The notes: generated from the sequence alone by a model not told the origin. DNA of 64,000 nucleotides from Paracoccaceae bacterium (GCA_006226775.1 SBGD01000073.1:41715-105714), one strand, 5' to 3'; shown: positions 1-64,000, numbered from the stretch's first letter. Made by a program: numbers and translations.

Positions 1-3000
1 CAGGTAGAGCCCCAGCGCCGCGCTCATGCTCATCTGCTCGGGCAGCCATCCCGCCGGCAGCACGGCCCGCAGCGCCCCCGGCAGGCCGCCGGTCACCGCC
101 ACCGCGCCCAGGGTTGCGGCCAGCCAGCCCAGCACCGCCAGGGTGGCCAGCACCAGGAGCGCCCGCACCCGGCCCGCGCGGAAGTGCCAGCCGCGCCGCA
201 GGGTGGCGACCGTCCGCCCCAGGTCCTGCTGGATCGCGATCAGCGCCGGCACCACCAGCAGCACCAGGAACATCCCGAACCCCAGGCCATAGACCAGCGT
301 GATCACCGTGGGTTTCAGGAACTGCGCCTGCGACGACCGCTCGAAGAGCAGCGGCGCCAGCCCCAGAACCGTCGTCGCCGTGGTCAGGAACACCGGGCGC
401 AAGCGGTCCGCCGCGCCTTCGATGATCGAGGGGACGAGCCCGCGGTCTTCGGCATATTCGTCGATGGTCGAGACCAGCACGATGGAATCGTTGATGATGA
501 TCCCGGTCATGCCCAGCATCCCCACCACGGTGAACATCGACAGCGGCACCTCCCAGTAGTTGTGGCCATAGATCGTGCCGACCAGCCCGAAGGGAATGAT
601 CGCCATCACAACCACCGGCCGGGTCCAGCTGGCAAAGACCCAGGCCAGCACCAGGTAGATGCCCAGCAGAACCAGGATCAGCCCGTTGCGCGCATCGGTG
701 AGGAACTGGCCCTCCTGCTCGCTCAGGCCGGAAATCCGGTAGTCGATCTGCCGCTCGGCGGCGATCTGCGGCAGGATCTCGCCTTGCAGGATCTCCTGGA
801 TCTCCTGGGCGCGGGCCGGATCGTCCTCGGACAGATCACCGGTGACCGAGATCAGCCGGATACCGTTTTCCCGCCGCACGGTGGAGAACCCGGTGCGCCG
901 CTCGACCGAGACGATATCGGCCAGCGGCACGTAGCTGCCACTGGTCGCGCGCAACTGGGTGCGTTCGAGGAAATCGGCGGTCAACTCGCCCTCGGGCAGT
1001 TCCACGCGGATCGCGGCGGACCGTGGCCCGTCGGGATAGGTCGCCGCCTCGATGCCATTCAGCCGGTGCCGCAGCACCGTGCCCAGCGCGTCGATGGTAA
1101 AGCCCAGCGCCTGGCCCTGGGGCGTCAATTCGAGGATCAGCTCTTCCTTGTCATAGGCGAGGTTGTCCTCGACCGCCGAGACCTCGGGAAAGCGCGCCAG
1201 CGCGGACTTGAGGTCTTCGGAGGCCTGTTTCAGCACCTCGGAGGCGGCGCCATAGAATTGCACGTCCAGCGCATCGCCGCCGGGTCCCGAGCGCCAGCCG
1301 CGAAAGCTCACGGTTTCCAGCATCGGGTGACGGCCCACCGCCTCCTGCAGGTCGCCGACGAACTGAAAGCTGGAATAGGGCCGCAAGTCCGGCTCGATCA
1401 GCTCGATCGAGATCGCGCCCAGCTGATAGCTTTCCTTGGTGTCGGTGCCCGAGAGGCCGCGCCCGGCATTGCCGCCGATCTCGGCGATCACGTAGTCGAG
1501 CGGGTTGCGCCCATAGCGCTCCTCGTATTGCCGGCCAAGATCCTCGGTCGCGCGCTGCATCTCGCGCATCATTTCCAGCGTGTCCTGTTTCGTCGCCCCC
1601 GGCACCATGGCGAAATTGCCGGTGACCGAGGATTGCTCGGGCGAGTTGAAGAACCGCCACTGGATGTCGCCGCGGATGAACAGCGCCGCCTGCCCCGCCA
1701 GCAGCAGCAGCGCCCCGGCCAGCACCGCGTAGCGCGCGCGCACCACGAGCATCATGATCCGCCGGAAGATCACGTCGCGCACCCAGCGGAAACCGCGGTT
1801 CACCACCCGGCTGGGCAGGTCGTACCAATGGTCCTTGTCCTGGTGGGTCAGCGCATGGGCCATGTGGTTGGGCAGGATCAGGAAGCACTCGACCAGCGAG
1901 GCCAGCAGCACCACGATCACGGTAAACGGAATGTCCGAGATCATGTCGCCGAAGCGCCCGCCGATGGCGGTCAGCCCGAAGAAGGCGATCACCGTGGTCA
2001 GCGTCGAGGCAAAGACCGGCATGGCCATGCGCCGGGCGGCCTTCTCGGCCGCGACCACCGGCGCCTCGCCCAGCCGCCGGTAGCGGAAATCGGCATGTTC
2101 GCCCACCACGATGGCATCGTCCACCACGATGCCCAGGGTGATGATCAGCGCAAAGAGCGAGATCATGTTCAGCGTCAGCCCGCCCAGGTACATCAGCGCG
2201 ATGGTCGCCGCCATGGCCACCGGGATGCCCGCCGCCACCCATAAGGCGGTGCGCGCATTGAGAAACAGGAACAGCAGCCCCAGCACCAGCGACAGCCCCA
2301 GCAGGCCGTTGTCGAGCAGGATGTTGAGCCGCCCGGTGATCGCCTCGGCCCGGGTGCGGATCAGCTCGACCGTGGTGCCTTCGGGCAGGGTCGCCTGCAG
2401 CGCCTCGGCCACCTCTTCCACGGTGCGCTGGATGGCGATCGCATCGCCCTGGTCCGAGCGGTCGACCCGCACCGAGAGCGCCGGGTTGGCGCCGACGAAA
2501 TAGCTGCGGTCGCGGTCGATGCCCTCGACCCGCACCAGCGCCACATCGCCGATGGTCAGCTTCGATCCATCCGGGTTCGAGCGCAGGGCAATGGCCTCGA
2601 TCTGCGGCGCGCTACGCTTTTCCACCCCGGTGCGGACGCGGGTATTGGCGCTGGTCACGTCGCCGGCCGGATCGGTATCGACCTCGGCGGCGATGGCCGC
2701 GGCGATCTGGGCCATGGTCACGTCATGCTGGATCAGCTTGACCGAGGGCACCTCGACCACGATCTGCGGCGCCGCCAGCCCGCGGATGGTGGTGCGGGTG
2801 ACGCCCTCGGCAAAGAGCCGGACGATGAATTCGTCGGCAAAGCGGCCCAGCTGGTCGACCGCGACCGGCCCGGTGATCACCACGTCGGTCACCCGGTCGC
2901 GCCAGCCGCCCCAGCGCACGCTGGCGTCGTCGGCCTCGTCCGGCAGGGTGTTGACGGCATCGACCGCGGCCTGCACGTCGTCGCCGGCGCGCGCCATGTC

Positions 3001-3324
3001 CCAGCCGGGCTCGAATTCCAGCGCGATGCTGGCGCGGCCCTCGCGGCTGGTGGAACTGGCGCTTTCCACGCCCTCCACCGCCAGCAGCGCCGGTTCCAGG
3101 ATCTGCACGATGGCGGCATCCACGTCTTCCGCCCCGGCGCCCTCCCAGGTGACCGAGACATCGACCTCGTTGACGACCACGTCGGGAAAGAACTGTGCGC
3201 GCATCTTCGGCCCGGCCATGACCCCGGCGGCCAGGAGCAGCACCATGAGCAGGTTCGCCAGCGTCCTATGGCGGGTGAAATAGGACAGGAGGCCGCCGGG
3301 TCCGGGGCCGATGTCGCGGGTCAT
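1..3324 (-). CDS. Efflux RND transporter permease subunit (AcrB/AcrD family), 3' end truncated by window edge
   Basis: Reverse-strand reading from ATG at 3324 gives MTRDIGPGPGGLLSYFTRHRTLANLLMVLLLAAGVMAG..., with RND hallmarks (VVDDAIVVGEHADFRYR, IIINDSIVLVSTIDEYAE..G) and multiple TM segments. Open to the window edge. Confidence 0.93.
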   Translation of the reverse strand, partial: MTRDIGPGPGGLLSYFTRHRTLANLLMVLLLAAGVMAGPKMRAQFFPDVVVNEVDVSVTWEGAGAEDVDAAIVQILEPALLAVEGVESASSTSREGRASIALEFEPGWDMARAGDDVQAAVDAVNTLPDEADDASVRWGGWRDRVTDVVITGPVAVDQLGRFADEFIVRLFAEGVTRTTIRGLAAPQIVVEVPSVKLIQHDVTMAQIAAAIAAEVDTDPAGDVTSANTRVRTGVEKRSAPQIEAIALRSNPDGSKLTIGDVALVRVEGIDRDRSYFVGANPALSVRVDRSDQGDAIAIQRTVEEVAEALQATLPEGTTVELIRTRAEAITGRLNILLDNGLLGLSLVLGLLFLFLNARTALWVAAGIPVAMAATIALMYLGGLTLNMISLFALIITLGIVVDDAIVVGEHADFRYRRLGEAPVVAAEKAARRMAMPVFASTLTTVIAFFGLTAIGGRFGDMISDIPFTVIVVLLASLVECFLILPNHMAHALTHQDKDHWYDLPSRVVNRGFRWVRDVIFRRIMMLVVRARYAVLAGALLLLAGQAALFIRGDIQWRFFNSPEQSSVTGNFAMVPGATKQDTLEMMREMQRATEDLGRQYEERYGRNPLDYVIAEIGGNAGRGLSGTDTKESYQLGAISIELIEPDLRPYSSFQFVGDLQEAVGRHPMLETVSFRGWRSGPGGDALDVQFYGAASEVLKQASEDLKSALARFPEVSAVEDNLAYDKEELILELTPQGQALGFTIDALGTVLRHRLNGIEAATYPDGPRSAAIRVELPEGELTADFLERTQLRATSGSYVPLADIVSVERRTGFSTVRRENGIRLISVTGDLSEDDPARAQEIQEILQGEILPQIAAERQIDYRISGLSEQEGQFLTDARNGLILVLLGIYLVLAWVFASWTRPVVVMAIIPFGLVGTIYGHNYWEVPLSMFTVVGMLGMTGIIINDSIVLVSTIDEYAEDRGLVPSIIEGAADRLRPVFLTTATTVLGLAPLLFERSSQAQFLKPTVITLVYGLGFGMFLVLLVVPALIAIQQDLGRTVATLRRGWHFRAGRVRALLVLATLAVLGWLAATLGAVAVTGGLPGALRAVLPAGWLPEQMSMSAALGLYL

Positions 3325-3553
3325 GGCGCCACCCTTGTTGCAATCGGACGACGAGCCGCGCATTGCCGACGCGCGCGGTGGCGATCCGACGGACGGGCGG
3401 TGTACTTTATCTCGTCAAATCCGGAAGACCTTTGAGCGACGCACCCGGCATCACCGTATCGCCGCCGCGTGGGGGCGCCTCGGCGATGCGCGGCGGCGTC
3501 GCCTTGACTCCGCGCCGGCAAATTCCAAGGAGAACGGCCCAGACCAATCATCC

Positions 3554-5023
3554 TCATCCCCCCATCCGCGCCTCGATCTGCGCGACCATGCGCGCCGGGA
3601 CCTGGGGCTGGTCCAGCTGCGCCAGAATGCGCGCCTTGGCCTCGTCCGGCATCCGCTCGTTCGTTTCGACAAAGGCGCGGATCCGCGCCTTGCGCTCTTC
3701 GGAAAGCTCCAGCATCTCGGGCTCGTCGGGCACCTGCAGCGCGGCGCCGGGGCGCAGCGGGCGCACCTTGATGCCCGCGCCCAGCAGCGGCGTGCGTTCG
3801 GCCACCACCTCGCGGCCCGTCAGGCCGCGGGCGCGCACCAGCACATCGTCGCCCTGCCGTCGCAGCAGCGTCACCGCGATGGCCTCGAGCCGGTCGTCCT
3901 CGCCCAGCACCAGCACCTCGTTCGCCGCGTCCAGCGCCGAGGCCGGCAGGCGCACCACGCGGCGCAGGTCCGGCTCCTCGATCTCCACGGTGACGAAATC
4001 GCCGGGCTTCAGCCCCTTGGGCGCATCCAGCCGGGCAAAGAGCAGGCGGCCGGTCTGGCCCGTGCCCACCGCCGCCGAATCGCGCACCAGCGTGCCCTGG
4101 GTCACCAGCCCGGTGCCCATCACGTCAAGCGTGACGGTGACCGGCGCCCGGGTCAGCCCGCCGGAAGGGTCCAGCAGCCGGGCATATTGCGCGGTCGAGA
4201 CCCGGAAGGACACCTCCAGCGCCTGCGGATCGACCAGCCGCGCCAGTTGTTCGTTGTTCGACACCAGGCGGCCCTCGACGGCGTTGACCTCGGACAGGGT
4301 GCCGGTGAAGCGCGCGGTGATGCGGGTGTCGTCGAGCCGCCTTTGCGCCTCGGCCAGGGCGATTTCGGCGCGTTCCAGCGCTGTGGCGGCCTGGCTCACC
4401 CGGCTTTCGGCCTGGGCCACCGCCTGGCGGCGGGTCAGCACCGCGGCGCGCGCCGAGGAGGCCGCCAGTTCCGCGGTCTCGACGCTGGCCGCGGTGCCGG
4501 CGCCGCGGCGTTGCAGGTCCTGGGCGCGGGCAAAGGCCTTTTCGCGCAGGTCCGCCTGTTCCTGCGCCGCCGAAAGCTCGTCCTGCGCGAGGATCAGCGC
4601 GACCTCGGCCTCGGCCTGTTCGGCGCGCGCATCGATGATGTCCGAGCGCACGCGGTTGACCACCAGTTCGGCATCGCCGGTATCGATCTGGACCAGCAAC
4701 TGGCCCTCGCGGACATGGCCGCCTTCCTCGAAACTCTCGGCCAGTTCGACGATCCGGCCCGCGGTGGCGGCGCGCACTTCCAGCGCGCGGCGGCTTTGCA
4801 CCTCGCCGAAGGCGGTGAGCACCGGGGTCACGTCGCCGGCCTCGGCGCGCAGCACGTTGACCGCGAAGACCCGTTCGCGCGCCTGGGGCGCCCGGCGTTC
4901 CTGGGTCAGCCGCGCCTCGACCGCGTCGCGCACCAGGTCGCCGGCATAGACCAGAATGCCCAGCGTGACGGCCAGCAGGAACAGACCCATGAGGCTTTGA
5001 CGAAGGAAACGCATCAGAGACAA
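3554..5023 (-). CDS. Efflux RND transporter periplasmic adaptor subunit (HlyD/MFP family)
   Basis: 489 aa ORF with N-terminal TM, coiled-coil hairpin and lipoyl/barrel-like region (GRIVELAESFEEGGHVREGQLLVQIDTGDAEL). Immediately upstream of the RND permease. Confidence 0.92.
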   Translation of the reverse strand: MSLMRFLRQSLMGLFLLAVTLGILVYAGDLVRDAVEARLTQERRAPQARERVFAVNVLRAEAGDVTPVLTAFGEVQSRRALEVRAATAGRIVELAESFEEGGHVREGQLLVQIDTGDAELVVNRVRSDIIDARAEQAEAEVALILAQDELSAAQEQADLREKAFARAQDLQRRGAGTAASVETAELAASSARAAVLTRRQAVAQAESRVSQAATALERAEIALAEAQRRLDDTRITARFTGTLSEVNAVEGRLVSNNEQLARLVDPQALEVSFRVSTAQYARLLDPSGGLTRAPVTVTLDVMGTGLVTQGTLVRDSAAVGTGQTGRLLFARLDAPKGLKPGDFVTVEIEEPDLRRVVRLPASALDAANEVLVLGEDDRLEAIAVTLLRRQGDDVLVRARGLTGREVVAERTPLLGAGIKVRPLRPGAALQVPDEPEMLELSEERKARIRAFVETNERMPDEAKARILAQLDQPQVPARMVAQIEARMGG

Positions 5024-5109
5024 GCCCTTGAAATAGACAACAACCCGAATGTAGCCGCGTTCGGCGCCAAGCCAAACGCGAACTTGCCCCTGTGATACGC
5101 GAGTATCGG

Positions 5110-5652
5110 CTATTTCCGTCGCTGATGCTCGTCCAAACGCGGCATGATCTCGACAAAGTTACACGGCATGTGGCGATAATCGAGTTGCAGGCGCAGGATC
5201 TCGTCCCAGGCATCGCGGCAGGCGCCGGGCGATCCCGGCAGGGCAAAGAGATAGGTGCCATTCGCCACCCCGCCGGTGGCGCGTGACTGCACGGCGGAGG
5301 TGCCGATCTTGGCCATCGAGACATGGGTGAAGACGGTGGCGAAGGCCTCGATCTCCTTTTCGTAGACGTCGCGGTGCGCCTCGACGGTGACATCGCGCCC
5401 GGTCAGCCCGGTGCCGCCGGTCGAGATCACCACGTCGATCGCCGGGTCGGCGCACCAGGCGCGCAATTGCTGGGCGATGGCGGCGCGCTCGTCGGGCAGG
5501 ATCAGGCGGGCGGCAAGGTGATGGCCGGCCCCCTCGATCCTTGCGGCCAGGGTATCGCCGGACTTGTCGCTCTCGGGCGTGCGGCTGTCGCTGACGGTCA
5601 GCACGGCGATCCGCACCGGAATGAAGGCCCTGGTCTCGTCGATCCCGCTCAT
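5110..5652 (-). CDS. moaB: Molybdenum cofactor biosynthesis protein B
   Basis: 180 aa, MoaB/MogA fold motifs ([62 protein letters not shown]). Confidence 0.93.
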
Positions 5653-5725
5653 GGTCTCACCTTTTGTGTTGTGCCGCCCGATCCATCGATGGATCGGTGC
5701 CGATCCGTTGACAGACCCCGCGCCC

Positions 5726-6502
5726 TCACTCCAGCCCCTCCAGCCGCGCTTTCAGCGACAGAAGATCGGCCCAGGCCTCGCGTTTCATGGCCGGCTGGCG
5801 CAGCAGGTAGGCGGGATGGAACATCGGCAGGGCGGGCTTGCCGTAGGCCTCGGTCCAGGTGCCGCGCAGCCGGGTGATGCCGCGCCGCCCCAGCCCGGCG
5901 TCGCAGGAGATATTTCCCACCAGGACCAGCAGGTCGGGCGCGGCCAGCGCCACGTGCCGCGCCATGAAGGGCCGCATCATGGCGATCTCGTCGGGTTTCG
6001 GGTCGCGGTTCTGCGGCGGGCGCCAGGGCAGGACGTTGGTGATATAGACGCTCTCGGCGCGGCTGAGCCCGATCGCCGCCAGCATCCGGTCGAGCAATTG
6101 CCCGGCCCGGCCCACGAAGGGCTTGCCGACGCGGTCCTCCTCGCGGCCCGGGGCCTCGCCGATGATCATCACCCGCGCGCCGGGGGTGCCGTCGCAGAAC
6201 ACCAGGTTGCGGGCGCCGCGCCGGAGGTCGCAATGGGCAAATGCCTCCAGCGCCGCCCTGAGACCGGGCAGGTCGGCCGCGGCCCCGGCGCTGCGCCTTG
6301 CGGCCTCGACCGGATCGACCTCGGCGGGGGCGGGCGCGGGACCGGGCGCCTCCTCCGCCCTTGCGGGCGTCTTCGGCTGGTCGGGCGCGGGCGGCACCAG
6401 GGCATAGCGGTCCACCGGCGTCTCGCCGATGGTGTCCAGCACCCCGGCCTCGATCTGCCAGTCCAGCGCCGCGCGCAGGGCGATATGTTCGTGATAGTCC
6501 AT
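5726..6502 (-). CDS. Uracil-DNA glycosylase (family 4/5 type)
   Basis: [21 protein letters not shown]...[35 protein letters not shown]...[17 protein letters not shown]. Start taken at ATG 6502 rather than the artificially extended ORF start at 7441. Confidence 0.9.
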
Positions 6503-6655
6503 GGTCTCCGATCCTACCCCCCCGCGCGGCAAAGGAAAACGCCCCAGCTTCTTCTCGTCGAAAAATACGCAATCCTGCCGTCTGGCCCGAGTGCGCCCAT
6601 TGAACGCCCGTCGCGCGCCACCTATAACCGGGGCCGGCAAGGACAGGAGCAGGCC

Positions 6656-7606
6656 ATGACGTTCACCCAGCGCCATCTTCTCGGCATCGAACCGCTCCAC
6701 CCGTCCGAGATCACCACCCTTCTCGACCTGGCCGACGATTACGTCCGCTTCAACCGGCAGAAGGCGCGCCACGCCGAGGTGCTGGCCGGGCGCACCCAGA
6801 TCAACATGTTCTTCGAGAATTCCACCCGCACCCAGGCGAGTTTCGAGCTGGCCGGCAAGCGGCTGGGCGCGGACGTGATGAACATGGCGATGCAGGCCTC
6901 GTCGATCAAGAAGGGCGAAACCCTGATCGACACCGCGCTGACGCTCAATGCCATGCACCCCGATCTTCTGGTGGTGCGCCATCCGCAATCGGGCGCTGTG
7001 GATCTCCTGGCGCAGAAGGTGAACTGCGCGGTGCTCAATGCCGGCGACGGAAGGCACGAGCATCCCACCCAGGCGCTGCTCGACGCGCTGACCATCCGCC
7101 GCGCCAAGGGGCGGCTGCACCGGCTCTCCATCGCGATCTGCGGCGACATCGCCCATTCGCGGGTGGCGCGCTCGAACATCCTGCTGCTGGGCAAGATGGA
7201 GAACCGGGTGCGCCTGGTCGCCCCGCCGACGCTGCTGCCCGCGGGGATCGCCGACTTCGGGGTCGAGGTCTATGACGACATGCGCGAAGGATTGAAGAAT
7301 GTCGACGTGGTGATGATGCTGCGGCTTCAGCGCGAGCGGATGGACGGCGGCTTCATCCCCTCGGAGCGCGAATACTACCACCGCTACGGGCTGGACGCCG
7401 AAAAGCTGAGCCATGCCAAGCCCGACGCCATCGTCATGCATCCCGGCCCGATGAACCGCGGTGTCGAGATCGACGGCGAGATTGCCGATGACATCAACCG
7501 CTCGGTGATCCAGGAACAGGTGGAAATGGGGGTGGCGGTGCGCATGGCGGCGATGGACCTGCTGGTGCGCAATGCCGCCGCGGAACCGCAGGGGGTGATG
7601 GTGTGA
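6656..7606 (+). CDS. pyrB: Aspartate carbamoyltransferase catalytic subunit
   Basis: 316 aa, [46 protein letters not shown] motifs. Confidence 0.97.
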
Positions 7607-8142
7607 GCGATCTTCTGGAAATTCAACCCGGAGAACACGGGCTGGTGCGGGTCTTTACCCTGGACCTGGCGCTGGACGAGGCCGAAGCGCTGCTGGAAAA
7701 CGACGCCGCGGCGCTGAAATCCATGACCGGCGCCACGGCGATCGACCCCGATCATATCGACCTGTTCGACATGAACGACCTTGGCGGCTTGCCGCTGGCC
7801 GATTACCTGGCCGAGGGCCATGGCATTCCCGAGGACGAGCTGGCCCCCCACCGCGCCCAGCTCGACCGGGTCAAGGGCCGGGTGATCGTGCTGCGCTCGG
7901 CCGCTTTCGAGGGGCTGGGCCAGACCCTGCGCGTCACCCGCCCGCTGCGCTGGATCGCCACCTTCGGCGAGCCGCGCGACCAGGTGCCGCTGGAGAAACT
8001 GCGCAGCGAGACCGCCACCGGCGCGGTCGCCGACCCGCCGGTCGAGGTCGCGCCCGCGGGCCCCCGGCCGCGGCCGGGCTGGATCGTCGGCGGGGTCGTG
8101 GCGCTCGTGGCGCTGGCGCTGCTGGTCTGGGCCCTGCGATGA
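7603..8142 (+). CDS. Conserved hypothetical protein with C-terminal single TM anchor
   Basis: 179 aa, GTG start overlapping the pyrB stop (gtgtga). C-terminal [21 protein letters not shown]. Confidence 0.8.
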
Positions 8143-8519
8143 GCGCGCAGAGCTTTCGCCCCGAGCGCGAGATCTACCTGCGCGATCACATCGTCATGGC
8201 CTCGATCGCCATGGCCGGCGCCATGCTGGTGCTCTGGATCGCCCATAACCCGCATGTCTGGACCGGCGCCGTGGCCGGCTTTGCCGCCATCGCGATCCGC
8301 GGCTGGTACATGGCCTCGGAAGAGCTGACCCGCGTCTGGGTGCTGGACGAGGGCACGCTGAGCTGCGGCAAGCTGGTGCTGCCCTTGCGCCAGATCGACA
8401 GGGCCCGCCCGATCCTGAGTGCGGTGCAGGTCGTCACCCATGCGGGCGACAAGCACCTGATCAAGTACCTCAAGGCCCCCGCCGCCGTGGCGGAGACCAT
8501 CTCGGAGGCGGTGCGATGA
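8139..8519 (+). CDS. Hypothetical membrane protein
   Basis: 126 aa, ATGA overlaps with both neighbours, two hydrophobic segments. Confidence 0.8.
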   Translation: MSAQSFRPEREIYLRDHIVMASIAMAGAMLVLWIAHNPHVWTGAVAGFAAIAIRGWYMASEELTRVWVLDEGTLSCGKLVLPLRQIDRARPILSAVQVVTHAGDKHLIKYLKAPAAVAETISEAVR

Positions 8520-9052
8520 GCGCGCAATCCGGCTGGGACGACATCCTGAACCCCGGCGAGACGATCCTCTGGCAGGGCCGCCCGGACGGCGGCTTTCACC
8601 TGGCCATCGGGCAGATCGCCGTCGCGGTCTTCGGGGTGTTCTTTGCCGGCTTCGCGGTGATCTGGATGGTGCTGGCCGCCAGCGGGCCCGGCGGGTTCTG
8701 GATGTTCGGGCTGCTGCATTTCGCGGTCGGCGCCGGGGTCACGCTGCATGCGCTGTTCTGGCCCGGCTTCCGGCGCCGGCGCACCTGGTACACCCTGACC
8801 TCGGAGCGGGCCTTCATTGCCACCGACCTGCCGATCAGGGGGCGGGGGCTGAAAAGCTATCCGATCACCGCCGATACCGCGCTGCAACTCGAGGATGGCC
8901 CGCCCGGGTCGATCTGGTTCGCCCATGAATACCGCCACACCGGCAAGCGCAGCCGCCGGGTGAACATCGGCTTCGAGCGGATTGCCGATCCCCGGCCCGT
9001 GCTGCGGCTGATGACCGACATCCAGAGAGGCCGCGATGCAAGAGCCCAATGA
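8516..9052 (+). CDS. Hypothetical membrane protein with bacterial PH-like C-terminal region
   Basis: 178 aa; GETILWQGRPDGG..., two TM segments, then TWYTLTSERAFIATDLPIRGRGLKSYPI, typical of small membrane bPH proteins. Confidence 0.75.
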   Translation: MSAQSGWDDILNPGETILWQGRPDGGFHLAIGQIAVAVFGVFFAGFAVIWMVLAASGPGGFWMFGLLHFAVGAGVTLHALFWPGFRRRRTWYTLTSERAFIATDLPIRGRGLKSYPITADTALQLEDGPPGSIWFAHEYRHTGKRSRRVNIGFERIADPRPVLRLMTDIQRGRDARAQ

Positions 9053-9137
9053 CCCGAAGACCTCGGGCAAGGTGGCGCTGGTCGCCCTGCTGGTGATGTT
9101 CGCGCTGGTCGCGGTGATGACCTGGATCGCGGCATGA
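9036..9137 (+). CDS. Small single-pass membrane protein (33 aa)
   Basis: Frame read by hand: MQEPNDPKTSGKVALVALLVMFALVAVMTWIAA*. Overlaps the 3' end of the preceding CDS and precedes pyrC. Absent from the supplied ORF track. Confidence 0.55.
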   Translation: MQEPNDPKTSGKVALVALLVMFALVAVMTWIAA

Positions 9138-9189
9138 GCCGCGCGCGCTTCGCCCTGCCCCGAAACCGCCCTCGCCAAGGACGCCCCGC

Positions 9190-10473
9190 ATGACCTCCCT
9201 GCTGCTGAGAAACGCCCGGCTGATCGACCCCGAGGCCGGGACCGACACCCCCGGCTGGCTGCACCTGTCGCAGGGCCGGATCACCGCGACCGGGCCTGCC
9301 GAAGAGGACCCGCCAGGGGCCGATGAGGTCCGCGACTGCCGCGGCAAGTGCCTCGCCCCCGGCATCGTCGACATCGGTGTCAAGGTCTGCGAACCGGGCG
9401 AGCGGCACAAGGAAAGCTATGCCTCGGCGGGCCGCGCCGCGGCCGCCGGCGGGGTGACCACCATCGTCACCCGCCCCGATACCTCGCCGGTGATCGACAG
9501 CCCCGAAACGCTGGAATTCGTCGCCCGCCGCGCCGCCTCGGACGCCGCCGTCAACGTGCGCCACATGGCCGCCCTCACCAAGCGCCGCGAAGGCCGCGAG
9601 ATGACCGAGATCGGCTTTCTGCGCGATGCCGGCGCCGTGGCCTTTTCCGACTGCGACACCGTGGTGACCAATACCAAGGTGCTCAGCCGCGCGCTGGCCT
9701 ATGCCCGCGCGCTGGGCGCGCTGGTCATGCTGCATCCGCAGGACCCGGGGCTCACCGCCGGGGCCGTCGCCACCTCGGGCAAGTTCGCCTCGCTGCGCGG
9801 TCTGCCCGCGGTCTCGCCCATGGCCGAGCGCATGGGGCTCGACCGCGACATCGCGCTGGTCGAAATGACCGGCGCGGCCGTGCATTTCGACCAGATCACC
9901 ACCGCCCGCGCCCTGCCCGCGCTGGAACGCGCCAAGGCCAACGGGCTGGATGTCAGCGCCGGGGTCGGCATCCACCACCTGACCCTGAACGAGATGGACG
10001 TGGCCGACTACCGCACCTTCTTCAAGCTGAAACCGCCACTGCGGGCCGAGGACGACCGCCAGGCGGTGCTCGAGGCGCTGCGCAGCGGGGTGATCGACGT
10101 GATTTCCTCGATGCACACGCCGCAGGACGAGGAGAGCAAGCGCCTGCCCTTCGAGGAGGCCGCCAGCGGCGCGGTCGCGCTCGAGACGCTGCTGCCCGCC
10201 GCGCTGCGGCTCTATCACGCGGGCGCATTGTCGCTGCCGCAACTCTTTCGCGCGCTCAGCCTCAACCCGGCGAGGCGGCTGGGGCTCGAGGCCGGGCGGC
10301 TGGCGCCGGACGCACCCGCCGACCTGGTGCTCTTCGACCCGGAGGTGCCCTTCGTGCTCGATCGCTGGAAGCTGCACTCGAAATCCAAGAACACCCCGTT
10401 CGACGGCGCGCGGATGCAAGGCCGGGTGCTGGCCACCTTCGTCGGCGGCAACCGCATTTTCGGAGATCCCTGA
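9190..10473 (+). CDS. pyrC: Dihydroorotase
   Basis: 427 aa amidohydrolase (CLAPGIVDIGVKVCEPGERHKES, VTTIVTRPDTSPVID, GRLAPDAPADLVLFDP). Confidence 0.94.
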   Translation: MTSLLLRNARLIDPEAGTDTPGWLHLSQGRITATGPAEEDPPGADEVRDCRGKCLAPGIVDIGVKVCEPGERHKESYASAGRAAAAGGVTTIVTRPDTSPVIDSPETLEFVARRAASDAAVNVRHMAALTKRREGREMTEIGFLRDAGAVAFSDCDTVVTNTKVLSRALAYARALGALVMLHPQDPGLTAGAVATSGKFASLRGLPAVSPMAERMGLDRDIALVEMTGAAVHFDQITTARALPALERAKANGLDVSAGVGIHHLTLNEMDVADYRTFFKLKPPLRAEDDRQAVLEALRSGVIDVISSMHTPQDEESKRLPFEEAASGAVALETLLPAALRLYHAGALSLPQLFRALSLNPARRLGLEAGRLAPDAPADLVLFDPEVPFVLDRWKLHSKSKNTPFDGARMQGRVLATFVGGNRIFGDP

Positions 10474-11090
10474 TGCCGCTATTCGAGACCGCCCTGTCGG
10501 GCCTGATCCTCTGGGCCGCGCTGGGCTATCTGCTGGGCTCGATCCCCTTCGGCATGGTGATCGCCCGCGCGCTGGGCTTGGGCGACCTGCGCCAGATCGG
10601 CTCGGGCAATATCGGCGCCACCAACGTGCTGCGCACCGGCAACAAGCCGGCGGCGCTGGCGACGCTGGTGCTGGATTCGTTCAAGGGCGCCGCGGCGGTG
10701 CTGATCGCGCGGCAATTCGCCGGCGAGGACGCGGCGCAACTGGCCGGGCTCTGCGCCTTCCTGGGCCATTGCTTCCCGGTCTGGCTGGGGTTCAAGGGCG
10801 GCAAGGGCGTGGCGACCTTCCTCGGGCTTCTGCTCGGGCTGGCCTTCCCGCTGGGGCTGGCGGCCTGTGCCACATGGGTCGTGGGCGCGGTGCTGACGCG
10901 GATTTCCTCGGCTTCGGCTTTGCTGGCGGCGGCATTGGCGCCTTTGTGGGCCTGGGGGCTGGGGTATGGGTCGATGGTGGTTTTGTGCGTGGTGCTGGCG
11001 GTGATCGTCTGGGGGCGGCATCATGCGAATATTACGCGGATTGTGCGGGGGGAGGAACCTCGGATCGGCAGGAAAGACCGCGGTGCGTGA
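10473..11090 (+). CDS. plsY: Glycerol-3-phosphate 1-O-acyltransferase PlsY
   Basis: ATG overlaps the pyrC TGA. GYLLGSIPFGMVIAR, GSGNIGATNVLRTGNK, GHCFPVWLGFKGGKGVAT motifs. Confidence 0.96.
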   Translation: MPLFETALSGLILWAALGYLLGSIPFGMVIARALGLGDLRQIGSGNIGATNVLRTGNKPAALATLVLDSFKGAAAVLIARQFAGEDAAQLAGLCAFLGHCFPVWLGFKGGKGVATFLGLLLGLAFPLGLAACATWVVGAVLTRISSASALLAAALAPLWAWGLGYGSMVVLCVVLAVIVWGRHHANITRIVRGEEPRIGRKDRGA

Positions 11091-11192
11091 CATTCGGCAC
11101 GGCCAGGCGGGCCCGACGAAAGGGGCTTGATCGGCGCGCGCAAGATCTTACCGTGACAGGCCTGTCTCAATGCCTTCGAGAAGGGAATTGCC

Positions 11193-11807
11193 ATGCGTCT
11201 TCCGATCAATGCCGCCCGCTTCCTCCCGGCGCTTCTGTGCTGGGTGTTTCTGACCGCAGGTGCGGCGTTGGCGCAATCGCCCGGCGCCGGTTTCGACTCA
11301 TTGACGCCGCATCTGCCCGCCAGCGGTCAGGACGAGACCTGGCGTTTCGTCAACACCGGCGACAGTTTCGAGATCGAGAACATCGGCGATCCCGGCGCGA
11401 TCCGCTATTACTTCGTCGCCCCCGCGCCCGGCACCGAAGGCCGCCGCCGGATCGAGGCCGGCGTGAGCATCCATCCCGAGAGCAAAGGCGCCGCGGGCCT
11501 GCTTTACGGGCTGAACGCGACGCGCGATCTCTACCACCTTGTCACGCTGGACGCGCAGGGCGTGCTGACGATCTATCGCCGCGACAGCTCGGGCTTTCGC
11601 GCGCTGAGCCAGCAATCCAGCGATGCGTTTTCGGCAGACGGGGTCAATCACCTCGTGCTCGAGGAAGAGGGCGACACGGTCGCGGTCTCGCTGAACGGCA
11701 CGAAGATGGGCGCGGTCGGCGGTGATCGCTTCGGGTTCGGCGGCACCGGGCTGGGCGCCGTGGGGGATGTGCGGGCCTTGTTCACCTTCTTCAGCGACGG
11801 GTCCTGA
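11193..11807 (+). CDS. Hypothetical secreted protein
   Basis: 204 aa with Sec signal peptide (MRLPINAARFLPALLCWVFLTAGAALAQS). Confidence 0.75.
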   Translation: MRLPINAARFLPALLCWVFLTAGAALAQSPGAGFDSLTPHLPASGQDETWRFVNTGDSFEIENIGDPGAIRYYFVAPAPGTEGRRRIEAGVSIHPESKGAAGLLYGLNATRDLYHLVTLDAQGVLTIYRRDSSGFRALSQQSSDAFSADGVNHLVLEEEGDTVAVSLNGTKMGAVGGDRFGFGGTGLGAVGDVRALFTFFSDGS

Positions 11808-11818
11808 GCGGCGGCGCG

Positions 11819-12412
11819 CTACACGGCCTTGCGCGCCGTCAGCGCCGCGCTGATCGTCCCGTCGTCGAGGTAATCCAGCTCGCCGCCGATCGGCACGCCC
11901 TGCGCCAGCGAGGTCAGCAGCACCCGGTCCTGCAACTGGTCGGCGATGTAATGCGCCGTGGTCTGGCCGTCGATGGTGGCGTTGAGCGCCAGGATCACCT
12001 CGGTGATGCCCTCGGTGGCGATACGGTCGACGAGGCGCGGGATCGACAGGTCCTCCGGCCCCACCCCGTCCAGCGCCGAAAGGGTGCCGCCCAGCACATG
12101 GTAGCGGCCCTTGAAGACGCCCGAGCGCTCCATCGCCCAGAGATCGGCCACGTCCTCGACCACGCAGATCATGCCGTTGGCGCGCTTGTCGCTCTCGCAG
12201 ATGTCGCAGATGTCCGAGGTGCCGATATTGCCGCAGTTCAGGCATTCGCGGGCCGTGGCGGCCACCTGGGTCATCAGGTCGGCCAGCGGCGCCATCTGCA
12301 AGGCGCGCTTGCGGATCAGGTGCAGCACCGCGCGGCGGGCGGAACGCGGGCCCAGCCCCGGCAGTTTCGCCATCAGCTCGATCAGCGCGTCGATGTCGCG
12401 GGTCGCCTTCAT
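11819..12412 (-). CDS. recR: Recombination mediator protein RecR
   Basis: 197 aa, [39 protein letters not shown] zinc finger, Toprim region. Confidence 0.97.
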
Positions 12413-13455
12413 TTCCGCACCTCGCCGGGCAGCGGGATGCGGGTGACGCTGTAGCCCCGGTCGCGCAGCAGCGCGATCATGCCCTGCCGGCCCGGCAGGT
12501 GGAAACTGCCCACCGCGATCAGCACCCCGCCCTGTGCCAGCTCTCCCTGGATGCGGTCGACGAACTGGCGGTTGCGCGCGTCAAGCAGGTAGCGGTTGAC
12601 CCGCGCCAGGCGCGCCCCGCCATCGCCGAAAAGATCGGCCATATAGGCGCGGTCCCAGGCCAGCATCATGCCGATCCGGCCCTCAAGATAGAGCGCGATA
12701 TTGGTGGCGCGCACCTGCCGGGTGGTCGCCGGATTGAGATAGCCGCCGTAGATATCGAGGAAATCCACCGCGAAGCCTTCGTTGCCCGGCGCGTCGAGGT
12801 GACGACGAATGCGGTCGGGGTCTTCCAGCGGCTTCACCGGCACCCCGGCGATCAGCGCCAGCATCTGGATGCGCCCGTCCTGCACCGGCAGCACCCCGGA
12901 GGAGAAATCGTTGCACGGGTCAGACAGCAGAAGCTCGGCCAGCGCGCCGGGCGTCAGCCGCTCGGGGGCGTCATGGCCCCAGCCCAGCCCCTCGGTGCGC
13001 AGGCGGATCCAGTCGAGGACGCGGGGGTCGATGCCGGTCTCGGCCAGGGGCAGTTCATCGCCCCGGCGGAACCAGTCGCTGCGCTCGAACTGCGCCTCGA
13101 AGGCGGCGCGCGAGGGCAGCACCGGGTCGATCTCCAGCGCCACCAGCCGGGCCTCGGCAATGCGCTTTTTCAACAGGTCGGGCAGGTCGAGGACGTGGCG
13201 GTCGGCGGAATGCATCGTGCCCCAGAGATGCGACACCGCGCCCTCGGGCGAGGTCAGCCGCCAGAACCGGCCCCGGGCATTGACCATGGCGCGCGCCGCC
13301 TGGGCGAGGTCGTCCTCGGTGGCGGGGGCGAAGGCCCCCTCGTGGACCTCGGGCGCGGGCACGTCACAGACCGCGCGGGTGGCCCAGGCCTGGGCCGCGA
13401 CCGGCCCGGCCGCGATCAGGGCGCAGAAGGCGAGGAAGACGCGCCGCAGCCCCAT
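12409..13455 (-). CDS. TraB/GumN family protein
   Basis: 348 aa with signal peptide; [16 protein letters not shown] and [28 protein letters not shown] motifs. Confidence 0.87.
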
Positions 13456-13459
13456 CGCC

Positions 13460-13804
13460 TCAGAACGGCAGCTTCATGTCTTTGGGCAGGCCCAGTTCCT
13501 CGGTGATCTTGCCCATTTCCTGCTCGGCGCGTTCGGCGGCACGGGACTGGGCATCCTTGATCGCCGCGAGGATCAGGTCCTCGACCACTTCCTTGTCGTC
13601 GCCGTTGAAGATCGACGGGTCGATGTCCAGCCCCTTCAATTCGCCCTTGGCGCTGGCGGTGGCCTTGACGAGGCCCGCGCCGCTTTCCCCGGTGACGGTG
13701 ATATTGTGCAGGTCTTCCTGCATCTGGGCCATGCGGGTCTGCATCGCCTGGGCTTTCTTCATCATCCCGGCCATGTCGCCGAGGTTTCCGAGGCCTTTGA
13801 ACAT
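13460..13804 (-). CDS. YbaB/EbfC family nucleoid-associated protein
   Basis: 114 aa, MFKGLGNLGDMAGMMKKAQAMQTRMAQMQEDL..., located 3' of dnaX. Confidence 0.96.
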   Translation of the reverse strand: MFKGLGNLGDMAGMMKKAQAMQTRMAQMQEDLHNITVTGESGAGLVKATASAKGELKGLDIDPSIFNGDDKEVVEDLILAAIKDAQSRAAERAEQEMGKITEELGLPKDMKLPF

Positions 13805-13933
13805 CGCTCACTCCTGTCTGTCGCTTGGGGTCTAGATACGGGCGCCATGGCGTGGCGGCAAGGGGAGGCTGCGGTTTCCTGTCGGGGCGCGCCGCCGGGT
13901 GGGTTCCCCCCCTGCCCGGTTTGCGCGCAGGGC

Positions 13934-15694
13934 TCACTCCTCCTCGAAGGGATCCCATTCGTCGGCCACTTCCTCCAGCGCCTCGGCCTGGGCTTCGGCC
14001 TCGGCCGCCTCGGCGGTGTGGATGGCGGTGATCTTCGCATTGGGGAAGGTCGCCATCGCCGCCTGCACCAGCGGATGCGCGGCGGCCCGGGCCTCGAGCG
14101 CCAGGCGGTCGGCATCGCGGATCTCGACGATGGTCGGCGTCGCGGAGTCGTTGACCAGGATCACCGCCCAGCGATTGCCGGTCCAGCGTTGCAGCGCGCT
14201 GCCCAACCGCTGGGCCAGGTCGGGCGGGGCGTTGTCCGTGGGCGTGAACTCGATCCTTCCGGGCTGATAGGCGGCGAGGCGCACGCCGGCCTCGACCTCG
14301 ACCAGCAGCTTGACGTCGCGGTTCGAGCGGATCAGCTCGATCACATGCTCGAAGGTGGGATAGCGCGCCAGCGCCTGGTCGGTGGCAAGGGCGGTGACGG
14401 TATTGCCGCCAAGGGCCGACGGGCCCGAGGGGCCGGGATGGGTGGCGCGGGGCGTGCCCTGCGCCCGGGTCAAGGCGCTGCGGGCACTGGGTGCGCCGCC
14501 GCCCCCCGAGGGCGGGGGCGGCACCGGCGCCTCGCCCAGCTTGCGGATCAGTTCCTCGGGGCTGGGCAGGTCGGCCACATGGGTCAGCCGGATCAGCGCC
14601 ATTTCCGCGGCCATCATCGCATTGGGCGCCAGCGAGACCTCCTCGATCGCCTTCAGCAGCATCTGCCACATCCGCGACAGCGCGCGCATCGGCAGGGCGG
14701 CGGCCATCTGCTGGCCCCGCCTGCGCTCGTCAGGGCCGATGGTCGGGTCTTCGGCGGCATCAGGGGTGATCTTGACCACCGAGATCCAATGCGTTACCTC
14801 GGCCAGGTCGCGCAGCACCGCCATCGGGTCGGCGCCATCGGCATATTGCGCCGAAAGCTCGGTCAGCGCGCCCGCCGCATCGCCCTTCATCACCAGGTCG
14901 AAAAGGTCCATCACCCGCCCGCGGTCGGCCAGCCCCAGCATGGCGCGCACTTGCTCCGCCGTGGTCTCGCCCGCGCCATGGGAAATCGCCTGGTCGAGCA
15001 GCGAGGTGGCATCGCGGGCCGAGCCTTCGGCGGCGCGGATCAGCAGCGCCAGCGCCTCGTCGGCGATCTCGGCGCCCTCGCCGGTGGCGATGCGGCGCAG
15101 CATGGCGATCATGTCCTCGGGCTCGATCCGGCGCAGGTCGAAGCGCTGGCAGCGCGACAGCACCGTCACCGGCACCTTGCGAATCTCGGTGGTGGCAAAG
15201 ATGAACTTCACATGCGCAGGTGGTTCTTCCAGCGTTTTCAGCAGCGCGTTGAAGGCCGATTTCGACAGCATGTGGACTTCGTCGATGATATAGACCTTGT
15301 AGCGCGCGGCGCTGGGCGCATAGGCCACGCTGTCGATCACCGTCGAGCGGATGTCGTCGACCCCGGTATTGGACGCCGCGTCCATCTCGAGCACGTCGAC
15401 GTGGCGGCCTTCCGAGATCGCCACGCAATGCTCGCAGGCGCCGCAGGGCTCGGTCGTGGGCTGGCCCTGCCCGTCCGGCCCGATGCAGTTCATCCCCTTG
15501 GCGATGATCCGCGCCGTCGTCGTCTTGCCGGTGCCGCGGATGCCGGTCATCATGAAGGCCTGCGCGATGCGGCCCGTGGCAAAGGCGTTCTTCAGCGTGC
15601 GCACCATGGCGTCCTGGCCGACGAGATCGGCAAAGGTTTCGGGCCGGTACTTCCGGGCGAGCACCTGGTAGGCGGGCTCTGTCGTGTCGCTCAT
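13934..15694 (-). CDS. dnaX: DNA polymerase III subunit gamma/tau
   Basis: [67 protein letters not shown]..., Walker A, zinc-binding Cys cluster. Start at 15694, not the extended 15772. Confidence 0.96.
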
Positions 15695-15845
15695 GGTCTG
15701 GGGGCCTTTCGATGTCGGCGGCAGGGTAAGCGCTCGCGCCGGTGAGGTCCAGCCGTCGCGCCACCGCCGCAATCGACTGGACGCAGGCGCGCTCAGGCAA
15801 TATCACCCGCAGGGAACCGCAGGGCCGCGCAAGGGAAAGAAGCAT

Positions 15846-18428
15846 ATGTCGCGCTATGATGCCGCCTCGATCGAGGCGAAATGGCAGGAGGCCTGGGACA
15901 AGGCCGGAACCTTCACCGCCACCATGGAGGGCGGCAAGCCGAAGTACTACGTGCTCGAGATGTTCCCCTATCCCTCGGGCAAGCTGCACATGGGCCATGT
16001 GCGCAACTACACCATGGGCGACGTGATCGCGCGCTACAAGATCTCGACCGGCCACAACGTGCTGCACCCGATGGGGTTCGACGCCTTCGGCATGCCGGCC
16101 GAGAATGCCGCGATTGCCAGCGGCGGCCATCCCAAGGACTGGACCTACGGCAATATCGACACCATGGTCGAGCAGATGAAGCCGCTGGGCCTCTCGCTCG
16201 ACTGGTCCCGGATGTTCGCCACCTGCGACCCGGAGTATTACGGCCAGCAGCAGGCGCTGTTTCTCGATTTCCTCGAGGCCGGGCTGGTCTATCGCAAGAA
16301 CGCGGTGGTCAACTGGGATCCGGTGGACATGACCGTGCTGGCCAATGAACAGGTGATCGACGGCAAGGGCTGGCGCTCGGGCGCCGAGGTCGAGCGGCGC
16401 GAGTTGACGCAATGGTTCTTCCGCATCTCCGACATGGCCGAGGAACTGCTCGAGGCCATCGAGGGGCTGGACGACTGGCCCGCCAAGGTCAAGCTGATGC
16501 AGCAGAACTGGATCGGCAAGTCGCGGGGCTTGCAATTCGCCTTCGGTCTGATCGACGGCCCCGAGGGCCATGACCGGATCGAGGTCTATACCACCCGCCC
16601 CGACACGCTGCTGGGCGCGTCTTTCCTCGGCATCTCACCGGATCACCCGCTGGCCCGGCAGCTCGAGAAGGACAATCCCAAGCTGGCCGCCTTCATCGCC
16701 GAGTGCCGCAAGGGCGGCACCACCGAGGAAGCGCTGGAGAAGGCCGAGAAGAAGGGCTTCGACACCGGACTGCGCGTCCGCCACCCCTTCGACACCGCCT
16801 GGGAACTTCCCGTCTACGTCGCCAACTTCATCCTGATGGACTATGGCACCGGCGCGGTCTTCGGCTGCCCGGCGCATGACCAGCGCGACCTCGACTTCGT
16901 GCGCAAGTACGACCTGCCGGTGATCTCGACCTTCGCGCCGCTATCCGGCGATCACATCCCGCCCGAGCAAAGCGGCGAGGCCTATGTGCCGCCGAAATCC
17001 GAGAAGGTGCATTGGCTGAAACCCTTCGCCTGGGACGAGGACGCCACCGGCGACGAGGCCATCGACGCCGCCATCGCCTTTTGCGAGGCCAATGGCGTGG
17101 GCCAGGGTGTCACCAAGTACCGGCTGCGCGACTGGGGCCTGTCGCGGCAGCGCTACTGGGGCTGCCCGATCCCGGTGGTGCATTGCGAGACCTGCGGCGT
17201 GGTGCCCGAGAAGAAGGAGAACCTGCCGGTCGAACTGCCCTATGACGAAGGCGACAAGCCGCTCGACCTGACCAACCCCGGCAACCCGCTGGCCCGCCAC
17301 CCGACCTGGCGCGATTGTGCCTGCCCCGCCTGTGGCGGCAAGGCCCAGCGCGAGACCGATACGATGGATACCTTCGTCGATTCGTCGTGGTATTTCGCGC
17401 GCTTCACCGCGCCGCATGCCGACACGCCGACCGACATGGCGGCGGCGGACTACTGGATGAACGTCGACCAGTATATCGGCGGCATCGAGCACGCGATCCT
17501 GCACCTGCTCTATTCGCGTTTCTTTGCCCGTGCCATGCACATCACCGGCCACCTGCCCGAAAAGTGCAAGGAGCCCTTCGATGCTCTGTTCACCCAGGGC
17601 ATGGTGACCCATGCGATCTATGCCACCAAGGCGCAGAATGGCCGCCCGGTCTATCACTACCCGGCGGATGTCGAGGAGCGCGACGGCGCGGTCGTCGTCA
17701 AGGCCACCGGCGAGGCGGTCGAGGTGATCCCCTCGGCCAAGATGTCGAAGTCGAAGAACAACGTGGTCGACCCGCTGGCGATCATCTCGTCCTTCGGCGC
17801 CGATACCGCGCGCTGGTTCGTCCTGTCGGACAGCCCGCCCGAGCGTGACGTGGAATGGACCGCCTCCGGCGCCGATGCCGCGGCCAAGCACCTGGCCCGG
17901 GTCCATCGGCTGGCCACCGACGCGGCCCAGGCCGAAGAGGGCCCGCAAGGGGCCGATGAGGCGCTGCTGAAAGAGATGCACAAGACCATCCGCGACGTGA
18001 CCCTGGGCATCGAGAGCTTCGGCTTCAACGCTGCCATCGCCCGGCTCTATGCCTTCACCAACACGCTGGCCAAATCGCAGGCCGGGTCTGAGGCGAAGCG
18101 CCAGGCCACCCGCACCCTGGCCCACCTGATGTCGCCGATGACCCCGCATCTGTCCGAGGAGATCTGGGCCCTGCTGGGCGGCACGGGCCTTGTCATCGAC
18201 GCGCCCTGGCCCGAGGCCGATGCGGCGATGCTGGTCGAGGACAGCGTCACCCTGCCGATCCAGATCAACGGCAAGCGGCGGGCGGAAATCAGCGTGGCGG
18301 CGGATGCCAGCAAGGAAGAGGTTGAAAAACTCGTCATGGGCCACGAAGCTGTGCAGAAGGCCCTGGACGGCGGCACGCCGAAAAAGGTCATCGTGGTGCC
18401 GGGACGGATCGTGAATGTGGTTGTCTAG
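15846..18428 (+). CDS. leuS: Leucine--tRNA ligase
   Basis: 860 aa, class I signature [14 protein letters not shown] and KMSKSKNN. Start [21 protein letters not shown]. Confidence 0.97.
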
Positions 18429-18903
18429 ACGAGAGTTCCTGCTGGGCGCGGCCGCCGCGGCGCTGGCCGGCTGCGGCTTTGCGCCGGCCTATGGCACCGG
18501 CGGCGCCGCCAGCCGGCTGCAGAACGCGATCCTGGTCCAGGAGCCCGAAAACCACTTCGGCTACCTCGTGACCCGCCGGATCGAGGAACGGCTGGGCAAG
18601 GGCGGCGAAGACGCGCCCTATAGGCTGGCCCTGCGGATCAAGTTCAGCCAGGAGAGCCTGGGCAGCACCTCGGACGGCCAGCTCACCCGCTATCACATCA
18701 TCGGCAACACCACTTATGCCCTGCAGCGCGCCGCCGACCAGAGCGAGATCGACAGCGGCACGGTGCACAACTTCACCGCCTATTCCGCCTCGGGCTCGAC
18801 CGTGTCGACGCTGGCGGCGCAGCGCGACGCGCAGGACCGGCTGATGATCGCGCTGGCCGACCAGGTGATCGAACGGCTGGTGCTTGCCGCGCCCGATCTC
18901 TGA
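18415..18903 (+). CDS. lptE: LPS assembly lipoprotein LptE
   Basis: 162 aa, lipobox [11 protein letters not shown]. Overlaps the leuS 3' end and precedes holA. Confidence 0.9.
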
Positions 18904-18907
18904 GGCC

Positions 18908-19933
18908 ATGAAACTTTCCCCCCGCGACGCCGCCGGCTATTTCGCCCGCCCCGATCCCGCCCGCACCGGCCTGCTGATCTTCGGCGCCGATGCGATGCGC
19001 GTGGCGCTCAAGCGGCAGGAGGCGATTGCCGCGCTGATCGGCCCCGAGGGCGAGGCGGAAATGCGCCTGACCCGCATTCCCGGCGGCGACCTGCGGCGCG
19101 AGCCGACGCTGCTGATCGATGCGGTCAAGGCCATCGGCTTCTTTCCCGGCCCCCGCGTCGCCTTTGTCGAGGAGGCCACCGATGCCGCCGCCCCGGCGAT
19201 CCTCGCCGCGCTGCAGGACTGGGCGCCGGGCGATGCCCAGATCGTCGTCACCGCGGGCCAGCTCAAGGCCACGTCGAAGCTGCGCAAGGCCTTCGAGGCC
19301 CATCCCAACGCCTATGCCGCGGCGATCTACGACGATCCGCCCTCGCGCGCCGAGATCGAGGCCGAGCTGACCCGCGCCGGCCTGCGCCCCGGCGGCCCGG
19401 CGCTGGAGGACATCACCGCGCTGTCGCGGGCGCTCGATCCCGGCGATTTCCGCCAGACGCTGGAGAAGCTGGCGCTCTACAAGCACGGCGATACCACTCC
19501 GGTCACGCCCGAGGACGTGGCGGCGGTGGCGCCGGTCTCGACCGAGGCCGAGCTGGACGACGTGCTGGCCATCGTCGCCGAGGCCCGCACCCGCGAGATC
19601 GGGCCGATGCTGTCTCGATTGGCGGCGCAGGGCGTGCAGCCGGTGGCGCTGGTGATTGCCACGATGCGCCATTTCCGCGCGCTCCATGCCGCCGCCTCGC
19701 ATCCCGAGGGCGCGGCGCGCGGCATTGCCGCGATGCGCCCGCCGATCTTCGGCCCGCGCCGCGACCGGATGACGCGGCAGGCGCAGAACTGGGGCGCCCC
19801 CAGGCTCGACCAGGCGATCTCGCTGCTCACCGACACCGACCTGCACCTGCGCTCGGCCAGCCAGAACGCCCCGGCCATGGCGCTGGTCGAGCGGATGCTG
19901 ATCCGCCTGGCGATGCTGGGGGCCAGCCGCTAG
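18908..19933 (+). CDS. holA: DNA polymerase III subunit delta
   Basis: 341 aa, MKLSPRDAAGYFARPDPARTGLLIFGADAMRVALKRQEAI..., HolA-type domains. Confidence 0.93.
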   Translation: MKLSPRDAAGYFARPDPARTGLLIFGADAMRVALKRQEAIAALIGPEGEAEMRLTRIPGGDLRREPTLLIDAVKAIGFFPGPRVAFVEEATDAAAPAILAALQDWAPGDAQIVVTAGQLKATSKLRKAFEAHPNAYAAAIYDDPPSRAEIEAELTRAGLRPGGPALEDITALSRALDPGDFRQTLEKLALYKHGDTTPVTPEDVAAVAPVSTEAELDDVLAIVAEARTREIGPMLSRLAAQGVQPVALVIATMRHFRALHAAASHPEGAARGIAAMRPPIFGPRRDRMTRQAQNWGAPRLDQAISLLTDTDLHLRSASQNAPAMALVERMLIRLAMLGASR

Positions 19934-19977
19934 CGGGTGTCAGAGCCCTTGGCGGCGCAGGCAGGTCTTCGCCCTCC

Positions 19978-20047
19978 GTCATCCCGGGCTTGACCCGGGA
20001 TCTCATGGGTCGTTTGTCGGGAGATCCCGGGTCAAGCCCGGGATGAC
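19978..20047. repeat. 26-bp perfect inverted repeat (REP-like palindromic element)
   Basis: gtcatcccgggcttgacccgggatct (19978-20003) and its exact reverse complement agatcccgggtcaagcccgggatgac (20022-20047) with 18-nt loop. Confidence 0.93.
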
Positions 20048-20152
20048 GTCGCGAGGGGATGGACAACCGGCGCTTCACCGCCTCCCGACATTCCGGTTGC
20101 GGTTTCACCGCCCGAGACCCTACCTTGCGCAAAACCTTTGGGGGGATCGCAG

Positions 20153-20746
20153 ATGTATACCGTGATCGGAAGCGTCGTCAGCCGCACGTTTCGCGTGCTC
20201 TGGATGCTCGAAGAACTGGGCGCGCCTTATGAACATCTCCCGGCGCGTCCCGGGTCCGACGAGGTTCGTGCGCATAACCCCTCGGGCAAGGTGCCGGTGC
20301 TGATCGCCGAAGGTACGGCACTGACCGATTCCACCGCCATCATGACCTATCTTGCCGACAGGCATGGCGCCCTGACCTATCCGGCCGGCAGCCTCGAGCG
20401 CGCGCGCCAGGACGGGATCACCTGCGCCATCCTGGACGAGGTTGACGCCCTGCTCTGGACCGCCTCGCGGCATACCTTCGTGCTGCCCGAAGACCAGCGG
20501 GTGCCGCAGATCAAGGACAGCCTGAAAGCCGAATATGCCCGCAATATCGCGCGGCTGAGCGACCGCATCGCCGGGCCGTTCTTCATGGGCGAGGTGATGA
20601 CCCTGCCGGACATCCTGATGACCCATTGCTGCAACTGGGCGATTTCCGCGCGGTTCCCCGAGCCGGAGCCGCCCCTGGCGCAATACCTGTCAACCCTGCG
20701 CGCGCGCCCGGCCTTTGCGCGGGTGCGGGCGCTGGGCAAAGCCTGA
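20153..20746 (+). CDS. Glutathione S-transferase family protein
   Basis: 197 aa, MYTVIGSVVSRTFRVLWMLEELGAPYEHL..., TDSTAIMTYLADRH. Confidence 0.92.
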   Translation: MYTVIGSVVSRTFRVLWMLEELGAPYEHLPARPGSDEVRAHNPSGKVPVLIAEGTALTDSTAIMTYLADRHGALTYPAGSLERARQDGITCAILDEVDALLWTASRHTFVLPEDQRVPQIKDSLKAEYARNIARLSDRIAGPFFMGEVMTLPDILMTHCCNWAISARFPEPEPPLAQYLSTLRARPAFARVRALGKA

Positions 20747-20754
20747 AACGCAAA

Positions 20755-20781
20755 CCGGCCCGGTCGTTCGGACCGGGCCGG
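20755..20781 (+). terminator. Candidate intrinsic hairpin 3' of the GST gene
   Basis: ccggcccggtc-gttcg-gaccgggccgg, 11-bp perfect stem just after the stop codon. No strong T tract. Confidence 0.5.
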
Positions 20782-20851
20782 TGTCTCGTGCGCCCGACCC
20801 GCCCGCCGCCGTCAGGCAGCCGGGAGGCCGGAACAAGGCCTTGCTGGCCGG

Positions 20852-21058
20852 TCAGGTGTACATCGTGTCGGCAAAGACGTGGTGCACGATCCGGTCGCGG
20901 CGGATGCCGCGGGCGGCCAGTTCTTCGTCCGAAAGCGAGCGCAGGTAGTCGACCTTGCGCAGCCGCGGGTTGTTCGCGGCAGTCTGCACGAAGTAGTTCC
21001 AGATCCGTGCCAGCAGGCCCGGCGTTTCGACGTGAATATTCGTGGTAGCTTGTGCCAT
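20852..21058 (-). CDS. DUF1127 domain-containing small protein
   Basis: 68 aa, RIWNYFVQTAANNPRLRKVDYLRSLSDEELAARGIRRDRIVHHVF. Confidence 0.92.
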   Translation of the reverse strand: MAQATTNIHVETPGLLARIWNYFVQTAANNPRLRKVDYLRSLSDEELAARGIRRDRIVHHVFADTMYT

Positions 21059-21110
21059 GATCTCGATCCTTTCTCGGCCGGGGGGCCCCGGCCTGTCTCA
21101 GGATCAGATA

Positions 21111-21392
21111 CTATGCAGGTGCAGCATTTGTTTCCAGAGGTGGGGGGTGAGACCCTGCCTTGCATGCCGCGCATAGCAGGCGATGGCGGCGCAGGCAGGC
21201 CCGGGGCGCGCTTTGGGTCGGCTCGCAACGGCGGCGCTCCGGGGCGCGGACCACGGCGCTCAGCAACGCCATTCCGGCGCGCCCGAGCCTGCGCGTCATG
21301 GCGCGAAGATGCCCTCGCCCCTTGCCCGCCAGACTTCCGTCGTATGTGGCGCGCACCATAAGCTCTTGAATCTCATCAAGGATAACGATCAT
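21111..21392 (-). CDS. Putative small hypothetical protein
   Basis: 93 aa frame (MIVILDEIQELMVRATYDGSLAGKGRGHLRAMTRRLGRAGMAL...) with an AGGAGA Shine-Dalgarno-like sequence upstream of ATG 21392. C-terminal half is low complexity. Confidence 0.45.
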   Translation of the reverse strand: MIVILDEIQELMVRATYDGSLAGKGRGHLRAMTRRLGRAGMALLSAVVRAPERRRCEPTQSAPRACLRRHRLLCAACKAGSHPPPLETNAAPA

Positions 21393-21650
21393 CCCCCGTC
21401 TTTCTCCTGACAGAAGCGCCCGGGAAATGCACATTGGGCCCATCGGCTTTGATCGTTCCCGCCGCGCCTGCCCCGGTGCCTGTCTCCATCTCCTCCCGCG
21501 TTTCCGGCTCCGAAACCCCCGCATGCGCGCGCCCTTCGGACAGGACAGCCCCGATTTCCGGGGCTGCGCCATGCCCCGCGCCCCGGCGCAATCTTGCCGA
21601 TGGGCCGGCCGGCCTGTGACCGCCCGGACACGGCATCGCGACAGCCGAGG

Positions 21651-22862
21651 TCAGCCGCCCGCCTCGCGCAGCCAGCCCGGGGCGAAAACCACCGCCTCGA
21701 CCTCGGCCAAACGGGCAATCCGGCGCAGCTCCGCCTCGAGCCGGGCCAGCCGCGTGGCGCCGAAAGCCACCCCCGGCTCGGGCCAGAGCCCGGTGACCTT
21801 GAGCACACCGGCCTTGCGGTCGGCCTTCATGTCGATCCGCCCGACAAGCCGGTCGCCTTCGAGCAGCGGAAAGACGTAGTAGCCATAGCGCCGTTTGGCC
21901 TCGGGCACGAAGACCTCGATCCGGTAGCGGAAACCGAACAGCCGCTCGGCGCGGTTGCGGTCGCGCAGGGCCGGATCGAAGGGGCTGAGCACCCGCAGGC
22001 GGCCGGGCGGCGCCGGGGCCCGGTCGGCGGCCTCGGCGATATCGGCAAAGGCGACATGGGCGCGCCAGGTGCCATCCGCCCCGGCGACCGCCACCGGCAC
22101 CACCTCGCCGCGGTCAAGCGCCGCGGCGCACCAGGCGCGGGCTTCCTTGACCGTCACGATGTCCCAGAAGGCGGCCAGCTCGCCGCTGGTGGCAAAGCCC
22201 AGCCGGTCGAGCGCGCCGCGCATTAGCCAGTCGATGGTCTCGGCCTCGCCCCATTCGGCGGCGCGCAGCGCCTCGGGCACCACCCGCTCGGACAGGTCGT
22301 AATACTTGCGAAACCCGGCGCGGTGACAGATCTCGAGCGTGCCGGTGCGCCAGAGGTATTCCAGCGCGGTCTTGCCCGGATGCCAGTTCCACCAGCCGCC
22401 GGACTTGCGCGGCGTATCGGGGCCCAGGTCGTTGCTGCAGACCGGGCCGGTGTCGCGGATCATGCCCAAGACCCGGTCGAATTCCGCCTCGAATTCATGC
22501 CTTTGCCAGTCGCGGTAGCGCTGGCGCAGGGTCTGCGCATCGCGGCGGCGTTTCAGCGCCCAGGCGGGGTAGAACTCCATCGGAATCACCGCCGCATCAT
22601 GGGTCCAATGCTCGAAGACCGCGCGACCGGGGGCATGCAGCGCCCCGAGATGAGCCGGGCGATAGCGCGGGCGGCGGGCAAAGAGGATCAGGTCATGCGC
22701 CCGCGCCACGGTATTGATCGAGTCGAGTTGCACGAAGCCCAGCCGGTGGATCAGCCGGCCCAGATCCGCCCCCTGCGCCGGGCCTTCGGGCGGCTCGGCC
22801 AGCGCATGGCGGTGCAGGAACAGCCGCCGCGCCGTCGCATTGTCGAGCTTGCTTGCGGGCAC
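21651..22862 (-). CDS. Winged-helix DNA-binding protein, YcaQ/AlkZ-like DNA glycosylase family
   Basis: 403 aa, LGFVQLDSINTVARAHDLILFARRPRY, YPLLEGDRLVGRIDMKADRK-type motifs. Confidence 0.87.
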   Translation of the reverse strand: MPASKLDNATARRLFLHRHALAEPPEGPAQGADLGRLIHRLGFVQLDSINTVARAHDLILFARRPRYRPAHLGALHAPGRAVFEHWTHDAAVIPMEFYPAWALKRRRDAQTLRQRYRDWQRHEFEAEFDRVLGMIRDTGPVCSNDLGPDTPRKSGGWWNWHPGKTALEYLWRTGTLEICHRAGFRKYYDLSERVVPEALRAAEWGEAETIDWLMRGALDRLGFATSGELAAFWDIVTVKEARAWCAAALDRGEVVPVAVAGADGTWRAHVAFADIAEAADRAPAPPGRLRVLSPFDPALRDRNRAERLFGFRYRIEVFVPEAKRRYGYYVFPLLEGDRLVGRIDMKADRKAGVLKVTGLWPEPGVAFGATRLARLEAELRRIARLAEVEAVVFAPGWLREAGG

Positions 22863-22904
22863 CGGCGCCTCCTTGCAGACCCGGGCCAGACCGGGCGCGG
22901 CAGG

Positions 22905-23930
22905 TCAGTAGCGCTTCAGCGTATCGCCAAAGCTGATCTTGGGCGTCATCTCGAAGATCCGCTGGCCGCCCTCGTCCTTGTCGTCCAGCCGGTCGACGAG
23001 GATCTGCGCCGCCTTGCGGCCGATGTCGCGGCGGCAGGCGTCCATGGTGGCCAGTTGCCGCGGCAGCCCCTGCAGCAGTTCGACCCCGTTGAACCCCGCG
23101 AGGCCGATCCGGCCGGGAATGTCCCAACCCTGCTCCATCAGCCACAAGAGCCCGCCCGCCCCGATCATATCGTTGGAATAATAGAGAAAATCGAGGTCTG
23201 GCGAGCGCTCCATCATCGTCCTGGTCATCTCGCGCCCCTTGGCAAGCGCCGAGCCGCCGGAATAGAATTCCTGGTCCATGACCTCGACCCCGTTGCGGGC
23301 CAGTTCCTCGGTAAAGCCCTCGAAGCGTTTGCGCGCGCGGTGGTCCAGCGGCATCTTGGTGCCCATGAAGCCGATGTTCTCGAAGCCCTGCTTGAGGATC
23401 GCCTTGGCCATCTGCCGCCCGGCCCGGCGGTGCGAGATGCCCACGGCGGCATCGACCGGCGTGCCGTCGGTATCCATGATCTCGATCACCGGGATGCCCG
23501 AGGCCTTGAGCATGGCGCGCGAGGCCTCCGACCGCTCCAGCCCGGCGATGATCACCCCCGAGGGCCGCCAGGACAGCATCTCGAAGAGCACCCGCTCTTC
23601 CTTTTCCGGCAGGTAGTCGGTGACGCCCACCACCGGCTGCAGGTCGGTCTGTTCCAGCACGCCGCTGATCGCGCTCAGCACTTCGGGAAAGACCATGTTC
23701 GACAGCGAGGGGATGATGACCGCCACCAGGTTCACCCGCTGGCTGGCCAGAGCGCCGGCGATCTTGTTCGGGACATAGCCCAGCTGCTTGGCCGCCTCGA
23801 GCACCTTTTGCCGTGTCGCGGCACTGACGTCACCGCGGTTGCGCAGCACCCGGCTCACCGTCATTTCCGATACGCCCGAAGCCTCGGACACGTCGCGAAG
23901 CGTCAGCGGGCGGTTATTCTCTGATGTCAC
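22905..23930 (-). CDS. LacI family transcriptional regulator (GntR/GntI-like)
   Basis: 341 aa, N-terminal HTH TLRDVSEASGVSEMTVSRVLRNRGDVSAATRQKVLEAAKQLGYVPN. GTG start. Confidence 0.94.
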   Translation of the reverse strand: MTSENNRPLTLRDVSEASGVSEMTVSRVLRNRGDVSAATRQKVLEAAKQLGYVPNKIAGALASQRVNLVAVIIPSLSNMVFPEVLSAISGVLEQTDLQPVVGVTDYLPEKEERVLFEMLSWRPSGVIIAGLERSEASRAMLKASGIPVIEIMDTDGTPVDAAVGISHRRAGRQMAKAILKQGFENIGFMGTKMPLDHRARKRFEGFTEELARNGVEVMDQEFYSGGSALAKGREMTRTMMERSPDLDFLYYSNDMIGAGGLLWLMEQGWDIPGRIGLAGFNGVELLQGLPRQLATMDACRRDIGRKAAQILVDRLDDKDEGGQRIFEMTPKISFGDTLKRY

Positions 23931-24167
23931 TGGAATATTCCCGAATAAATCTGCCGCCAGACTAGTGCATTCGCGAGGCGGTTATCAAGTTGATGCGCGC
24001 CCCGGCCGCGGCAGACCCCGAAGCGGGCCTTGCATTTGGCCGCAAACCGGCCCGCCAGAGGGCCCCTTCGCCGCGATGCCGGTCGACAACACCGCGCCCG
24101 CCGTTTTCCGGCGCAGGCGTTTTTCGCGGCTGACAGCAGGTTTCTGCCGCGTTATGTGGGGGTCGGC

Positions 24168-24244
24168 GGCCCCGTGGCTCAACTGGATAGAGCAGCCCCC
24201 TCCTAAGGGGCAGGTTGCAGGTTCGAATCCTGCCGGGGTCACCA
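24168..24244 (+). tRNA. tRNA-Arg (anticodon CCT), CCA encoded
   Basis: Full cloverleaf: GGCCCCG/CGGGGTC acceptor, GCTC-AACTGGATA-GAGC D arm, GCCCC-CTCCTAA-GGGGC anticodon arm, GCAGG-TTCGAAT-CCTGC T arm, ACCA 3' end. Confidence 0.96.
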
Positions 24245-24585
24245 GGGAAACATGGGTTTCCTGCTGAATTTTCAGGTCATTTCCTCCGCCCGGAACGGGA
24301 TGCGGGAGGAAACAGAGGTTTCTCGCGCCGGCGTTCTCTGGTTAGTATGATGGGTGTCCGCGATCCGCGATGCCTTGCCCGGCGTCCGGGACACCTGCGC
24401 AGGACCGCGCCGACTTGGGCTTCAGCCGGTCGAAAACGGCCAGACCTCGGTCGAGTTTGCCTTCCGTCAGACCGAGCGGGGCAAGCGCGGGGACGGCGTT
24501 CGGGCGGGATCTCCGGATTTGACTTTCGAGATGCCGCCAGTGCGATATGATCGCCGTGACAATGAAAACAGGGAGCATGAGCCAG

Positions 24586-26157
24586 ATGACAAGATCGAAC
24601 AGACTTCACCGACCAACCCGCCGCGCCTTTCTCGGCACCACCGCCGCCGTCGCCGGGCTTGCCTCGGCGGGCACGCTGCTGGGGCTTTCGCCCGCGCGCG
24701 CGCAGCAGCAGCGCGGCGGCACGCTGCGGGTGGCCAAGGGCCATGGCCAGACCGGCGACACGCTCGATCCCGCGACCTGGACCAACGGTTTCGTGATCGC
24801 GCTGAGCTTCGGGATGAACGGCTATCTCACCAAGGTGGCGACCGATGGCTCGCCCGAGCCGGATGTGGCCGAAAGCTGGGAGGCCACGCCGGACGCCAGG
24901 ACCTGGCGGTTCAAGATCCGCCAGGGCATGACCTTCCACTCCGGCAAGCCGGTCACGCTGGACGACGTGATCGCGTCGATCAACCATCACCGCGGCGACG
25001 ACTCCACCTCGGTGGCCAAGCCGCTTGTCGCGCCCATCGTCGAGATCACCAAGGAAGGCGACGACACGGTGGTCTTCGAGCTCGAGGATGGCAGCGCCGA
25101 TTTCCCCTTCATCTTCACCGACTACCACATGGCGATCTGTCCCGCGGATGGTGCGGGCGGCATCGACTGGCGGTCCGGCGACGGTTGCGGGCCCTACAAG
25201 CTGGTGGAGTTCAACCCCGGCGTCGTGGCGCGGTTCGAGCGGTACGCGGACGACTGGAACCAGGACCGCGGCTTCCTGCAGACGGTCGAGATGCTGTCGA
25301 TCGTCGACGTGAACGCCCGGACGACGGCGCTTGCCTCGGGCGAGGTCGATGCCATCGACAAGCTCGATCTCAAGACGGCGGCGCTTCTGGGCCGCAATCC
25401 GGCGATCACCATCCATTCGATCCCCGGCCCGCAATACTACAGCTTCGCGGCGCGCACGGACCTGGCGCCCTACAATGACCCCAACGTGCGGATGGCGCTG
25501 AAATACGCCATCGACCGGCAGGAGCTGGTCGACAAGATCCTGTTCGGCCATGGCACCGTGGGCAACGACCAGCCCATCGGGCCCAGCTACCGGTTCCACA
25601 ATCCCGACATTCCGCAGACCACCTTCGACCCCGACAAGGCGAAGTTCCACCTCAAGGAGGCCGGGCTTGACGGGTTGACCGTGCGGCTGTCGGCGGCCGA
25701 TGCGGCCTTTCCCGGCGCGGTCGATGCGGCCACGCTCTACCAGAACTCGGCGGCCAAGGCCGGGATCACCATCGACACCAAGCGGGTGCCGAACGATGGC
25801 TACTGGTCCGATGTCTGGATGAAGGACGAGTTCAGCGCGGTCTACTGGGGCGGCCGTCCCACCGAAGACCAGATCTTCACCACCGCCTTCAAGGGCGGCG
25901 CGGCCTGGAACGACAGTTTCTGGACCAATGCGCGGTTCGACGAACTGCTGGTACAGGCCCGCGCCGAGCTGGACGAGGCCAAGCGCCGCGAGATGTATGG
26001 CGAGATGCAGCAGATCGTGGCGCAGGACGGCGGGACCATCCTGCCGATGTTCGCCAACTGGGCCTTCGCCACGTCAAGCCGCGTCGTGCATGGCGAGATG
26101 GCCTCGAACTTCGACCAGGACGGCGAGCGCTGGATGGAGCGCTGGTCGGTGGCCTGA
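24586..26157 (+). CDS. ABC transporter substrate-binding protein (peptide/nickel SBP family 5), Tat-type signal
   Basis: MTRSNRLHRPTRRAFLGTTAAVAGLASAGTLLG... then SBP_bac_5 features (GGTLRVAKGHGQTGDTLDPATW, MTFHSGKPVTLDDVIASINHHR). ORF track start 24547; 24586 chosen for GGGAG spacing and the Tat motif. Confidence 0.92.
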   Translation: MTRSNRLHRPTRRAFLGTTAAVAGLASAGTLLGLSPARAQQQRGGTLRVAKGHGQTGDTLDPATWTNGFVIALSFGMNGYLTKVATDGSPEPDVAESWEATPDARTWRFKIRQGMTFHSGKPVTLDDVIASINHHRGDDSTSVAKPLVAPIVEITKEGDDTVVFELEDGSADFPFIFTDYHMAICPADGAGGIDWRSGDGCGPYKLVEFNPGVVARFERYADDWNQDRGFLQTVEMLSIVDVNARTTALASGEVDAIDKLDLKTAALLGRNPAITIHSIPGPQYYSFAARTDLAPYNDPNVRMALKYAIDRQELVDKILFGHGTVGNDQPIGPSYRFHNPDIPQTTFDPDKAKFHLKEAGLDGLTVRLSAADAAFPGAVDAATLYQNSAAKAGITIDTKRVPNDGYWSDVWMKDEFSAVYWGGRPTEDQIFTTAFKGGAAWNDSFWTNARFDELLVQARAELDEAKRREMYGEMQQIVAQDGGTILPMFANWAFATSSRVVHGEMASNFDQDGERWMERWSVA

Positions 26158-26165
26158 CCCCGGAC

Positions 26166-26190
26166 GCCTTCACCGGCCCCCGGTGAAGGC
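26166..26190 (+). terminator. Candidate terminator hairpin after the SBP gene
   Basis: gccttcaccg-gcccc-cggtgaaggc, 10-bp perfect stem 8 nt after the stop. Confidence 0.5.
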
Positions 26191-26308
26191 ACCTACGCGG
26201 GGCCTTGACCGAAGATGCGCCACCCGGACCCAAGCCGCCGGGTGGCCGCACCCACGAGAGCCGATGCAGGCGCGAGCCGATGCAGGCGAACGCGCGGCGG
26301 GATGCCCC

Positions 26309-27181
26309 TCAACTTGTCTTCAGCAGCGCCCAGAAGGCGGCTACCGGCGCGCTCATGCGCTCCTTGTTCTGCTTGATCTTGCGCAATTCGCGGCGGGTCA
26401 GCGGATCTGACGGCACGAAGAACTCGACCCCGTCCGGCTGATCGCGGACCGCGTCGAACGGCAGGATGCTCGCCCCCAGGCCACGCCTGACGAAAGACAG
26501 GATCGCGGTGGTATTGCGCGCCTCGAGCGTGCTTGTGGCCAGCAGCTCCCGAACCACCGGGGCATCCACCAGCCGGCACAGCGGATTTGCCACCAGCGGT
26601 TCATGCCGCAGCAGGCTCCAGTCGGACTTCCCCTCGCTTTGCAGGTGCGCGCTGTGCACCGGGCCCCCGGCGGCGCAGACGATCCCCAGATCATCGCTGA
26701 AAATCTGCTCGCCCTCCTGCGGATCGCCGGGCTGGGCCGACAGGATCCCGATATCGGCCTCGTCGCGCAGGATGCGGCGGCGCACCGCGGCGCTGTCGAC
26801 ATCGCTGATCTCGATGCGGACATCCGGGTGGCTGGCACGGAACCGGTTGACCACCTCGGGCAGAAGCGCCACCGCCGCCGAGGGCACCGCCGCGATGCGC
26901 ACGGTGCCGACCAGCGAGATCGCATGCCGCCCGATCGCCTCGAGGCTCTTGTCGAAGACATCCGTGGCGCGCTGGCTTTCCTCCAGCACCAGCAGGCCCA
27001 GTGGCGTCAGGCGGCTCTTGCGGTCGGTCTCGAACAGCGGGGCGCCGATCTCCTCTTCCAGTTGCGACAGAACCATCGAAACCGCCGAGGGCGTGCGCCG
27101 CAGGACCTTGGCCGCCCCGGAAAGCGTGCCCCGGTCGGCCACGACGCAGAAGGTGCGTAGCATCTCGAGTTTGATGTGCAT
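26309..27181 (-). CDS. LysR family transcriptional regulator
   Basis: 290 aa, MHIKLEMLRTFCVVADRGTLSGAAKVLRRTPSAVSMVLSQLEEEIGAPLFETDRKSRLTPLG. Confidence 0.95.
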   Translation of the reverse strand: MHIKLEMLRTFCVVADRGTLSGAAKVLRRTPSAVSMVLSQLEEEIGAPLFETDRKSRLTPLGLLVLEESQRATDVFDKSLEAIGRHAISLVGTVRIAAVPSAAVALLPEVVNRFRASHPDVRIEISDVDSAAVRRRILRDEADIGILSAQPGDPQEGEQIFSDDLGIVCAAGGPVHSAHLQSEGKSDWSLLRHEPLVANPLCRLVDAPVVRELLATSTLEARNTTAILSFVRRGLGASILPFDAVRDQPDGVEFFVPSDPLTRRELRKIKQNKERMSAPVAAFWALLKTS

Positions 27182-27225
27182 TCAGAAATCCTGAAGAAAG
27201 GTTCATTTAATTCAGTCTAACTGAA
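27181..27225. promoter_or_regulatory. Two TTCAG-N5-CTGAA dyads, candidate LysR-type operator pair
   Basis: ttcagaaatcctgaa (27181-27195) and ttcagtctaactgaa (27211-27225), centres 30 bp apart, in the LysR/ALDH divergent intergenic region. The second extends to AATTCAG-N5-CTGAATT. Confidence 0.7.
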
Positions 27226-27271
27226 TTTGTGCGCGGCGGGTACACCAATTGCCAGCAATCAGGAGAGACTC

Positions 27272-28723
27272 ATGACCCTTCGCACGCAACTCTATATCGA
27301 TGGCAGCTGGACCGACGGCGCCGCGCAGATCGAAAACCGCAATCCTTCCGACACCTCCGATCTGATCGGGATGTATGCCCAGGCCGACGCCGCCCAGCTT
27401 GACGCCGCCCTGAACGCCGCACAGCGCGCCCAGCCGCTGTGGTGGGCCGCCGGCATCCAGAAGCGCCATGACGTGCTGATGGCGATCGGCACCGAGTTGA
27501 TGGCGCGGGCCGAGGAAATCGGCCGCATGCTGTCGCGTGAAGAGGGCAAGCCGCTGGCCGAGGGCAAGGGCGAGGTCTACCGCGCCGGGCAGTTCTTCAC
27601 CTACTTCGCCGCCGAGACCCTGCGCAACCAGGGCGACTTGGCCGAGAGCGTCCGCCCCGGCATCGAGATCGACGTGCGCCGCGAACCTGTCGGCGTTGTC
27701 GCCATCATCAGCCCCTGGAACTTCCCGGTCGCTACCCCGGCGTGGAAGATCGCGCCCGCACTGGCCTTCGGCAACGCCGTGGTCTGGAAACCCGCCAACG
27801 TCACCCCCGCCAGCGCCATCGCCCTGACCGAGATCATCGCGCGCCAGGACATCCCCAAGGGTCTGTTCAACCTCGTCGCCGGTCCGGGCCGCGATGTGGG
27901 GCAGCGCCTGGTGGAAAGCCCGTTGGTCAATGCCATCAGCTTCACCGGCTCGGTGCCGGTGGGACGCGGGATCGCGGCGGCGGCCGTGCAGAACATGACC
28001 AAGGTGCAGATGGAGATGGGGTCGAAGAACCCGCTGATCGTCATGGATGACGCGGATCTGGATCTGGCCGTCACCCTTGCCGCCGGGTCTGCCTTTGGCG
28101 CGACCGGGCAGAAATGCACCGCCGCCAGCCGGTTGATCGTGCATGCGTCGATCCACGACGCCTTTGTCGAAAAGCTGGTGGTTGCGGCCAAGGCCCTGAA
28201 GGTGGGTCACGCGCTCGAGGACGGCACCCAGATCGGCCCCGTGGTCAGCGAAAGCCAGCTCAAGCAGAACCTTGACTACATCGAGATCGGCAAATCCGAA
28301 GGGGCCGAGCTGCTCTGCGGCGGCGACCGGCCCGACATGCCGACCGAGGGCTATTACATGGCGCCCGCGGTCTTCGCTGGAACGAAAAACGACATGCGGA
28401 TCAACCGCGAAGAGATGTTCGCGCCGATCACCGCCGTGCAATCCGCCGACAGCTACGAAGAGGCGCTGTCCATCGCCAATGACACCCAGTTCGGCCTGAC
28501 CGCCGGCATCGTGACCAAGTCGCTGGCCCGCGCCAGCCACTTCCGCGCCAACATGCGCGCCGGCTGCGTCATGGTGAACCTGCCGACCGCGGGCACCGAC
28601 TACCACGTGCCCTTTGGCGGGCGCGGTGCCTCGAGCTTTGGCCCGCGCGAGCAGGGATCCTACGCGGCGGAGTTCTACACCACCGTCAAGACGGCCTACG
28701 TCTTTGCCGGAGAGCCGCAATGA
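27272..28723 (+). CDS. Aldehyde dehydrogenase family protein (succinate-semialdehyde-dehydrogenase-like)
   Basis: 483 aa; SPWNFPVATPAWKIAPALAFGNAVVWKPA, FTGSVPVGRGIA, MEMGSKNPLIVMDDADLD, GQKCTAASRLIVH. Confidence 0.94.
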   Translation: MTLRTQLYIDGSWTDGAAQIENRNPSDTSDLIGMYAQADAAQLDAALNAAQRAQPLWWAAGIQKRHDVLMAIGTELMARAEEIGRMLSREEGKPLAEGKGEVYRAGQFFTYFAAETLRNQGDLAESVRPGIEIDVRREPVGVVAIISPWNFPVATPAWKIAPALAFGNAVVWKPANVTPASAIALTEIIARQDIPKGLFNLVAGPGRDVGQRLVESPLVNAISFTGSVPVGRGIAAAAVQNMTKVQMEMGSKNPLIVMDDADLDLAVTLAAGSAFGATGQKCTAASRLIVHASIHDAFVEKLVVAAKALKVGHALEDGTQIGPVVSESQLKQNLDYIEIGKSEGAELLCGGDRPDMPTEGYYMAPAVFAGTKNDMRINREEMFAPITAVQSADSYEEALSIANDTQFGLTAGIVTKSLARASHFRANMRAGCVMVNLPTAGTDYHVPFGGRGASSFGPREQGSYAAEFYTTVKTAYVFAGEPQ

Positions 28724-29733
28724 GCTTTCTGATCGACGGGCTGCAATATGCCAACTGGTCGGAGAAGATCTTCCGCCAGATGCGCGAAGGGGGCGTGGAC
28801 GCGGTCCACGTCACCATCACCTATCACGAGATGTTCCGCGAGACGGTGCTGGTGATCGAGAAGTGGAACCGCTGGTTCGAGCAATACCCCGACCTGATCT
28901 TCCAGGGCCGGACCGCCGCGGACGTGCAGCTTGCGCGCGACACCGGGCGCACCGCGATCTTCTTCGGCTCGCAGAACCCGTCCTGCATCGAGGATGACAT
29001 CGGGCTGGTCGAGGTGCTGCACACGCTGGGCCTGCGCTTCATGCAGCTGACCTACAACAACCAGTCGCTGCTGGCCTCGGGCTGTTACGAGGACGAGGAC
29101 ACCGGCCTGACCCGCATGGGCCGCGCCGTGGTGAGCGAGATGAACCGCGTCGGGCTGGTGGTGGACATGAGCCATTCCGGCGAACGCTCGACCTTCGAGG
29201 CGATCGAGCATTCGACCCGCCCGATCGCCATCACCCATGCCAACCCGGCCAGCTGGCACGCCGCGCTGCGCAACAAGTCCGACGCGCTGCTGCGCGCCCT
29301 GGGGCAAAGCGGCGGGTTCCTCGGGCTCTCGACCTATCCGCATCACCTGAAGGACGGCAGCGCCTGCACGCTGCAATCGTGGTGCGACATGGCGGCGCTG
29401 GCGGTGGACCTGGTGGGGCCGGGCAATGTCGGGATCGGCACCGATCTTTGCCAGGACCAGCCCGATTCAATCGTCGAATGGATGCGCGTCGGGCGCTGGA
29501 CCAAGACCATCGACTATGGCGAAGGCAGCGCCGACAACCCCGGCTTTCCGCCCATGCCCGCCTGGTTCCACGACAACCGCGACCTTGCCGCGATCCGCGG
29601 CGGCCTGCGTGCCGCCGGGCTGGACGAGGCCACCACCGACGGCGTGATGGGCACCAACTGGCACGCCTTTTTCGACAAGAGCTTCGGCGCACAGGCTGCG
29701 CGCGCCGGGCAGACCAGACGCGCCGCCGAGTAA
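28720..29733 (+). CDS. Membrane dipeptidase (peptidase M19 / renal dipeptidase family)
   Basis: 337 aa; FFGSQNPSCIEDDIGLVEVLHTLGLRFMQLTYNNQSLLASGCYE, VVDMSHSGERSTFEAI, ITHANPASWH, GIGTDLCQD. Confidence 0.93.
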   Translation: MSFLIDGLQYANWSEKIFRQMREGGVDAVHVTITYHEMFRETVLVIEKWNRWFEQYPDLIFQGRTAADVQLARDTGRTAIFFGSQNPSCIEDDIGLVEVLHTLGLRFMQLTYNNQSLLASGCYEDEDTGLTRMGRAVVSEMNRVGLVVDMSHSGERSTFEAIEHSTRPIAITHANPASWHAALRNKSDALLRALGQSGGFLGLSTYPHHLKDGSACTLQSWCDMAALAVDLVGPGNVGIGTDLCQDQPDSIVEWMRVGRWTKTIDYGEGSADNPGFPPMPAWFHDNRDLAAIRGGLRAAGLDEATTDGVMGTNWHAFFDKSFGAQAARAGQTRRAAE

Positions 29734-29768
29734 GGCACCACATTCAATCTGTTTCGGGAGGAACAACA

Positions 29769-31331
29769 GTGACCGATACCAACACCCCCACGAACAGCGC
29801 CGCATCCGGGAGGATCGACAAGGCGCTGTTCGCCATCACCGGCGGCTTCATCGCCCTGTTCTGCGCCTATGCCTTCTTTGACATCGACGGGCTTTCGGCG
29901 CTGGTCGACGCCGGGTTCAACTTTTCTGCGCGATACTTCGGCCTCTACTGGCAGATCCTGCTGCTGGCGACCTTCCTGATCGGCCTTCTGCTCTGCGTCC
30001 TGCCCGGGTCCAGAACCCTGATGGGCGGGCTGAGCAAGCCGGAATTCAGCACCTTCAGCTGGGGGGCGATGATCATGTGCACCCTGCTTGCGGGCGGTGG
30101 CGTGTTCTGGGCCGCGGGCGAGCCGATCGCGCATTTCCTGTCCACGCCGCCGGTCTTCGGCGACCTGGGCGAGGACAAGCAGGCCATTGCCAATGCGGCG
30201 CTGGCGCAGAGCTTCCTGCACTGGGGTTTCCTGGCCTGGGCTATCCTCGGGTCGCTGACCACGGTCATGCTGATGCACTACCACTACGACAAGGGCCTGC
30301 CGCTCGAGCCGCGCACGCTGCTTTACCCGGTGTTCAAGGAACGCGCGCTGCACGGCCCCATCGGGCTGATCGCCGATGCCTCCTGTGTCATCGCGGTGGT
30401 TGCGGGCACGGTCGGACCGATCGGTTTCCTCGGCCTGCAGATGTCCTACGGGCTCAACGAGTTGACCGGCATTCCCGACACCTTCGTCACCCAGGCGATT
30501 GCGGTGCTGGCGCTTGTGGCGGTCTATACCGTGTCGGCGATCACCGGGCTGGCCAAGGGCATCAAGCTTTTGTCGCAGATCAACGTGATCCTCGCCGTGG
30601 CGCTGCTGGTCTTCATGCTGGTGGCCGGGCCGACCACCGAGATCTTTGCGGGCTTCTTCGGCGGCATGGAGGTCTACCTGACCCACTTCTTCGACCTGAC
30701 GCTCTATCGCGGCGATGCCGGGCTGTTCGGCGATCCGGGCTGGCTGGGCTGGTGGACGGTGTTCTTCTGGGGCTGGTTCATGGGCTACGGGCCGCTGATG
30801 GCGATCTTCATCGCCCGCATCAGCCGCGGCCGCTCGATCCGTCAGATCATCCTCATGCTGTCGATCATAGCGCCGATCCTCACCAACTTCTGGTTCACCA
30901 TCATCGGCGGCTCGGGCATCTTCTTCGAGATTGCCGAACCGGGTGTCATTTCCGGCCCCTTCGAGGGCTTCAACCTGCCCGCCGGGCTGCTGGCGATCAC
31001 CGATGCAATGCCGATGGGCTATCTGCTGTCGATCCTGTTCCTGGTGCTGACCATGTGCTTTGTCGCCACCACCAGCGACTCGATGAGCTACGTGATCTCC
31101 TCCACCATGACCACCGGGGAACCTTCGTCCGGGCTGCGCGCCTTCTGGGGCCTGGTGATGGGGGTGATGGCGCTGATCCTGATCTCGACCGGGGCCGGTG
31201 GCATCGGCAAGCTGCAGAGCTTCATCGTGATCACCGCGGTGCCGGTGTCGCTGATCCTGCTGCCCTCGCTTTGGGATGCGCTGCGGATTACCCTGATGCT
31301 GGGCCGAGCGCCCGAGCAGGTCCGCGCCTGA
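29769..31331 (+). CDS. BCCT (betaine/carnitine/choline) family transporter
   Basis: 520 aa, about 12 TM; conserved GWFMGYGPLMAIFIARISRGRSIRQ and the WxxWxx-like BCCT segment. GTG start at 29769. Confidence 0.93.
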   Translation: MTDTNTPTNSAASGRIDKALFAITGGFIALFCAYAFFDIDGLSALVDAGFNFSARYFGLYWQILLLATFLIGLLLCVLPGSRTLMGGLSKPEFSTFSWGAMIMCTLLAGGGVFWAAGEPIAHFLSTPPVFGDLGEDKQAIANAALAQSFLHWGFLAWAILGSLTTVMLMHYHYDKGLPLEPRTLLYPVFKERALHGPIGLIADASCVIAVVAGTVGPIGFLGLQMSYGLNELTGIPDTFVTQAIAVLALVAVYTVSAITGLAKGIKLLSQINVILAVALLVFMLVAGPTTEIFAGFFGGMEVYLTHFFDLTLYRGDAGLFGDPGWLGWWTVFFWGWFMGYGPLMAIFIARISRGRSIRQIILMLSIIAPILTNFWFTIIGGSGIFFEIAEPGVISGPFEGFNLPAGLLAITDAMPMGYLLSILFLVLTMCFVATTSDSMSYVISSTMTTGEPSSGLRAFWGLVMGVMALILISTGAGGIGKLQSFIVITAVPVSLILLPSLWDALRITLMLGRAPEQVRA

Positions 31332-31339
31332 TCGCCCCT

Positions 31340-31368
31340 GGTGTGATGCGCCGCCGGCGCGTCACACC
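31340..31368 (+). terminator. Hairpin between the BCCT gene and the downstream unknown gene (terminator or attenuator)
   Basis: ggtgtga...tcacacc outer stem with a GC-rich inner stem (gcg/cgc). Confidence 0.45.
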
Positions 31369-31417
31369 GCCCCCCGCGCCTTGCCTTCGACGTCCCTGCT
31401 ATCCAGGAGAACCCGAG

Positions 31418-33094
31418 ATGTCTCTCATTCAACCGACTGCGGCCCCCGAGACCGCCCGCTACCGGCGCCCGGCCTCCGAGGTCATGCGCCTTGCCCGGAT
31501 GGGCAGCGGCCACCCGACCCGCCTGTCCTTTCTGCGCGTGCTGCTGCGGCGGCTGGCAGGCGAGGATTGGCAGATGGACCGCCCGGTCTGGAGCGTCGAC
31601 GCCAGGGGCGTGGGCCACGCGGTCTACCGCGTCACGGGCGCCGAGCGGACCTACAGCCTTGTCGCCTTTGCCCATGACCTGCCGCCCGAAATGCGCTCGG
31701 ACCGGGTGATCGCCACCGCCTGGGACGCCACCTTTACCCTGTTCGACGGCGACCCGACGCCGGAGGATATCGCCCGTCTGGCCGACAACGTCCCCTTGCA
31801 GGAGGCCGGTCGGATCAGTGTCAAGGAATTGACGCTGGCGCGCGCCAACCGCTCGGTCCGGCTCTTTGCCCATGTCATCGACGCGCTGGCGGCGGGCCAT
31901 CAGCCCGAGGCGGAAGAGATCGCCGCCGTGGGCTACCTGATGCGGACCACCGCGGTCTACGGCTCGGGCAAATTCGGTGCGGCCGACCGCGACGACATTG
32001 CCGCGCGCCCGGAACTGGCCGCGCCCTTCCAGGTCGAGATGCTGACCGTCTGGCTGATCCGCGCCTTCACCGTCGATCTGGCCGAGCACATGGCCGCCGT
32101 CAAGGGCGGCGCACGGGCCGTCAGGCTCGACCCCGAGATCCGCCGCTCCCTCGGGGTCGGCAATTCCACCGGGCTGGGCATGGCGCCGTTCATCGTGCGC
32201 CACCCGGTCCTGCTCAACAACTGGATGACCGCCCGCGAAGAGGCGCTGGCGCGCGTGCGCGCCCAGCAAAGCGCCAGCCAAGCCGCCGTATCGCACCTGC
32301 AAGAGGTCGTGGTGGCCGCCATTGACAACGCAAAGGCCTGGCGCTCCGAGCACCCGGTCCAGGTGCCCAAGCTGCGCGATCTGCGCGGCGATCTCGACCT
32401 GCTGAAACAGACCTTTGCGACTTGGGATTTCCGCCAGCCGCACCCCTGGGATGAGCTCTGGACCTGGGGCGAAAGCGCGCTGACCCTCGAAGGACAGGAG
32501 GCGCTCTTGTCGCTGATGCTCGAGCCGCATGGCGCGCTGGTGGACGATCTCGCCGACCGGATGTGCGCCGATGAGGCCGCGTCGTTCCGTCTTTCGGGCG
32601 CAATGACCGTCGGCGAGCTGCGCGGCATCCTCGAGACCGATTATGCCTGGGCGCTGGCCATCGATTTCACCACGCCGGAGAACACCGCCCGCTTCTGGTA
32701 CGTCTCCGAGGAAAAGCTCGAACCCCGCCTGGGCGACCGCGCCACCGAGGACGGCGCGACGCTGGAACAGCCCCTGTGCATCGCGCGCCTCGCCAGCGAG
32801 CTTTACGCCACGGTGCGGGAAATGGACGATGCCACGCCGGTGGCCTCGCTGCTGCTGGCCCACCCCGAACACCGCTATGCGGTGCGCCGCGCCCAGATCA
32901 CCCGGGCCCATCCCTTCGCGGAGGTGCAGGACAACCTGATCGCCGACGACATGCTGCCCATCGACCTGTTGCGCTGCAAGCTGGCGTTTTTCGGCGCAAG
33001 CCAGTTCGACCCGAGGTCGGATCGCTGGGTGCGCATCAACCTATTCCAGGGCGCGCCCTATCCCGACGACATCAAGGCGGAGACATCCCGATGA
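31418..33094 (+). CDS. Conserved protein of unknown function (558 aa)
   Basis: ATG 31418 after an aggag-type RBS; MSLIQPTAAPETARYRRPASEVMRLARMGSGHPTRLSFLRVLLRRLAGEDW... . Overlaps the next ORF by 4 bp. I do not recognise a family. Confidence 0.85.
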   Translation: MSLIQPTAAPETARYRRPASEVMRLARMGSGHPTRLSFLRVLLRRLAGEDWQMDRPVWSVDARGVGHAVYRVTGAERTYSLVAFAHDLPPEMRSDRVIATAWDATFTLFDGDPTPEDIARLADNVPLQEAGRISVKELTLARANRSVRLFAHVIDALAAGHQPEAEEIAAVGYLMRTTAVYGSGKFGAADRDDIAARPELAAPFQVEMLTVWLIRAFTVDLAEHMAAVKGGARAVRLDPEIRRSLGVGNSTGLGMAPFIVRHPVLLNNWMTAREEALARVRAQQSASQAAVSHLQEVVVAAIDNAKAWRSEHPVQVPKLRDLRGDLDLLKQTFATWDFRQPHPWDELWTWGESALTLEGQEALLSLMLEPHGALVDDLADRMCADEAASFRLSGAMTVGELRGILETDYAWALAIDFTTPENTARFWYVSEEKLEPRLGDRATEDGATLEQPLCIARLASELYATVREMDDATPVASLLLAHPEHRYAVRRAQITRAHPFAEVQDNLIADDMLPIDLLRCKLAFFGASQFDPRSDRWVRINLFQGAPYPDDIKAETSR

Positions 33095-33816
33095 CACCCG
33101 TACCCCATGACCAGACGCGCGGCGATTCCACCCCGTTCTTCCGGGACGCCAAGCCCGCGCCGCTGTCGCGCAACGAGGTCGCCTCGCTTTGCATGAAGGC
33201 CGCGCGCGGCGCCGGCATGAGCTGGGGCATGGCCGAAGAGGCCGGGTTCGCCGCCGCCTGGCTGGCCGCCCATGGCATCGACGGCCCCGCGCATCTTGCC
33301 GCGCATCTCGAGCAGGCCCAGGGCCGCGCCTGGGCCGAGCTTTGCCCCAGGGTCACCCCCGGCGACTGGCGTGCCGCGGGCGGCGGAACGCTCTGCCCCA
33401 TCGTGCTGGGCGCCACGCTCTGCGATCACGCCGCGTTGGCGCAGGGGCCGCTGGCGGGCTGTTCGATCACGCTGGGCATGGTGGACCATCCGATCCTCCT
33501 TTTGCCGTTCCTGGCCGAGATTGCGCGCCTTAACAAGGTGCTGGTCACGGTGACCTCTGCGCAGGTCACGGCCTGCATCGATGCCAGCGACACCTGGATG
33601 CAGACCGCAACCGAGATGCTCTCGGGCCAAGCGGCGGACCTGACGCTGACCGCCCGCGAAGGCGCGCTGAAAAACCCGCCCGCGCAGACCGCGCGCCACA
33701 CCAAGACCAGCGCGGATACCATCGCCGCGCTCAACGCCTTTGCCATGCGCACCACCGTCCCGGCCTCGGAGCAATCCCGCGCCGGTGCCGGATCGACGCT
33801 TGGCGACAACGACTGA
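33091..33816 (+). CDS. DUF3726-like protein of unknown function
   Basis: 241 aa; LSRNEVASLCMKAARGAGMSWGMAEEAGFAAAWLAAHGIDG resembles DUF3726 from memory. ATGA overlap with the upstream gene. Confidence 0.75.
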   Translation: MTPVPHDQTRGDSTPFFRDAKPAPLSRNEVASLCMKAARGAGMSWGMAEEAGFAAAWLAAHGIDGPAHLAAHLEQAQGRAWAELCPRVTPGDWRAAGGGTLCPIVLGATLCDHAALAQGPLAGCSITLGMVDHPILLLPFLAEIARLNKVLVTVTSAQVTACIDASDTWMQTATEMLSGQAADLTLTAREGALKNPPAQTARHTKTSADTIAALNAFAMRTTVPASEQSRAGAGSTLGDND

Positions 33817-33832
33817 ACAGAAAGGACCCCCC

Positions 33833-34192
33833 ATGACACTTGAACGCCTCTCCCCCGGCCCGCGCATGAGCCAGGCCGTCTGCATCGGCAATATTGCCTT
33901 CCTCGCCGGACAGGTGCCCGACGATCTGGGCGCCGATATCACCGAACAGACCCGGCAGGTCCTGAGCAAGATGGACAAGGTGGTCGAAGAGCTTGGCGCG
34001 ACCAAGGCCGACATCGCCTCGGTTCAGGTCTGGCTCGCCGACATGTCTGATTTCCAGGGCATGAACGCGGTCTGGGACGAATGGGTCGACCGGGTCGCCC
34101 CGCCGGCCCGCGCAACCGGCGGAGTCGCCCTGGCCCGTCCCGGAATGCGGGTCGAGATGATCGCCGTCGTGGCGCTTGGCGCAACCGGCTGA
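33833..34192 (+). CDS. RidA family (YjgF/YER057c/UK114) protein
   Basis: 119 aa; AVCIGNIAFLAGQVPDD..DITEQTRQVLSKMDKVVEELGATKADIASVQVWLADMSDF. Confidence 0.93.
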   Translation: MTLERLSPGPRMSQAVCIGNIAFLAGQVPDDLGADITEQTRQVLSKMDKVVEELGATKADIASVQVWLADMSDFQGMNAVWDEWVDRVAPPARATGGVALARPGMRVEMIAVVALGATG

Positions 34193-34301
34193 GCCTGGTC
34201 TCAAGGGTGGGGCGCGGCACCGGGTCGCCCTGCGCGCCTTGCCCGCGCCTCACCCATAACCGCAATCGAAACCGCGTCGATCCGTCCCCCGGATCGACGG
34301 A

Positions 34302-35315
34302 TCAGACGCCGTAATAGTCGCGATACCAGGCCACGAAGCGGCCCACGCCCTCGCGCAGGTCGGTTTTCGGCGCATAGCCGGTGAGCGACTGCAAGAGCGT
34401 GGCATCGGCCCAGGTCGCGGGCACGTCGCCGGGCTGCATCGGCAGGAAATTCTTCTCGGCCACGCGCCCGGTGGCGCCTTCGATGGCCTCGATGAAATCC
34501 ATCAGCGGCACCGGCTCGGAATTGCCGATGTTCACCACCCGCCAAGGCGCCACGGCGGACAGGCTGTCGCCCGGGGCGATCCCTGCCGGGTCCGCGGGCC
34601 GCTGCGGCACCGCGTCGATCAGCAGGCGGATGCCCTCGACCAGGTCGTCGATATAGGTGAAGTCGCGGCGCATGTCGCCGTGGTTGTAGACGTCGATCGC
34701 CTCGCCGTTCAGGATCGCGCGGGTGAACTTGAAATGCGCCATGTCGGGCCGCCCCCAGGGCCCGTAAACGGTGAAGAAGCGGAACATGGTGACCGGCATG
34801 TCGTAGAGATGGGCGTAGGAATGCGCCATCGCCTCGGTCGCCTTCTTGGTCGCGGCGTAGAACGACATCTGGCTGTCGGCCTTGTGGGTCTCGGCATAGG
34901 GCATCTCGGTATTGGCGCCGAAGACCGAGGAGGTCGAGGCGATCAGCAGATGTCGGCACGGCGTGGCGCGCACCGCTTCGAGAAGGTTGAAGGTGCCGAT
35001 CAGGTTGGCATCGACGTAGGCCCGCGGATTGTCGATGGAATAGCGCACCCCGGCCTGGGCGGCGAGGTGGACGATGATGTCGGGCTGCGCCTCGGCCACC
35101 AGGTCCTGCAACACGCCCTCGGATTCGAGCAGCGCATTGACCGCCCGGAAGCCCGGCGATTGCAGCAGCATCGCCTGGCGGCGTTCCTTCAGGGCGACGT
35201 CGTAGTAGTCGGTCATCCCGTCGAAACCCACGACCTCGTAGCCGTCCTGCAACAGCCGCTGGCAGAGGTGGTAGCCGATGAACCCGGCCGAGCCGGTGAC
35301 AAGCGCGCGGGGAAT
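34302..35315 (-). CDS. NAD-dependent epimerase (UDP-glucuronate 4-epimerase-like), probable ATT start
   Basis: Frame upstream of the track ORF (35252) encodes IPRALVTGSAGFIGYHLCQRLLQDGYEVVGFDGMTDYYD, the Rossmann GxxGxxG. The only plausible start is ATT at 35315-35313, 7 nt after GGAGGG. Confidence 0.85.
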   Translation of the reverse strand: MPRALVTGSAGFIGYHLCQRLLQDGYEVVGFDGMTDYYDVALKERRQAMLLQSPGFRAVNALLESEGVLQDLVAEAQPDIIVHLAAQAGVRYSIDNPRAYVDANLIGTFNLLEAVRATPCRHLLIASTSSVFGANTEMPYAETHKADSQMSFYAATKKATEAMAHSYAHLYDMPVTMFRFFTVYGPWGRPDMAHFKFTRAILNGEAIDVYNHGDMRRDFTYIDDLVEGIRLLIDAVPQRPADPAGIAPGDSLSAVAPWRVVNIGNSEPVPLMDFIEAIEGATGRVAEKNFLPMQPGDVPATWADATLLQSLTGYAPKTDLREGVGRFVAWYRDYYGV

Positions 35316-35318
35316 GGC

Positions 35319-36650
35319 TCAGCCCTCCATGATCCGGGCTTCGCGGCCGCGCCCGATGGAGATGTAATCGCTGAACCCGGCCTTCCTGGCCACATCCGCC
35401 GAGTAGATGTTGCGCAGGTCGGCCATCTTCGGCACCGCCATATCGCCCGAGATCCGCTCGAGATCCAGCGCGCGGAACGCGTTCCATTCGGTCAGGATCA
35501 CCAGCAGGTCGGCGCCCGCCGCGGCCTCGTAGGCATCGGCGTACCAGCTCACCCCGGGCAGCAGCGCCTCGCCCTCGCGGCGGCCCTCCGGATCGCTGAC
35601 CCGCACCTTGGCGCCGCCCCCCACGAGGGCGGGCACGATGGTCAGCGAGGGCGCGTCACGCATGTCGTCGGTATTGGGCTTGAAGGTCACGCCGAGCACC
35701 GCAATGGTCTTGCCATTGAAGCTGCCGTCGCAAAGGTCGCGCAGCTTTTCGACCATGCGGCGCTTGACCTCCTCGTTGATCTGGATGACCGCCTCGGTGA
35801 TCTGCATCGGGCTGGCATGCTCCTGGCCGATCCGCGCCAGGGCCTTGGTATCCTTGGGAAAGCATGAGCCGCCATAGCCGGGCCCGGCGTGCAGGAACTT
35901 GTTGCCGATGCGCCCGTCCATGCCCATGCCGCGCGACACCTGCTTGACGTCGGCGCCGACCTTTTCGCAGAGCGCCGCGACCTCGTTGATGAAGGTGATC
36001 TTGGTGGCGAGAAAGGCATTGGCGGCGTATTTGATCATCTCCGCCGATTCCAGGTCGGTGGTGATGATCGGGAAATCGCGCAGGTAGAGCGGACGGTAAA
36101 TCTCTTCCATGACCTTCGCCGCGCGCTCGGTCTGGACGCCCACCACCACCCGGTCGGGCTTCATGAAATCGTCGATCGCGGCGCCTTCGCGCAGGAATTC
36201 CGGGTTCGAGGCGACATCGAAGTCGAGATCGGGATTGGCCTCGCGCATCACCTCGGCCACCTTGCGATTGGTGCCCACCGGCACGGTCGACTTGGTGACC
36301 ACGACAAGATAGCCCTTGGCGGTCTGCGCAATCTCGCGCGCGGCGGCCATCACGTAGGTCAGGTCAGCATGGCCATCGCCGCGCCGGGTCGGCGTGCCGA
36401 CGGCGATGAAGACCGCCTCGGCCCCCTCCAGCGCCTCGGCCAGATCCAGCGTGAAGGACAGCCGCCCCGCCTCGACATTGCGCGCCATCAGATGGTCGAG
36501 CCCGGGTTCGTAGATCGGAACCTCGCCCATTTTGAGCCGCTCGATCTTGCGCGGGTCCTTGTCGACGCAGATCACGTCATGGCCGAAATCCGAAAAACAG
36601 ACCCCCGAGACAAGTCCGACATAGCCGGTGCCGAGCATTGCAATCTTCAT
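35319..36650 (-). CDS. UDP-glucose/GDP-mannose dehydrogenase family protein
   Basis: MKIAMLGTGYVGLVSGVCFSDFGHDVICVDKDPRKIERL..., GPGYGGSCFPKDTKAL catalytic motif. Confidence 0.95.
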   Translation of the reverse strand: MKIAMLGTGYVGLVSGVCFSDFGHDVICVDKDPRKIERLKMGEVPIYEPGLDHLMARNVEAGRLSFTLDLAEALEGAEAVFIAVGTPTRRGDGHADLTYVMAAAREIAQTAKGYLVVVTKSTVPVGTNRKVAEVMREANPDLDFDVASNPEFLREGAAIDDFMKPDRVVVGVQTERAAKVMEEIYRPLYLRDFPIITTDLESAEMIKYAANAFLATKITFINEVAALCEKVGADVKQVSRGMGMDGRIGNKFLHAGPGYGGSCFPKDTKALARIGQEHASPMQITEAVIQINEEVKRRMVEKLRDLCDGSFNGKTIAVLGVTFKPNTDDMRDAPSLTIVPALVGGGAKVRVSDPEGRREGEALLPGVSWYADAYEAAAGADLLVILTEWNAFRALDLERISGDMAVPKMADLRNIYSADVARKAGFSDYISIGRGREARIMEG

Positions 36651-36719
36651 GAAAGTCTCCCGCAAATATCGCGCATGTTCTGCGGCAGCACCGGCCCTGA
36701 TGCAAGGGAAAAGCCGGGG

Positions 36720-37172
36720 CTACATCCGCACGATGTCATCCAGCAGCGCCAGAAGCTGGCGCACCTTGTCCTCGCCCAGCGCCTCGCGCACCTGGGCGGC
36801 GATGGCGCGCGCCTCCTCGGCATTGTCGACGAGGATCTGGCGGCCCTTGGCAGTGATCGTCACCACCTGCCTGCGACGGTCGGCGGGATTGGTCTGCCGC
36901 GTCACCAGCCCCTTTTCCGACAGGTTCTGCACGATCCTGGTCTGGCTGGGCATCAACAGGCTCGACCGCTCGGCCAACTGGGTCGCATCCTGGGCACCGT
37001 ATTCCTCCAGCACCCGCAGGATGCGCCATTGCTGCTCGGTCAATCCGCTGGCCTGCAGCATCTCGCGGATCGGCAACATCAGCTTTTCGCGGGCGCGAAT
37101 CATCGCGATCGGCAAGGATGCCGCCGTGGGCGGCAGGTCGACGGGCGGCAGATCGGCGGGTTTGTCGGTCAT
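36720..37172 (-). CDS. MarR family transcriptional regulator, HpaR-like
   Basis: 150 aa, REMLQASGLTEQQWRILRVLEEYGAQDATQLAERSSLLMPSQTRIVQNLSEKGLVTRQTNPADRRRQVVTIT. Divergent from the homoprotocatechuate genes. Confidence 0.92.
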   Translation of the reverse strand: MTDKPADLPPVDLPPTAASLPIAMIRAREKLMLPIREMLQASGLTEQQWRILRVLEEYGAQDATQLAERSSLLMPSQTRIVQNLSEKGLVTRQTNPADRRRQVVTITAKGRQILVDNAEEARAIAAQVREALGEDKVRQLLALLDDIVRM

Positions 37173-37216
37173 GTCCCCGGTGTATCCGCTGGGTTAACCC
37201 CCTGCCAGCAAATTGA

Positions 37217-37252
37217 TTGACAGGCGGGCCGTATTTACTTAACATCGCAAAT
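37217..37252 (+). promoter_or_regulatory. Candidate sigma-70 promoter with overlapping MarR-type dyad
   Basis: -35 TTGACA (37217-37222), 17-bp spacer, -10 TAACAT (37240-37245). Imperfect dyad ATTTaC-N8-GcAAAT (37233-37252) overlaps the -10. Confidence 0.5.
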
Positions 37253-37270
37253 AAATTGGAAGGAAAACCC

Positions 37271-37657
37271 GTGCCGCATGTCATCGTCGAATATTCCGGC
37301 AACCTGGAAGAGGCGCTGGATTTCCAGGGGTTTTGCGAGCACCTGCGCCAGGCAGCCGCCGGGATCGAGGCCTTCCCCACCCCCGGCATCCGCGTCCGCG
37401 CCACAAGGGTCGATCACTACGCCATCGCCGACGGCAACCCGGCGCATGGCTTCATCGACATCTCGATCCGCCTGCGCGGCGGTCGTCCCGACGCGGTGAA
37501 GAAAGACGCCACCCAGCGCATCTTTGACGCCGCCCAGGCCTTCATCGCGCCGGTGATGGCGCAGCGGCCCATCGCCCTCTCGCTGGAGATGCGCGACATC
37601 GACCCCGAGCTTTCGCCCAAGACCGGCACCATCCGCGACCACCTGGAGACATCCTGA
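37271..37657 (+). CDS. hpaF: 5-carboxymethyl-2-hydroxymuconate Delta-isomerase
   Basis: GTG start; MPHVIVEYSGNLEEALDFQGFCEHLRQAAAG...HGFIDISIRLRGGR. Confidence 0.9.
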   Translation: MPHVIVEYSGNLEEALDFQGFCEHLRQAAAGIEAFPTPGIRVRATRVDHYAIADGNPAHGFIDISIRLRGGRPDAVKKDATQRIFDAAQAFIAPVMAQRPIALSLEMRDIDPELSPKTGTIRDHLETS

Positions 37658-37658
37658 C

Positions 37659-39170
37659 ATGTCCGATCTCGACCGCAACCTCGCCAAGCTCGATGGCTAC
37701 CTCGCCCGCTTCCGCGACAGCGGCATCCTGAACCAGATCGGCGGCAAGGCCCTGCCCGCCGCCTCCGGCGCCAGGTTCGAGACCCGATCCCCGGTGGACG
37801 AAAGCCTGATCTGCACCGTCGCCAGGGGCGGCGCCGAAGACATCGACGCCGCCGCCCGCGCCGCCAAAGCCGCCTTTCCCGCCTGGCGCGACATGCCCGC
37901 CACCGAGCGCAGGACAATCCTGCACGCCATTGCCGACGGCATCACCGCCCGGGCCGAGGAAATCGCGCTCTGCGAATGCTGGGACACCGGCCAGGCGCTG
38001 CGCTTCATGTCCAAGGCCGCGCTCCGCGGCGCCGAGAACTTCCGCTTCTTCGCCGACCGCGCGCCCGCGGCCCGTGACGGCCAGAGCCTGCCCTCGCCCA
38101 CGCTGATGAACCTCACCACCCGGGTGCCGATCGGCCCGGTGGGCGTCATCACGCCCTGGAACACGCCCTTCATGCTCTCGACCTGGAAAATCGCCCCGGC
38201 GCTGGCGGCCGGCTGCACCGTGGTCCACAAACCGGCGGAATTCTCGCCGCTCACCGCCCGCATCCTGATGGAGATCGCCGAAGAGGCCGGCCTGCCCCCC
38301 GGCGTCTGGAACCTGGTCAACGGCATGGGTGAGGACGCAGGCCGCGCCCTGACCGAGCACCCCGCGATCCGCGCCATCGCCTTCGTCGGCGAATCGAAAA
38401 CCGGCTCGATGATCATGAAACAGGGCGCCGACACGCTCAAACGCGTGCATTTCGAGCTGGGCGGCAAGAACCCCGTGGTGGTCTTCGACGATGCCGACCT
38501 CGACCGCGCGCTCGATGCGGCGATCTTCATGATCTTCTCGCTCAACGGCGAACGCTGCACCTCGTCCTCGCGCCTGCTGGTGCAGGACACCATCGCCGAC
38601 GACTTCGAGGCAAGGCTCATCCGGCGCATCAACACCCTCCGCGTCGGCCACCCGCTCGATCCGGCCACCGAGATCGGCCCGCTGATCCACAAGACCCATT
38701 TCGACAAGGTCACCTCCTACTTCGACATCGCCAGGCAGGACGGCGCCACCATCGCCGCCGGCGGCGCGCGCCAGGGCAAGACCGGCTGGTTCGTCAAACC
38801 CACCCTCTTCACCGGCGCCACCCAGGACATGCGCATCGCGCAGGAGGAGATCTTCGGCCCCGTCCTCACCGCCCTGCGCTTCAAAACCGAAGACGAGGCG
38901 CTGGAGATCGCCAATGGCACCCAATACGGGCTGACCGGCTATGTCTGGACCAACGACCTCTCCCGCGCCCTGCGCTTCACCCACCAGATGGAAGCGGGCA
39001 TGATCTGGGTGAACTCGGAAAACGTCCGCCACCTGCCCACCCCCTTCGGCGGGGTCAAGGCCAGCGGCATCGGCCGCGACGGCGGCGACTGGTCCTTCGA
39101 CTTCTACATGGAACAGAAACACATCGGCCTCGCCCTGGGCCACCACCCGATCCCCCGTCTCGGCGCCTGA
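37659..39170 (+). CDS. hpaE: 5-carboxymethyl-2-hydroxymuconate semialdehyde dehydrogenase
   Basis: 503 aa ALDH (TPWNTPFMLSTWKIAPALAAGCTVVHKPAEFSPLTA, FELGGKNPVVVFDDADLD, NGERCTSSSRLLV) in an hpa-type cluster. Confidence 0.9.
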   Translation: MSDLDRNLAKLDGYLARFRDSGILNQIGGKALPAASGARFETRSPVDESLICTVARGGAEDIDAAARAAKAAFPAWRDMPATERRTILHAIADGITARAEEIALCECWDTGQALRFMSKAALRGAENFRFFADRAPAARDGQSLPSPTLMNLTTRVPIGPVGVITPWNTPFMLSTWKIAPALAAGCTVVHKPAEFSPLTARILMEIAEEAGLPPGVWNLVNGMGEDAGRALTEHPAIRAIAFVGESKTGSMIMKQGADTLKRVHFELGGKNPVVVFDDADLDRALDAAIFMIFSLNGERCTSSSRLLVQDTIADDFEARLIRRINTLRVGHPLDPATEIGPLIHKTHFDKVTSYFDIARQDGATIAAGGARQGKTGWFVKPTLFTGATQDMRIAQEEIFGPVLTALRFKTEDEALEIANGTQYGLTGYVWTNDLSRALRFTHQMEAGMIWVNSENVRHLPTPFGGVKASGIGRDGGDWSFDFYMEQKHIGLALGHHPIPRLGA

Positions 39171-39221
39171 TCTTCATCTTGCCGGGAAAACTCCGGGGAG
39201 CGCGAGGGGCAGAGCCCCTCG
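39171..39221 (-). repeat. Recurrent intergenic hairpin element (copy B, reverse orientation)
   Basis: Reverse strand reads cgaggggctctgcccctcgcgctccccggagttttcccggcaagatgaaga. Stem cgaggggc-aga-gcccctcg (39203-39221). Confidence 0.65.
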
Positions 39222-39273
39222 TACAAACCAAAAGAGCGCGCCGCAGGCGCACAATGTCACAGGAGCTCGGCCC

Positions 39274-40254
39274 ATGCCCGTACCCGCCCCGGTCCTCTAC
39301 CCGCCGTTCAACATCCTCCGCCTGAGCCACGTCGAATACCGCGTCACCGACCTCGCCGCCTCGCGCGCCTTCTATGTCGACACCCTGGGCCTGCAGGTCA
39401 CCGACGAGGATGACAGCACCATCTACCTGCGCGCCATGGAGGAACGCGGCCACCATTGCATCGCGCTGGTCAAGGCCGAGACCCCTTCGGTCGGCGTGCT
39501 CGGCTTCAAGCTCTACGACACCCCCGACCTCGACAAGGCCGCCGCCTGGTTCGAAACCGAGGGCCTGCCGGTGGACTGGGTCACCCGCCCCTACCAGGGC
39601 CGCACCCTGCGCACCCGCGATGCCTTCGGCATTCCGCTGGAATTCTACGTCCACATGGACCGGCTCGACCCGATCCATCAGCAGTACCGGCTCTACAAGG
39701 GCGTCAAGCCGCTCCGGATCGACCATTTCAACATGTTCTCGTCGGACGTCGACGCCTCGGTCGCCTTCTACAACCGGATCGGCTTTCGCGTCACCGAATA
39801 CACCGAGGACGCGGACAGCGGCAAATGCTGGGCCGCCTGGATGCACCGCAAGGGCGGCGTGCATGACGTGGCCTTCACCAATGGCACCGGGCCGCGGTTG
39901 CATCACACCGCCTTCTGGGTGCCCAATCCGCTCAATATCATCGACCTCTGCGACCTGATGGCCACCACCGGCTACGTGTCGAACATCGAGCGCGGGCCGG
40001 GCCGACACGGCATTTCCAACGCCTTCTTCCTCTATGTCCGCGACCCCGACGGCCACCGGATCGAGATCTACTGCTCGGACTACCAGACCGTAGATCCCGA
40101 CCTCGAGCCGATCAAGTGGGACCTCAAGGACCCCCAGCGCCAGACCCTCTGGGGGGCGCCCGCGCCGAAAAGCTGGTTCGAGCAAGGCAGCCTGTTCGAC
40201 GGCGCGGAATTGCGCGACAGTGCGCTCAAGGCGCAGCCGATCATCGCACCGTAA
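39274..40254 (+). CDS. hpaD: 3,4-dihydroxyphenylacetate 2,3-dioxygenase
   Basis: 326 aa two-domain vicinal-oxygen-chelate dioxygenase; RLSHVEYRVTDLAASRAFYVDTLGL, HHTAFWVPNPLNIIDLCDLMA, RDPDGHRIEIYCSDYQT. Confidence 0.92.
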   Translation: MPVPAPVLYPPFNILRLSHVEYRVTDLAASRAFYVDTLGLQVTDEDDSTIYLRAMEERGHHCIALVKAETPSVGVLGFKLYDTPDLDKAAAWFETEGLPVDWVTRPYQGRTLRTRDAFGIPLEFYVHMDRLDPIHQQYRLYKGVKPLRIDHFNMFSSDVDASVAFYNRIGFRVTEYTEDADSGKCWAAWMHRKGGVHDVAFTNGTGPRLHHTAFWVPNPLNIIDLCDLMATTGYVSNIERGPGRHGISNAFFLYVRDPDGHRIEIYCSDYQTVDPDLEPIKWDLKDPQRQTLWGAPAPKSWFEQGSLFDGAELRDSALKAQPIIAP

Positions 40255-40287
40255 CGCCTGTCGCCGCGCAACAGAACGGGGAACGTC

Positions 40288-41706
40288 ATGGACTGGAAAA
40301 CCTTTGCCCGCCACGGGCGCAAGATCGCCGACTGGGGCGCGGGCTACCACGAGACCCTGCGCGACCGGCCGGTGCGGGCCCGGACCAAGCCGGGCGAGAT
40401 CTTCGGCCAATTGCCCGCCACCCCGCCCGAGACCGGCGAGGACATGGCAGCGATCCTCGAGGATTTCGAGAAGATCGTGATGCCCGGCCTCACCCATTGG
40501 CAGCATCCGCGCTTCTTCGCCTATTTCCCGGCCAATGCCGCACCGCCCTCGATGCTGGCAGAGTTCCTGACCACGGTGATCGCGCCGCAATGCATGCTCT
40601 GGCAGACCTCGCCCGCCGCCACCGAGATGGAAACCCGGATGATCCTCTGGCTGCGCGATGCGCTCGGCCTGCCCGGCGATGTCACCGGCGCGATCCAGGA
40701 CAGCGCCTCGACCGCGACCCTGGCCGCGGTGCTGACCATGCGCGAGTGCGCGCTCAACTTCAAAGGCAAGGAGGAGGGTCTGTTCGGCCAGACGCCCCTG
40801 CGGATCTATTGCTCGGACGAGGTGCACAGCTCGATCGACCGCGCCATCTGGTTTTCCGGCATCGGCCAGGACAACCTTGTGCGCATCCCCACCCAAGGCC
40901 CGCTGCGCGGCATGGACCCGGCGGCCCTGCGCAAGGCGGTGGAGGCGGACCTCGCCGCCGGGCTGAGGCCCGCGGGCATCGTCGCCTGCACCGGCGGCAC
41001 CTCGACCGGGGCCTGCGATGACATCGACGCGGTGGCCGACGTGGCGCAGGATCACGGGCTCTACCTGCATGTCGATGCCGCCTGGGCCGGGTCGGCGATG
41101 ATCTGCCCGGAGTTCCGCACGCTGTGGCAAGGGATCGAGCGGGCGGACAGCGTCGTCTTCAACCCGCACAAGTGGCTGGGCGCGCAGTTCGATTGCTCGG
41201 TGCAATTCGTGCGCGACAGCGAGGCGCTGATCCATACGCTGGCCATCCGCCCCGAGTACCTTCTGACCCATGGCGCCGACGGCATCACCAATTACTCCGA
41301 ATGGTCGATCCCGCTGGGCCGCCGCTTCCGCGCGCTGAAGATCTGGTTCCTGCTGCGCAGCTACGGGCTGGAAGGGCTGCGCACGCGGCTGCGCAATCAC
41401 GTCGCCTGGTCGCAGGCGCTTTGCGACCGGCTGGGCGCCGAGCCCGATATCGAGATCGTCACGCCGCCGGTGCTGTCGCTCTTTACCTTCCGCTATCGCC
41501 CCGCGGGCGTGGCCGAGGATGACCTCGACGCGCTGAACCAGCGGCTGGTCGACACGATCAACGACGATGGCCGCATCTACCTGACCCAGACGCTGGTGGG
41601 CGGGGCCAAGGCGATCCGCTTTCAGGCCGGCCAGTTCGACTGCACCGAAGAAGACGTGGCGCTGGCCTTCGACGTCATCACCGAAATCGCCCGCAAGGAG
41701 CTTTGA
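40288..41706 (+). CDS. Pyridoxal-dependent decarboxylase, aromatic-L-amino-acid-decarboxylase-like
   Basis: 472 aa; VFNPHKWLGAQFDCS PLP lysine motif, SDEVHSSIDRA, PLGRRFRALKIWFLLRSYG. Confidence 0.93.
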   Translation: MDWKTFARHGRKIADWGAGYHETLRDRPVRARTKPGEIFGQLPATPPETGEDMAAILEDFEKIVMPGLTHWQHPRFFAYFPANAAPPSMLAEFLTTVIAPQCMLWQTSPAATEMETRMILWLRDALGLPGDVTGAIQDSASTATLAAVLTMRECALNFKGKEEGLFGQTPLRIYCSDEVHSSIDRAIWFSGIGQDNLVRIPTQGPLRGMDPAALRKAVEADLAAGLRPAGIVACTGGTSTGACDDIDAVADVAQDHGLYLHVDAAWAGSAMICPEFRTLWQGIERADSVVFNPHKWLGAQFDCSVQFVRDSEALIHTLAIRPEYLLTHGADGITNYSEWSIPLGRRFRALKIWFLLRSYGLEGLRTRLRNHVAWSQALCDRLGAEPDIEIVTPPVLSLFTFRYRPAGVAEDDLDALNQRLVDTINDDGRIYLTQTLVGGAKAIRFQAGQFDCTEEDVALAFDVITEIARKEL

Positions 41707-41709
41707 CAG

Positions 41710-42561
41710 ATGCGTTTCGTGACCTACCGCGCCGAAGGCGAGACCTTCTACGGCATCGAGACTGCCGCCGGGATCGTGCCGCTCTCGCCCGATTTCCCGC
41801 AGTATCCGACCCTGAAGGAGGTGATCGAGGCCTGCGCGCTCAAGGATCTCGCGCAGGCCGCCGTGGGGCGCGCACCCGAGCACCGGGATGTCAGCTACCT
41901 GCCGCCGATCCCCCGACCGGGCAAGATCATCTGCGTCGGCGTCAACTTTCCCGACCGCAATGCCGAGTACCGCGACGGGAAGGACGCGCCGCCCAACATG
42001 TCGCTTTTCATCCGTTTCCCCGAGAGTTTCACCGGCCACGGCCAGCCGCTGATCCGCCCGCCGGAAAGCCCGCAACTGGACTACGAGGGCGAGATCGCGG
42101 TGGTGATCGGCACACCCGGGCGGCGCATTGCCGAGGCCGAGGCCTACGACCATATCTGCGCGCTGACGCTGTGCAACGAAGGCACCATTCGCGACTGGGT
42201 GCGCCATGCGAAATTCAACGTCACCCAGGGCAAGAACTGGGACCGTTCCGGCGCCATGGGGCCGGGGCTTGTGCCCTTCACCCATGCCGCGCAACTGGAC
42301 GACGTGCGGCTGACCACGCATGTCAACGGCGATTTGCGCCAGGACGACCGCACCGCGCGGATGCTGTTCCCGATCCGCCGGCAGATCGCCTATATCTCGA
42401 CCTTCACCACGCTGGCCCCCGGCGACATCATCGTCACCGGCACCCCCACCGGCGCGGGCGCGCGCTTCGATCCGCCGAAGTTCCTGGTGCCCGGCGACGA
42501 GATCGTGGTCAGCGCCGAGGGCCTGGGCGCCCTGCGCAACACGGTCGAGGACGAGGCATGA
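41710..42561 (+). CDS. hpaG: Fumarylacetoacetate hydrolase family protein (HHDD isomerase / OPET decarboxylase-like)
   Basis: 283 aa; KIICVGVNFPDRNAEYRDG, DYEGEIAVVIGTPGRRI, GDIIVTGTPTGAGAR. Confidence 0.85.
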   Translation: MRFVTYRAEGETFYGIETAAGIVPLSPDFPQYPTLKEVIEACALKDLAQAAVGRAPEHRDVSYLPPIPRPGKIICVGVNFPDRNAEYRDGKDAPPNMSLFIRFPESFTGHGQPLIRPPESPQLDYEGEIAVVIGTPGRRIAEAEAYDHICALTLCNEGTIRDWVRHAKFNVTQGKNWDRSGAMGPGLVPFTHAAQLDDVRLTTHVNGDLRQDDRTARMLFPIRRQIAYISTFTTLAPGDIIVTGTPTGAGARFDPPKFLVPGDEIVVSAEGLGALRNTVEDEA

Positions 42562-43358
42562 CGCCGGAGCAGATCCAGCAGGCCGCCGCCGATCTTCTGC
42601 GCGCCGAACAGACCGGCACGCAGATCGGCCTGCTGAGCCTGCGCCACCCCGCGATCACCATGGACGACGCCTATGCGATCCAGACCGCGCTGATGGCGCA
42701 GAAACTGGCCCAGGGCCGCCGGGTGATCGGCTGGAAGATCGGGTTGACCTCGCGCGCCATGCAGCAGGCGCTGGGCATCGACATTCCCGACAGCGGCGTG
42801 CTGTTCGACGACATGGCCTTCGACACCGGCGCCAGCGTGCCCCGCGGCCGCTTCATCCAGCCCCGCATCGAGGCCGAGATCGCCTTTGTCATGAAGGCCC
42901 CGCTTGGCGGCGCCGACCTCAGCCGCGACGATGTGCTGGCGGCGACGGATCACGTTTCGCCCAGCCTCGAGATTCTCGACACCCGCATCCTGCGCGCCGA
43001 TCCCGAAACCGGCACGCCGCGCCGGATCTTCGACACCATCAGCGACAATGCCGCCAATGCCGGCATCGTGCTGGGCGCCGAGCGGCATGACCCTAGGGCC
43101 GTCGATCTGCGCTGGATCGGCGCGATTGTCAGCCGCGACGGCATTGTCGAGGAAACTGGCCTTGGCGCCGGGGTGCTGAACGATCCGGTGGCAAGCGTGC
43201 TCTGGCTGGCGCGGCGGATGGCGCAACATGGCCAGAGGATCGACGCCGGGCAGGTGATCCTGTCGGGCAGCTTCATCCGGCCGGTCGAATGCCCGCCGGG
43301 CACGCAGGCCCTGGCGGATTTCGGCCCCTTCGGCACGGTTTCCATCGGCTTCGACTGA
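42558..43358 (+). CDS. hpaH: 2-oxo-hept-4-ene-1,7-dioate hydratase
   Basis: 266 aa; MTPEQIQQAAADLLRAEQTGTQIGLLSLRHPAITMDDAYAIQTALMAQKLAQGRRVIGWKIGLTSRAMQQALGI. Confidence 0.92.
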   Translation: MTPEQIQQAAADLLRAEQTGTQIGLLSLRHPAITMDDAYAIQTALMAQKLAQGRRVIGWKIGLTSRAMQQALGIDIPDSGVLFDDMAFDTGASVPRGRFIQPRIEAEIAFVMKAPLGGADLSRDDVLAATDHVSPSLEILDTRILRADPETGTPRRIFDTISDNAANAGIVLGAERHDPRAVDLRWIGAIVSRDGIVEETGLGAGVLNDPVASVLWLARRMAQHGQRIDAGQVILSGSFIRPVECPPGTQALADFGPFGTVSIGFD

Positions 43359-43368
43359 AGGCGCGACC

Positions 43369-43388
43369 ACCTATCCGAAAGGATAGGT
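43369..43388 (+). terminator. GAAA-tetraloop hairpin 3' of hpaH
   Basis: acctatcc-gaaa-ggataggt, 8-bp perfect stem starting 11 nt after the hpaH stop. The same core recurs inverted at 46286. Confidence 0.55.
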
Positions 43389-43460
43389 CAACATCCGTTC
43401 GGAAGGATGCACCGCCCGCGGGATCGTGTAACAAGGCAAACACCACGTGGGAGACCGCCG

Positions 43461-43979
43461 ATGACATCCCGGGCTTGCCGTCGCACCTTTCTTGCCGGGC
43501 TCACCCTGGCCTGCCTCGCCCCGGCGGCGGGGGCCGACCACCTGCGCGACCCCGAGGGCCCGGTGATCCTCACCGTTTCCGGCGCCATTGCGCATCACAA
43601 CGCCGGGGATGAGGCGCGCTTCGACCTCGACATGCTGCGCGCGCTCGATGCGCGCGAGGTGACGACCTCGACGATCTGGACCGAGGGCGCGATCCGCTTC
43701 ACCGGCGTCTCGCTCGACGTGCTGCTGGCGCATGTCGGCGCAAGCGGCAGCACCGTCGCGGCCCGGGCGATCAACGACTACACGGTCGAGATCCCGGCAA
43801 GCGACGCGACGCCCGAGGGCGCGCTGCTGGCCTACGGGATGAACGGCGCGCCGATGTCGCGGCGCGACAAGGGGCCGCTCTGGGTGATCTATCCCTTTGA
43901 TGCCTCTGTCGATTATCGCTCGGAGGTGATCTATTCGCGCAGCATCTGGCAACTCGACCGGATGGAGATCCGCGAGTAA
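43461..43979 (+). CDS. Periplasmic oxidoreductase-molybdopterin-binding-domain-like protein lacking cysteines
   Basis: 172 aa with signal peptide; GPVILTVSGAIA...FDLDMLRALDAREVTTSTIWTEGAIRFTGVSLDVLL...GPLWVIYPFD resembles the SUOX/YedY fold. No Cys in the predicted mature protein. Confidence 0.72.
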   Translation: MTSRACRRTFLAGLTLACLAPAAGADHLRDPEGPVILTVSGAIAHHNAGDEARFDLDMLRALDAREVTTSTIWTEGAIRFTGVSLDVLLAHVGASGSTVAARAINDYTVEIPASDATPEGALLAYGMNGAPMSRRDKGPLWVIYPFDASVDYRSEVIYSRSIWQLDRMEIRE

Positions 43980-44020
43980 CGCCATTCCGCCCCGGATGGT
44001 TCTCGCCTAGACTTCGCGCC

Positions 44021-46132
<2,112 letters not shown>

Positions 46133-46285
46133 ATGATGAACGCTGAACGTTCGAAACGTCCGCTATCGCCCGTCTTGCCGCGGCAAGGTCGCACCCGGGC
46201 GATCCCCATGCGCCCTGTGTCGCACAAGATCCGCTACCATACAGGAGGGGAACTCGGATATTGGCCTGTCCGAATGGAGAGGCGC

Positions 46286-46303
46286 CCTATCCTTTCGGAT
46301 AGG
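46286..46303 (-). terminator. GAAA-tetraloop hairpin 3' of the YggS gene (reverse strand)
   Basis: Reverse strand cctatcc-gaaa-ggatagg, 17 nt beyond the stop of the minus-strand YggS gene. Confidence 0.5.
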
Positions 46304-46319
46304 CGTCAGATCGGCCGCC

Positions 46320-46976
46320 TCAGCCCTGCGCCGCCCGCGCGCCGAATATGGCCGCGCCGACGCGGACATGGGTCGCCCCGAAGGAAATCGCCGTCTCGAA
46401 GTCGCCGGACATGCCCATCGACAGCCCCTCGAGCCCGTTGCGCGCGGCGAATTTCGCCAGCATGGCGAAATGCAGGCTGGGTTCTTCGTCGATCGGCGGA
46501 ATGCACATCAGCCCGCGCACCGGCAGATCGAGCCTGCGGCATTCGGCGACGAACCCGTCGACATCGGCGGGCAGGACCCCGGCCTTCTGCGGCTCTTCCC
46601 CGGTGTTGACCTGCACGAACAGCTCCGGGCAGGCGCCACGCTCCTGCGCCAGCCGCGCCAGGGTGGCGGCCAGTTTCGGGCGGTCGACGGAATGGATGGC
46701 CTGGGCAAGATCCATCGCCTGCCGCGCCTTGTTGGTCTGCAGCGGGCCGATCAGGTGCAGCGCGATGCCGTCGAACCGTTCGCGGTAGGCGGGCCATTTC
46801 TCTGCCGCCTCCTGCACCCGGTTCTCGCCAAAGACCCGGTGGCCCTCTTGCAGGATCGCCTCGACCCGGGCGGGCGGTTGCTGCTTGGACACGGCAATCA
46901 GCGTCGCGCTGCCCTCGGCGCGGCCCGCCGCTGCCTCGGCCTTGCGGATACGGTCCTGGATATCGCTCAAACCCAT
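46320..46976 (-). CDS. YggS family pyridoxal phosphate-dependent enzyme
   Basis: 218 aa; MGLSDIQDRIRKAEAAAGRAEGSATLIAVSKQQP..., HLIGPLQTNKARQA, VQVNTGEEPQKAG, GLMCIPP. Confidence 0.95.
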   Translation of the reverse strand: MGLSDIQDRIRKAEAAAGRAEGSATLIAVSKQQPPARVEAILQEGHRVFGENRVQEAAEKWPAYRERFDGIALHLIGPLQTNKARQAMDLAQAIHSVDRPKLAATLARLAQERGACPELFVQVNTGEEPQKAGVLPADVDGFVAECRRLDLPVRGLMCIPPIDEEPSLHFAMLAKFAARNGLEGLSMGMSGDFETAISFGATHVRVGAAIFGARAAQG

Positions 46977-47065
46977 CACGGCCTCCTGTTGCAGGAAACG
47001 CCCTGCCCTTTCGCAGTTCGGGTTAGCAAAACGCCGTCCGAAAGAAAACGGACCCCGCAAAAGAA

Positions 47066-47091
47066 AAGAGCGGGTCCGAAGACCCGCTCTT
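47066..47091 (-). terminator. Rho-independent terminator of the porin gene
   Basis: Reverse strand: aagagcgggtc-ttcg-gacccgctctt followed by ttcttttg; 11-bp stem, UUCG tetraloop, U-rich tail. Confidence 0.85.
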
Positions 47092-47115
47092 CCCTGAATA
47101 AGGCGTGGATCGTTC

Positions 47116-48159
47116 TTAGAACGACATTGCCAGGCCGAGCGACCAGGTGTTGTACGACTCGTCGCTACCCGAGGTGAAGTCCTCGTGCAGGGTGTTGTGG
47201 TTGTAGCCCAGCTGAGCTGCGAGACCGCCACCCATGTCGTATTCGGCGGCAAGGCCGACACCCGAGGAGTGCACGTCGCCGTCGAAGGTGTTGCGGCCGT
47301 AGTTCAGGCCGATTGCCAGCGCGTTCATCTCGTAGGCAACGCCCAGACCAACGTGGTTGGCTTCGGTGCCGTCGGCGTCTGCCACGGTGTAGGTGAAGCC
47401 GGTGGTCACACCGTTCGAGAAGCCGGCGTCAACCGACAGACCGATGATCGACAGGTCGCCCGAGAAGGCGGTGCCGAAGAAGGTGTAGTTGTCGTCGTTC
47501 ACGGCCTGGAAGCCGAGGCCAACGCCCAGAGCAACACCGCTCAGGTCACCTTCGTAACGCACGCCGAGACCCCAGACCGGGTCGTCGTTGCCGGAGTCGT
47601 CGATTTCAGCCGACAGCGATGCGGTCACGGTGTCGAACGAATAGTCGAAACGCGCGATCTGGCCGTCATAGAAGCCGTCGAGACCGTTGTTGCCGAAGCC
47701 ACCCCAAGCGATGTGCTCTTCGTTGTCCTGGATCGAGCCGCCGGCATACGACACTTCGCGCATCGCCTTGTCGAATGCGCCGTCGGTGTCACCCATGGTC
47801 AGGGTTGCGCCGCCGCCGGAGATGAAGAAGGTTGCGCCGCCGTCGTCAGCGTCGTTCTGGGTCGCGTTCGAGATCGCGCCGCCTTCGTCGAGGTCAACGG
47901 TCGCGCCGAAGGTCAGACCGTTGTCGGCAGTGCCTTCCATCTTGAAGGTCACGTCGATGTCGGTGTGGAACTGCGTGACGATCTCGTCGTTGCCGTTGAC
48001 CTGGCCCAGCACGTTCGTGGTGAAGAACTCACCGCCGAAGACGCCGATTTCGGCCTTACCGGTGATGTCGATGGTACCAGCGCCGGAGCCAGTGACTTCT
48101 GCCTGGGCGAAGCCGGCGGTTGCGACCAATGCGGTGGTAGCAAACAGGATATTTTTCAT
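47116..48159 (-). CDS. Outer membrane porin
   Basis: 347 aa; MKNILFATTALVATAGFAQAEVTGSGAGTIDITGKAEIGVFGG..., beta-barrel pattern ending in aromatic Phe (WSLGLAMSF). Confidence 0.93.
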   Translation of the reverse strand: MKNILFATTALVATAGFAQAEVTGSGAGTIDITGKAEIGVFGGEFFTTNVLGQVNGNDEIVTQFHTDIDVTFKMEGTADNGLTFGATVDLDEGGAISNATQNDADDGGATFFISGGGATLTMGDTDGAFDKAMREVSYAGGSIQDNEEHIAWGGFGNNGLDGFYDGQIARFDYSFDTVTASLSAEIDDSGNDDPVWGLGVRYEGDLSGVALGVGLGFQAVNDDNYTFFGTAFSGDLSIIGLSVDAGFSNGVTTGFTYTVADADGTEANHVGLGVAYEMNALAIGLNYGRNTFDGDVHSSGVGLAAEYDMGGGLAAQLGYNHNTLHEDFTSGSDESYNTWSLGLAMSF

Positions 48160-48458
48160 TGTTTCCCTCATGTGTCTTGTAGCACGTACCAAACCGGTCG
48201 CCCGGCTTTGATGGGTGTGTCTTGCACCCTGAGGGCCTCTTGATGCAAGCGGGTGCCCCATGTGTGGCCGCAACAAGGCAGGGAGTGATGCGCAATTGTC
48301 ACAAGAATTCCGGGGCCCGGTCGCACCTTTGCCATCAAGCCGGTGTTCCTGCCCGAAACCGGGCGGAAATGACGGTGAATGAGCATCTTGTCGTCCCTGC
48401 CCCCGGCTTGTATTGAGGGGCCTGACGTGAACGGAACCGAGTGCGCAGGAGCCGAGTG

Positions 48459-48944
48459 ATGACCGCGATTTCCAGAAAGGCCGCGATTCTTCTGGCCGGG
48501 GCTGCCTTTGCGCTCTCTGCCTGCGGCGCACAGTTCACCCCCGGCAAAAGCGCGGACGAGGCCCTGGAGACCGAGATCTACGGGTCGGGCGGGCGTCCGC
48601 AGTCGACGGTCTGGGATTTCTTCCGCGGCCCGCAGGACCGGTCGCGCATCGGAAGGGTCAACAAGTACATCTGGAACGCCTCGCTCGAGGTGCTGGATTT
48701 CCTCCCGGTGGCCTCGGTCGATCCCTTCACCGGGGTCATCGTCACCGGCTATGGCACGCCGCCGGGCGGCGGGCGGTCCTATCGCGCCACGGTCTACGTG
48801 ACCGATCCGGCGCTGGATGCGCGCTCGCTGAACCTTGCGCTGCAGACCCGCGCGGGCCCGGTCAGCGCCGAAACCCTGCGCGCCATCGAGGACGCCATCC
48901 TGACCCGCGCCCGCCAGTTGCGCGCCCAGGACAGCAAGCTCTAG
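48459..48944 (+). CDS. DUF3576-like lipoprotein
   Basis: 161 aa; lipobox LSACGAQF, TEIYGSGGRPQSTVWDFFRGP..VNKYIWNASLEVLDFLPVASVDPFTGVIVTGYG. Confidence 0.8.
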   Translation: MTAISRKAAILLAGAAFALSACGAQFTPGKSADEALETEIYGSGGRPQSTVWDFFRGPQDRSRIGRVNKYIWNASLEVLDFLPVASVDPFTGVIVTGYGTPPGGGRSYRATVYVTDPALDARSLNLALQTRAGPVSAETLRAIEDAILTRARQLRAQDSKL

Positions 48945-49041
48945 ACACGGGCCTCGCCGGTGTGAAAGGCCAAGCGAAAGCGGGGCCTGCCCGGCCTTCA
49001 AACCCCTTTGACCCGCCATCAGGGCAGTTTTCTCCGGGCCA

Positions 49042-49944
49042 TCATCCGCCCGGTGCCAGCCGCGCGCGGCGGGTAACCTGCCCGTCGCCCTGCGCCTCGA
49101 TTCGCGCCAGCGCCGCCGCCAGAGGCTCACGCGCCACCGCCATGTGATGGGCATTGGCGTGCAGCAGAAGGTCCGGCCCGGCGACCCAGGCGACATGACC
49201 TTTCCAGAACAGCAGATCGCCGCGCTGCAAGGCGGCATCAGGCGGCAGGGTCCGGCCCAGCGCGGCCTCCTGCAGGTCCGAATCCCCCGGACAGGGAATG
49301 GCGCAGGCCAGGCACGCCGCCTGCACCAGCCCGGAACAGTCGATGCCGAAGCCGGAATTGCCGCCCCAGTGATAGGGCACGCCGAGAAACCGCTCGGCCA
49401 CGGCGACCGGATCGGCCTCGGCCTGCGCCAGCGGGCGCAGGTGGGCCATCGGCACATAGGCGGTATAGCTGGTCTTGTGCCCCTCGGGCGCGGCGCGCAG
49501 TTGCGCGACCTCGGCCCAGCGGCCGGACTCATGGGTGGCGCCCAACTCCAGCGCGGTTCCGAAGGAGATCGGCAGCATCTCCTCGCTGTTCTTCAGCACC
49601 GGCACCGGCGCGAGATAGCTTTGCCGCGCGGCGACCACATGGGTGGGCCGGATCGGCGCCGCCTCGGCCAGCGCGGCGCGGCGGATGTAGCCGACGTAGC
49701 CGTCGCGCGCGGCGGCGCCGAAGACCCAGGTCTCGCCGATCTCCAGCGCCTCGAAGACCTCGTGCAGCACCAGCTCACGCTCGCGCCGCGGCGGGGCGCC
49801 CTCGGGCAGGGAATAGAGCCCGGCCACCGGCAGGGCGACGCGCAGCGGCACGGGTTCGGCGAAGGCCGCGGCCGCCACCTGGCCGCGCAGCGCCACATGC
49901 GCCACCCGCCCGTTGGACTTCAGCAAGCGCCGGTCGATGCTCAC
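49042..49944 (-). CDS. C40 family (NlpC/P60) cysteine peptidase with SH3-like region
   Basis: 300 aa; VPYHWGGNSGFGIDCSGLVQAACLACAIPCPGDSDLQ, RGDLLFWKGHVAWVAG. Confidence 0.92.
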   Translation of the reverse strand: MSIDRRLLKSNGRVAHVALRGQVAAAAFAEPVPLRVALPVAGLYSLPEGAPPRRERELVLHEVFEALEIGETWVFGAAARDGYVGYIRRAALAEAAPIRPTHVVAARQSYLAPVPVLKNSEEMLPISFGTALELGATHESGRWAEVAQLRAAPEGHKTSYTAYVPMAHLRPLAQAEADPVAVAERFLGVPYHWGGNSGFGIDCSGLVQAACLACAIPCPGDSDLQEAALGRTLPPDAALQRGDLLFWKGHVAWVAGPDLLLHANAHHMAVAREPLAAALARIEAQGDGQVTRRARLAPGG

Positions 49945-51353
49945 CCCTCGGCCTCCAGCCCCAGCAGTTCCGGCAGCGCGGCGAGGATGGCGCGCGCGCC
50001 CATGCCGACACCGCCCTTGGGGCGCGCCGGCCTGGCCTCGGGCTGCCAGCCGTAGATGTCGAAATGGGCGTAGCGCGTGTCGTCGTTGACGAAGCGGCGC
50101 AGGAACAGCGCGGCGGTGATCGACCCGGCGAAACCGCCCTTGGGCGCATTGTCGAGATCGGCAATCCCCGGTTCGATCATCGTCTCGTAAGGGTCCCAGA
50201 AGGGCATCCGCCAGAGCGGATCATGCGCCTCGCGCCCGCCGGCCTCGAGCGCGGCGGCGGTGGCGTCATCGGCATAGAAGGGCGCCAGGTCCGGGCCCAC
50301 CGCGACCCGCGCCGCGCCGGTCAGGGTGGCCATCGAGATGACCAGGTCCGAAGGTTCCTCGCAGGCCAGCGCCAGCGCATCGGCCAGCACCAGCCGCCCC
50401 TCGGCGTCGGTATTGTTGATCTCGACCGTCAGCCCCTTGCGCGAGGTCAGGATGTCGCCCGGGCGGAAGGCCCCGGCCGAGACCGAATTCTCGACCGCCG
50501 GGATCAGCACGCGCAATTGCAAGGGCAGGTCCAGCGCCATGATCATCCGCGCCAGCCCCAGCACCGTCGCCGCGCCGCCCATGTCCTTTTTCATCAGCGC
50601 CATCGAGGCGCCGGGCTTGAGGTTCAGCCCGCCGGTGTCGAAACAGACCCCCTTGCCCACCAGCGTCAGCTTCGGGCCGGCCTCGCCCCAGGCCATGTCG
50701 ATCAGCCGCGGCGGACAGTCCGAGGCACGCCCCACCGCATGGATCAGCGGCAGGTTCTCGGCCAGAAGCTCGGCCCCGCCGATCACCTTGCAGCTTGCGC
50801 CATAATCATTGGCCAGCGCGGTCGCGGCGGCCTGCAGCCCGTCGGGCGTCATGTCATTGGCCGGCGTGTTGATCAGATCGCGGGTCAGGGCCTCGCCGGC
50901 GGCAATCGCCTCGATCCGCACGGTATCGACGTCCTCGGGCGGGACCAGCATCACCGTCTTGCCGCCAGTCTCGCGGTATGTCTCGAAGCGATAGCCGTTG
51001 AGCAGCCAGCCCAGAAGCTCGGCCTCGACATCGCCCGGATCCTGCGGCAGCCCGCTTTCGATCACATAGGTGCCCTCTGGCAGGTTCTGCGCCACCGCGG
51101 CCAGGGCAAAGCGGCCACGCGCGCGATCGCGGGCCGAGCCGACCCCGCCCAGCGCGGCCTCGGGCGTGCCATCGTCGCCGGGAAAGAGCAGCACCTGCCC
51201 CGGCCCGGCCTTGAAGCCATTGGCCTCGGCCCAGCCCCGGGCGCTGGCATCCTGCGCCAGGCGCCAGGTGTCGAAGGCCTCGGCGGTCAGCAGCGCCAGA
51301 GGAATGGCGGGCGTGTCGGGATCGGCGAAGATCAGGGGGGTTGCGTCGGACAT
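49941..51353 (-). CDS. Leucyl aminopeptidase family protein (M17)
   Basis: 470 aa; LVGKGVCFDTGGLNLKPGASMALMKKDMGGAATV, NTDAEGRLVLADAL. Confidence 0.94.
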   Translation of the reverse strand: MSDATPLIFADPDTPAIPLALLTAEAFDTWRLAQDASARGWAEANGFKAGPGQVLLFPGDDGTPEAALGGVGSARDRARGRFALAAVAQNLPEGTYVIESGLPQDPGDVEAELLGWLLNGYRFETYRETGGKTVMLVPPEDVDTVRIEAIAAGEALTRDLINTPANDMTPDGLQAAATALANDYGASCKVIGGAELLAENLPLIHAVGRASDCPPRLIDMAWGEAGPKLTLVGKGVCFDTGGLNLKPGASMALMKKDMGGAATVLGLARMIMALDLPLQLRVLIPAVENSVSAGAFRPGDILTSRKGLTVEINNTDAEGRLVLADALALACEEPSDLVISMATLTGAARVAVGPDLAPFYADDATAAALEAGGREAHDPLWRMPFWDPYETMIEPGIADLDNAPKGGFAGSITAALFLRRFVNDDTRYAHFDIYGWQPEARPARPKGGVGMGARAILAALPELLGLEAEG

Positions 51354-51489
51354 GAATAACTCGCTTCGGAGGGGACGTTTGCCCGCAGCCTAGGCATCGC
51401 GCAAGGCCCCCGCAATGGCCCTCGCGTGACTTTCATGTGTCGGCCCGGGCGCAGGGGCAGGCCCCCGCCCGCGGGACCGCCCGGCCCCC

Positions 51490-51870
51490 TCACATCATGA
51501 ATTCCTGCAGGTCCCAGATCGCGGTCAGCGACCGCTCTCCGGTGCGGGCCAGACGTGATACCGTGGCGGCCAGCGCCACCGTGTCCTGCTGGTCGATGCA
51601 GGTGCAGACATCGCGCGCCACCCGGCTGAGCGCGGTCATGCCGATCTGGTCGGCGATCTTCGACAGCGACCGCAGGCATTTGCGCATCTCCGTCAACTCG
51701 CCGCGCCGATGCAGTTTGTTGGCATAGGACATGCGCACCGCGATCTCCTCCAACGCGCGGCAGACCACGTCCTCGGCGCTTTCATCGCCCATCCGGCGAT
51801 AGAGATCCTCGATCCGGTCCTGGTCCAGCCGGACCCCTTCTTCATGTGCAAGCATTCGTACCTGTTCCAC
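51490..51870 (-). CDS. Conserved hypothetical protein
   Basis: 126 aa from GTG 51870 preceded by a GAGGAG Shine-Dalgarno; VEQVRMLAHEEGVRLDQDRIEDLYRRMGDESAEDVVCRALEEIAVRMSYANKLHRRGELTEMRKCLRSLSKIADQIGM. Confidence 0.75.
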   Translation of the reverse strand: MEQVRMLAHEEGVRLDQDRIEDLYRRMGDESAEDVVCRALEEIAVRMSYANKLHRRGELTEMRKCLRSLSKIADQIGMTALSRVARDVCTCIDQQDTVALAATVSRLARTGERSLTAIWDLQEFMM

Positions 51871-52019
51871 GGTTTTTCCCCTTCTCCTCAGGCCCCCACG
51901 GCTGGGCTGCAAGATGCCGTCAAAGGGTTCCCAAAACCTTGCGGCGCAGGCCAAAAATCCCTCGAATTCTCGGCAGTTTCTGCGTAGTACCGGGGGCAAC
52001 GGACAGACGGGAGAACGCG

Positions 52020-52676
52020 ATGCACTATGCCAAGCCTTTGCCGAAATACCTGATCCAGCGGTATCAGGGCTGGAAAGCGACGGATTACGCCGAGAATGCC
52101 GCCTGGTACCGGCGCCTGGCGACCGAAGGCCAGCGGCCGCGCGCCATGGTGATCTCCTGCTGCGACTCGCGGGTGCATGTCACCTCGATCTTCGGCGCCG
52201 ACACCGGGGAGTTCTTCATCCACCGCAATATCGCCAACCTGGTGCCGCCCTATGCGCCCACCGGCGACCACCACGGCACCTCGGCGACGGTGGAATACGC
52301 GGTCAAGGTGCTGAAGGTGGCGCATCTGATCGTGCTGGGCCATTCGCAATGCGGCGGCGTGCAGGGCTGCATCGACATGTGCCAGGGCAAGGCGCCGGAG
52401 CTGGAGGAAGAGACCTCGTTCATCGGGCGCTGGATGGAGATGCTGCGTCCGGGCTATGACACGGTCAAGGATGTCGAGCCCGGTGAGCCGCAGGCGCGCG
52501 CGCTCGAGCGGCGCGCGGTGGTGATTTCGCTGGAGAACCTGATGACCTTTCCCTTCGTGCGCGAAAAGGTCGAGAGCGGCGAACTGACGCTGCACGGCTT
52601 GTGGACCGGCATCGGCGAGGGCGCGCTCGAGGAATACACGCCGGCGTCGGATCAATTCCGGCCGGTCGGCGGGTAA
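52020..52676 (+). CDS. Beta-class carbonic anhydrase
   Basis: 218 aa; MVISCCDSRVHVTSIFGADTGEFFIHRNIANLVPPY, IVLGHSQCGGVQGC. Confidence 0.96.
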   Translation: MHYAKPLPKYLIQRYQGWKATDYAENAAWYRRLATEGQRPRAMVISCCDSRVHVTSIFGADTGEFFIHRNIANLVPPYAPTGDHHGTSATVEYAVKVLKVAHLIVLGHSQCGGVQGCIDMCQGKAPELEEETSFIGRWMEMLRPGYDTVKDVEPGEPQARALERRAVVISLENLMTFPFVREKVESGELTLHGLWTGIGEGALEEYTPASDQFRPVGG

Positions 52677-53030
52677 TCACGCCAGCAGCGTGCCGCCGCC
52701 CAGCCCGTCGCGCGCGGCCAGCACCTTGGCCCTGCCCAAGCGGCAGGTCAGCGACCCGAGCGGGTGGCCCAGGAACTTGCACGAGCAGATCCGCTCGCCG
52801 CTGTCGCGCTCGGTCAGCACCAGGCGGCCCTGGTGAAAGCCGAGGCCGAAGCCCTTGCGCGACAACCTGCGGCGCAGGTTGGCCCAGCTCGTGGCCTGCT
52901 GAAAGACCGGCTGCAGCAATGCGCGCAGCAGAACCCCGGTTTCACAGTCCAGCCGATTGCTGACCCGGGCGCCGCGCCAGCGGGTCCGGACCAGGTCGGT
53001 CTGCGGGGTGATGTCCGGTTGATGTAACAT
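52677..53030 (-). CDS. Hypothetical protein sharing a C-terminal domain with the divergent neighbour
   Basis: 117 aa; WANLRRRLSRKGFGLGFHQGRLVLTERDSGERICSCKFLGHPLGSLTCRLG. Confidence 0.75.
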   Translation of the reverse strand: MLHQPDITPQTDLVRTRWRGARVSNRLDCETGVLLRALLQPVFQQATSWANLRRRLSRKGFGLGFHQGRLVLTERDSGERICSCKFLGHPLGSLTCRLGRAKVLAARDGLGGGTLLA

Positions 53031-53204
53031 GCTCTCGCCCTCCTGACGGAAAAGATCTCATGGAAACATGGCAACAAGGTGGCAACTGTGGTGTGATGTT
53101 GCGCCATTGCTGCGACAGGAGACATATTGTTGCGGGAGTGTTGAAAGTGCGTCACCGGGGCGTGCGTTTACCCTTTTCTAACCCTCCTCGGGGACAGTGG
53201 CGTC

Positions 53205-53705
53205 ATGCAGGTTCACGAGGTCACATTGAAATTGCTGGCGCCGCAGTTGCAGGCGGCGCAACGGCTGGCGCAAAGGCGCGATGTCACGATCGGGCAGATC
53301 CTGCGCGACGCGCTGGCGGCGGAACTGCGCCGCGCCAGCCGCGCCGCGAAGACGCCCGCAAGGGCGGATGAGCAGCTCCTCGCGCCCTTGCGGGCACTCC
53401 TCGCCGCCGAGATCGCCGAAGCCGCGGGCTGGGGGGATCTGCAGGCGCGTCTGAAAGCCAGGGGCTATGCCTTTCGCGAAGCCGGCGGCGGCCTTGCGCT
53501 GCACAGCTTTCCCGAAGGCACCCGGTTGTGCAAGGCCTCGGAACTCGGCGCCAGCTATTCCACCCTGATGCGCCGCTTCAACGCACCCTTCCCCGGCCAT
53601 GCCCATCGCCACCTGGTCGAGCGTCACCTGGGCCATGACGACGCGGGGGTCGCGGATGTCCGGGCGCCACGCAAAAGGGCCGCCTCGCGGCGGCCCCATG
53701 AGTGA
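53205..53705 (+). CDS. Putative ribbon-helix-helix-type protein with small C-terminal domain
   Basis: 166 aa; N-terminal EVTLKLLAPQLQAAQRLAQRRDVTIGQILRDALAAELRR (RHH-like), then WGDLQARLKARGYAFREAGGGLALHSFPEGTRLCKASELGASYSTLMRRF. Confidence 0.75.
   Translation: MQVHEVTLKLLAPQLQAAQRLAQRRDVTIGQILRDALAAELRRASRAAKTPARADEQLLAPLRALLAAEIAEAAGWGDLQARLKARGYAFREAGGGLALHSFPEGTRLCKASELGASYSTLMRRFNAPFPGHAHRHLVERHLGHDDAGVADVRAPRKRAASRRPHE
53673..53696 (-). terminator. Rho-independent terminator of asd
   Basis: Reverse strand gggccgcc-gcga-ggcggccc followed by tttt; lies 3' of asd (stop at 53722) within the convergent ORF. Confidence 0.7.
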
Positions 53706-53721
53706 CGCAATGGGCGACGGT

Positions 53722-54744
53722 TCAGCCCTTCTTCAGGACCTTGTTGCCCAGGGTTTCGGCGATCTGCACCGCGTTCAGCGCCGCGCCCTTGCGCAGGTTG
53801 TCGGAGACGCACCACAGGTTGATCCCGTTGTCGATGGTCGAATCCTGGCGGATGCGGCTGATGAAGGTGGCGAAATCGCCGACGCATTCGACCGGCGTGA
53901 CGTAACCGCCATCCTCGCGCTTGTCGATCACCATGACGCCCGGGGCCTCGCGCAGGATGTCGCGGGCCTCGTCCTCGCCGAGGAAGTCCTCGAACTCGAT
54001 GTTCACCGCTTCCGAATGGCCGACAAAGACCGGCACCCGCACGCAGGTGGCGGTGACCTTGATCGAGGGGTCGATGATCTTCTTGGTCTCGACGACCATC
54101 TTCCACTCTTCCTTGGTCGAGCCGTCTTCCATGAAGACGTCGATATGCGGAATCACGTTGAAGGCGATCTGCTTCGGATAGACCTTGCGTTGGTAGTTGT
54201 CGGTCGGGTTGTAGACCGCCTTGGTCTGGTCCCAGAGCTCGTCGATGGCCTCCTTGCCCGAGCCAGACACCGACTGGTAGGTCGAGACCACCACGCGCTT
54301 GATCCGGGCGCGGTCGTGCAGCGGCTTGAGCGCCACCACCATCTGCGCGGTCGAGCAGTTGGGATTGGCGATGATGTTCTTCTTGGAATAGCCGTGGATC
54401 GCGTCGGCGTTGCATTCCGGCACGATCAGCGGCACGTCCGGATCGTAGCGGTAGAGCGAGGAATTGTCGATCACCACGCAGCCCGCTGCCGCGGCGATCG
54501 GCGCGTATTTCTTCGTGGCATCCGAGCCGATGGCAAAAAGCGCCATGTCCCAGCCCTTGAAGTCGAAGGTGTCGAGGTCCTGGGTCTTGAGGGTCTTGTC
54601 GCCAAAGCTCACCTCGGTGCCCAGCGACCGGCGGCTGGCCAGCGCGGCGATTTCGTCGACCGGGAATTCCCGCTCGGCAAGGATGTTGAGCATTTCGTGG
54701 CCCACGTTGCCCGTGGCACCAACGACGACGATACGGTAACCCAT
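53722..54744 (-). CDS. asd: Aspartate-semialdehyde dehydrogenase
   Basis: 340 aa; MGYRIVVVGATGNVGHEMLNILAEREFPVDEI..., NPNCSTAQMVVALKPLHD. Confidence 0.97.
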   Translation of the reverse strand: MGYRIVVVGATGNVGHEMLNILAEREFPVDEIAALASRRSLGTEVSFGDKTLKTQDLDTFDFKGWDMALFAIGSDATKKYAPIAAAAGCVVIDNSSLYRYDPDVPLIVPECNADAIHGYSKKNIIANPNCSTAQMVVALKPLHDRARIKRVVVSTYQSVSGSGKEAIDELWDQTKAVYNPTDNYQRKVYPKQIAFNVIPHIDVFMEDGSTKEEWKMVVETKKIIDPSIKVTATCVRVPVFVGHSEAVNIEFEDFLGEDEARDILREAPGVMVIDKREDGGYVTPVECVGDFATFISRIRQDSTIDNGINLWCVSDNLRKGAALNAVQIAETLGNKVLKKG

Positions 54745-54840
54745 CTTTCCCTTTCCTTTGCATCAGGGTGAAGTCGCCGCGTCATACAGGGTTGCGGGCC
54801 AAGTTGAAAGGGGCCACCCTGCGGCGCAGCACGGACGTGC

Positions 54841-54889
54841 GCGGGGGCTCTGCCCCCGGACCCCCGGGATATTTCCGAACCAGAGAAGG
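54841..54889 (+). repeat. Recurrent intergenic hairpin element (copy A)
   Basis: gcgggggctctgcccccggacccccgggatatttccgaaccagagaagg; stem cgggggc-tct-gcccccg. Confidence 0.6.
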
Positions 54890-54902
54890 ACCGGGGCTGT
54901 CT

Positions 54903-56078
54903 TCAGTCCAGCCGGTCACGGCTGAACACATAGGGAATGAATCCGGCTACGGTGATCGCGGCGAAGACCGCGAAGACCGCGCCGTAGCTCTCGGCCACCG
55001 GGGCCTGGGCGGCGGCCGCGCTTTGCACCTTGCCGGTCACCATCTGGAAGATGCCGACCCCGGCGATGCCGAAGAGGTTCATCAGCGTCACCCCCCGCCC
55101 CACCAGGTGCGCCGGCACGAAGCTGCGGCCATGGGCCAGCACCAGCGGAAAGGTCATGCCGAAGGCGCCGACGATGCAGAACAGCACCACCGCGGCAAAG
55201 GCGCCCGGCGCGGGCCAGAGCCAGAGCGCGCCGCAGCCCAGCGCCACCACCACGTTGCCCGTCAGCACCACCCATTTGCGGGTGCCGAGCAGCCGGTCGA
55301 GCGGGCCGTAGGCAAAGGTTCCGGCGATCATCGCCGCACCCATGGTCAGCGTGGCGAGGCCCACCGCATGGGCCGTCATGCCCTGCACGTCGCGCAAGTA
55401 GGGCCCGATCCAGACCGCGCGCAGCCCGGCCGCGGCAGCGTAGTTGACGAACATCATCGGAAAGATCAGCCAGAGCGCCGGCATCGCCAGGATGTCGAGC
55501 ACCGAGCCTTTCTGCTCGGTCTCGACCGGGGGCGGATCCTGGACCGTGAAAAACAACGCCAGGGCAATCGCCGCCGTCGCCGCCGCCAGCACCCAGAGGG
55601 TTTCGCGCCAGCCGATCGCCTCGACCAGCAGGGTCAGCGGCACGGTGCCCAACAGGTTGCCCAGGGTGCCGACCCCCAGCACGATGGCCGCCAGCGAGGC
55701 GAAGACCGCCGGGCGGTACATCCGCGCGAAGGTGTAATACGAGGCCATGAGCACCGGCGAACACCCCAGCCCGATCAGCCCCATGGCCCAGGCCACGTGG
55801 GACGGGCTCTGGGCCAGGGCGAAGGCCGCCGCCCCGCCGGCCCCGCCCAGCAGCAAGAGGCTGGCCGAGGTGCGGCGCGGTCCGATCCGGTCGAGCGCCC
55901 AGCCCACCGGGATCTGCATCGCGGCAAAGACCAGGAACCAGGTGCCCGAGGCGGTCGCCAGGTCTTCGGGCAGCGCCCCGAGGTCGCGCTCCAGCACGTC
56001 GGCCATGACCGCGAGGAAGGAGCGGAAAAACTGGCTGAAGACATAGCCGAGCGTCAAAAGGATGATACCGGCGTTCAT
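54903..56078 (-). CDS. MFS transporter
   Basis: 391 aa, about 12 TM; QIPVGWALDRIGPRRTSASLLLLGGAG. Confidence 0.92.
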   Translation of the reverse strand: MNAGIILLTLGYVFSQFFRSFLAVMADVLERDLGALPEDLATASGTWFLVFAAMQIPVGWALDRIGPRRTSASLLLLGGAGGAAAFALAQSPSHVAWAMGLIGLGCSPVLMASYYTFARMYRPAVFASLAAIVLGVGTLGNLLGTVPLTLLVEAIGWRETLWVLAAATAAIALALFFTVQDPPPVETEQKGSVLDILAMPALWLIFPMMFVNYAAAAGLRAVWIGPYLRDVQGMTAHAVGLATLTMGAAMIAGTFAYGPLDRLLGTRKWVVLTGNVVVALGCGALWLWPAPGAFAAVVLFCIVGAFGMTFPLVLAHGRSFVPAHLVGRGVTLMNLFGIAGVGIFQMVTGKVQSAAAAQAPVAESYGAVFAVFAAITVAGFIPYVFSRDRLD

Positions 56079-56109
56079 GGCGGCTCCGGGGGAGAGGGAC
56101 GGTGCTGGA

Positions 56110-57300
56110 TTACACGGCGCGCGCGCCGAGACAAGCCGAAGCGTGACGCCCGGCCCAGTGCCCGGTGGCGAAACAGGCGGTCAGCAGGTAGCCGCCGGTG
56201 GGCGCCTCCCAGTCGAGCATTTCGCCGGCGACGAAGACCCCGGGCCGGGCCATCAGCTCCAGCCCCGGGGCAAGCGCGTCGAAGCGGACGCCGCCGGCGG
56301 TCGAGATCGCCTCGTCCATCGGGCGCGGGCCGTCGTGGCGCAGCGGCAGGCGCTTTATCCGTGCGGCAAGCGCGGAAGGGTCGGAGGGCAGCGGGCGGGC
56401 GAATTCCATCAGCAGCGCCTGGCGCACCGGGTCGAGCCGCGCGGCCTTACGGATAAAATTGGCGGCCGACATCTTGCCGCGCGGCCTCGACAGCCGCTGC
56501 GAAAGTGCCTCTTGCGACAGGTCGGGCGCGAGGTCGACGCTCAGCGCCGCGCCGTCGCGGACCGAAGCCGAGATGGCATAGATGCCACCCCCTTCCAGAC
56601 CGCGCGCGGAGATCACCGCCTCGCCCCGGCTGGTCACCTCGCCCGCGTGCCAGCAGACGCCCTTGACCGGCGCGCCGAAGCGCGGCGTCATGTGGTCCGA
56701 CCAGGGCACTTTCAGGCCCATGTTGGCCGGTTTGAACGGCGCGAGCGCCACGCCTTCGGCGTCGAGGATCCCGGCCCAGGCGCCGTCCGATCCCAGCCGC
56801 GCCCAGCTTGCCCCGCCCAGCGCGAGCACGGTGACCTCCGCGGTCACCCGCTGCGCGCCCTCGGGCGTGTCGAAAAGCGCCGCCGGCCCGTCCCAGCCGC
56901 GCCAGCGCCAGCGCATCCGGCGCGTCACCCTCAGACCGTCCAGCCGCGTCAGCCAGGCGCGCAGCAGCGGCGAGGCCTTCATCGCCTCGGGGAAAACCCG
57001 ACCGGTCGGGCCGGTGAACAGAGGCTGGCCCAGCCCCTCGGCCCAGGCGCGCAACTCGTCCGGGCCAAAGGCCGCCAGCATCGGGTGCAGCACCGCGGCC
57101 CCCGCGCCATAGGCGCGCAGGAAGGCCTCGGGGGCTTCGGCCCTGGTCAGGTTCAGCCCGGATTTGCCCGCCATCAGGAACTTGCGCGCGGGCGAGGGCC
57201 GGGCCTCGGCCAGCAGCACGGAATGCCCCGCCTGCCCCAGCACCTCGGCCGCCATCAGCCCGGCAGGCCCGCCGCCGATGACCAGCGCCGCGGTCTTCAT
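56110..57300 (-). CDS. TIGR03862-like flavoprotein (HI0933-type NAD(P)/FAD-dependent oxidoreductase)
   Basis: 396 aa; ALVIGGGPAGLMAAEVLGQAGHSVLLAEARPSPARKFLMAGKSGLNLT, C-terminal AGEMLDWEAPTGGYLLTACFATG. Confidence 0.93.
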   Translation of the reverse strand: MKTAALVIGGGPAGLMAAEVLGQAGHSVLLAEARPSPARKFLMAGKSGLNLTRAEAPEAFLRAYGAGAAVLHPMLAAFGPDELRAWAEGLGQPLFTGPTGRVFPEAMKASPLLRAWLTRLDGLRVTRRMRWRWRGWDGPAALFDTPEGAQRVTAEVTVLALGGASWARLGSDGAWAGILDAEGVALAPFKPANMGLKVPWSDHMTPRFGAPVKGVCWHAGEVTSRGEAVISARGLEGGGIYAISASVRDGAALSVDLAPDLSQEALSQRLSRPRGKMSAANFIRKAARLDPVRQALLMEFARPLPSDPSALAARIKRLPLRHDGPRPMDEAISTAGGVRFDALAPGLELMARPGVFVAGEMLDWEAPTGGYLLTACFATGHWAGRHASACLGARAV

Positions 57301-58670
57301 CTGCGGGCGTCCGCAGCCTGGTCGGAGGGCGCATCCATGTCGGTCAGCACCGGGATCTCGCCTTTCACCTCGATCACGCGATGCGGATAGGGAATCTCGA
57401 TGCCATTGTCCTTGAGCGCGTTCCAGATCAGGAAGAGCACATCCGAGGTGAACTTGTTGGGCCCGTCATCCAGCCCGTTGACCCAGAATTCCACCGCGAA
57501 ATCGACGCCCGACTCGCCAAAGCCGCGCAATTCGCAATCGGGCGGATAGGGCGCGTCGAGCACCCGGGGATGGGTCGCCACCGCGGCCTCGATGATCGGC
57601 GGCACGGTGTTGATGTCGGTGTCGTAGCTGACCGAGAAGGGCGCCTCGAAGCGGTTGGCGCTGCCCTGGTCGGAGTAGTTGACCACGCGGGTGACGATGA
57701 AATCCTCGTTCGGGACCACGATCCAGCGGCCATCGAAGCTTTCGAGAATGGCGGCGCGGGCGGTCATCTTGACGATGGTGCCGGCCTCGCCGCCGTCAAG
57801 CTCGACGTAATCGCCCACGGTGGCCTGGCCCTCGAGCAGCAGGATCACGCCGGAGATGAAATTCGAAGCGATCTTCTGCAGCCCGAAGCCGATGCCGACG
57901 CCCAGGGCACCCGTCAGCACCGCCAGCGAGGTCAGCGGGATGCCCATGATGTTCATGAAGACCAGGAAGGCGACGCCGAAGATGGCGATCTCGGCGGCCT
58001 TTTCGGCCAGTTGCCGGGTGGCGGGGCGCATGTCCTCCTGCTTCTGGATCAGCGCGGCGGATTGGTCGTTCGACCAGCGCCCGAGCCAGAAGATCACCCC
58101 GCCGATGATGATGAACTGCACCAGCGACAGGACCGAGAACGACAGGTTGCCCAGCGGGATGATCGTCTCGGCCAGGCGGTCCTGCACCAGGTCGAGCAAC
58201 CCCAGCACATAGAGCCCCGCGACCGGCACCAGCAGGTAGCGGCCGATGGTCTTGAAGAGCTTGTCCTGGACGATGTCGTTGACCAGCGCGCGCACGGCAA
58301 AGAACAGGAACAACCGCTTGCCGAAGGCGATCACCGCGCCGCTGTCGAAGATCGAGCGCACCACCGCCTCGCCGATGCCGGTGAAGGCATAGGCCAGCAG
58401 CGGCAGCAGCAGCGGCAGGAACTGGCGCAGGAAGTGGCGCGCCTTGGCCAGAAGGCCCAGATGCCCCTCCTGCGGGGTGAGCCAGCGGGTCAGAACGGGT
58501 TGCAGCCGGGCATTGACGACCCGCGCGGCGAACCAGGCGACCAGCAGCAGGCCGAACTGCGACCAGGCCTCGGGACTGAGCAGCCAGGTCTTGGCGAGGT
58601 CCCATCCCTGCAGGGCATAGCCGTATGCCTGTTGCACAATCTCCGGCTGGCTGGCGAGATCGAACTCCAT
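57297..58670 (-). CDS. Mechanosensitive ion channel family protein (MscS-like)
   Basis: 457 aa; ALGVGIGFGLQKIASNFISGVILLLEGQATVGDYVELDGGEAGTIVKMTARAAILESFDGRWIVVPNEDFI. Confidence 0.94.
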   Translation of the reverse strand: MEFDLASQPEIVQQAYGYALQGWDLAKTWLLSPEAWSQFGLLLVAWFAARVVNARLQPVLTRWLTPQEGHLGLLAKARHFLRQFLPLLLPLLAYAFTGIGEAVVRSIFDSGAVIAFGKRLFLFFAVRALVNDIVQDKLFKTIGRYLLVPVAGLYVLGLLDLVQDRLAETIIPLGNLSFSVLSLVQFIIIGGVIFWLGRWSNDQSAALIQKQEDMRPATRQLAEKAAEIAIFGVAFLVFMNIMGIPLTSLAVLTGALGVGIGFGLQKIASNFISGVILLLEGQATVGDYVELDGGEAGTIVKMTARAAILESFDGRWIVVPNEDFIVTRVVNYSDQGSANRFEAPFSVSYDTDINTVPPIIEAAVATHPRVLDAPYPPDCELRGFGESGVDFAVEFWVNGLDDGPNKFTSDVLFLIWNALKDNGIEIPYPHRVIEVKGEIPVLTDMDAPSDQAADARR

Positions 58671-58801
58671 CCTTTTGTCCCCGTACTGCAAAGCGCCTGT
58701 CCGAGTGATGCCCGCCCGCGGCCCGGCTGACAAGCTTGCGTGACGGGTCGGGGGAAGCCGAGGCTCTGGATTTTGGCCGCGGCGCCGCTAGGATTTCGGG
58801 C

Positions 58802-59104
58802 ATGAGCGAGGACGACGATCCGATCTGTCCGCTCTGCGGGCGGCCGATTCCGCCGGGGGCGAAGCAATCGCTGCACCACCTGGTGCCCAGGCTGAAGGGC
58901 GGCAAGGGCGGGCCGGTGGTGCGCCTGCACCAGATCTGCCATTCCGAGATCCACGCCACGCTGACCGAGGCGGAACTGGCGCGCGACTACCACACCATCG
59001 CGGCGCTGCGCGCGCATCCGCGGCTGGCGCGGTTCCTGGCCTGGGTGGCGAAACGCCCGCCGGGGTTCCATGCGCGCAGCGCCGGCGGGCGGCGCAAGGG
59101 TTGA
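58802..59104 (+). CDS. HNH endonuclease domain protein
   Basis: 100 aa; CPLCGRPIPPGAKQSLHHLVPRLKGGKGGPVVRLHQICHSEIHATLTE. Confidence 0.88.
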   Translation: MSEDDDPICPLCGRPIPPGAKQSLHHLVPRLKGGKGGPVVRLHQICHSEIHATLTEAELARDYHTIAALRAHPRLARFLAWVAKRPPGFHARSAGGRRKG

Positions 59105-59164
59105 TCCGGATCAGGGTGCGGGCGCGCGCCTTGTGCGAGAAAGGGGCAGCGAAAGGAGAGCCTC

Positions 59165-59539
59165 ATGTCCGTGACCTATACCGAGATCCCCGAGAAGCGG
59201 CGCTGCGAGTTCACCGTCAGCGGGCATATCAGCCATGACGATTACCTGGCGATTGCCGAGCCGATGGAGAGGTTCGTCGAGACCCATGGCAAGGTGCAGA
59301 TGATCGAGGTGGTCGATCATTTCACCGGTTTCGATCCTTCCGTGCTGTTGCCGGGGATCCGCTTCGACATCAAGGTGGTGCCGCATGTCACCCATATCGC
59401 GCTGGTGACCGATATCGGCTGGATCAGCCCGATTGCCCGCGCGGTGGGCGGGCTGCTGCCGACCCGGCTGCGGGTGTTTCCGCGCGACGGGCTGGAGGAG
59501 GCGCGGGCCTGGCTGGATGCGGAACTGGCCGCGGGCTGA
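59165..59539 (+). CDS. STAS/SpoIIAA-like domain protein
   Basis: 124 aa; GHISHDDYLAIAEPMERFVETHGKVQMIEVVDHFTGFDPSVLLPGIRFDIKVVPHVTHIALVTDIGWI. Confidence 0.82.
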   Translation: MSVTYTEIPEKRRCEFTVSGHISHDDYLAIAEPMERFVETHGKVQMIEVVDHFTGFDPSVLLPGIRFDIKVVPHVTHIALVTDIGWISPIARAVGGLLPTRLRVFPRDGLEEARAWLDAELAAG

Positions 59540-59640
59540 GGGGGCGTGATCCCGAGGCGCGCCTGCGGCGCACAGGTCTGGTGGGCTTGGCGGCGATGCG
59601 AGCCCGCTGTCCGGGGCGGTGTGCCGGTGGTGCGGACGGG

Positions 59641-59675
59641 AGCCTCCGGCGGGAGTTTCTTGGGCAAGATGAAGC
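59641..59675 (+). repeat. Recurrent intergenic element (copy C, partial)
   Basis: agcctccggcgggagtttcttgggcaagatgaagc; shares the gggagttt..ggcaagatgaag tail with copy B. Confidence 0.55.
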
Positions 59676-59684
59676 CCGGGGCGG

Positions 59685-60302
59685 TCAGGCGGGGGACTGG
59701 CAGAGCGCCTTGATGCCATGGGCGATTTCGCGGTCGGCGGCCAGGGTGTCGGCGGCGAGGGTCTGCAGCGTCTCGCTGAGGGCGTCGCGGGGAACCAGCC
59801 GGTCGACAAGGCCGAAGGCCAGCGCTTCCTCGGCGGTCAGGCGGGCGCCCGCCATCAGGATCAGCCGGGCGCGGGCCGGGCCGACCAGCGCCGCCAGGCG
59901 CGCGGGATCGGAGGGCTGCGGCAGGTAGCCGAGTTTCATCACCGGGTAGAAGAAGCGGGCCTCGGGCACCGCGATCCGCAGGTCGCAGGCCAGCGCCATG
60001 CCGAAGGCACCGCCCGCCAGCGTGCCGTTGAGCGCGGCGATGGTCAGCCCGGGCAGCCGGGCTATGGCGCCGGAGACCCGTTCCCAGACGTCCGACGTGG
60101 CGAGACCGGCCTTGGCGGCCTCGAGATCGGCGCCGGCGGAGAAGACCTTGCCGGCGCCGGTGAGCACAAGGACCCGGGCGTCGCGGGCCTCTTCGGCGAT
60201 GCGGGCGATGTCTTCCAGCATCTGCGGCGTCAGCGAATTGGCCTTGTCCGGGCGGTTGAGCGTGAGGGTCCAGAGCCCGCCGTCGCGCGCAAGCTCGATC
60301 AT
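59685..60302 (-). CDS. Enoyl-CoA hydratase/isomerase family protein
   Basis: 205 aa; LTLNRPDKANSLTPQMLEDI, GKVFSAGADLEAAK, AALNGTLAGGAFGMALACDLRIA. Confidence 0.93.
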   Translation of the reverse strand: MIELARDGGLWTLTLNRPDKANSLTPQMLEDIARIAEEARDARVLVLTGAGKVFSAGADLEAAKAGLATSDVWERVSGAIARLPGLTIAALNGTLAGGAFGMALACDLRIAVPEARFFYPVMKLGYLPQPSDPARLAALVGPARARLILMAGARLTAEEALAFGLVDRLVPRDALSETLQTLAADTLAADREIAHGIKALCQSPA

Positions 60303-61057
60303 TGCACGAGGCCCAGCTGCCGGCGCCAGGCCTCGTCGCGCAGCGACAACTCCTCGCCCAGGTGCGCATCGCCCGCCGGACCGGCCATCCAGAGCAGCGC
60401 CCGGGCCACCCATTCGGGCGGGATATGCGCCGACCAGTCGAGCTGGCTGACCGGGTTGATGCCGCTGGCCTTGATCTCGCGCTGCATTTCCGTGGCCACG
60501 GTGCCGGGCGAGAGGCCCAGCGCGCGGATGCCCAGAGCGCGGCCTTCCATGTCGGCCGAGCGGGTGAGCATGGCGGCGCCGGCCTTGGAGGCGCAGTAAT
60601 GGCTCCAGGCCTCGACCGGGCCATGGGCGGCACCGGAGGAAATGGTCAGGAGCGTGCCGCCGCCCTGGGCGATCATCACCGGCATGGCGGCGCGCATCCC
60701 GTGGTAGACGCCCTTGAGGTTGACGTCGATCACATGGCCCCAGGCCTCTGGGTCGGAATCTGCCAGCAGCGAGATCGGCTCGACCGCGCCGGCATTGTTG
60801 ATCACCACGTCGAGCCGCCCGAAGGCCTCGACCGTGGCGCGGACCGCCGCCTCGACCTCCCAGAAGCGGCTGACGTCGCAGGGCACCGCCAGCGCCCGGG
60901 GGCCGATTTCGCCGGCCAGATCCGCCAGGCTTTCCTGGCGGCGCGCCACCAGCACCACATTGGCCCCCGCACCGGCGAATTCCCGCGCAGCGGCGGCGCC
61001 GATGCCGCGGCTGGCACCGGTGATCAGAACGCTTTTTCCGGACATCGTGTCGGACAT
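60299..61057 (-). CDS. SDR family oxidoreductase
   Basis: 252 aa; VLITGASRGIGAAAAREFAGAGANVVLVAR, NNAGAVEP, YCASKAGAAMLTRSA. ATGA overlap with the enoyl-CoA hydratase gene. Confidence 0.95.
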   Translation of the reverse strand: MSDTMSGKSVLITGASRGIGAAAAREFAGAGANVVLVARRQESLADLAGEIGPRALAVPCDVSRFWEVEAAVRATVEAFGRLDVVINNAGAVEPISLLADSDPEAWGHVIDVNLKGVYHGMRAAMPVMIAQGGGTLLTISSGAAHGPVEAWSHYCASKAGAAMLTRSADMEGRALGIRALGLSPGTVATEMQREIKASGINPVSQLDWSAHIPPEWVARALLWMAGPAGDAHLGEELSLRDEAWRRQLGLVQ

Positions 61058-61223
61058 GGAAACCTCCAGCAAACAGGGCACGTTGCACCTTTAGGTAGCG
61101 GCTCGTCCCGGCCGCGTCCAGCCGCGCGCGCCCCGGGGCGCCCCGGGCAATGGCACCCTCTTGACCTCCCCCCGCGTGCAAGAGAAGCTGTCGCCAGACA
61201 TTCACATGGAAGGCGTATTGGTC

Positions 61224-62738
61224 ATGACCTCTTGGAAATCACTCACCGGTTCGACGGCTTTGGCGGTCGTCCTGCTGGCCCGGACGGCCGCGGCGGACGT
61301 CACCCCCACGCAGGTCTGGGACGATCTGAAGGGCTATATGGAAGGCTACGGCTACGAGGTCACCGCCAGCGACTCGTTGAGCGGTGACACGCTGACCGTC
61401 CGCAATATCTCGATGACCGTGCCGATCCCGGAAGAGGACACCAGCATCACGATGACGATGCCCGAGATCGTCTTTACCGCCAATGGCGGCGCGGTCGACG
61501 TGGCCTGGCCGGCGGCCATGCCGGTGACCTTCGCGGTCGATGCCGATGGCGACGAGGTGACGGCGACCCTGCTCTACGAGACCACCGACCTGGCGATGAC
61601 GGTGTCGGGCGATCCCGGTGCCACCTCCTGGGCCTATTCGGCGGCCACCACCCGGGTGTCGCTGAACGAGCTGGTGGTCGATGGCGAGACCATCCCGCGC
61701 GAGGTCGGCCGCGGCGAGCTGGTGCTGACCGGCATGGCGGGCACCTCGGCGATGGCCACCGGCACGATGCGCGACATCGAGCAGTCGATGACCATCGACA
61801 AGGTGACCTATGACATCGCCGCCCGCGACCCCGACGATGCCGAGAGCACGCTGCTGTTCAAGGGCCATCTCGACGCCCTGGCCTACAGCGGCGCCGGCAG
61901 CCTGCCCTTGGACATCGATCCCGAGGATCCGATGGCGCTGATGGCGGTGATGAAGATGAACGGCAGCTTCACCTACGGCGGCGGTGCCACCCAGTTCAAC
62001 TTTGTCGAGGACGACGAGTCGGTGAATTTCACCTCGGCCTCGACCGGCGGCACCTTCGACATGAAGATGAGCCCCGAGGCCTGGTCCTATGACGTGCTGG
62101 TGCGCGGCTACGACATGCAGGTGCAGGGCGGCGAGATCCCCTTCCCGATGGCGCTGAAGGCCGGCGAGATCGGCGGCAACCTGGCGCTGCCGGTGGCCCG
62201 CACCACCGAGCCTGCCGATGTGGCGGCCGGGGTGAACCTGACCGATTTCGAGATGAACGACCTGATCTGGAACATGTTCGATCCCGGCGCGCAGCTGCCG
62301 CGGGACCCGGCGACCATCCGGGTCGACCTGACCGGCAAGGCGAAGATGCTCTTCGACCTGTTCGATCCGGCCCAGCAGCAGGCCATGGCCCGGGCCGACA
62401 TGCCCGCCGAATTGCACGAGCTATCGCTCAACACGCTGGTGGTCGATGCGCTGGGTGCCATGCTGAGCGCCTCGGGCGCGTTCAGCTTCGACAATTCCGA
62501 CCTGCAGACCTTTGGCGGGGTTCCGCGTCCGCAGGGCGTGCTGACCGCCGAGTTGTCCGGCATCAATGCGCTGCTCGACAAGCTGGTGGCCATGGGGCTG
62601 ATCCCCGAGGATCAGGCGATGGCCGGGCGCATGATGATGGGCATGTTCACGGTGCCGGCGGGCGACGACAAGATGACCTCGAAGATCGAGATCAACGAAC
62701 AGGGCCATGTCCTGGCCAATGGTCAGCGCATCCAGTAG
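61224..62738 (+). CDS. DUF2125 domain-containing protein
   Basis: 504 aa with signal peptide (MTSWKSLTGSTALAVVLLARTAAADVTPTQVWDDLKGYMEGYGYEVTASDSLSGDTLTVRNISM). An alternative ATG lies at 61206. Confidence 0.85.
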   Translation: MTSWKSLTGSTALAVVLLARTAAADVTPTQVWDDLKGYMEGYGYEVTASDSLSGDTLTVRNISMTVPIPEEDTSITMTMPEIVFTANGGAVDVAWPAAMPVTFAVDADGDEVTATLLYETTDLAMTVSGDPGATSWAYSAATTRVSLNELVVDGETIPREVGRGELVLTGMAGTSAMATGTMRDIEQSMTIDKVTYDIAARDPDDAESTLLFKGHLDALAYSGAGSLPLDIDPEDPMALMAVMKMNGSFTYGGGATQFNFVEDDESVNFTSASTGGTFDMKMSPEAWSYDVLVRGYDMQVQGGEIPFPMALKAGEIGGNLALPVARTTEPADVAAGVNLTDFEMNDLIWNMFDPGAQLPRDPATIRVDLTGKAKMLFDLFDPAQQQAMARADMPAELHELSLNTLVVDALGAMLSASGAFSFDNSDLQTFGGVPRPQGVLTAELSGINALLDKLVAMGLIPEDQAMAGRMMMGMFTVPAGDDKMTSKIEINEQGHVLANGQRIQ

Positions 62739-62763
62739 GCGCGCCGCACCTCGAGAACCAGCA

Positions 62764-62792
62764 AAGGCGGGCCATGATGGCCCGCCTTTTTC
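62764..62792. terminator. Rho-independent terminator, bidirectional-looking
   Basis: aaaggcgggcc-atgat-ggcccgccttttt; 11-bp stem between convergent genes. Confidence 0.85.
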
Positions 62793-62804
62793 GTTGCGCG
62801 GCGC

Positions 62805-63149
62805 TCAGAGCAGGGCGTTGACCAGTTCCGGCGGGCGGCAGATCTTCACGCCCTTGGGCGAGCAGACCAGCGGACGCTCGACCAGTTCGGGATGCGCCAC
62901 CATGGCCTCGAGGATCGCGTCTTCGCCGACGCCCTCGTCCAGCAGCCCGAGGTCCTTGGCCGGTGCGCCGCCGCGCAGCGCGTCGCGCGCGGCAATCCCG
63001 GCCACCGCGAAAAGCGCCTGGAGCTGCGGCTTGTTCCAGCCGGCCTCGAGATAGGGCACCACCACCGGATCCTCGCCCGCTTCGCGAATCAGATCCAGCG
63101 TTTCGCGGGATTTGGAGCACCTGGGATTGTGAAAGATTACCACCGTCAT
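62805..63149 (-). CDS. Arsenate reductase (ArsC/Spx glutaredoxin-like family)
   Basis: 114 aa; MTVVIFHNPRCSKSRETLDLIREAGEDPVVVPYLEAGW...VERPLVCSPKGVKICRPPELV. Confidence 0.93.
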   Translation of the reverse strand: MTVVIFHNPRCSKSRETLDLIREAGEDPVVVPYLEAGWNKPQLQALFAVAGIAARDALRGGAPAKDLGLLDEGVGEDAILEAMVAHPELVERPLVCSPKGVKICRPPELVNALL

Positions 63150-63154
63150 TCGGA

Positions 63155-64000
63155 TCACCCGTTGAGTTTGCGAAGGCGCGCCGTGACCGACAGGCCATGC
63201 GCTTGGAGACTTTCCGACCGCGCCAGCACCTCGGCCGCCGGGCCGCAGGCACGCAGCGCGTCGGGCGACATCTTCGAGATCGTCGTGCGTTTCATGAAAT
63301 CCAGCACCGAGAGGCCGGAGGAAAACCGCGCCGAGCGGGCGGTGGGCAGCACGTGGTTCGGCCCGCCGACATAGTCGCCGATCGCCTCGGGCGTCCATTG
63401 GCCGAGAAAGATCGCGCCGGCATGGGTGATCTTCTCGCTCAGCGCCTCGGGGTCGGCGGTGCACAACTCGAGGTGCTCGGGCGCGATCCGGTTCGACAGC
63501 GCCGCCGCCTCGTCGAGGTCGCGCACGGTGATCACCGCGCCGAAATCGCGCCAGCTTGCCCCGGCAATCGCCCGGCGGTCCAGCGTTTCCAGCCGCTTGT
63601 CCACCGCCTCGGCCACCGCCTGGCCGAAGGCGGCGTCGTCGGTGATGAGCAGCGCCTGCGCGCTCTCGTCGTGCTCGGCCTGGCTCATCAGGTCGAGGGC
63701 GATCCAGTCGGGGTCGTTGTCGCGGTCGGCGATCACCAGGATTTCCGACGGGCCGGCAATCATGTCGATGCCGACCTTGCCGAAGACCCGGCGCTTGGCC
63801 GCGGCGACATAGGCATTGCCCGGGCCGGTGATCTTGTCGACCGGGGCGATACTCTGCGTGCCATAGGCCAGCGCCGCAATCGCCTGCGCCCCGCCGATGC
63901 GGTAGATCTCGTCCACCCCGGCCAGCCGCGCGGCATAGAGTACCAGCGGGTTGACCACCCCGTCGGGCGTCGGCACGCAGATCGCCAGCCGCGCGACCCC
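63155..64000 (-). CDS. hisD: Histidinol dehydrogenase, 5' end beyond window
   Basis: IYRIGGAQAIAALAYGTQSIAPVDKITGPGNAYVAAAKRRVFGKVGIDMIAGPSEILVIADRDNDPDWIALDLMSQAEHDESAQALLITDD. The frame stays open to 64000. Confidence 0.96.
   Translation of the reverse strand, partial: GVARLAICVPTPDGVVNPLVLYAARLAGVDEIYRIGGAQAIAALAYGTQSIAPVDKITGPGNAYVAAAKRRVFGKVGIDMIAGPSEILVIADRDNDPDWIALDLMSQAEHDESAQALLITDDAAFGQAVAEAVDKRLETLDRRAIAGASWRDFGAVITVRDLDEAAALSNRIAPEHLELCTADPEALSEKITHAGAIFLGQWTPEAIGDYVGGPNHVLPTARSARFSSGLSVLDFMKRTTISKMSPDALRACGPAAEVLARSESLQAHGLSVTARLRKLNG

Follow-up and report, generated by a model that had tools for sequence, protein, structure and literature searches.

Homarine and other betaines are abundant osmolytes of phytoplankton. 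The described system closest to the genes analysed here, the operon homABCDER, reportedly comprises one regulator and five enzyme genes, is said to occur in Rhodobacterales, SAR11, and SAR116, and reportedly converts homarine to N-methylglutamate and glutamate. Further, the tgnABCDE/R genes for trigonelline in Acinetobacter act on a compound of the same class, the N-methylpyridinium carboxylates, and combine an aldehyde dehydrogenase with C-N hydrolysis; the first step of this route is catalysed by a flavin monooxygenase together with a reductase. In 2026, Ferrer-Gonzalez et al. (Nat Microbiol 11:1531, cited in PMC13390433) published a conserved pathway for homarine. According to PMC13390433, Mgd participates in the breakdown of homarine. 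Ruegeria pomeroyi removes homarine rapidly (PMC12817926).

The window analysed here, a stretch of 64,000 nt from a Paracoccaceae bacterium (GCA_006226775.1 SBGD01000073.1:41715-105714), contains a seven-gene locus at 26309-34192. With a probability of roughly 0.6, we take this locus to be an operon under LysR control that serves the uptake and degradation of a betaine (a zwitterion with a quaternary nitrogen), most likely homarine (N-methylpicolinate), and that probably corresponds to homABCDER. The host genome has a size of 4.58 Mb and is 100% complete.

Layout of the locus

The first-pass annotation had described six co-directional, tightly spaced genes with a divergent LysR regulator, and all seven genes are indeed located as described, LysR on the (-) strand and the other six on the (+) strand. 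The LysR-family regulator (26309-27181, -) carries PF00126 and PF03466. On its other side, the operon begins with an aldehyde dehydrogenase (ALDH; 27272-28723, +; PF00171, E=1.9e-161), which is joined by an ATGA overlap at 28720 to the gene of an M19-fold amidohydrolase-like protein (28720-29733, +; PF01244, 222 bits). A gap of 35 bp leads to a BCCT-family betaine-type transporter (29769-31331, +; PF02028, E=4.3e-145) and a further 86 bp to an orphan protein of 558 aa, here called U558 (31418-33094, +). A second ATGA overlap at 33091 connects U558 to a DUF3726 protein of 241 aa (33091-33816, +; PF12525, E=4.7e-25), which is followed after 16 bp by a RidA-family protein (33833-34192, +; PF01042, E=1.7e-27).

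The best NCBIfam matches of the ALDH are 2,5-dioxovalerate and alpha-ketoglutaric semialdehyde dehydrogenases, all under cut-off (501 bits against NF052305, cut-off 750). The BCCT protein is full length (PF02028, 484 bits over residues 20-505), with transporters of the TMA, choline, DddT, and BetP type as its nearest solved structures. RidA scores 96 bits with PF01042 and stays under the TIGR00004 cut-off, while DUF3726 clears the PF12525 cut-off of 22.1 with 87.7 bits. A gene for a solute-binding protein (24547-26157) lies upstream of the module and is not kept beside it in relatives.

A candidate operator between regulator and operon

When the stretches between LysR and ALDH from 57 loci are aligned, they yield a consensus for a 45-bp candidate operator, TTCA-N6-CTGAA-N6-TTCA-N15-CTGAA, which is conserved across genera and located at 27181-27225 (+) between LysR and ALDH. 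Its first half forms a LysR-box-like palindrome of the T-N11-A type (TTCAG-N5-CTGAA). The exact pattern matches once in the window, at an expectation of 0 after shuffling, and one match is found in the whole host genome when up to one mismatch is allowed. Across 199 genomes, the pattern has 19 matches with at most one mismatch, 17 of which have a U558 gene at a distance of no more than ~10 kb; reversed as a control, the pattern has no match in these genomes. Being single in the genome and near-exclusive to U558 loci, the pattern points to the operon as the sole strong target that the LysR regulator may have in the host organism.

Conservation and distribution of the module

U558 has 373 relatives in a scan of named genomes; the top 80 stem mostly from Rhodobacteraceae and further from Granulosicoccus, Roseibium/Labrenzia, Acidocella, and others. 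Soil and freshwater genera with the U558 module include Paracoccus, Defluviimonas, Aminobacter, and Acidocella. Of 89 U558 loci searched by tblastn, 84 contain DUF3726, 83 the M19-like gene, 69 ALDH, 60 LysR, 56 BCCT, and 51 RidA, and 20 have an Ldh_2 oxidoreductase nearby; these counts are lower bounds because several loci end at contig edges. The commonest order, LysR / ALDH-M19-BCCT-U558-DUF3726-RidA, recurs across Rhodobacteraceae and beyond, and the genes of U558 and DUF3726 overlap by 4 bases in 46 of 78 loci. In the host family (199 genomes), U558 is present in 93 and DUF3726 in 84 genomes; 83 contain both (Fisher p=2e-43), and DUF3726 mostly lies within ~100 bp downstream of U558. U558 further occurs in 53 of 385 genomes of the class and, in a single genus that was found via a Ruegeria locus, in 52 of 54 genomes. 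Thus, the earlier view of the gene set as a unit is borne out by the order recurring in relatives, and the two proteins for which fixed co-occurrence was in question do show it, in 84/89 loci and in 83 of the 84 genomes with DUF3726.

The module is also found in reduced form. In five loci (L018, L055, L069, L073, and L078), the trio M19-U558-DUF3726 is present with no ALDH or transporter recognised alongside. Genome G404, which is of the SAR11 type, has the trio by itself (DUF3726 partner, E=9.7e-22), and M19 and U558 adjoin in a second such genome, G494; both genomes carry the exact 16S target of the SAR11-542R probe. Since the trio is kept without the other genes, including in SAR11, M19-U558-DUF3726 is likely the chemical core of the module. 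The proposal that U558 and DUF3726 form the core is thereby strengthened, as they are near-constant partners that are retained in the trio.

Of the seven genes, RidA is present least regularly, and in some loci its position is taken by an Ldh_2 oxidoreductase. Directly downstream, with relatives counted individually, 34 loci have RidA only, 9 have Ldh_2 only, 2 have both, and 26 have neither. The two genes tend to replace each other in this position.

Predicted structures of U558 and DUF3726

Sequence searches with U558 yield no match in Pfam (over cut-off), NCBIfam, or PDB. Its structure is modelled confidently from 64 sequences (pLDDT 85.7, pTM 0.87), and the model has no fold match at E<=0.001 in the PDB (best 0.27, TM ~0.1) or among viral structure models. 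The predicted fold of U558 thus appears to be new relative to the solved and viral structures compared, and U558 remains an uncharacterised orphan family.

DUF3726 (model pLDDT 88.7) is a partial match to Ldh_2-type enzymes, which make up all of its top 27 PDB matches. Foldseek aligns the model with ureidoglycolate dehydrogenase and further members of this family, among them delta1-piperideine-2-carboxylate reductase, at a probability of up to 1.00, E ~5e-4, and TM ~0.4. In hhalign, the probability for DUF3726 against Ldh_2 is at most 5%, with an N-terminal stretch aligned in register, so that the link to Ldh_2 is one of predicted fold. While this fold is shared with the ketimine and ketoacid reductases of the Ldh_2 family, DUF3726 (241 aa against ~340 aa) is ~100 aa shorter and falls short of a full-length NAD(P)H site; moreover, the catalytic SHG motif of Ldh_2 is absent and no conserved His is found at that position. 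Given its short length, the TM of ~0.4, the low hhalign probability, and the missing SHG, DUF3726 is a remote and probably non-canonical Ldh_2 relative. Binding of a nicotinamide cofactor is conceivable for it, as is a function as a subunit. A literature search on DUF3726 found no papers. Both proteins had been listed by the first-pass annotation as lacking a nameable function. This holds for U558, which matches no family or structure, while DUF3726 is confirmed as a PF12525 member and gains an Ldh_2-like predicted fold.

Most metal ligands are missing from the M19-like protein

True M19 dipeptidases coordinate a binuclear zinc center via an HxD motif, a bridging Glu, and two His residues. The M19-like protein matches the PF01244 profile and lacks this full ligand set. 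As seen in the alignment to 2i5g, 3id7, and GliJ, the N-terminal HxD is gone (LQY in IDGLQYAN) and the position of the metal-bridging Glu is replaced, while the two later His and an Asp are kept; the same pattern is conserved over 81 homologues. The nearest solved relative, an M19-like "amidohydrolase" of P. aeruginosa (PDB 2i5g, E=3e-56), shares the loss of both HxD and Glu. Its gene presumably sits beside betaine genes in P. aeruginosa, and it is not known to have a U558, DUF3726, or RidA partner.

With most metal ligands lost, a simple dipeptidase activity of the protein is unlikely, and a true dipeptidase role was set aside. Consequently, the M19 dipeptidase that had been assigned here is not a canonical one, and the idea of an amide-type substrate, which had been raised beside a betaine, is weakened by the ligand loss.

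Substrate clues and comparison to the homarine operon

The transporter is the exchangeable part of the module, with BCCT in 56 loci and an OpuAC/OpuAB-type ABC transporter in 7, one of which (L088) is annotated as a glycine betaine ABC transporter. This exchange of BCCT for a glycine-betaine-type system supports a betaine as substrate. In Phaeobacter inhibens and Ruegeria TM1040, the operon is bordered by genes of the sarcosine-oxidase type, and in SAR11 such genes are located in the same 20-kb stretch as the module. In the host genome, a homologue of sarcosine oxidase alpha (47% identity) is encoded elsewhere and could perform the final N-methyl step. Together, betaine-type transport, an ALDH close to 2,5-dioxovalerate dehydrogenase, enzymes for enamines and imines, and sarcosine-oxidase-type genes suggest as substrate a betaine that is N-methylated and resembles an amino acid, and whose carbon would end at the level of 2-oxoglutarate or glutamate. 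The dedicated module for uptake and degradation of a betaine-type compound, as first suggested, agrees with a unit that is conserved in hundreds of genomes, that swaps BCCT for OpuAC-type transport, and that persists in some genomes as the trio alone.

That this betaine is homarine we infer from a fitting chemistry and from gene count and clades. LysR and the five non-transport genes of the locus correspond in number to the regulator and five enzymes reported for homABCDER. The reported distribution also agrees, as the module is found in 93 of 199 genomes of the family, in the SAR11-type genomes G404 and G494, and in the U558-bearing genome G410, which we take to be the SAR116 strain IMCC1322. 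Likewise counted for homarine were the predicted fold of DUF3726, shared with the Ldh_2 family that includes delta1-piperideine-2-carboxylate reductase, and the Ldh_2 genes near DUF3726 in 20 loci. The module had been put forward as undescribed; given its fit to the operon reported in 2026, the system is at the operon level probably not undescribed, having presumably been published a few months earlier.

A difference to the described pathway concerns N-methylglutamate dehydrogenase (Mgd). The host genome encodes no stand-alone GXGXG protein and hence no Mgd of the known kind, so that Mgd is missing here downstream of the putative homarine pathway. A second stand-alone GXGXG match (Mgd/GlxC-type) is found in 44 of 93 genomes with U558 versus 26 of 106 without (p=0.001), an enrichment that a common marine lifestyle could explain. 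An obligate Mgd partner was rejected, as half of the U558 genomes and the host genome lack it. Mgd is not a gene of the operon, and its absence therefore lowers the claim of a homarine pathway and does not exclude it.

Alternative explanations

The same type of module might serve another betaine or N-methylated substrate, such as trigonelline, a betaine of proline, hydroxyproline, or pipecolate, or a sulfonium analogue; in that case, the homarine operon would be a different gene set. We consider this less likely than the homarine reading. In its favour, the transporters are of a general betaine type, RidA and Ldh_2 suit any imine-forming amino-acid betaine, and the host genome is without Mgd. 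Moreover, the module occurs in soil and freshwater Paracoccus, Defluviimonas, Aminobacter, and Acidocella, and homarine is not known to be abundant in such habitats. However, known betaine routes need a demethylating Rieske enzyme, a betaine epimerase, or a dimethylglycine-type enzyme, and the conserved module contains none of these, and its gene count and clades agree with the reported homarine operon.

Far less probable is a role in detoxification or repair, in which U558, DUF3726, M19, and RidA would remove a by-product that is a reactive enamine or imine, with no more than an incidental part for the transporter. RidA proteins do deal with enamines and imines, and the trio is found without a transporter in the five loci named above, yet a betaine-type transporter is linked in most loci and the LysR gene is associated with a conserved single-copy operator sequence. 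Further, catabolic genes typically show such a patchy occurrence (93/199 genomes) and such a linkage to genes for sarcosine oxidase. Finally, mere adjacency of functionally unrelated genes is refuted by conservation, as gene order and linkage are kept across orders, the core trio occurs in SAR11, the divergent operator sequence is conserved, and genes are coupled by ATGA overlaps.

Proposed pathway

For the preferred reading, an operon that imports and degrades homarine, homR would be LysR, and homA-E would be ALDH, the M19-like protein, U558, DUF3726, and RidA (or Ldh_2) in some order, with BCCT as the local transporter. The substrate and every reaction step given here are inferred. BCCT would bring the substrate into the cell. 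U558 and DUF3726, encoded by overlapping genes, would form a two-subunit enzyme that dearomatises or opens the N-methylpyridinium ring, either oxidatively or reductively. No oxygenase or flavoprotein is recognisable among the operon genes, so that attack on the ring would fall to U558 and DUF3726 or to an enzyme encoded elsewhere; in this respect the module differs from tgn, whose flavin monooxygenase/reductase is absent here. The M19-like protein would hydrolyse the resulting C-N bond, in an N-formyl group or a cyclic enamine, and ALDH would oxidise the exposed 5-carbon semialdehyde, a compound of the 2-amino-5-oxopentenoate type. The resemblance of ALDH to 2,5-dioxovalerate dehydrogenase accords with such a step. 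RidA, or Ldh_2 where present, would turn the N-methyl enamine or imine into 2-oxoglutarate and methylamine or into N-methylglutamate, and a sarcosine-oxidase-like enzyme or Mgd would catalyse the last step.

It is possible, at slightly under even odds, that U558 and DUF3726 constitute a new class of two-subunit enzyme with a fold outside the PDB, which opens or activates a ring with a quaternary nitrogen, for instance the N-methylpyridinium ring in homarine, and that the metal-poor M19 protein acts on the product as a new type of C-N hydrolase. A module that occurs in roughly half of the genomes sampled from a major marine family, whose core extends to streamlined SAR11 genomes, and which is nevertheless built on U558, a protein with no family model, solved relative, or fold match, is a clear target. 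Its reaction would reveal the way in which a chemically stable ring is broken open, and the pair of U558 and DUF3726 would offer a clean marker with which to trace the process in ocean metagenomes.

Beyond the module itself, a divergent branch of U558 with 29-34% identity (hhalign E=2.5e-46 for one member) is found in Sinorhizobium, Aminobacter, Alloyangia, and Mesorhizobium. Its loci have other transporters, several contain an IclR regulator, M19, and RidA, and the branch probably handles a related compound.

Genes adjoining the module and variants of the operon

In the window, the gene that precedes the module (24547-26157) encodes an orphan family-5 solute-binding protein with a twin-arginine-like signal; this gene is not conserved next to the U558 module. 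A tRNA-Arg gene with the anticodon CCT (24168-24244) lies immediately 5' of it.

At other U558 loci, further genes lie near the module. A DAO-type flavoprotein gene and a second LysR gene are located upstream of the module's LysR gene at L047, L050, L054, and L044, accompanied in three of the four by a (2Fe-2S) protein gene, and these sets resemble opine/hydroxyproline oxidase gene sets. In Phaeobacter inhibens pPGA1_262 (L083), the operon is followed immediately by a second catabolic set (13482-20965) with genes for an FAD oxidoreductase, an ALDH, a Rieske oxygenase, a LysR protein, and a VanB-type reductase; this set has the appearance of a betaine demethylation pathway. Two genomes harbor a glutamate synthase large-subunit gene no more than a few kb from the module (G147, contig C30; G026, contig C22), possibly by coincidence.

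The last gene of the operon at L022 (10329-11348) and its relatives L019, L032, L034, L075, and L076 encodes an Ldh_2 (ketimine/ketoacid reductase family) protein, in which ICG takes the place of the SHG motif found in the Ldh_2 proteins at L081, L084, and L088, and HSHTC is gained farther along the protein. The ICG-type proteins may catalyze a different reaction.

A divergent branch of U558 (L085, L086, L087, and L090; identity about 30%) is hosted by Sinorhizobium pSymB, Aminobacter, Alloyangia, and Mesorhizobium. By tblastn, its small partner gave no DUF3726 match at these four loci; the L087 partner carries a C-terminal SR..AG motif similar to that of DUF3726. M19, RidA, and other ABC transporters accompany the divergent U558 at most of these loci.
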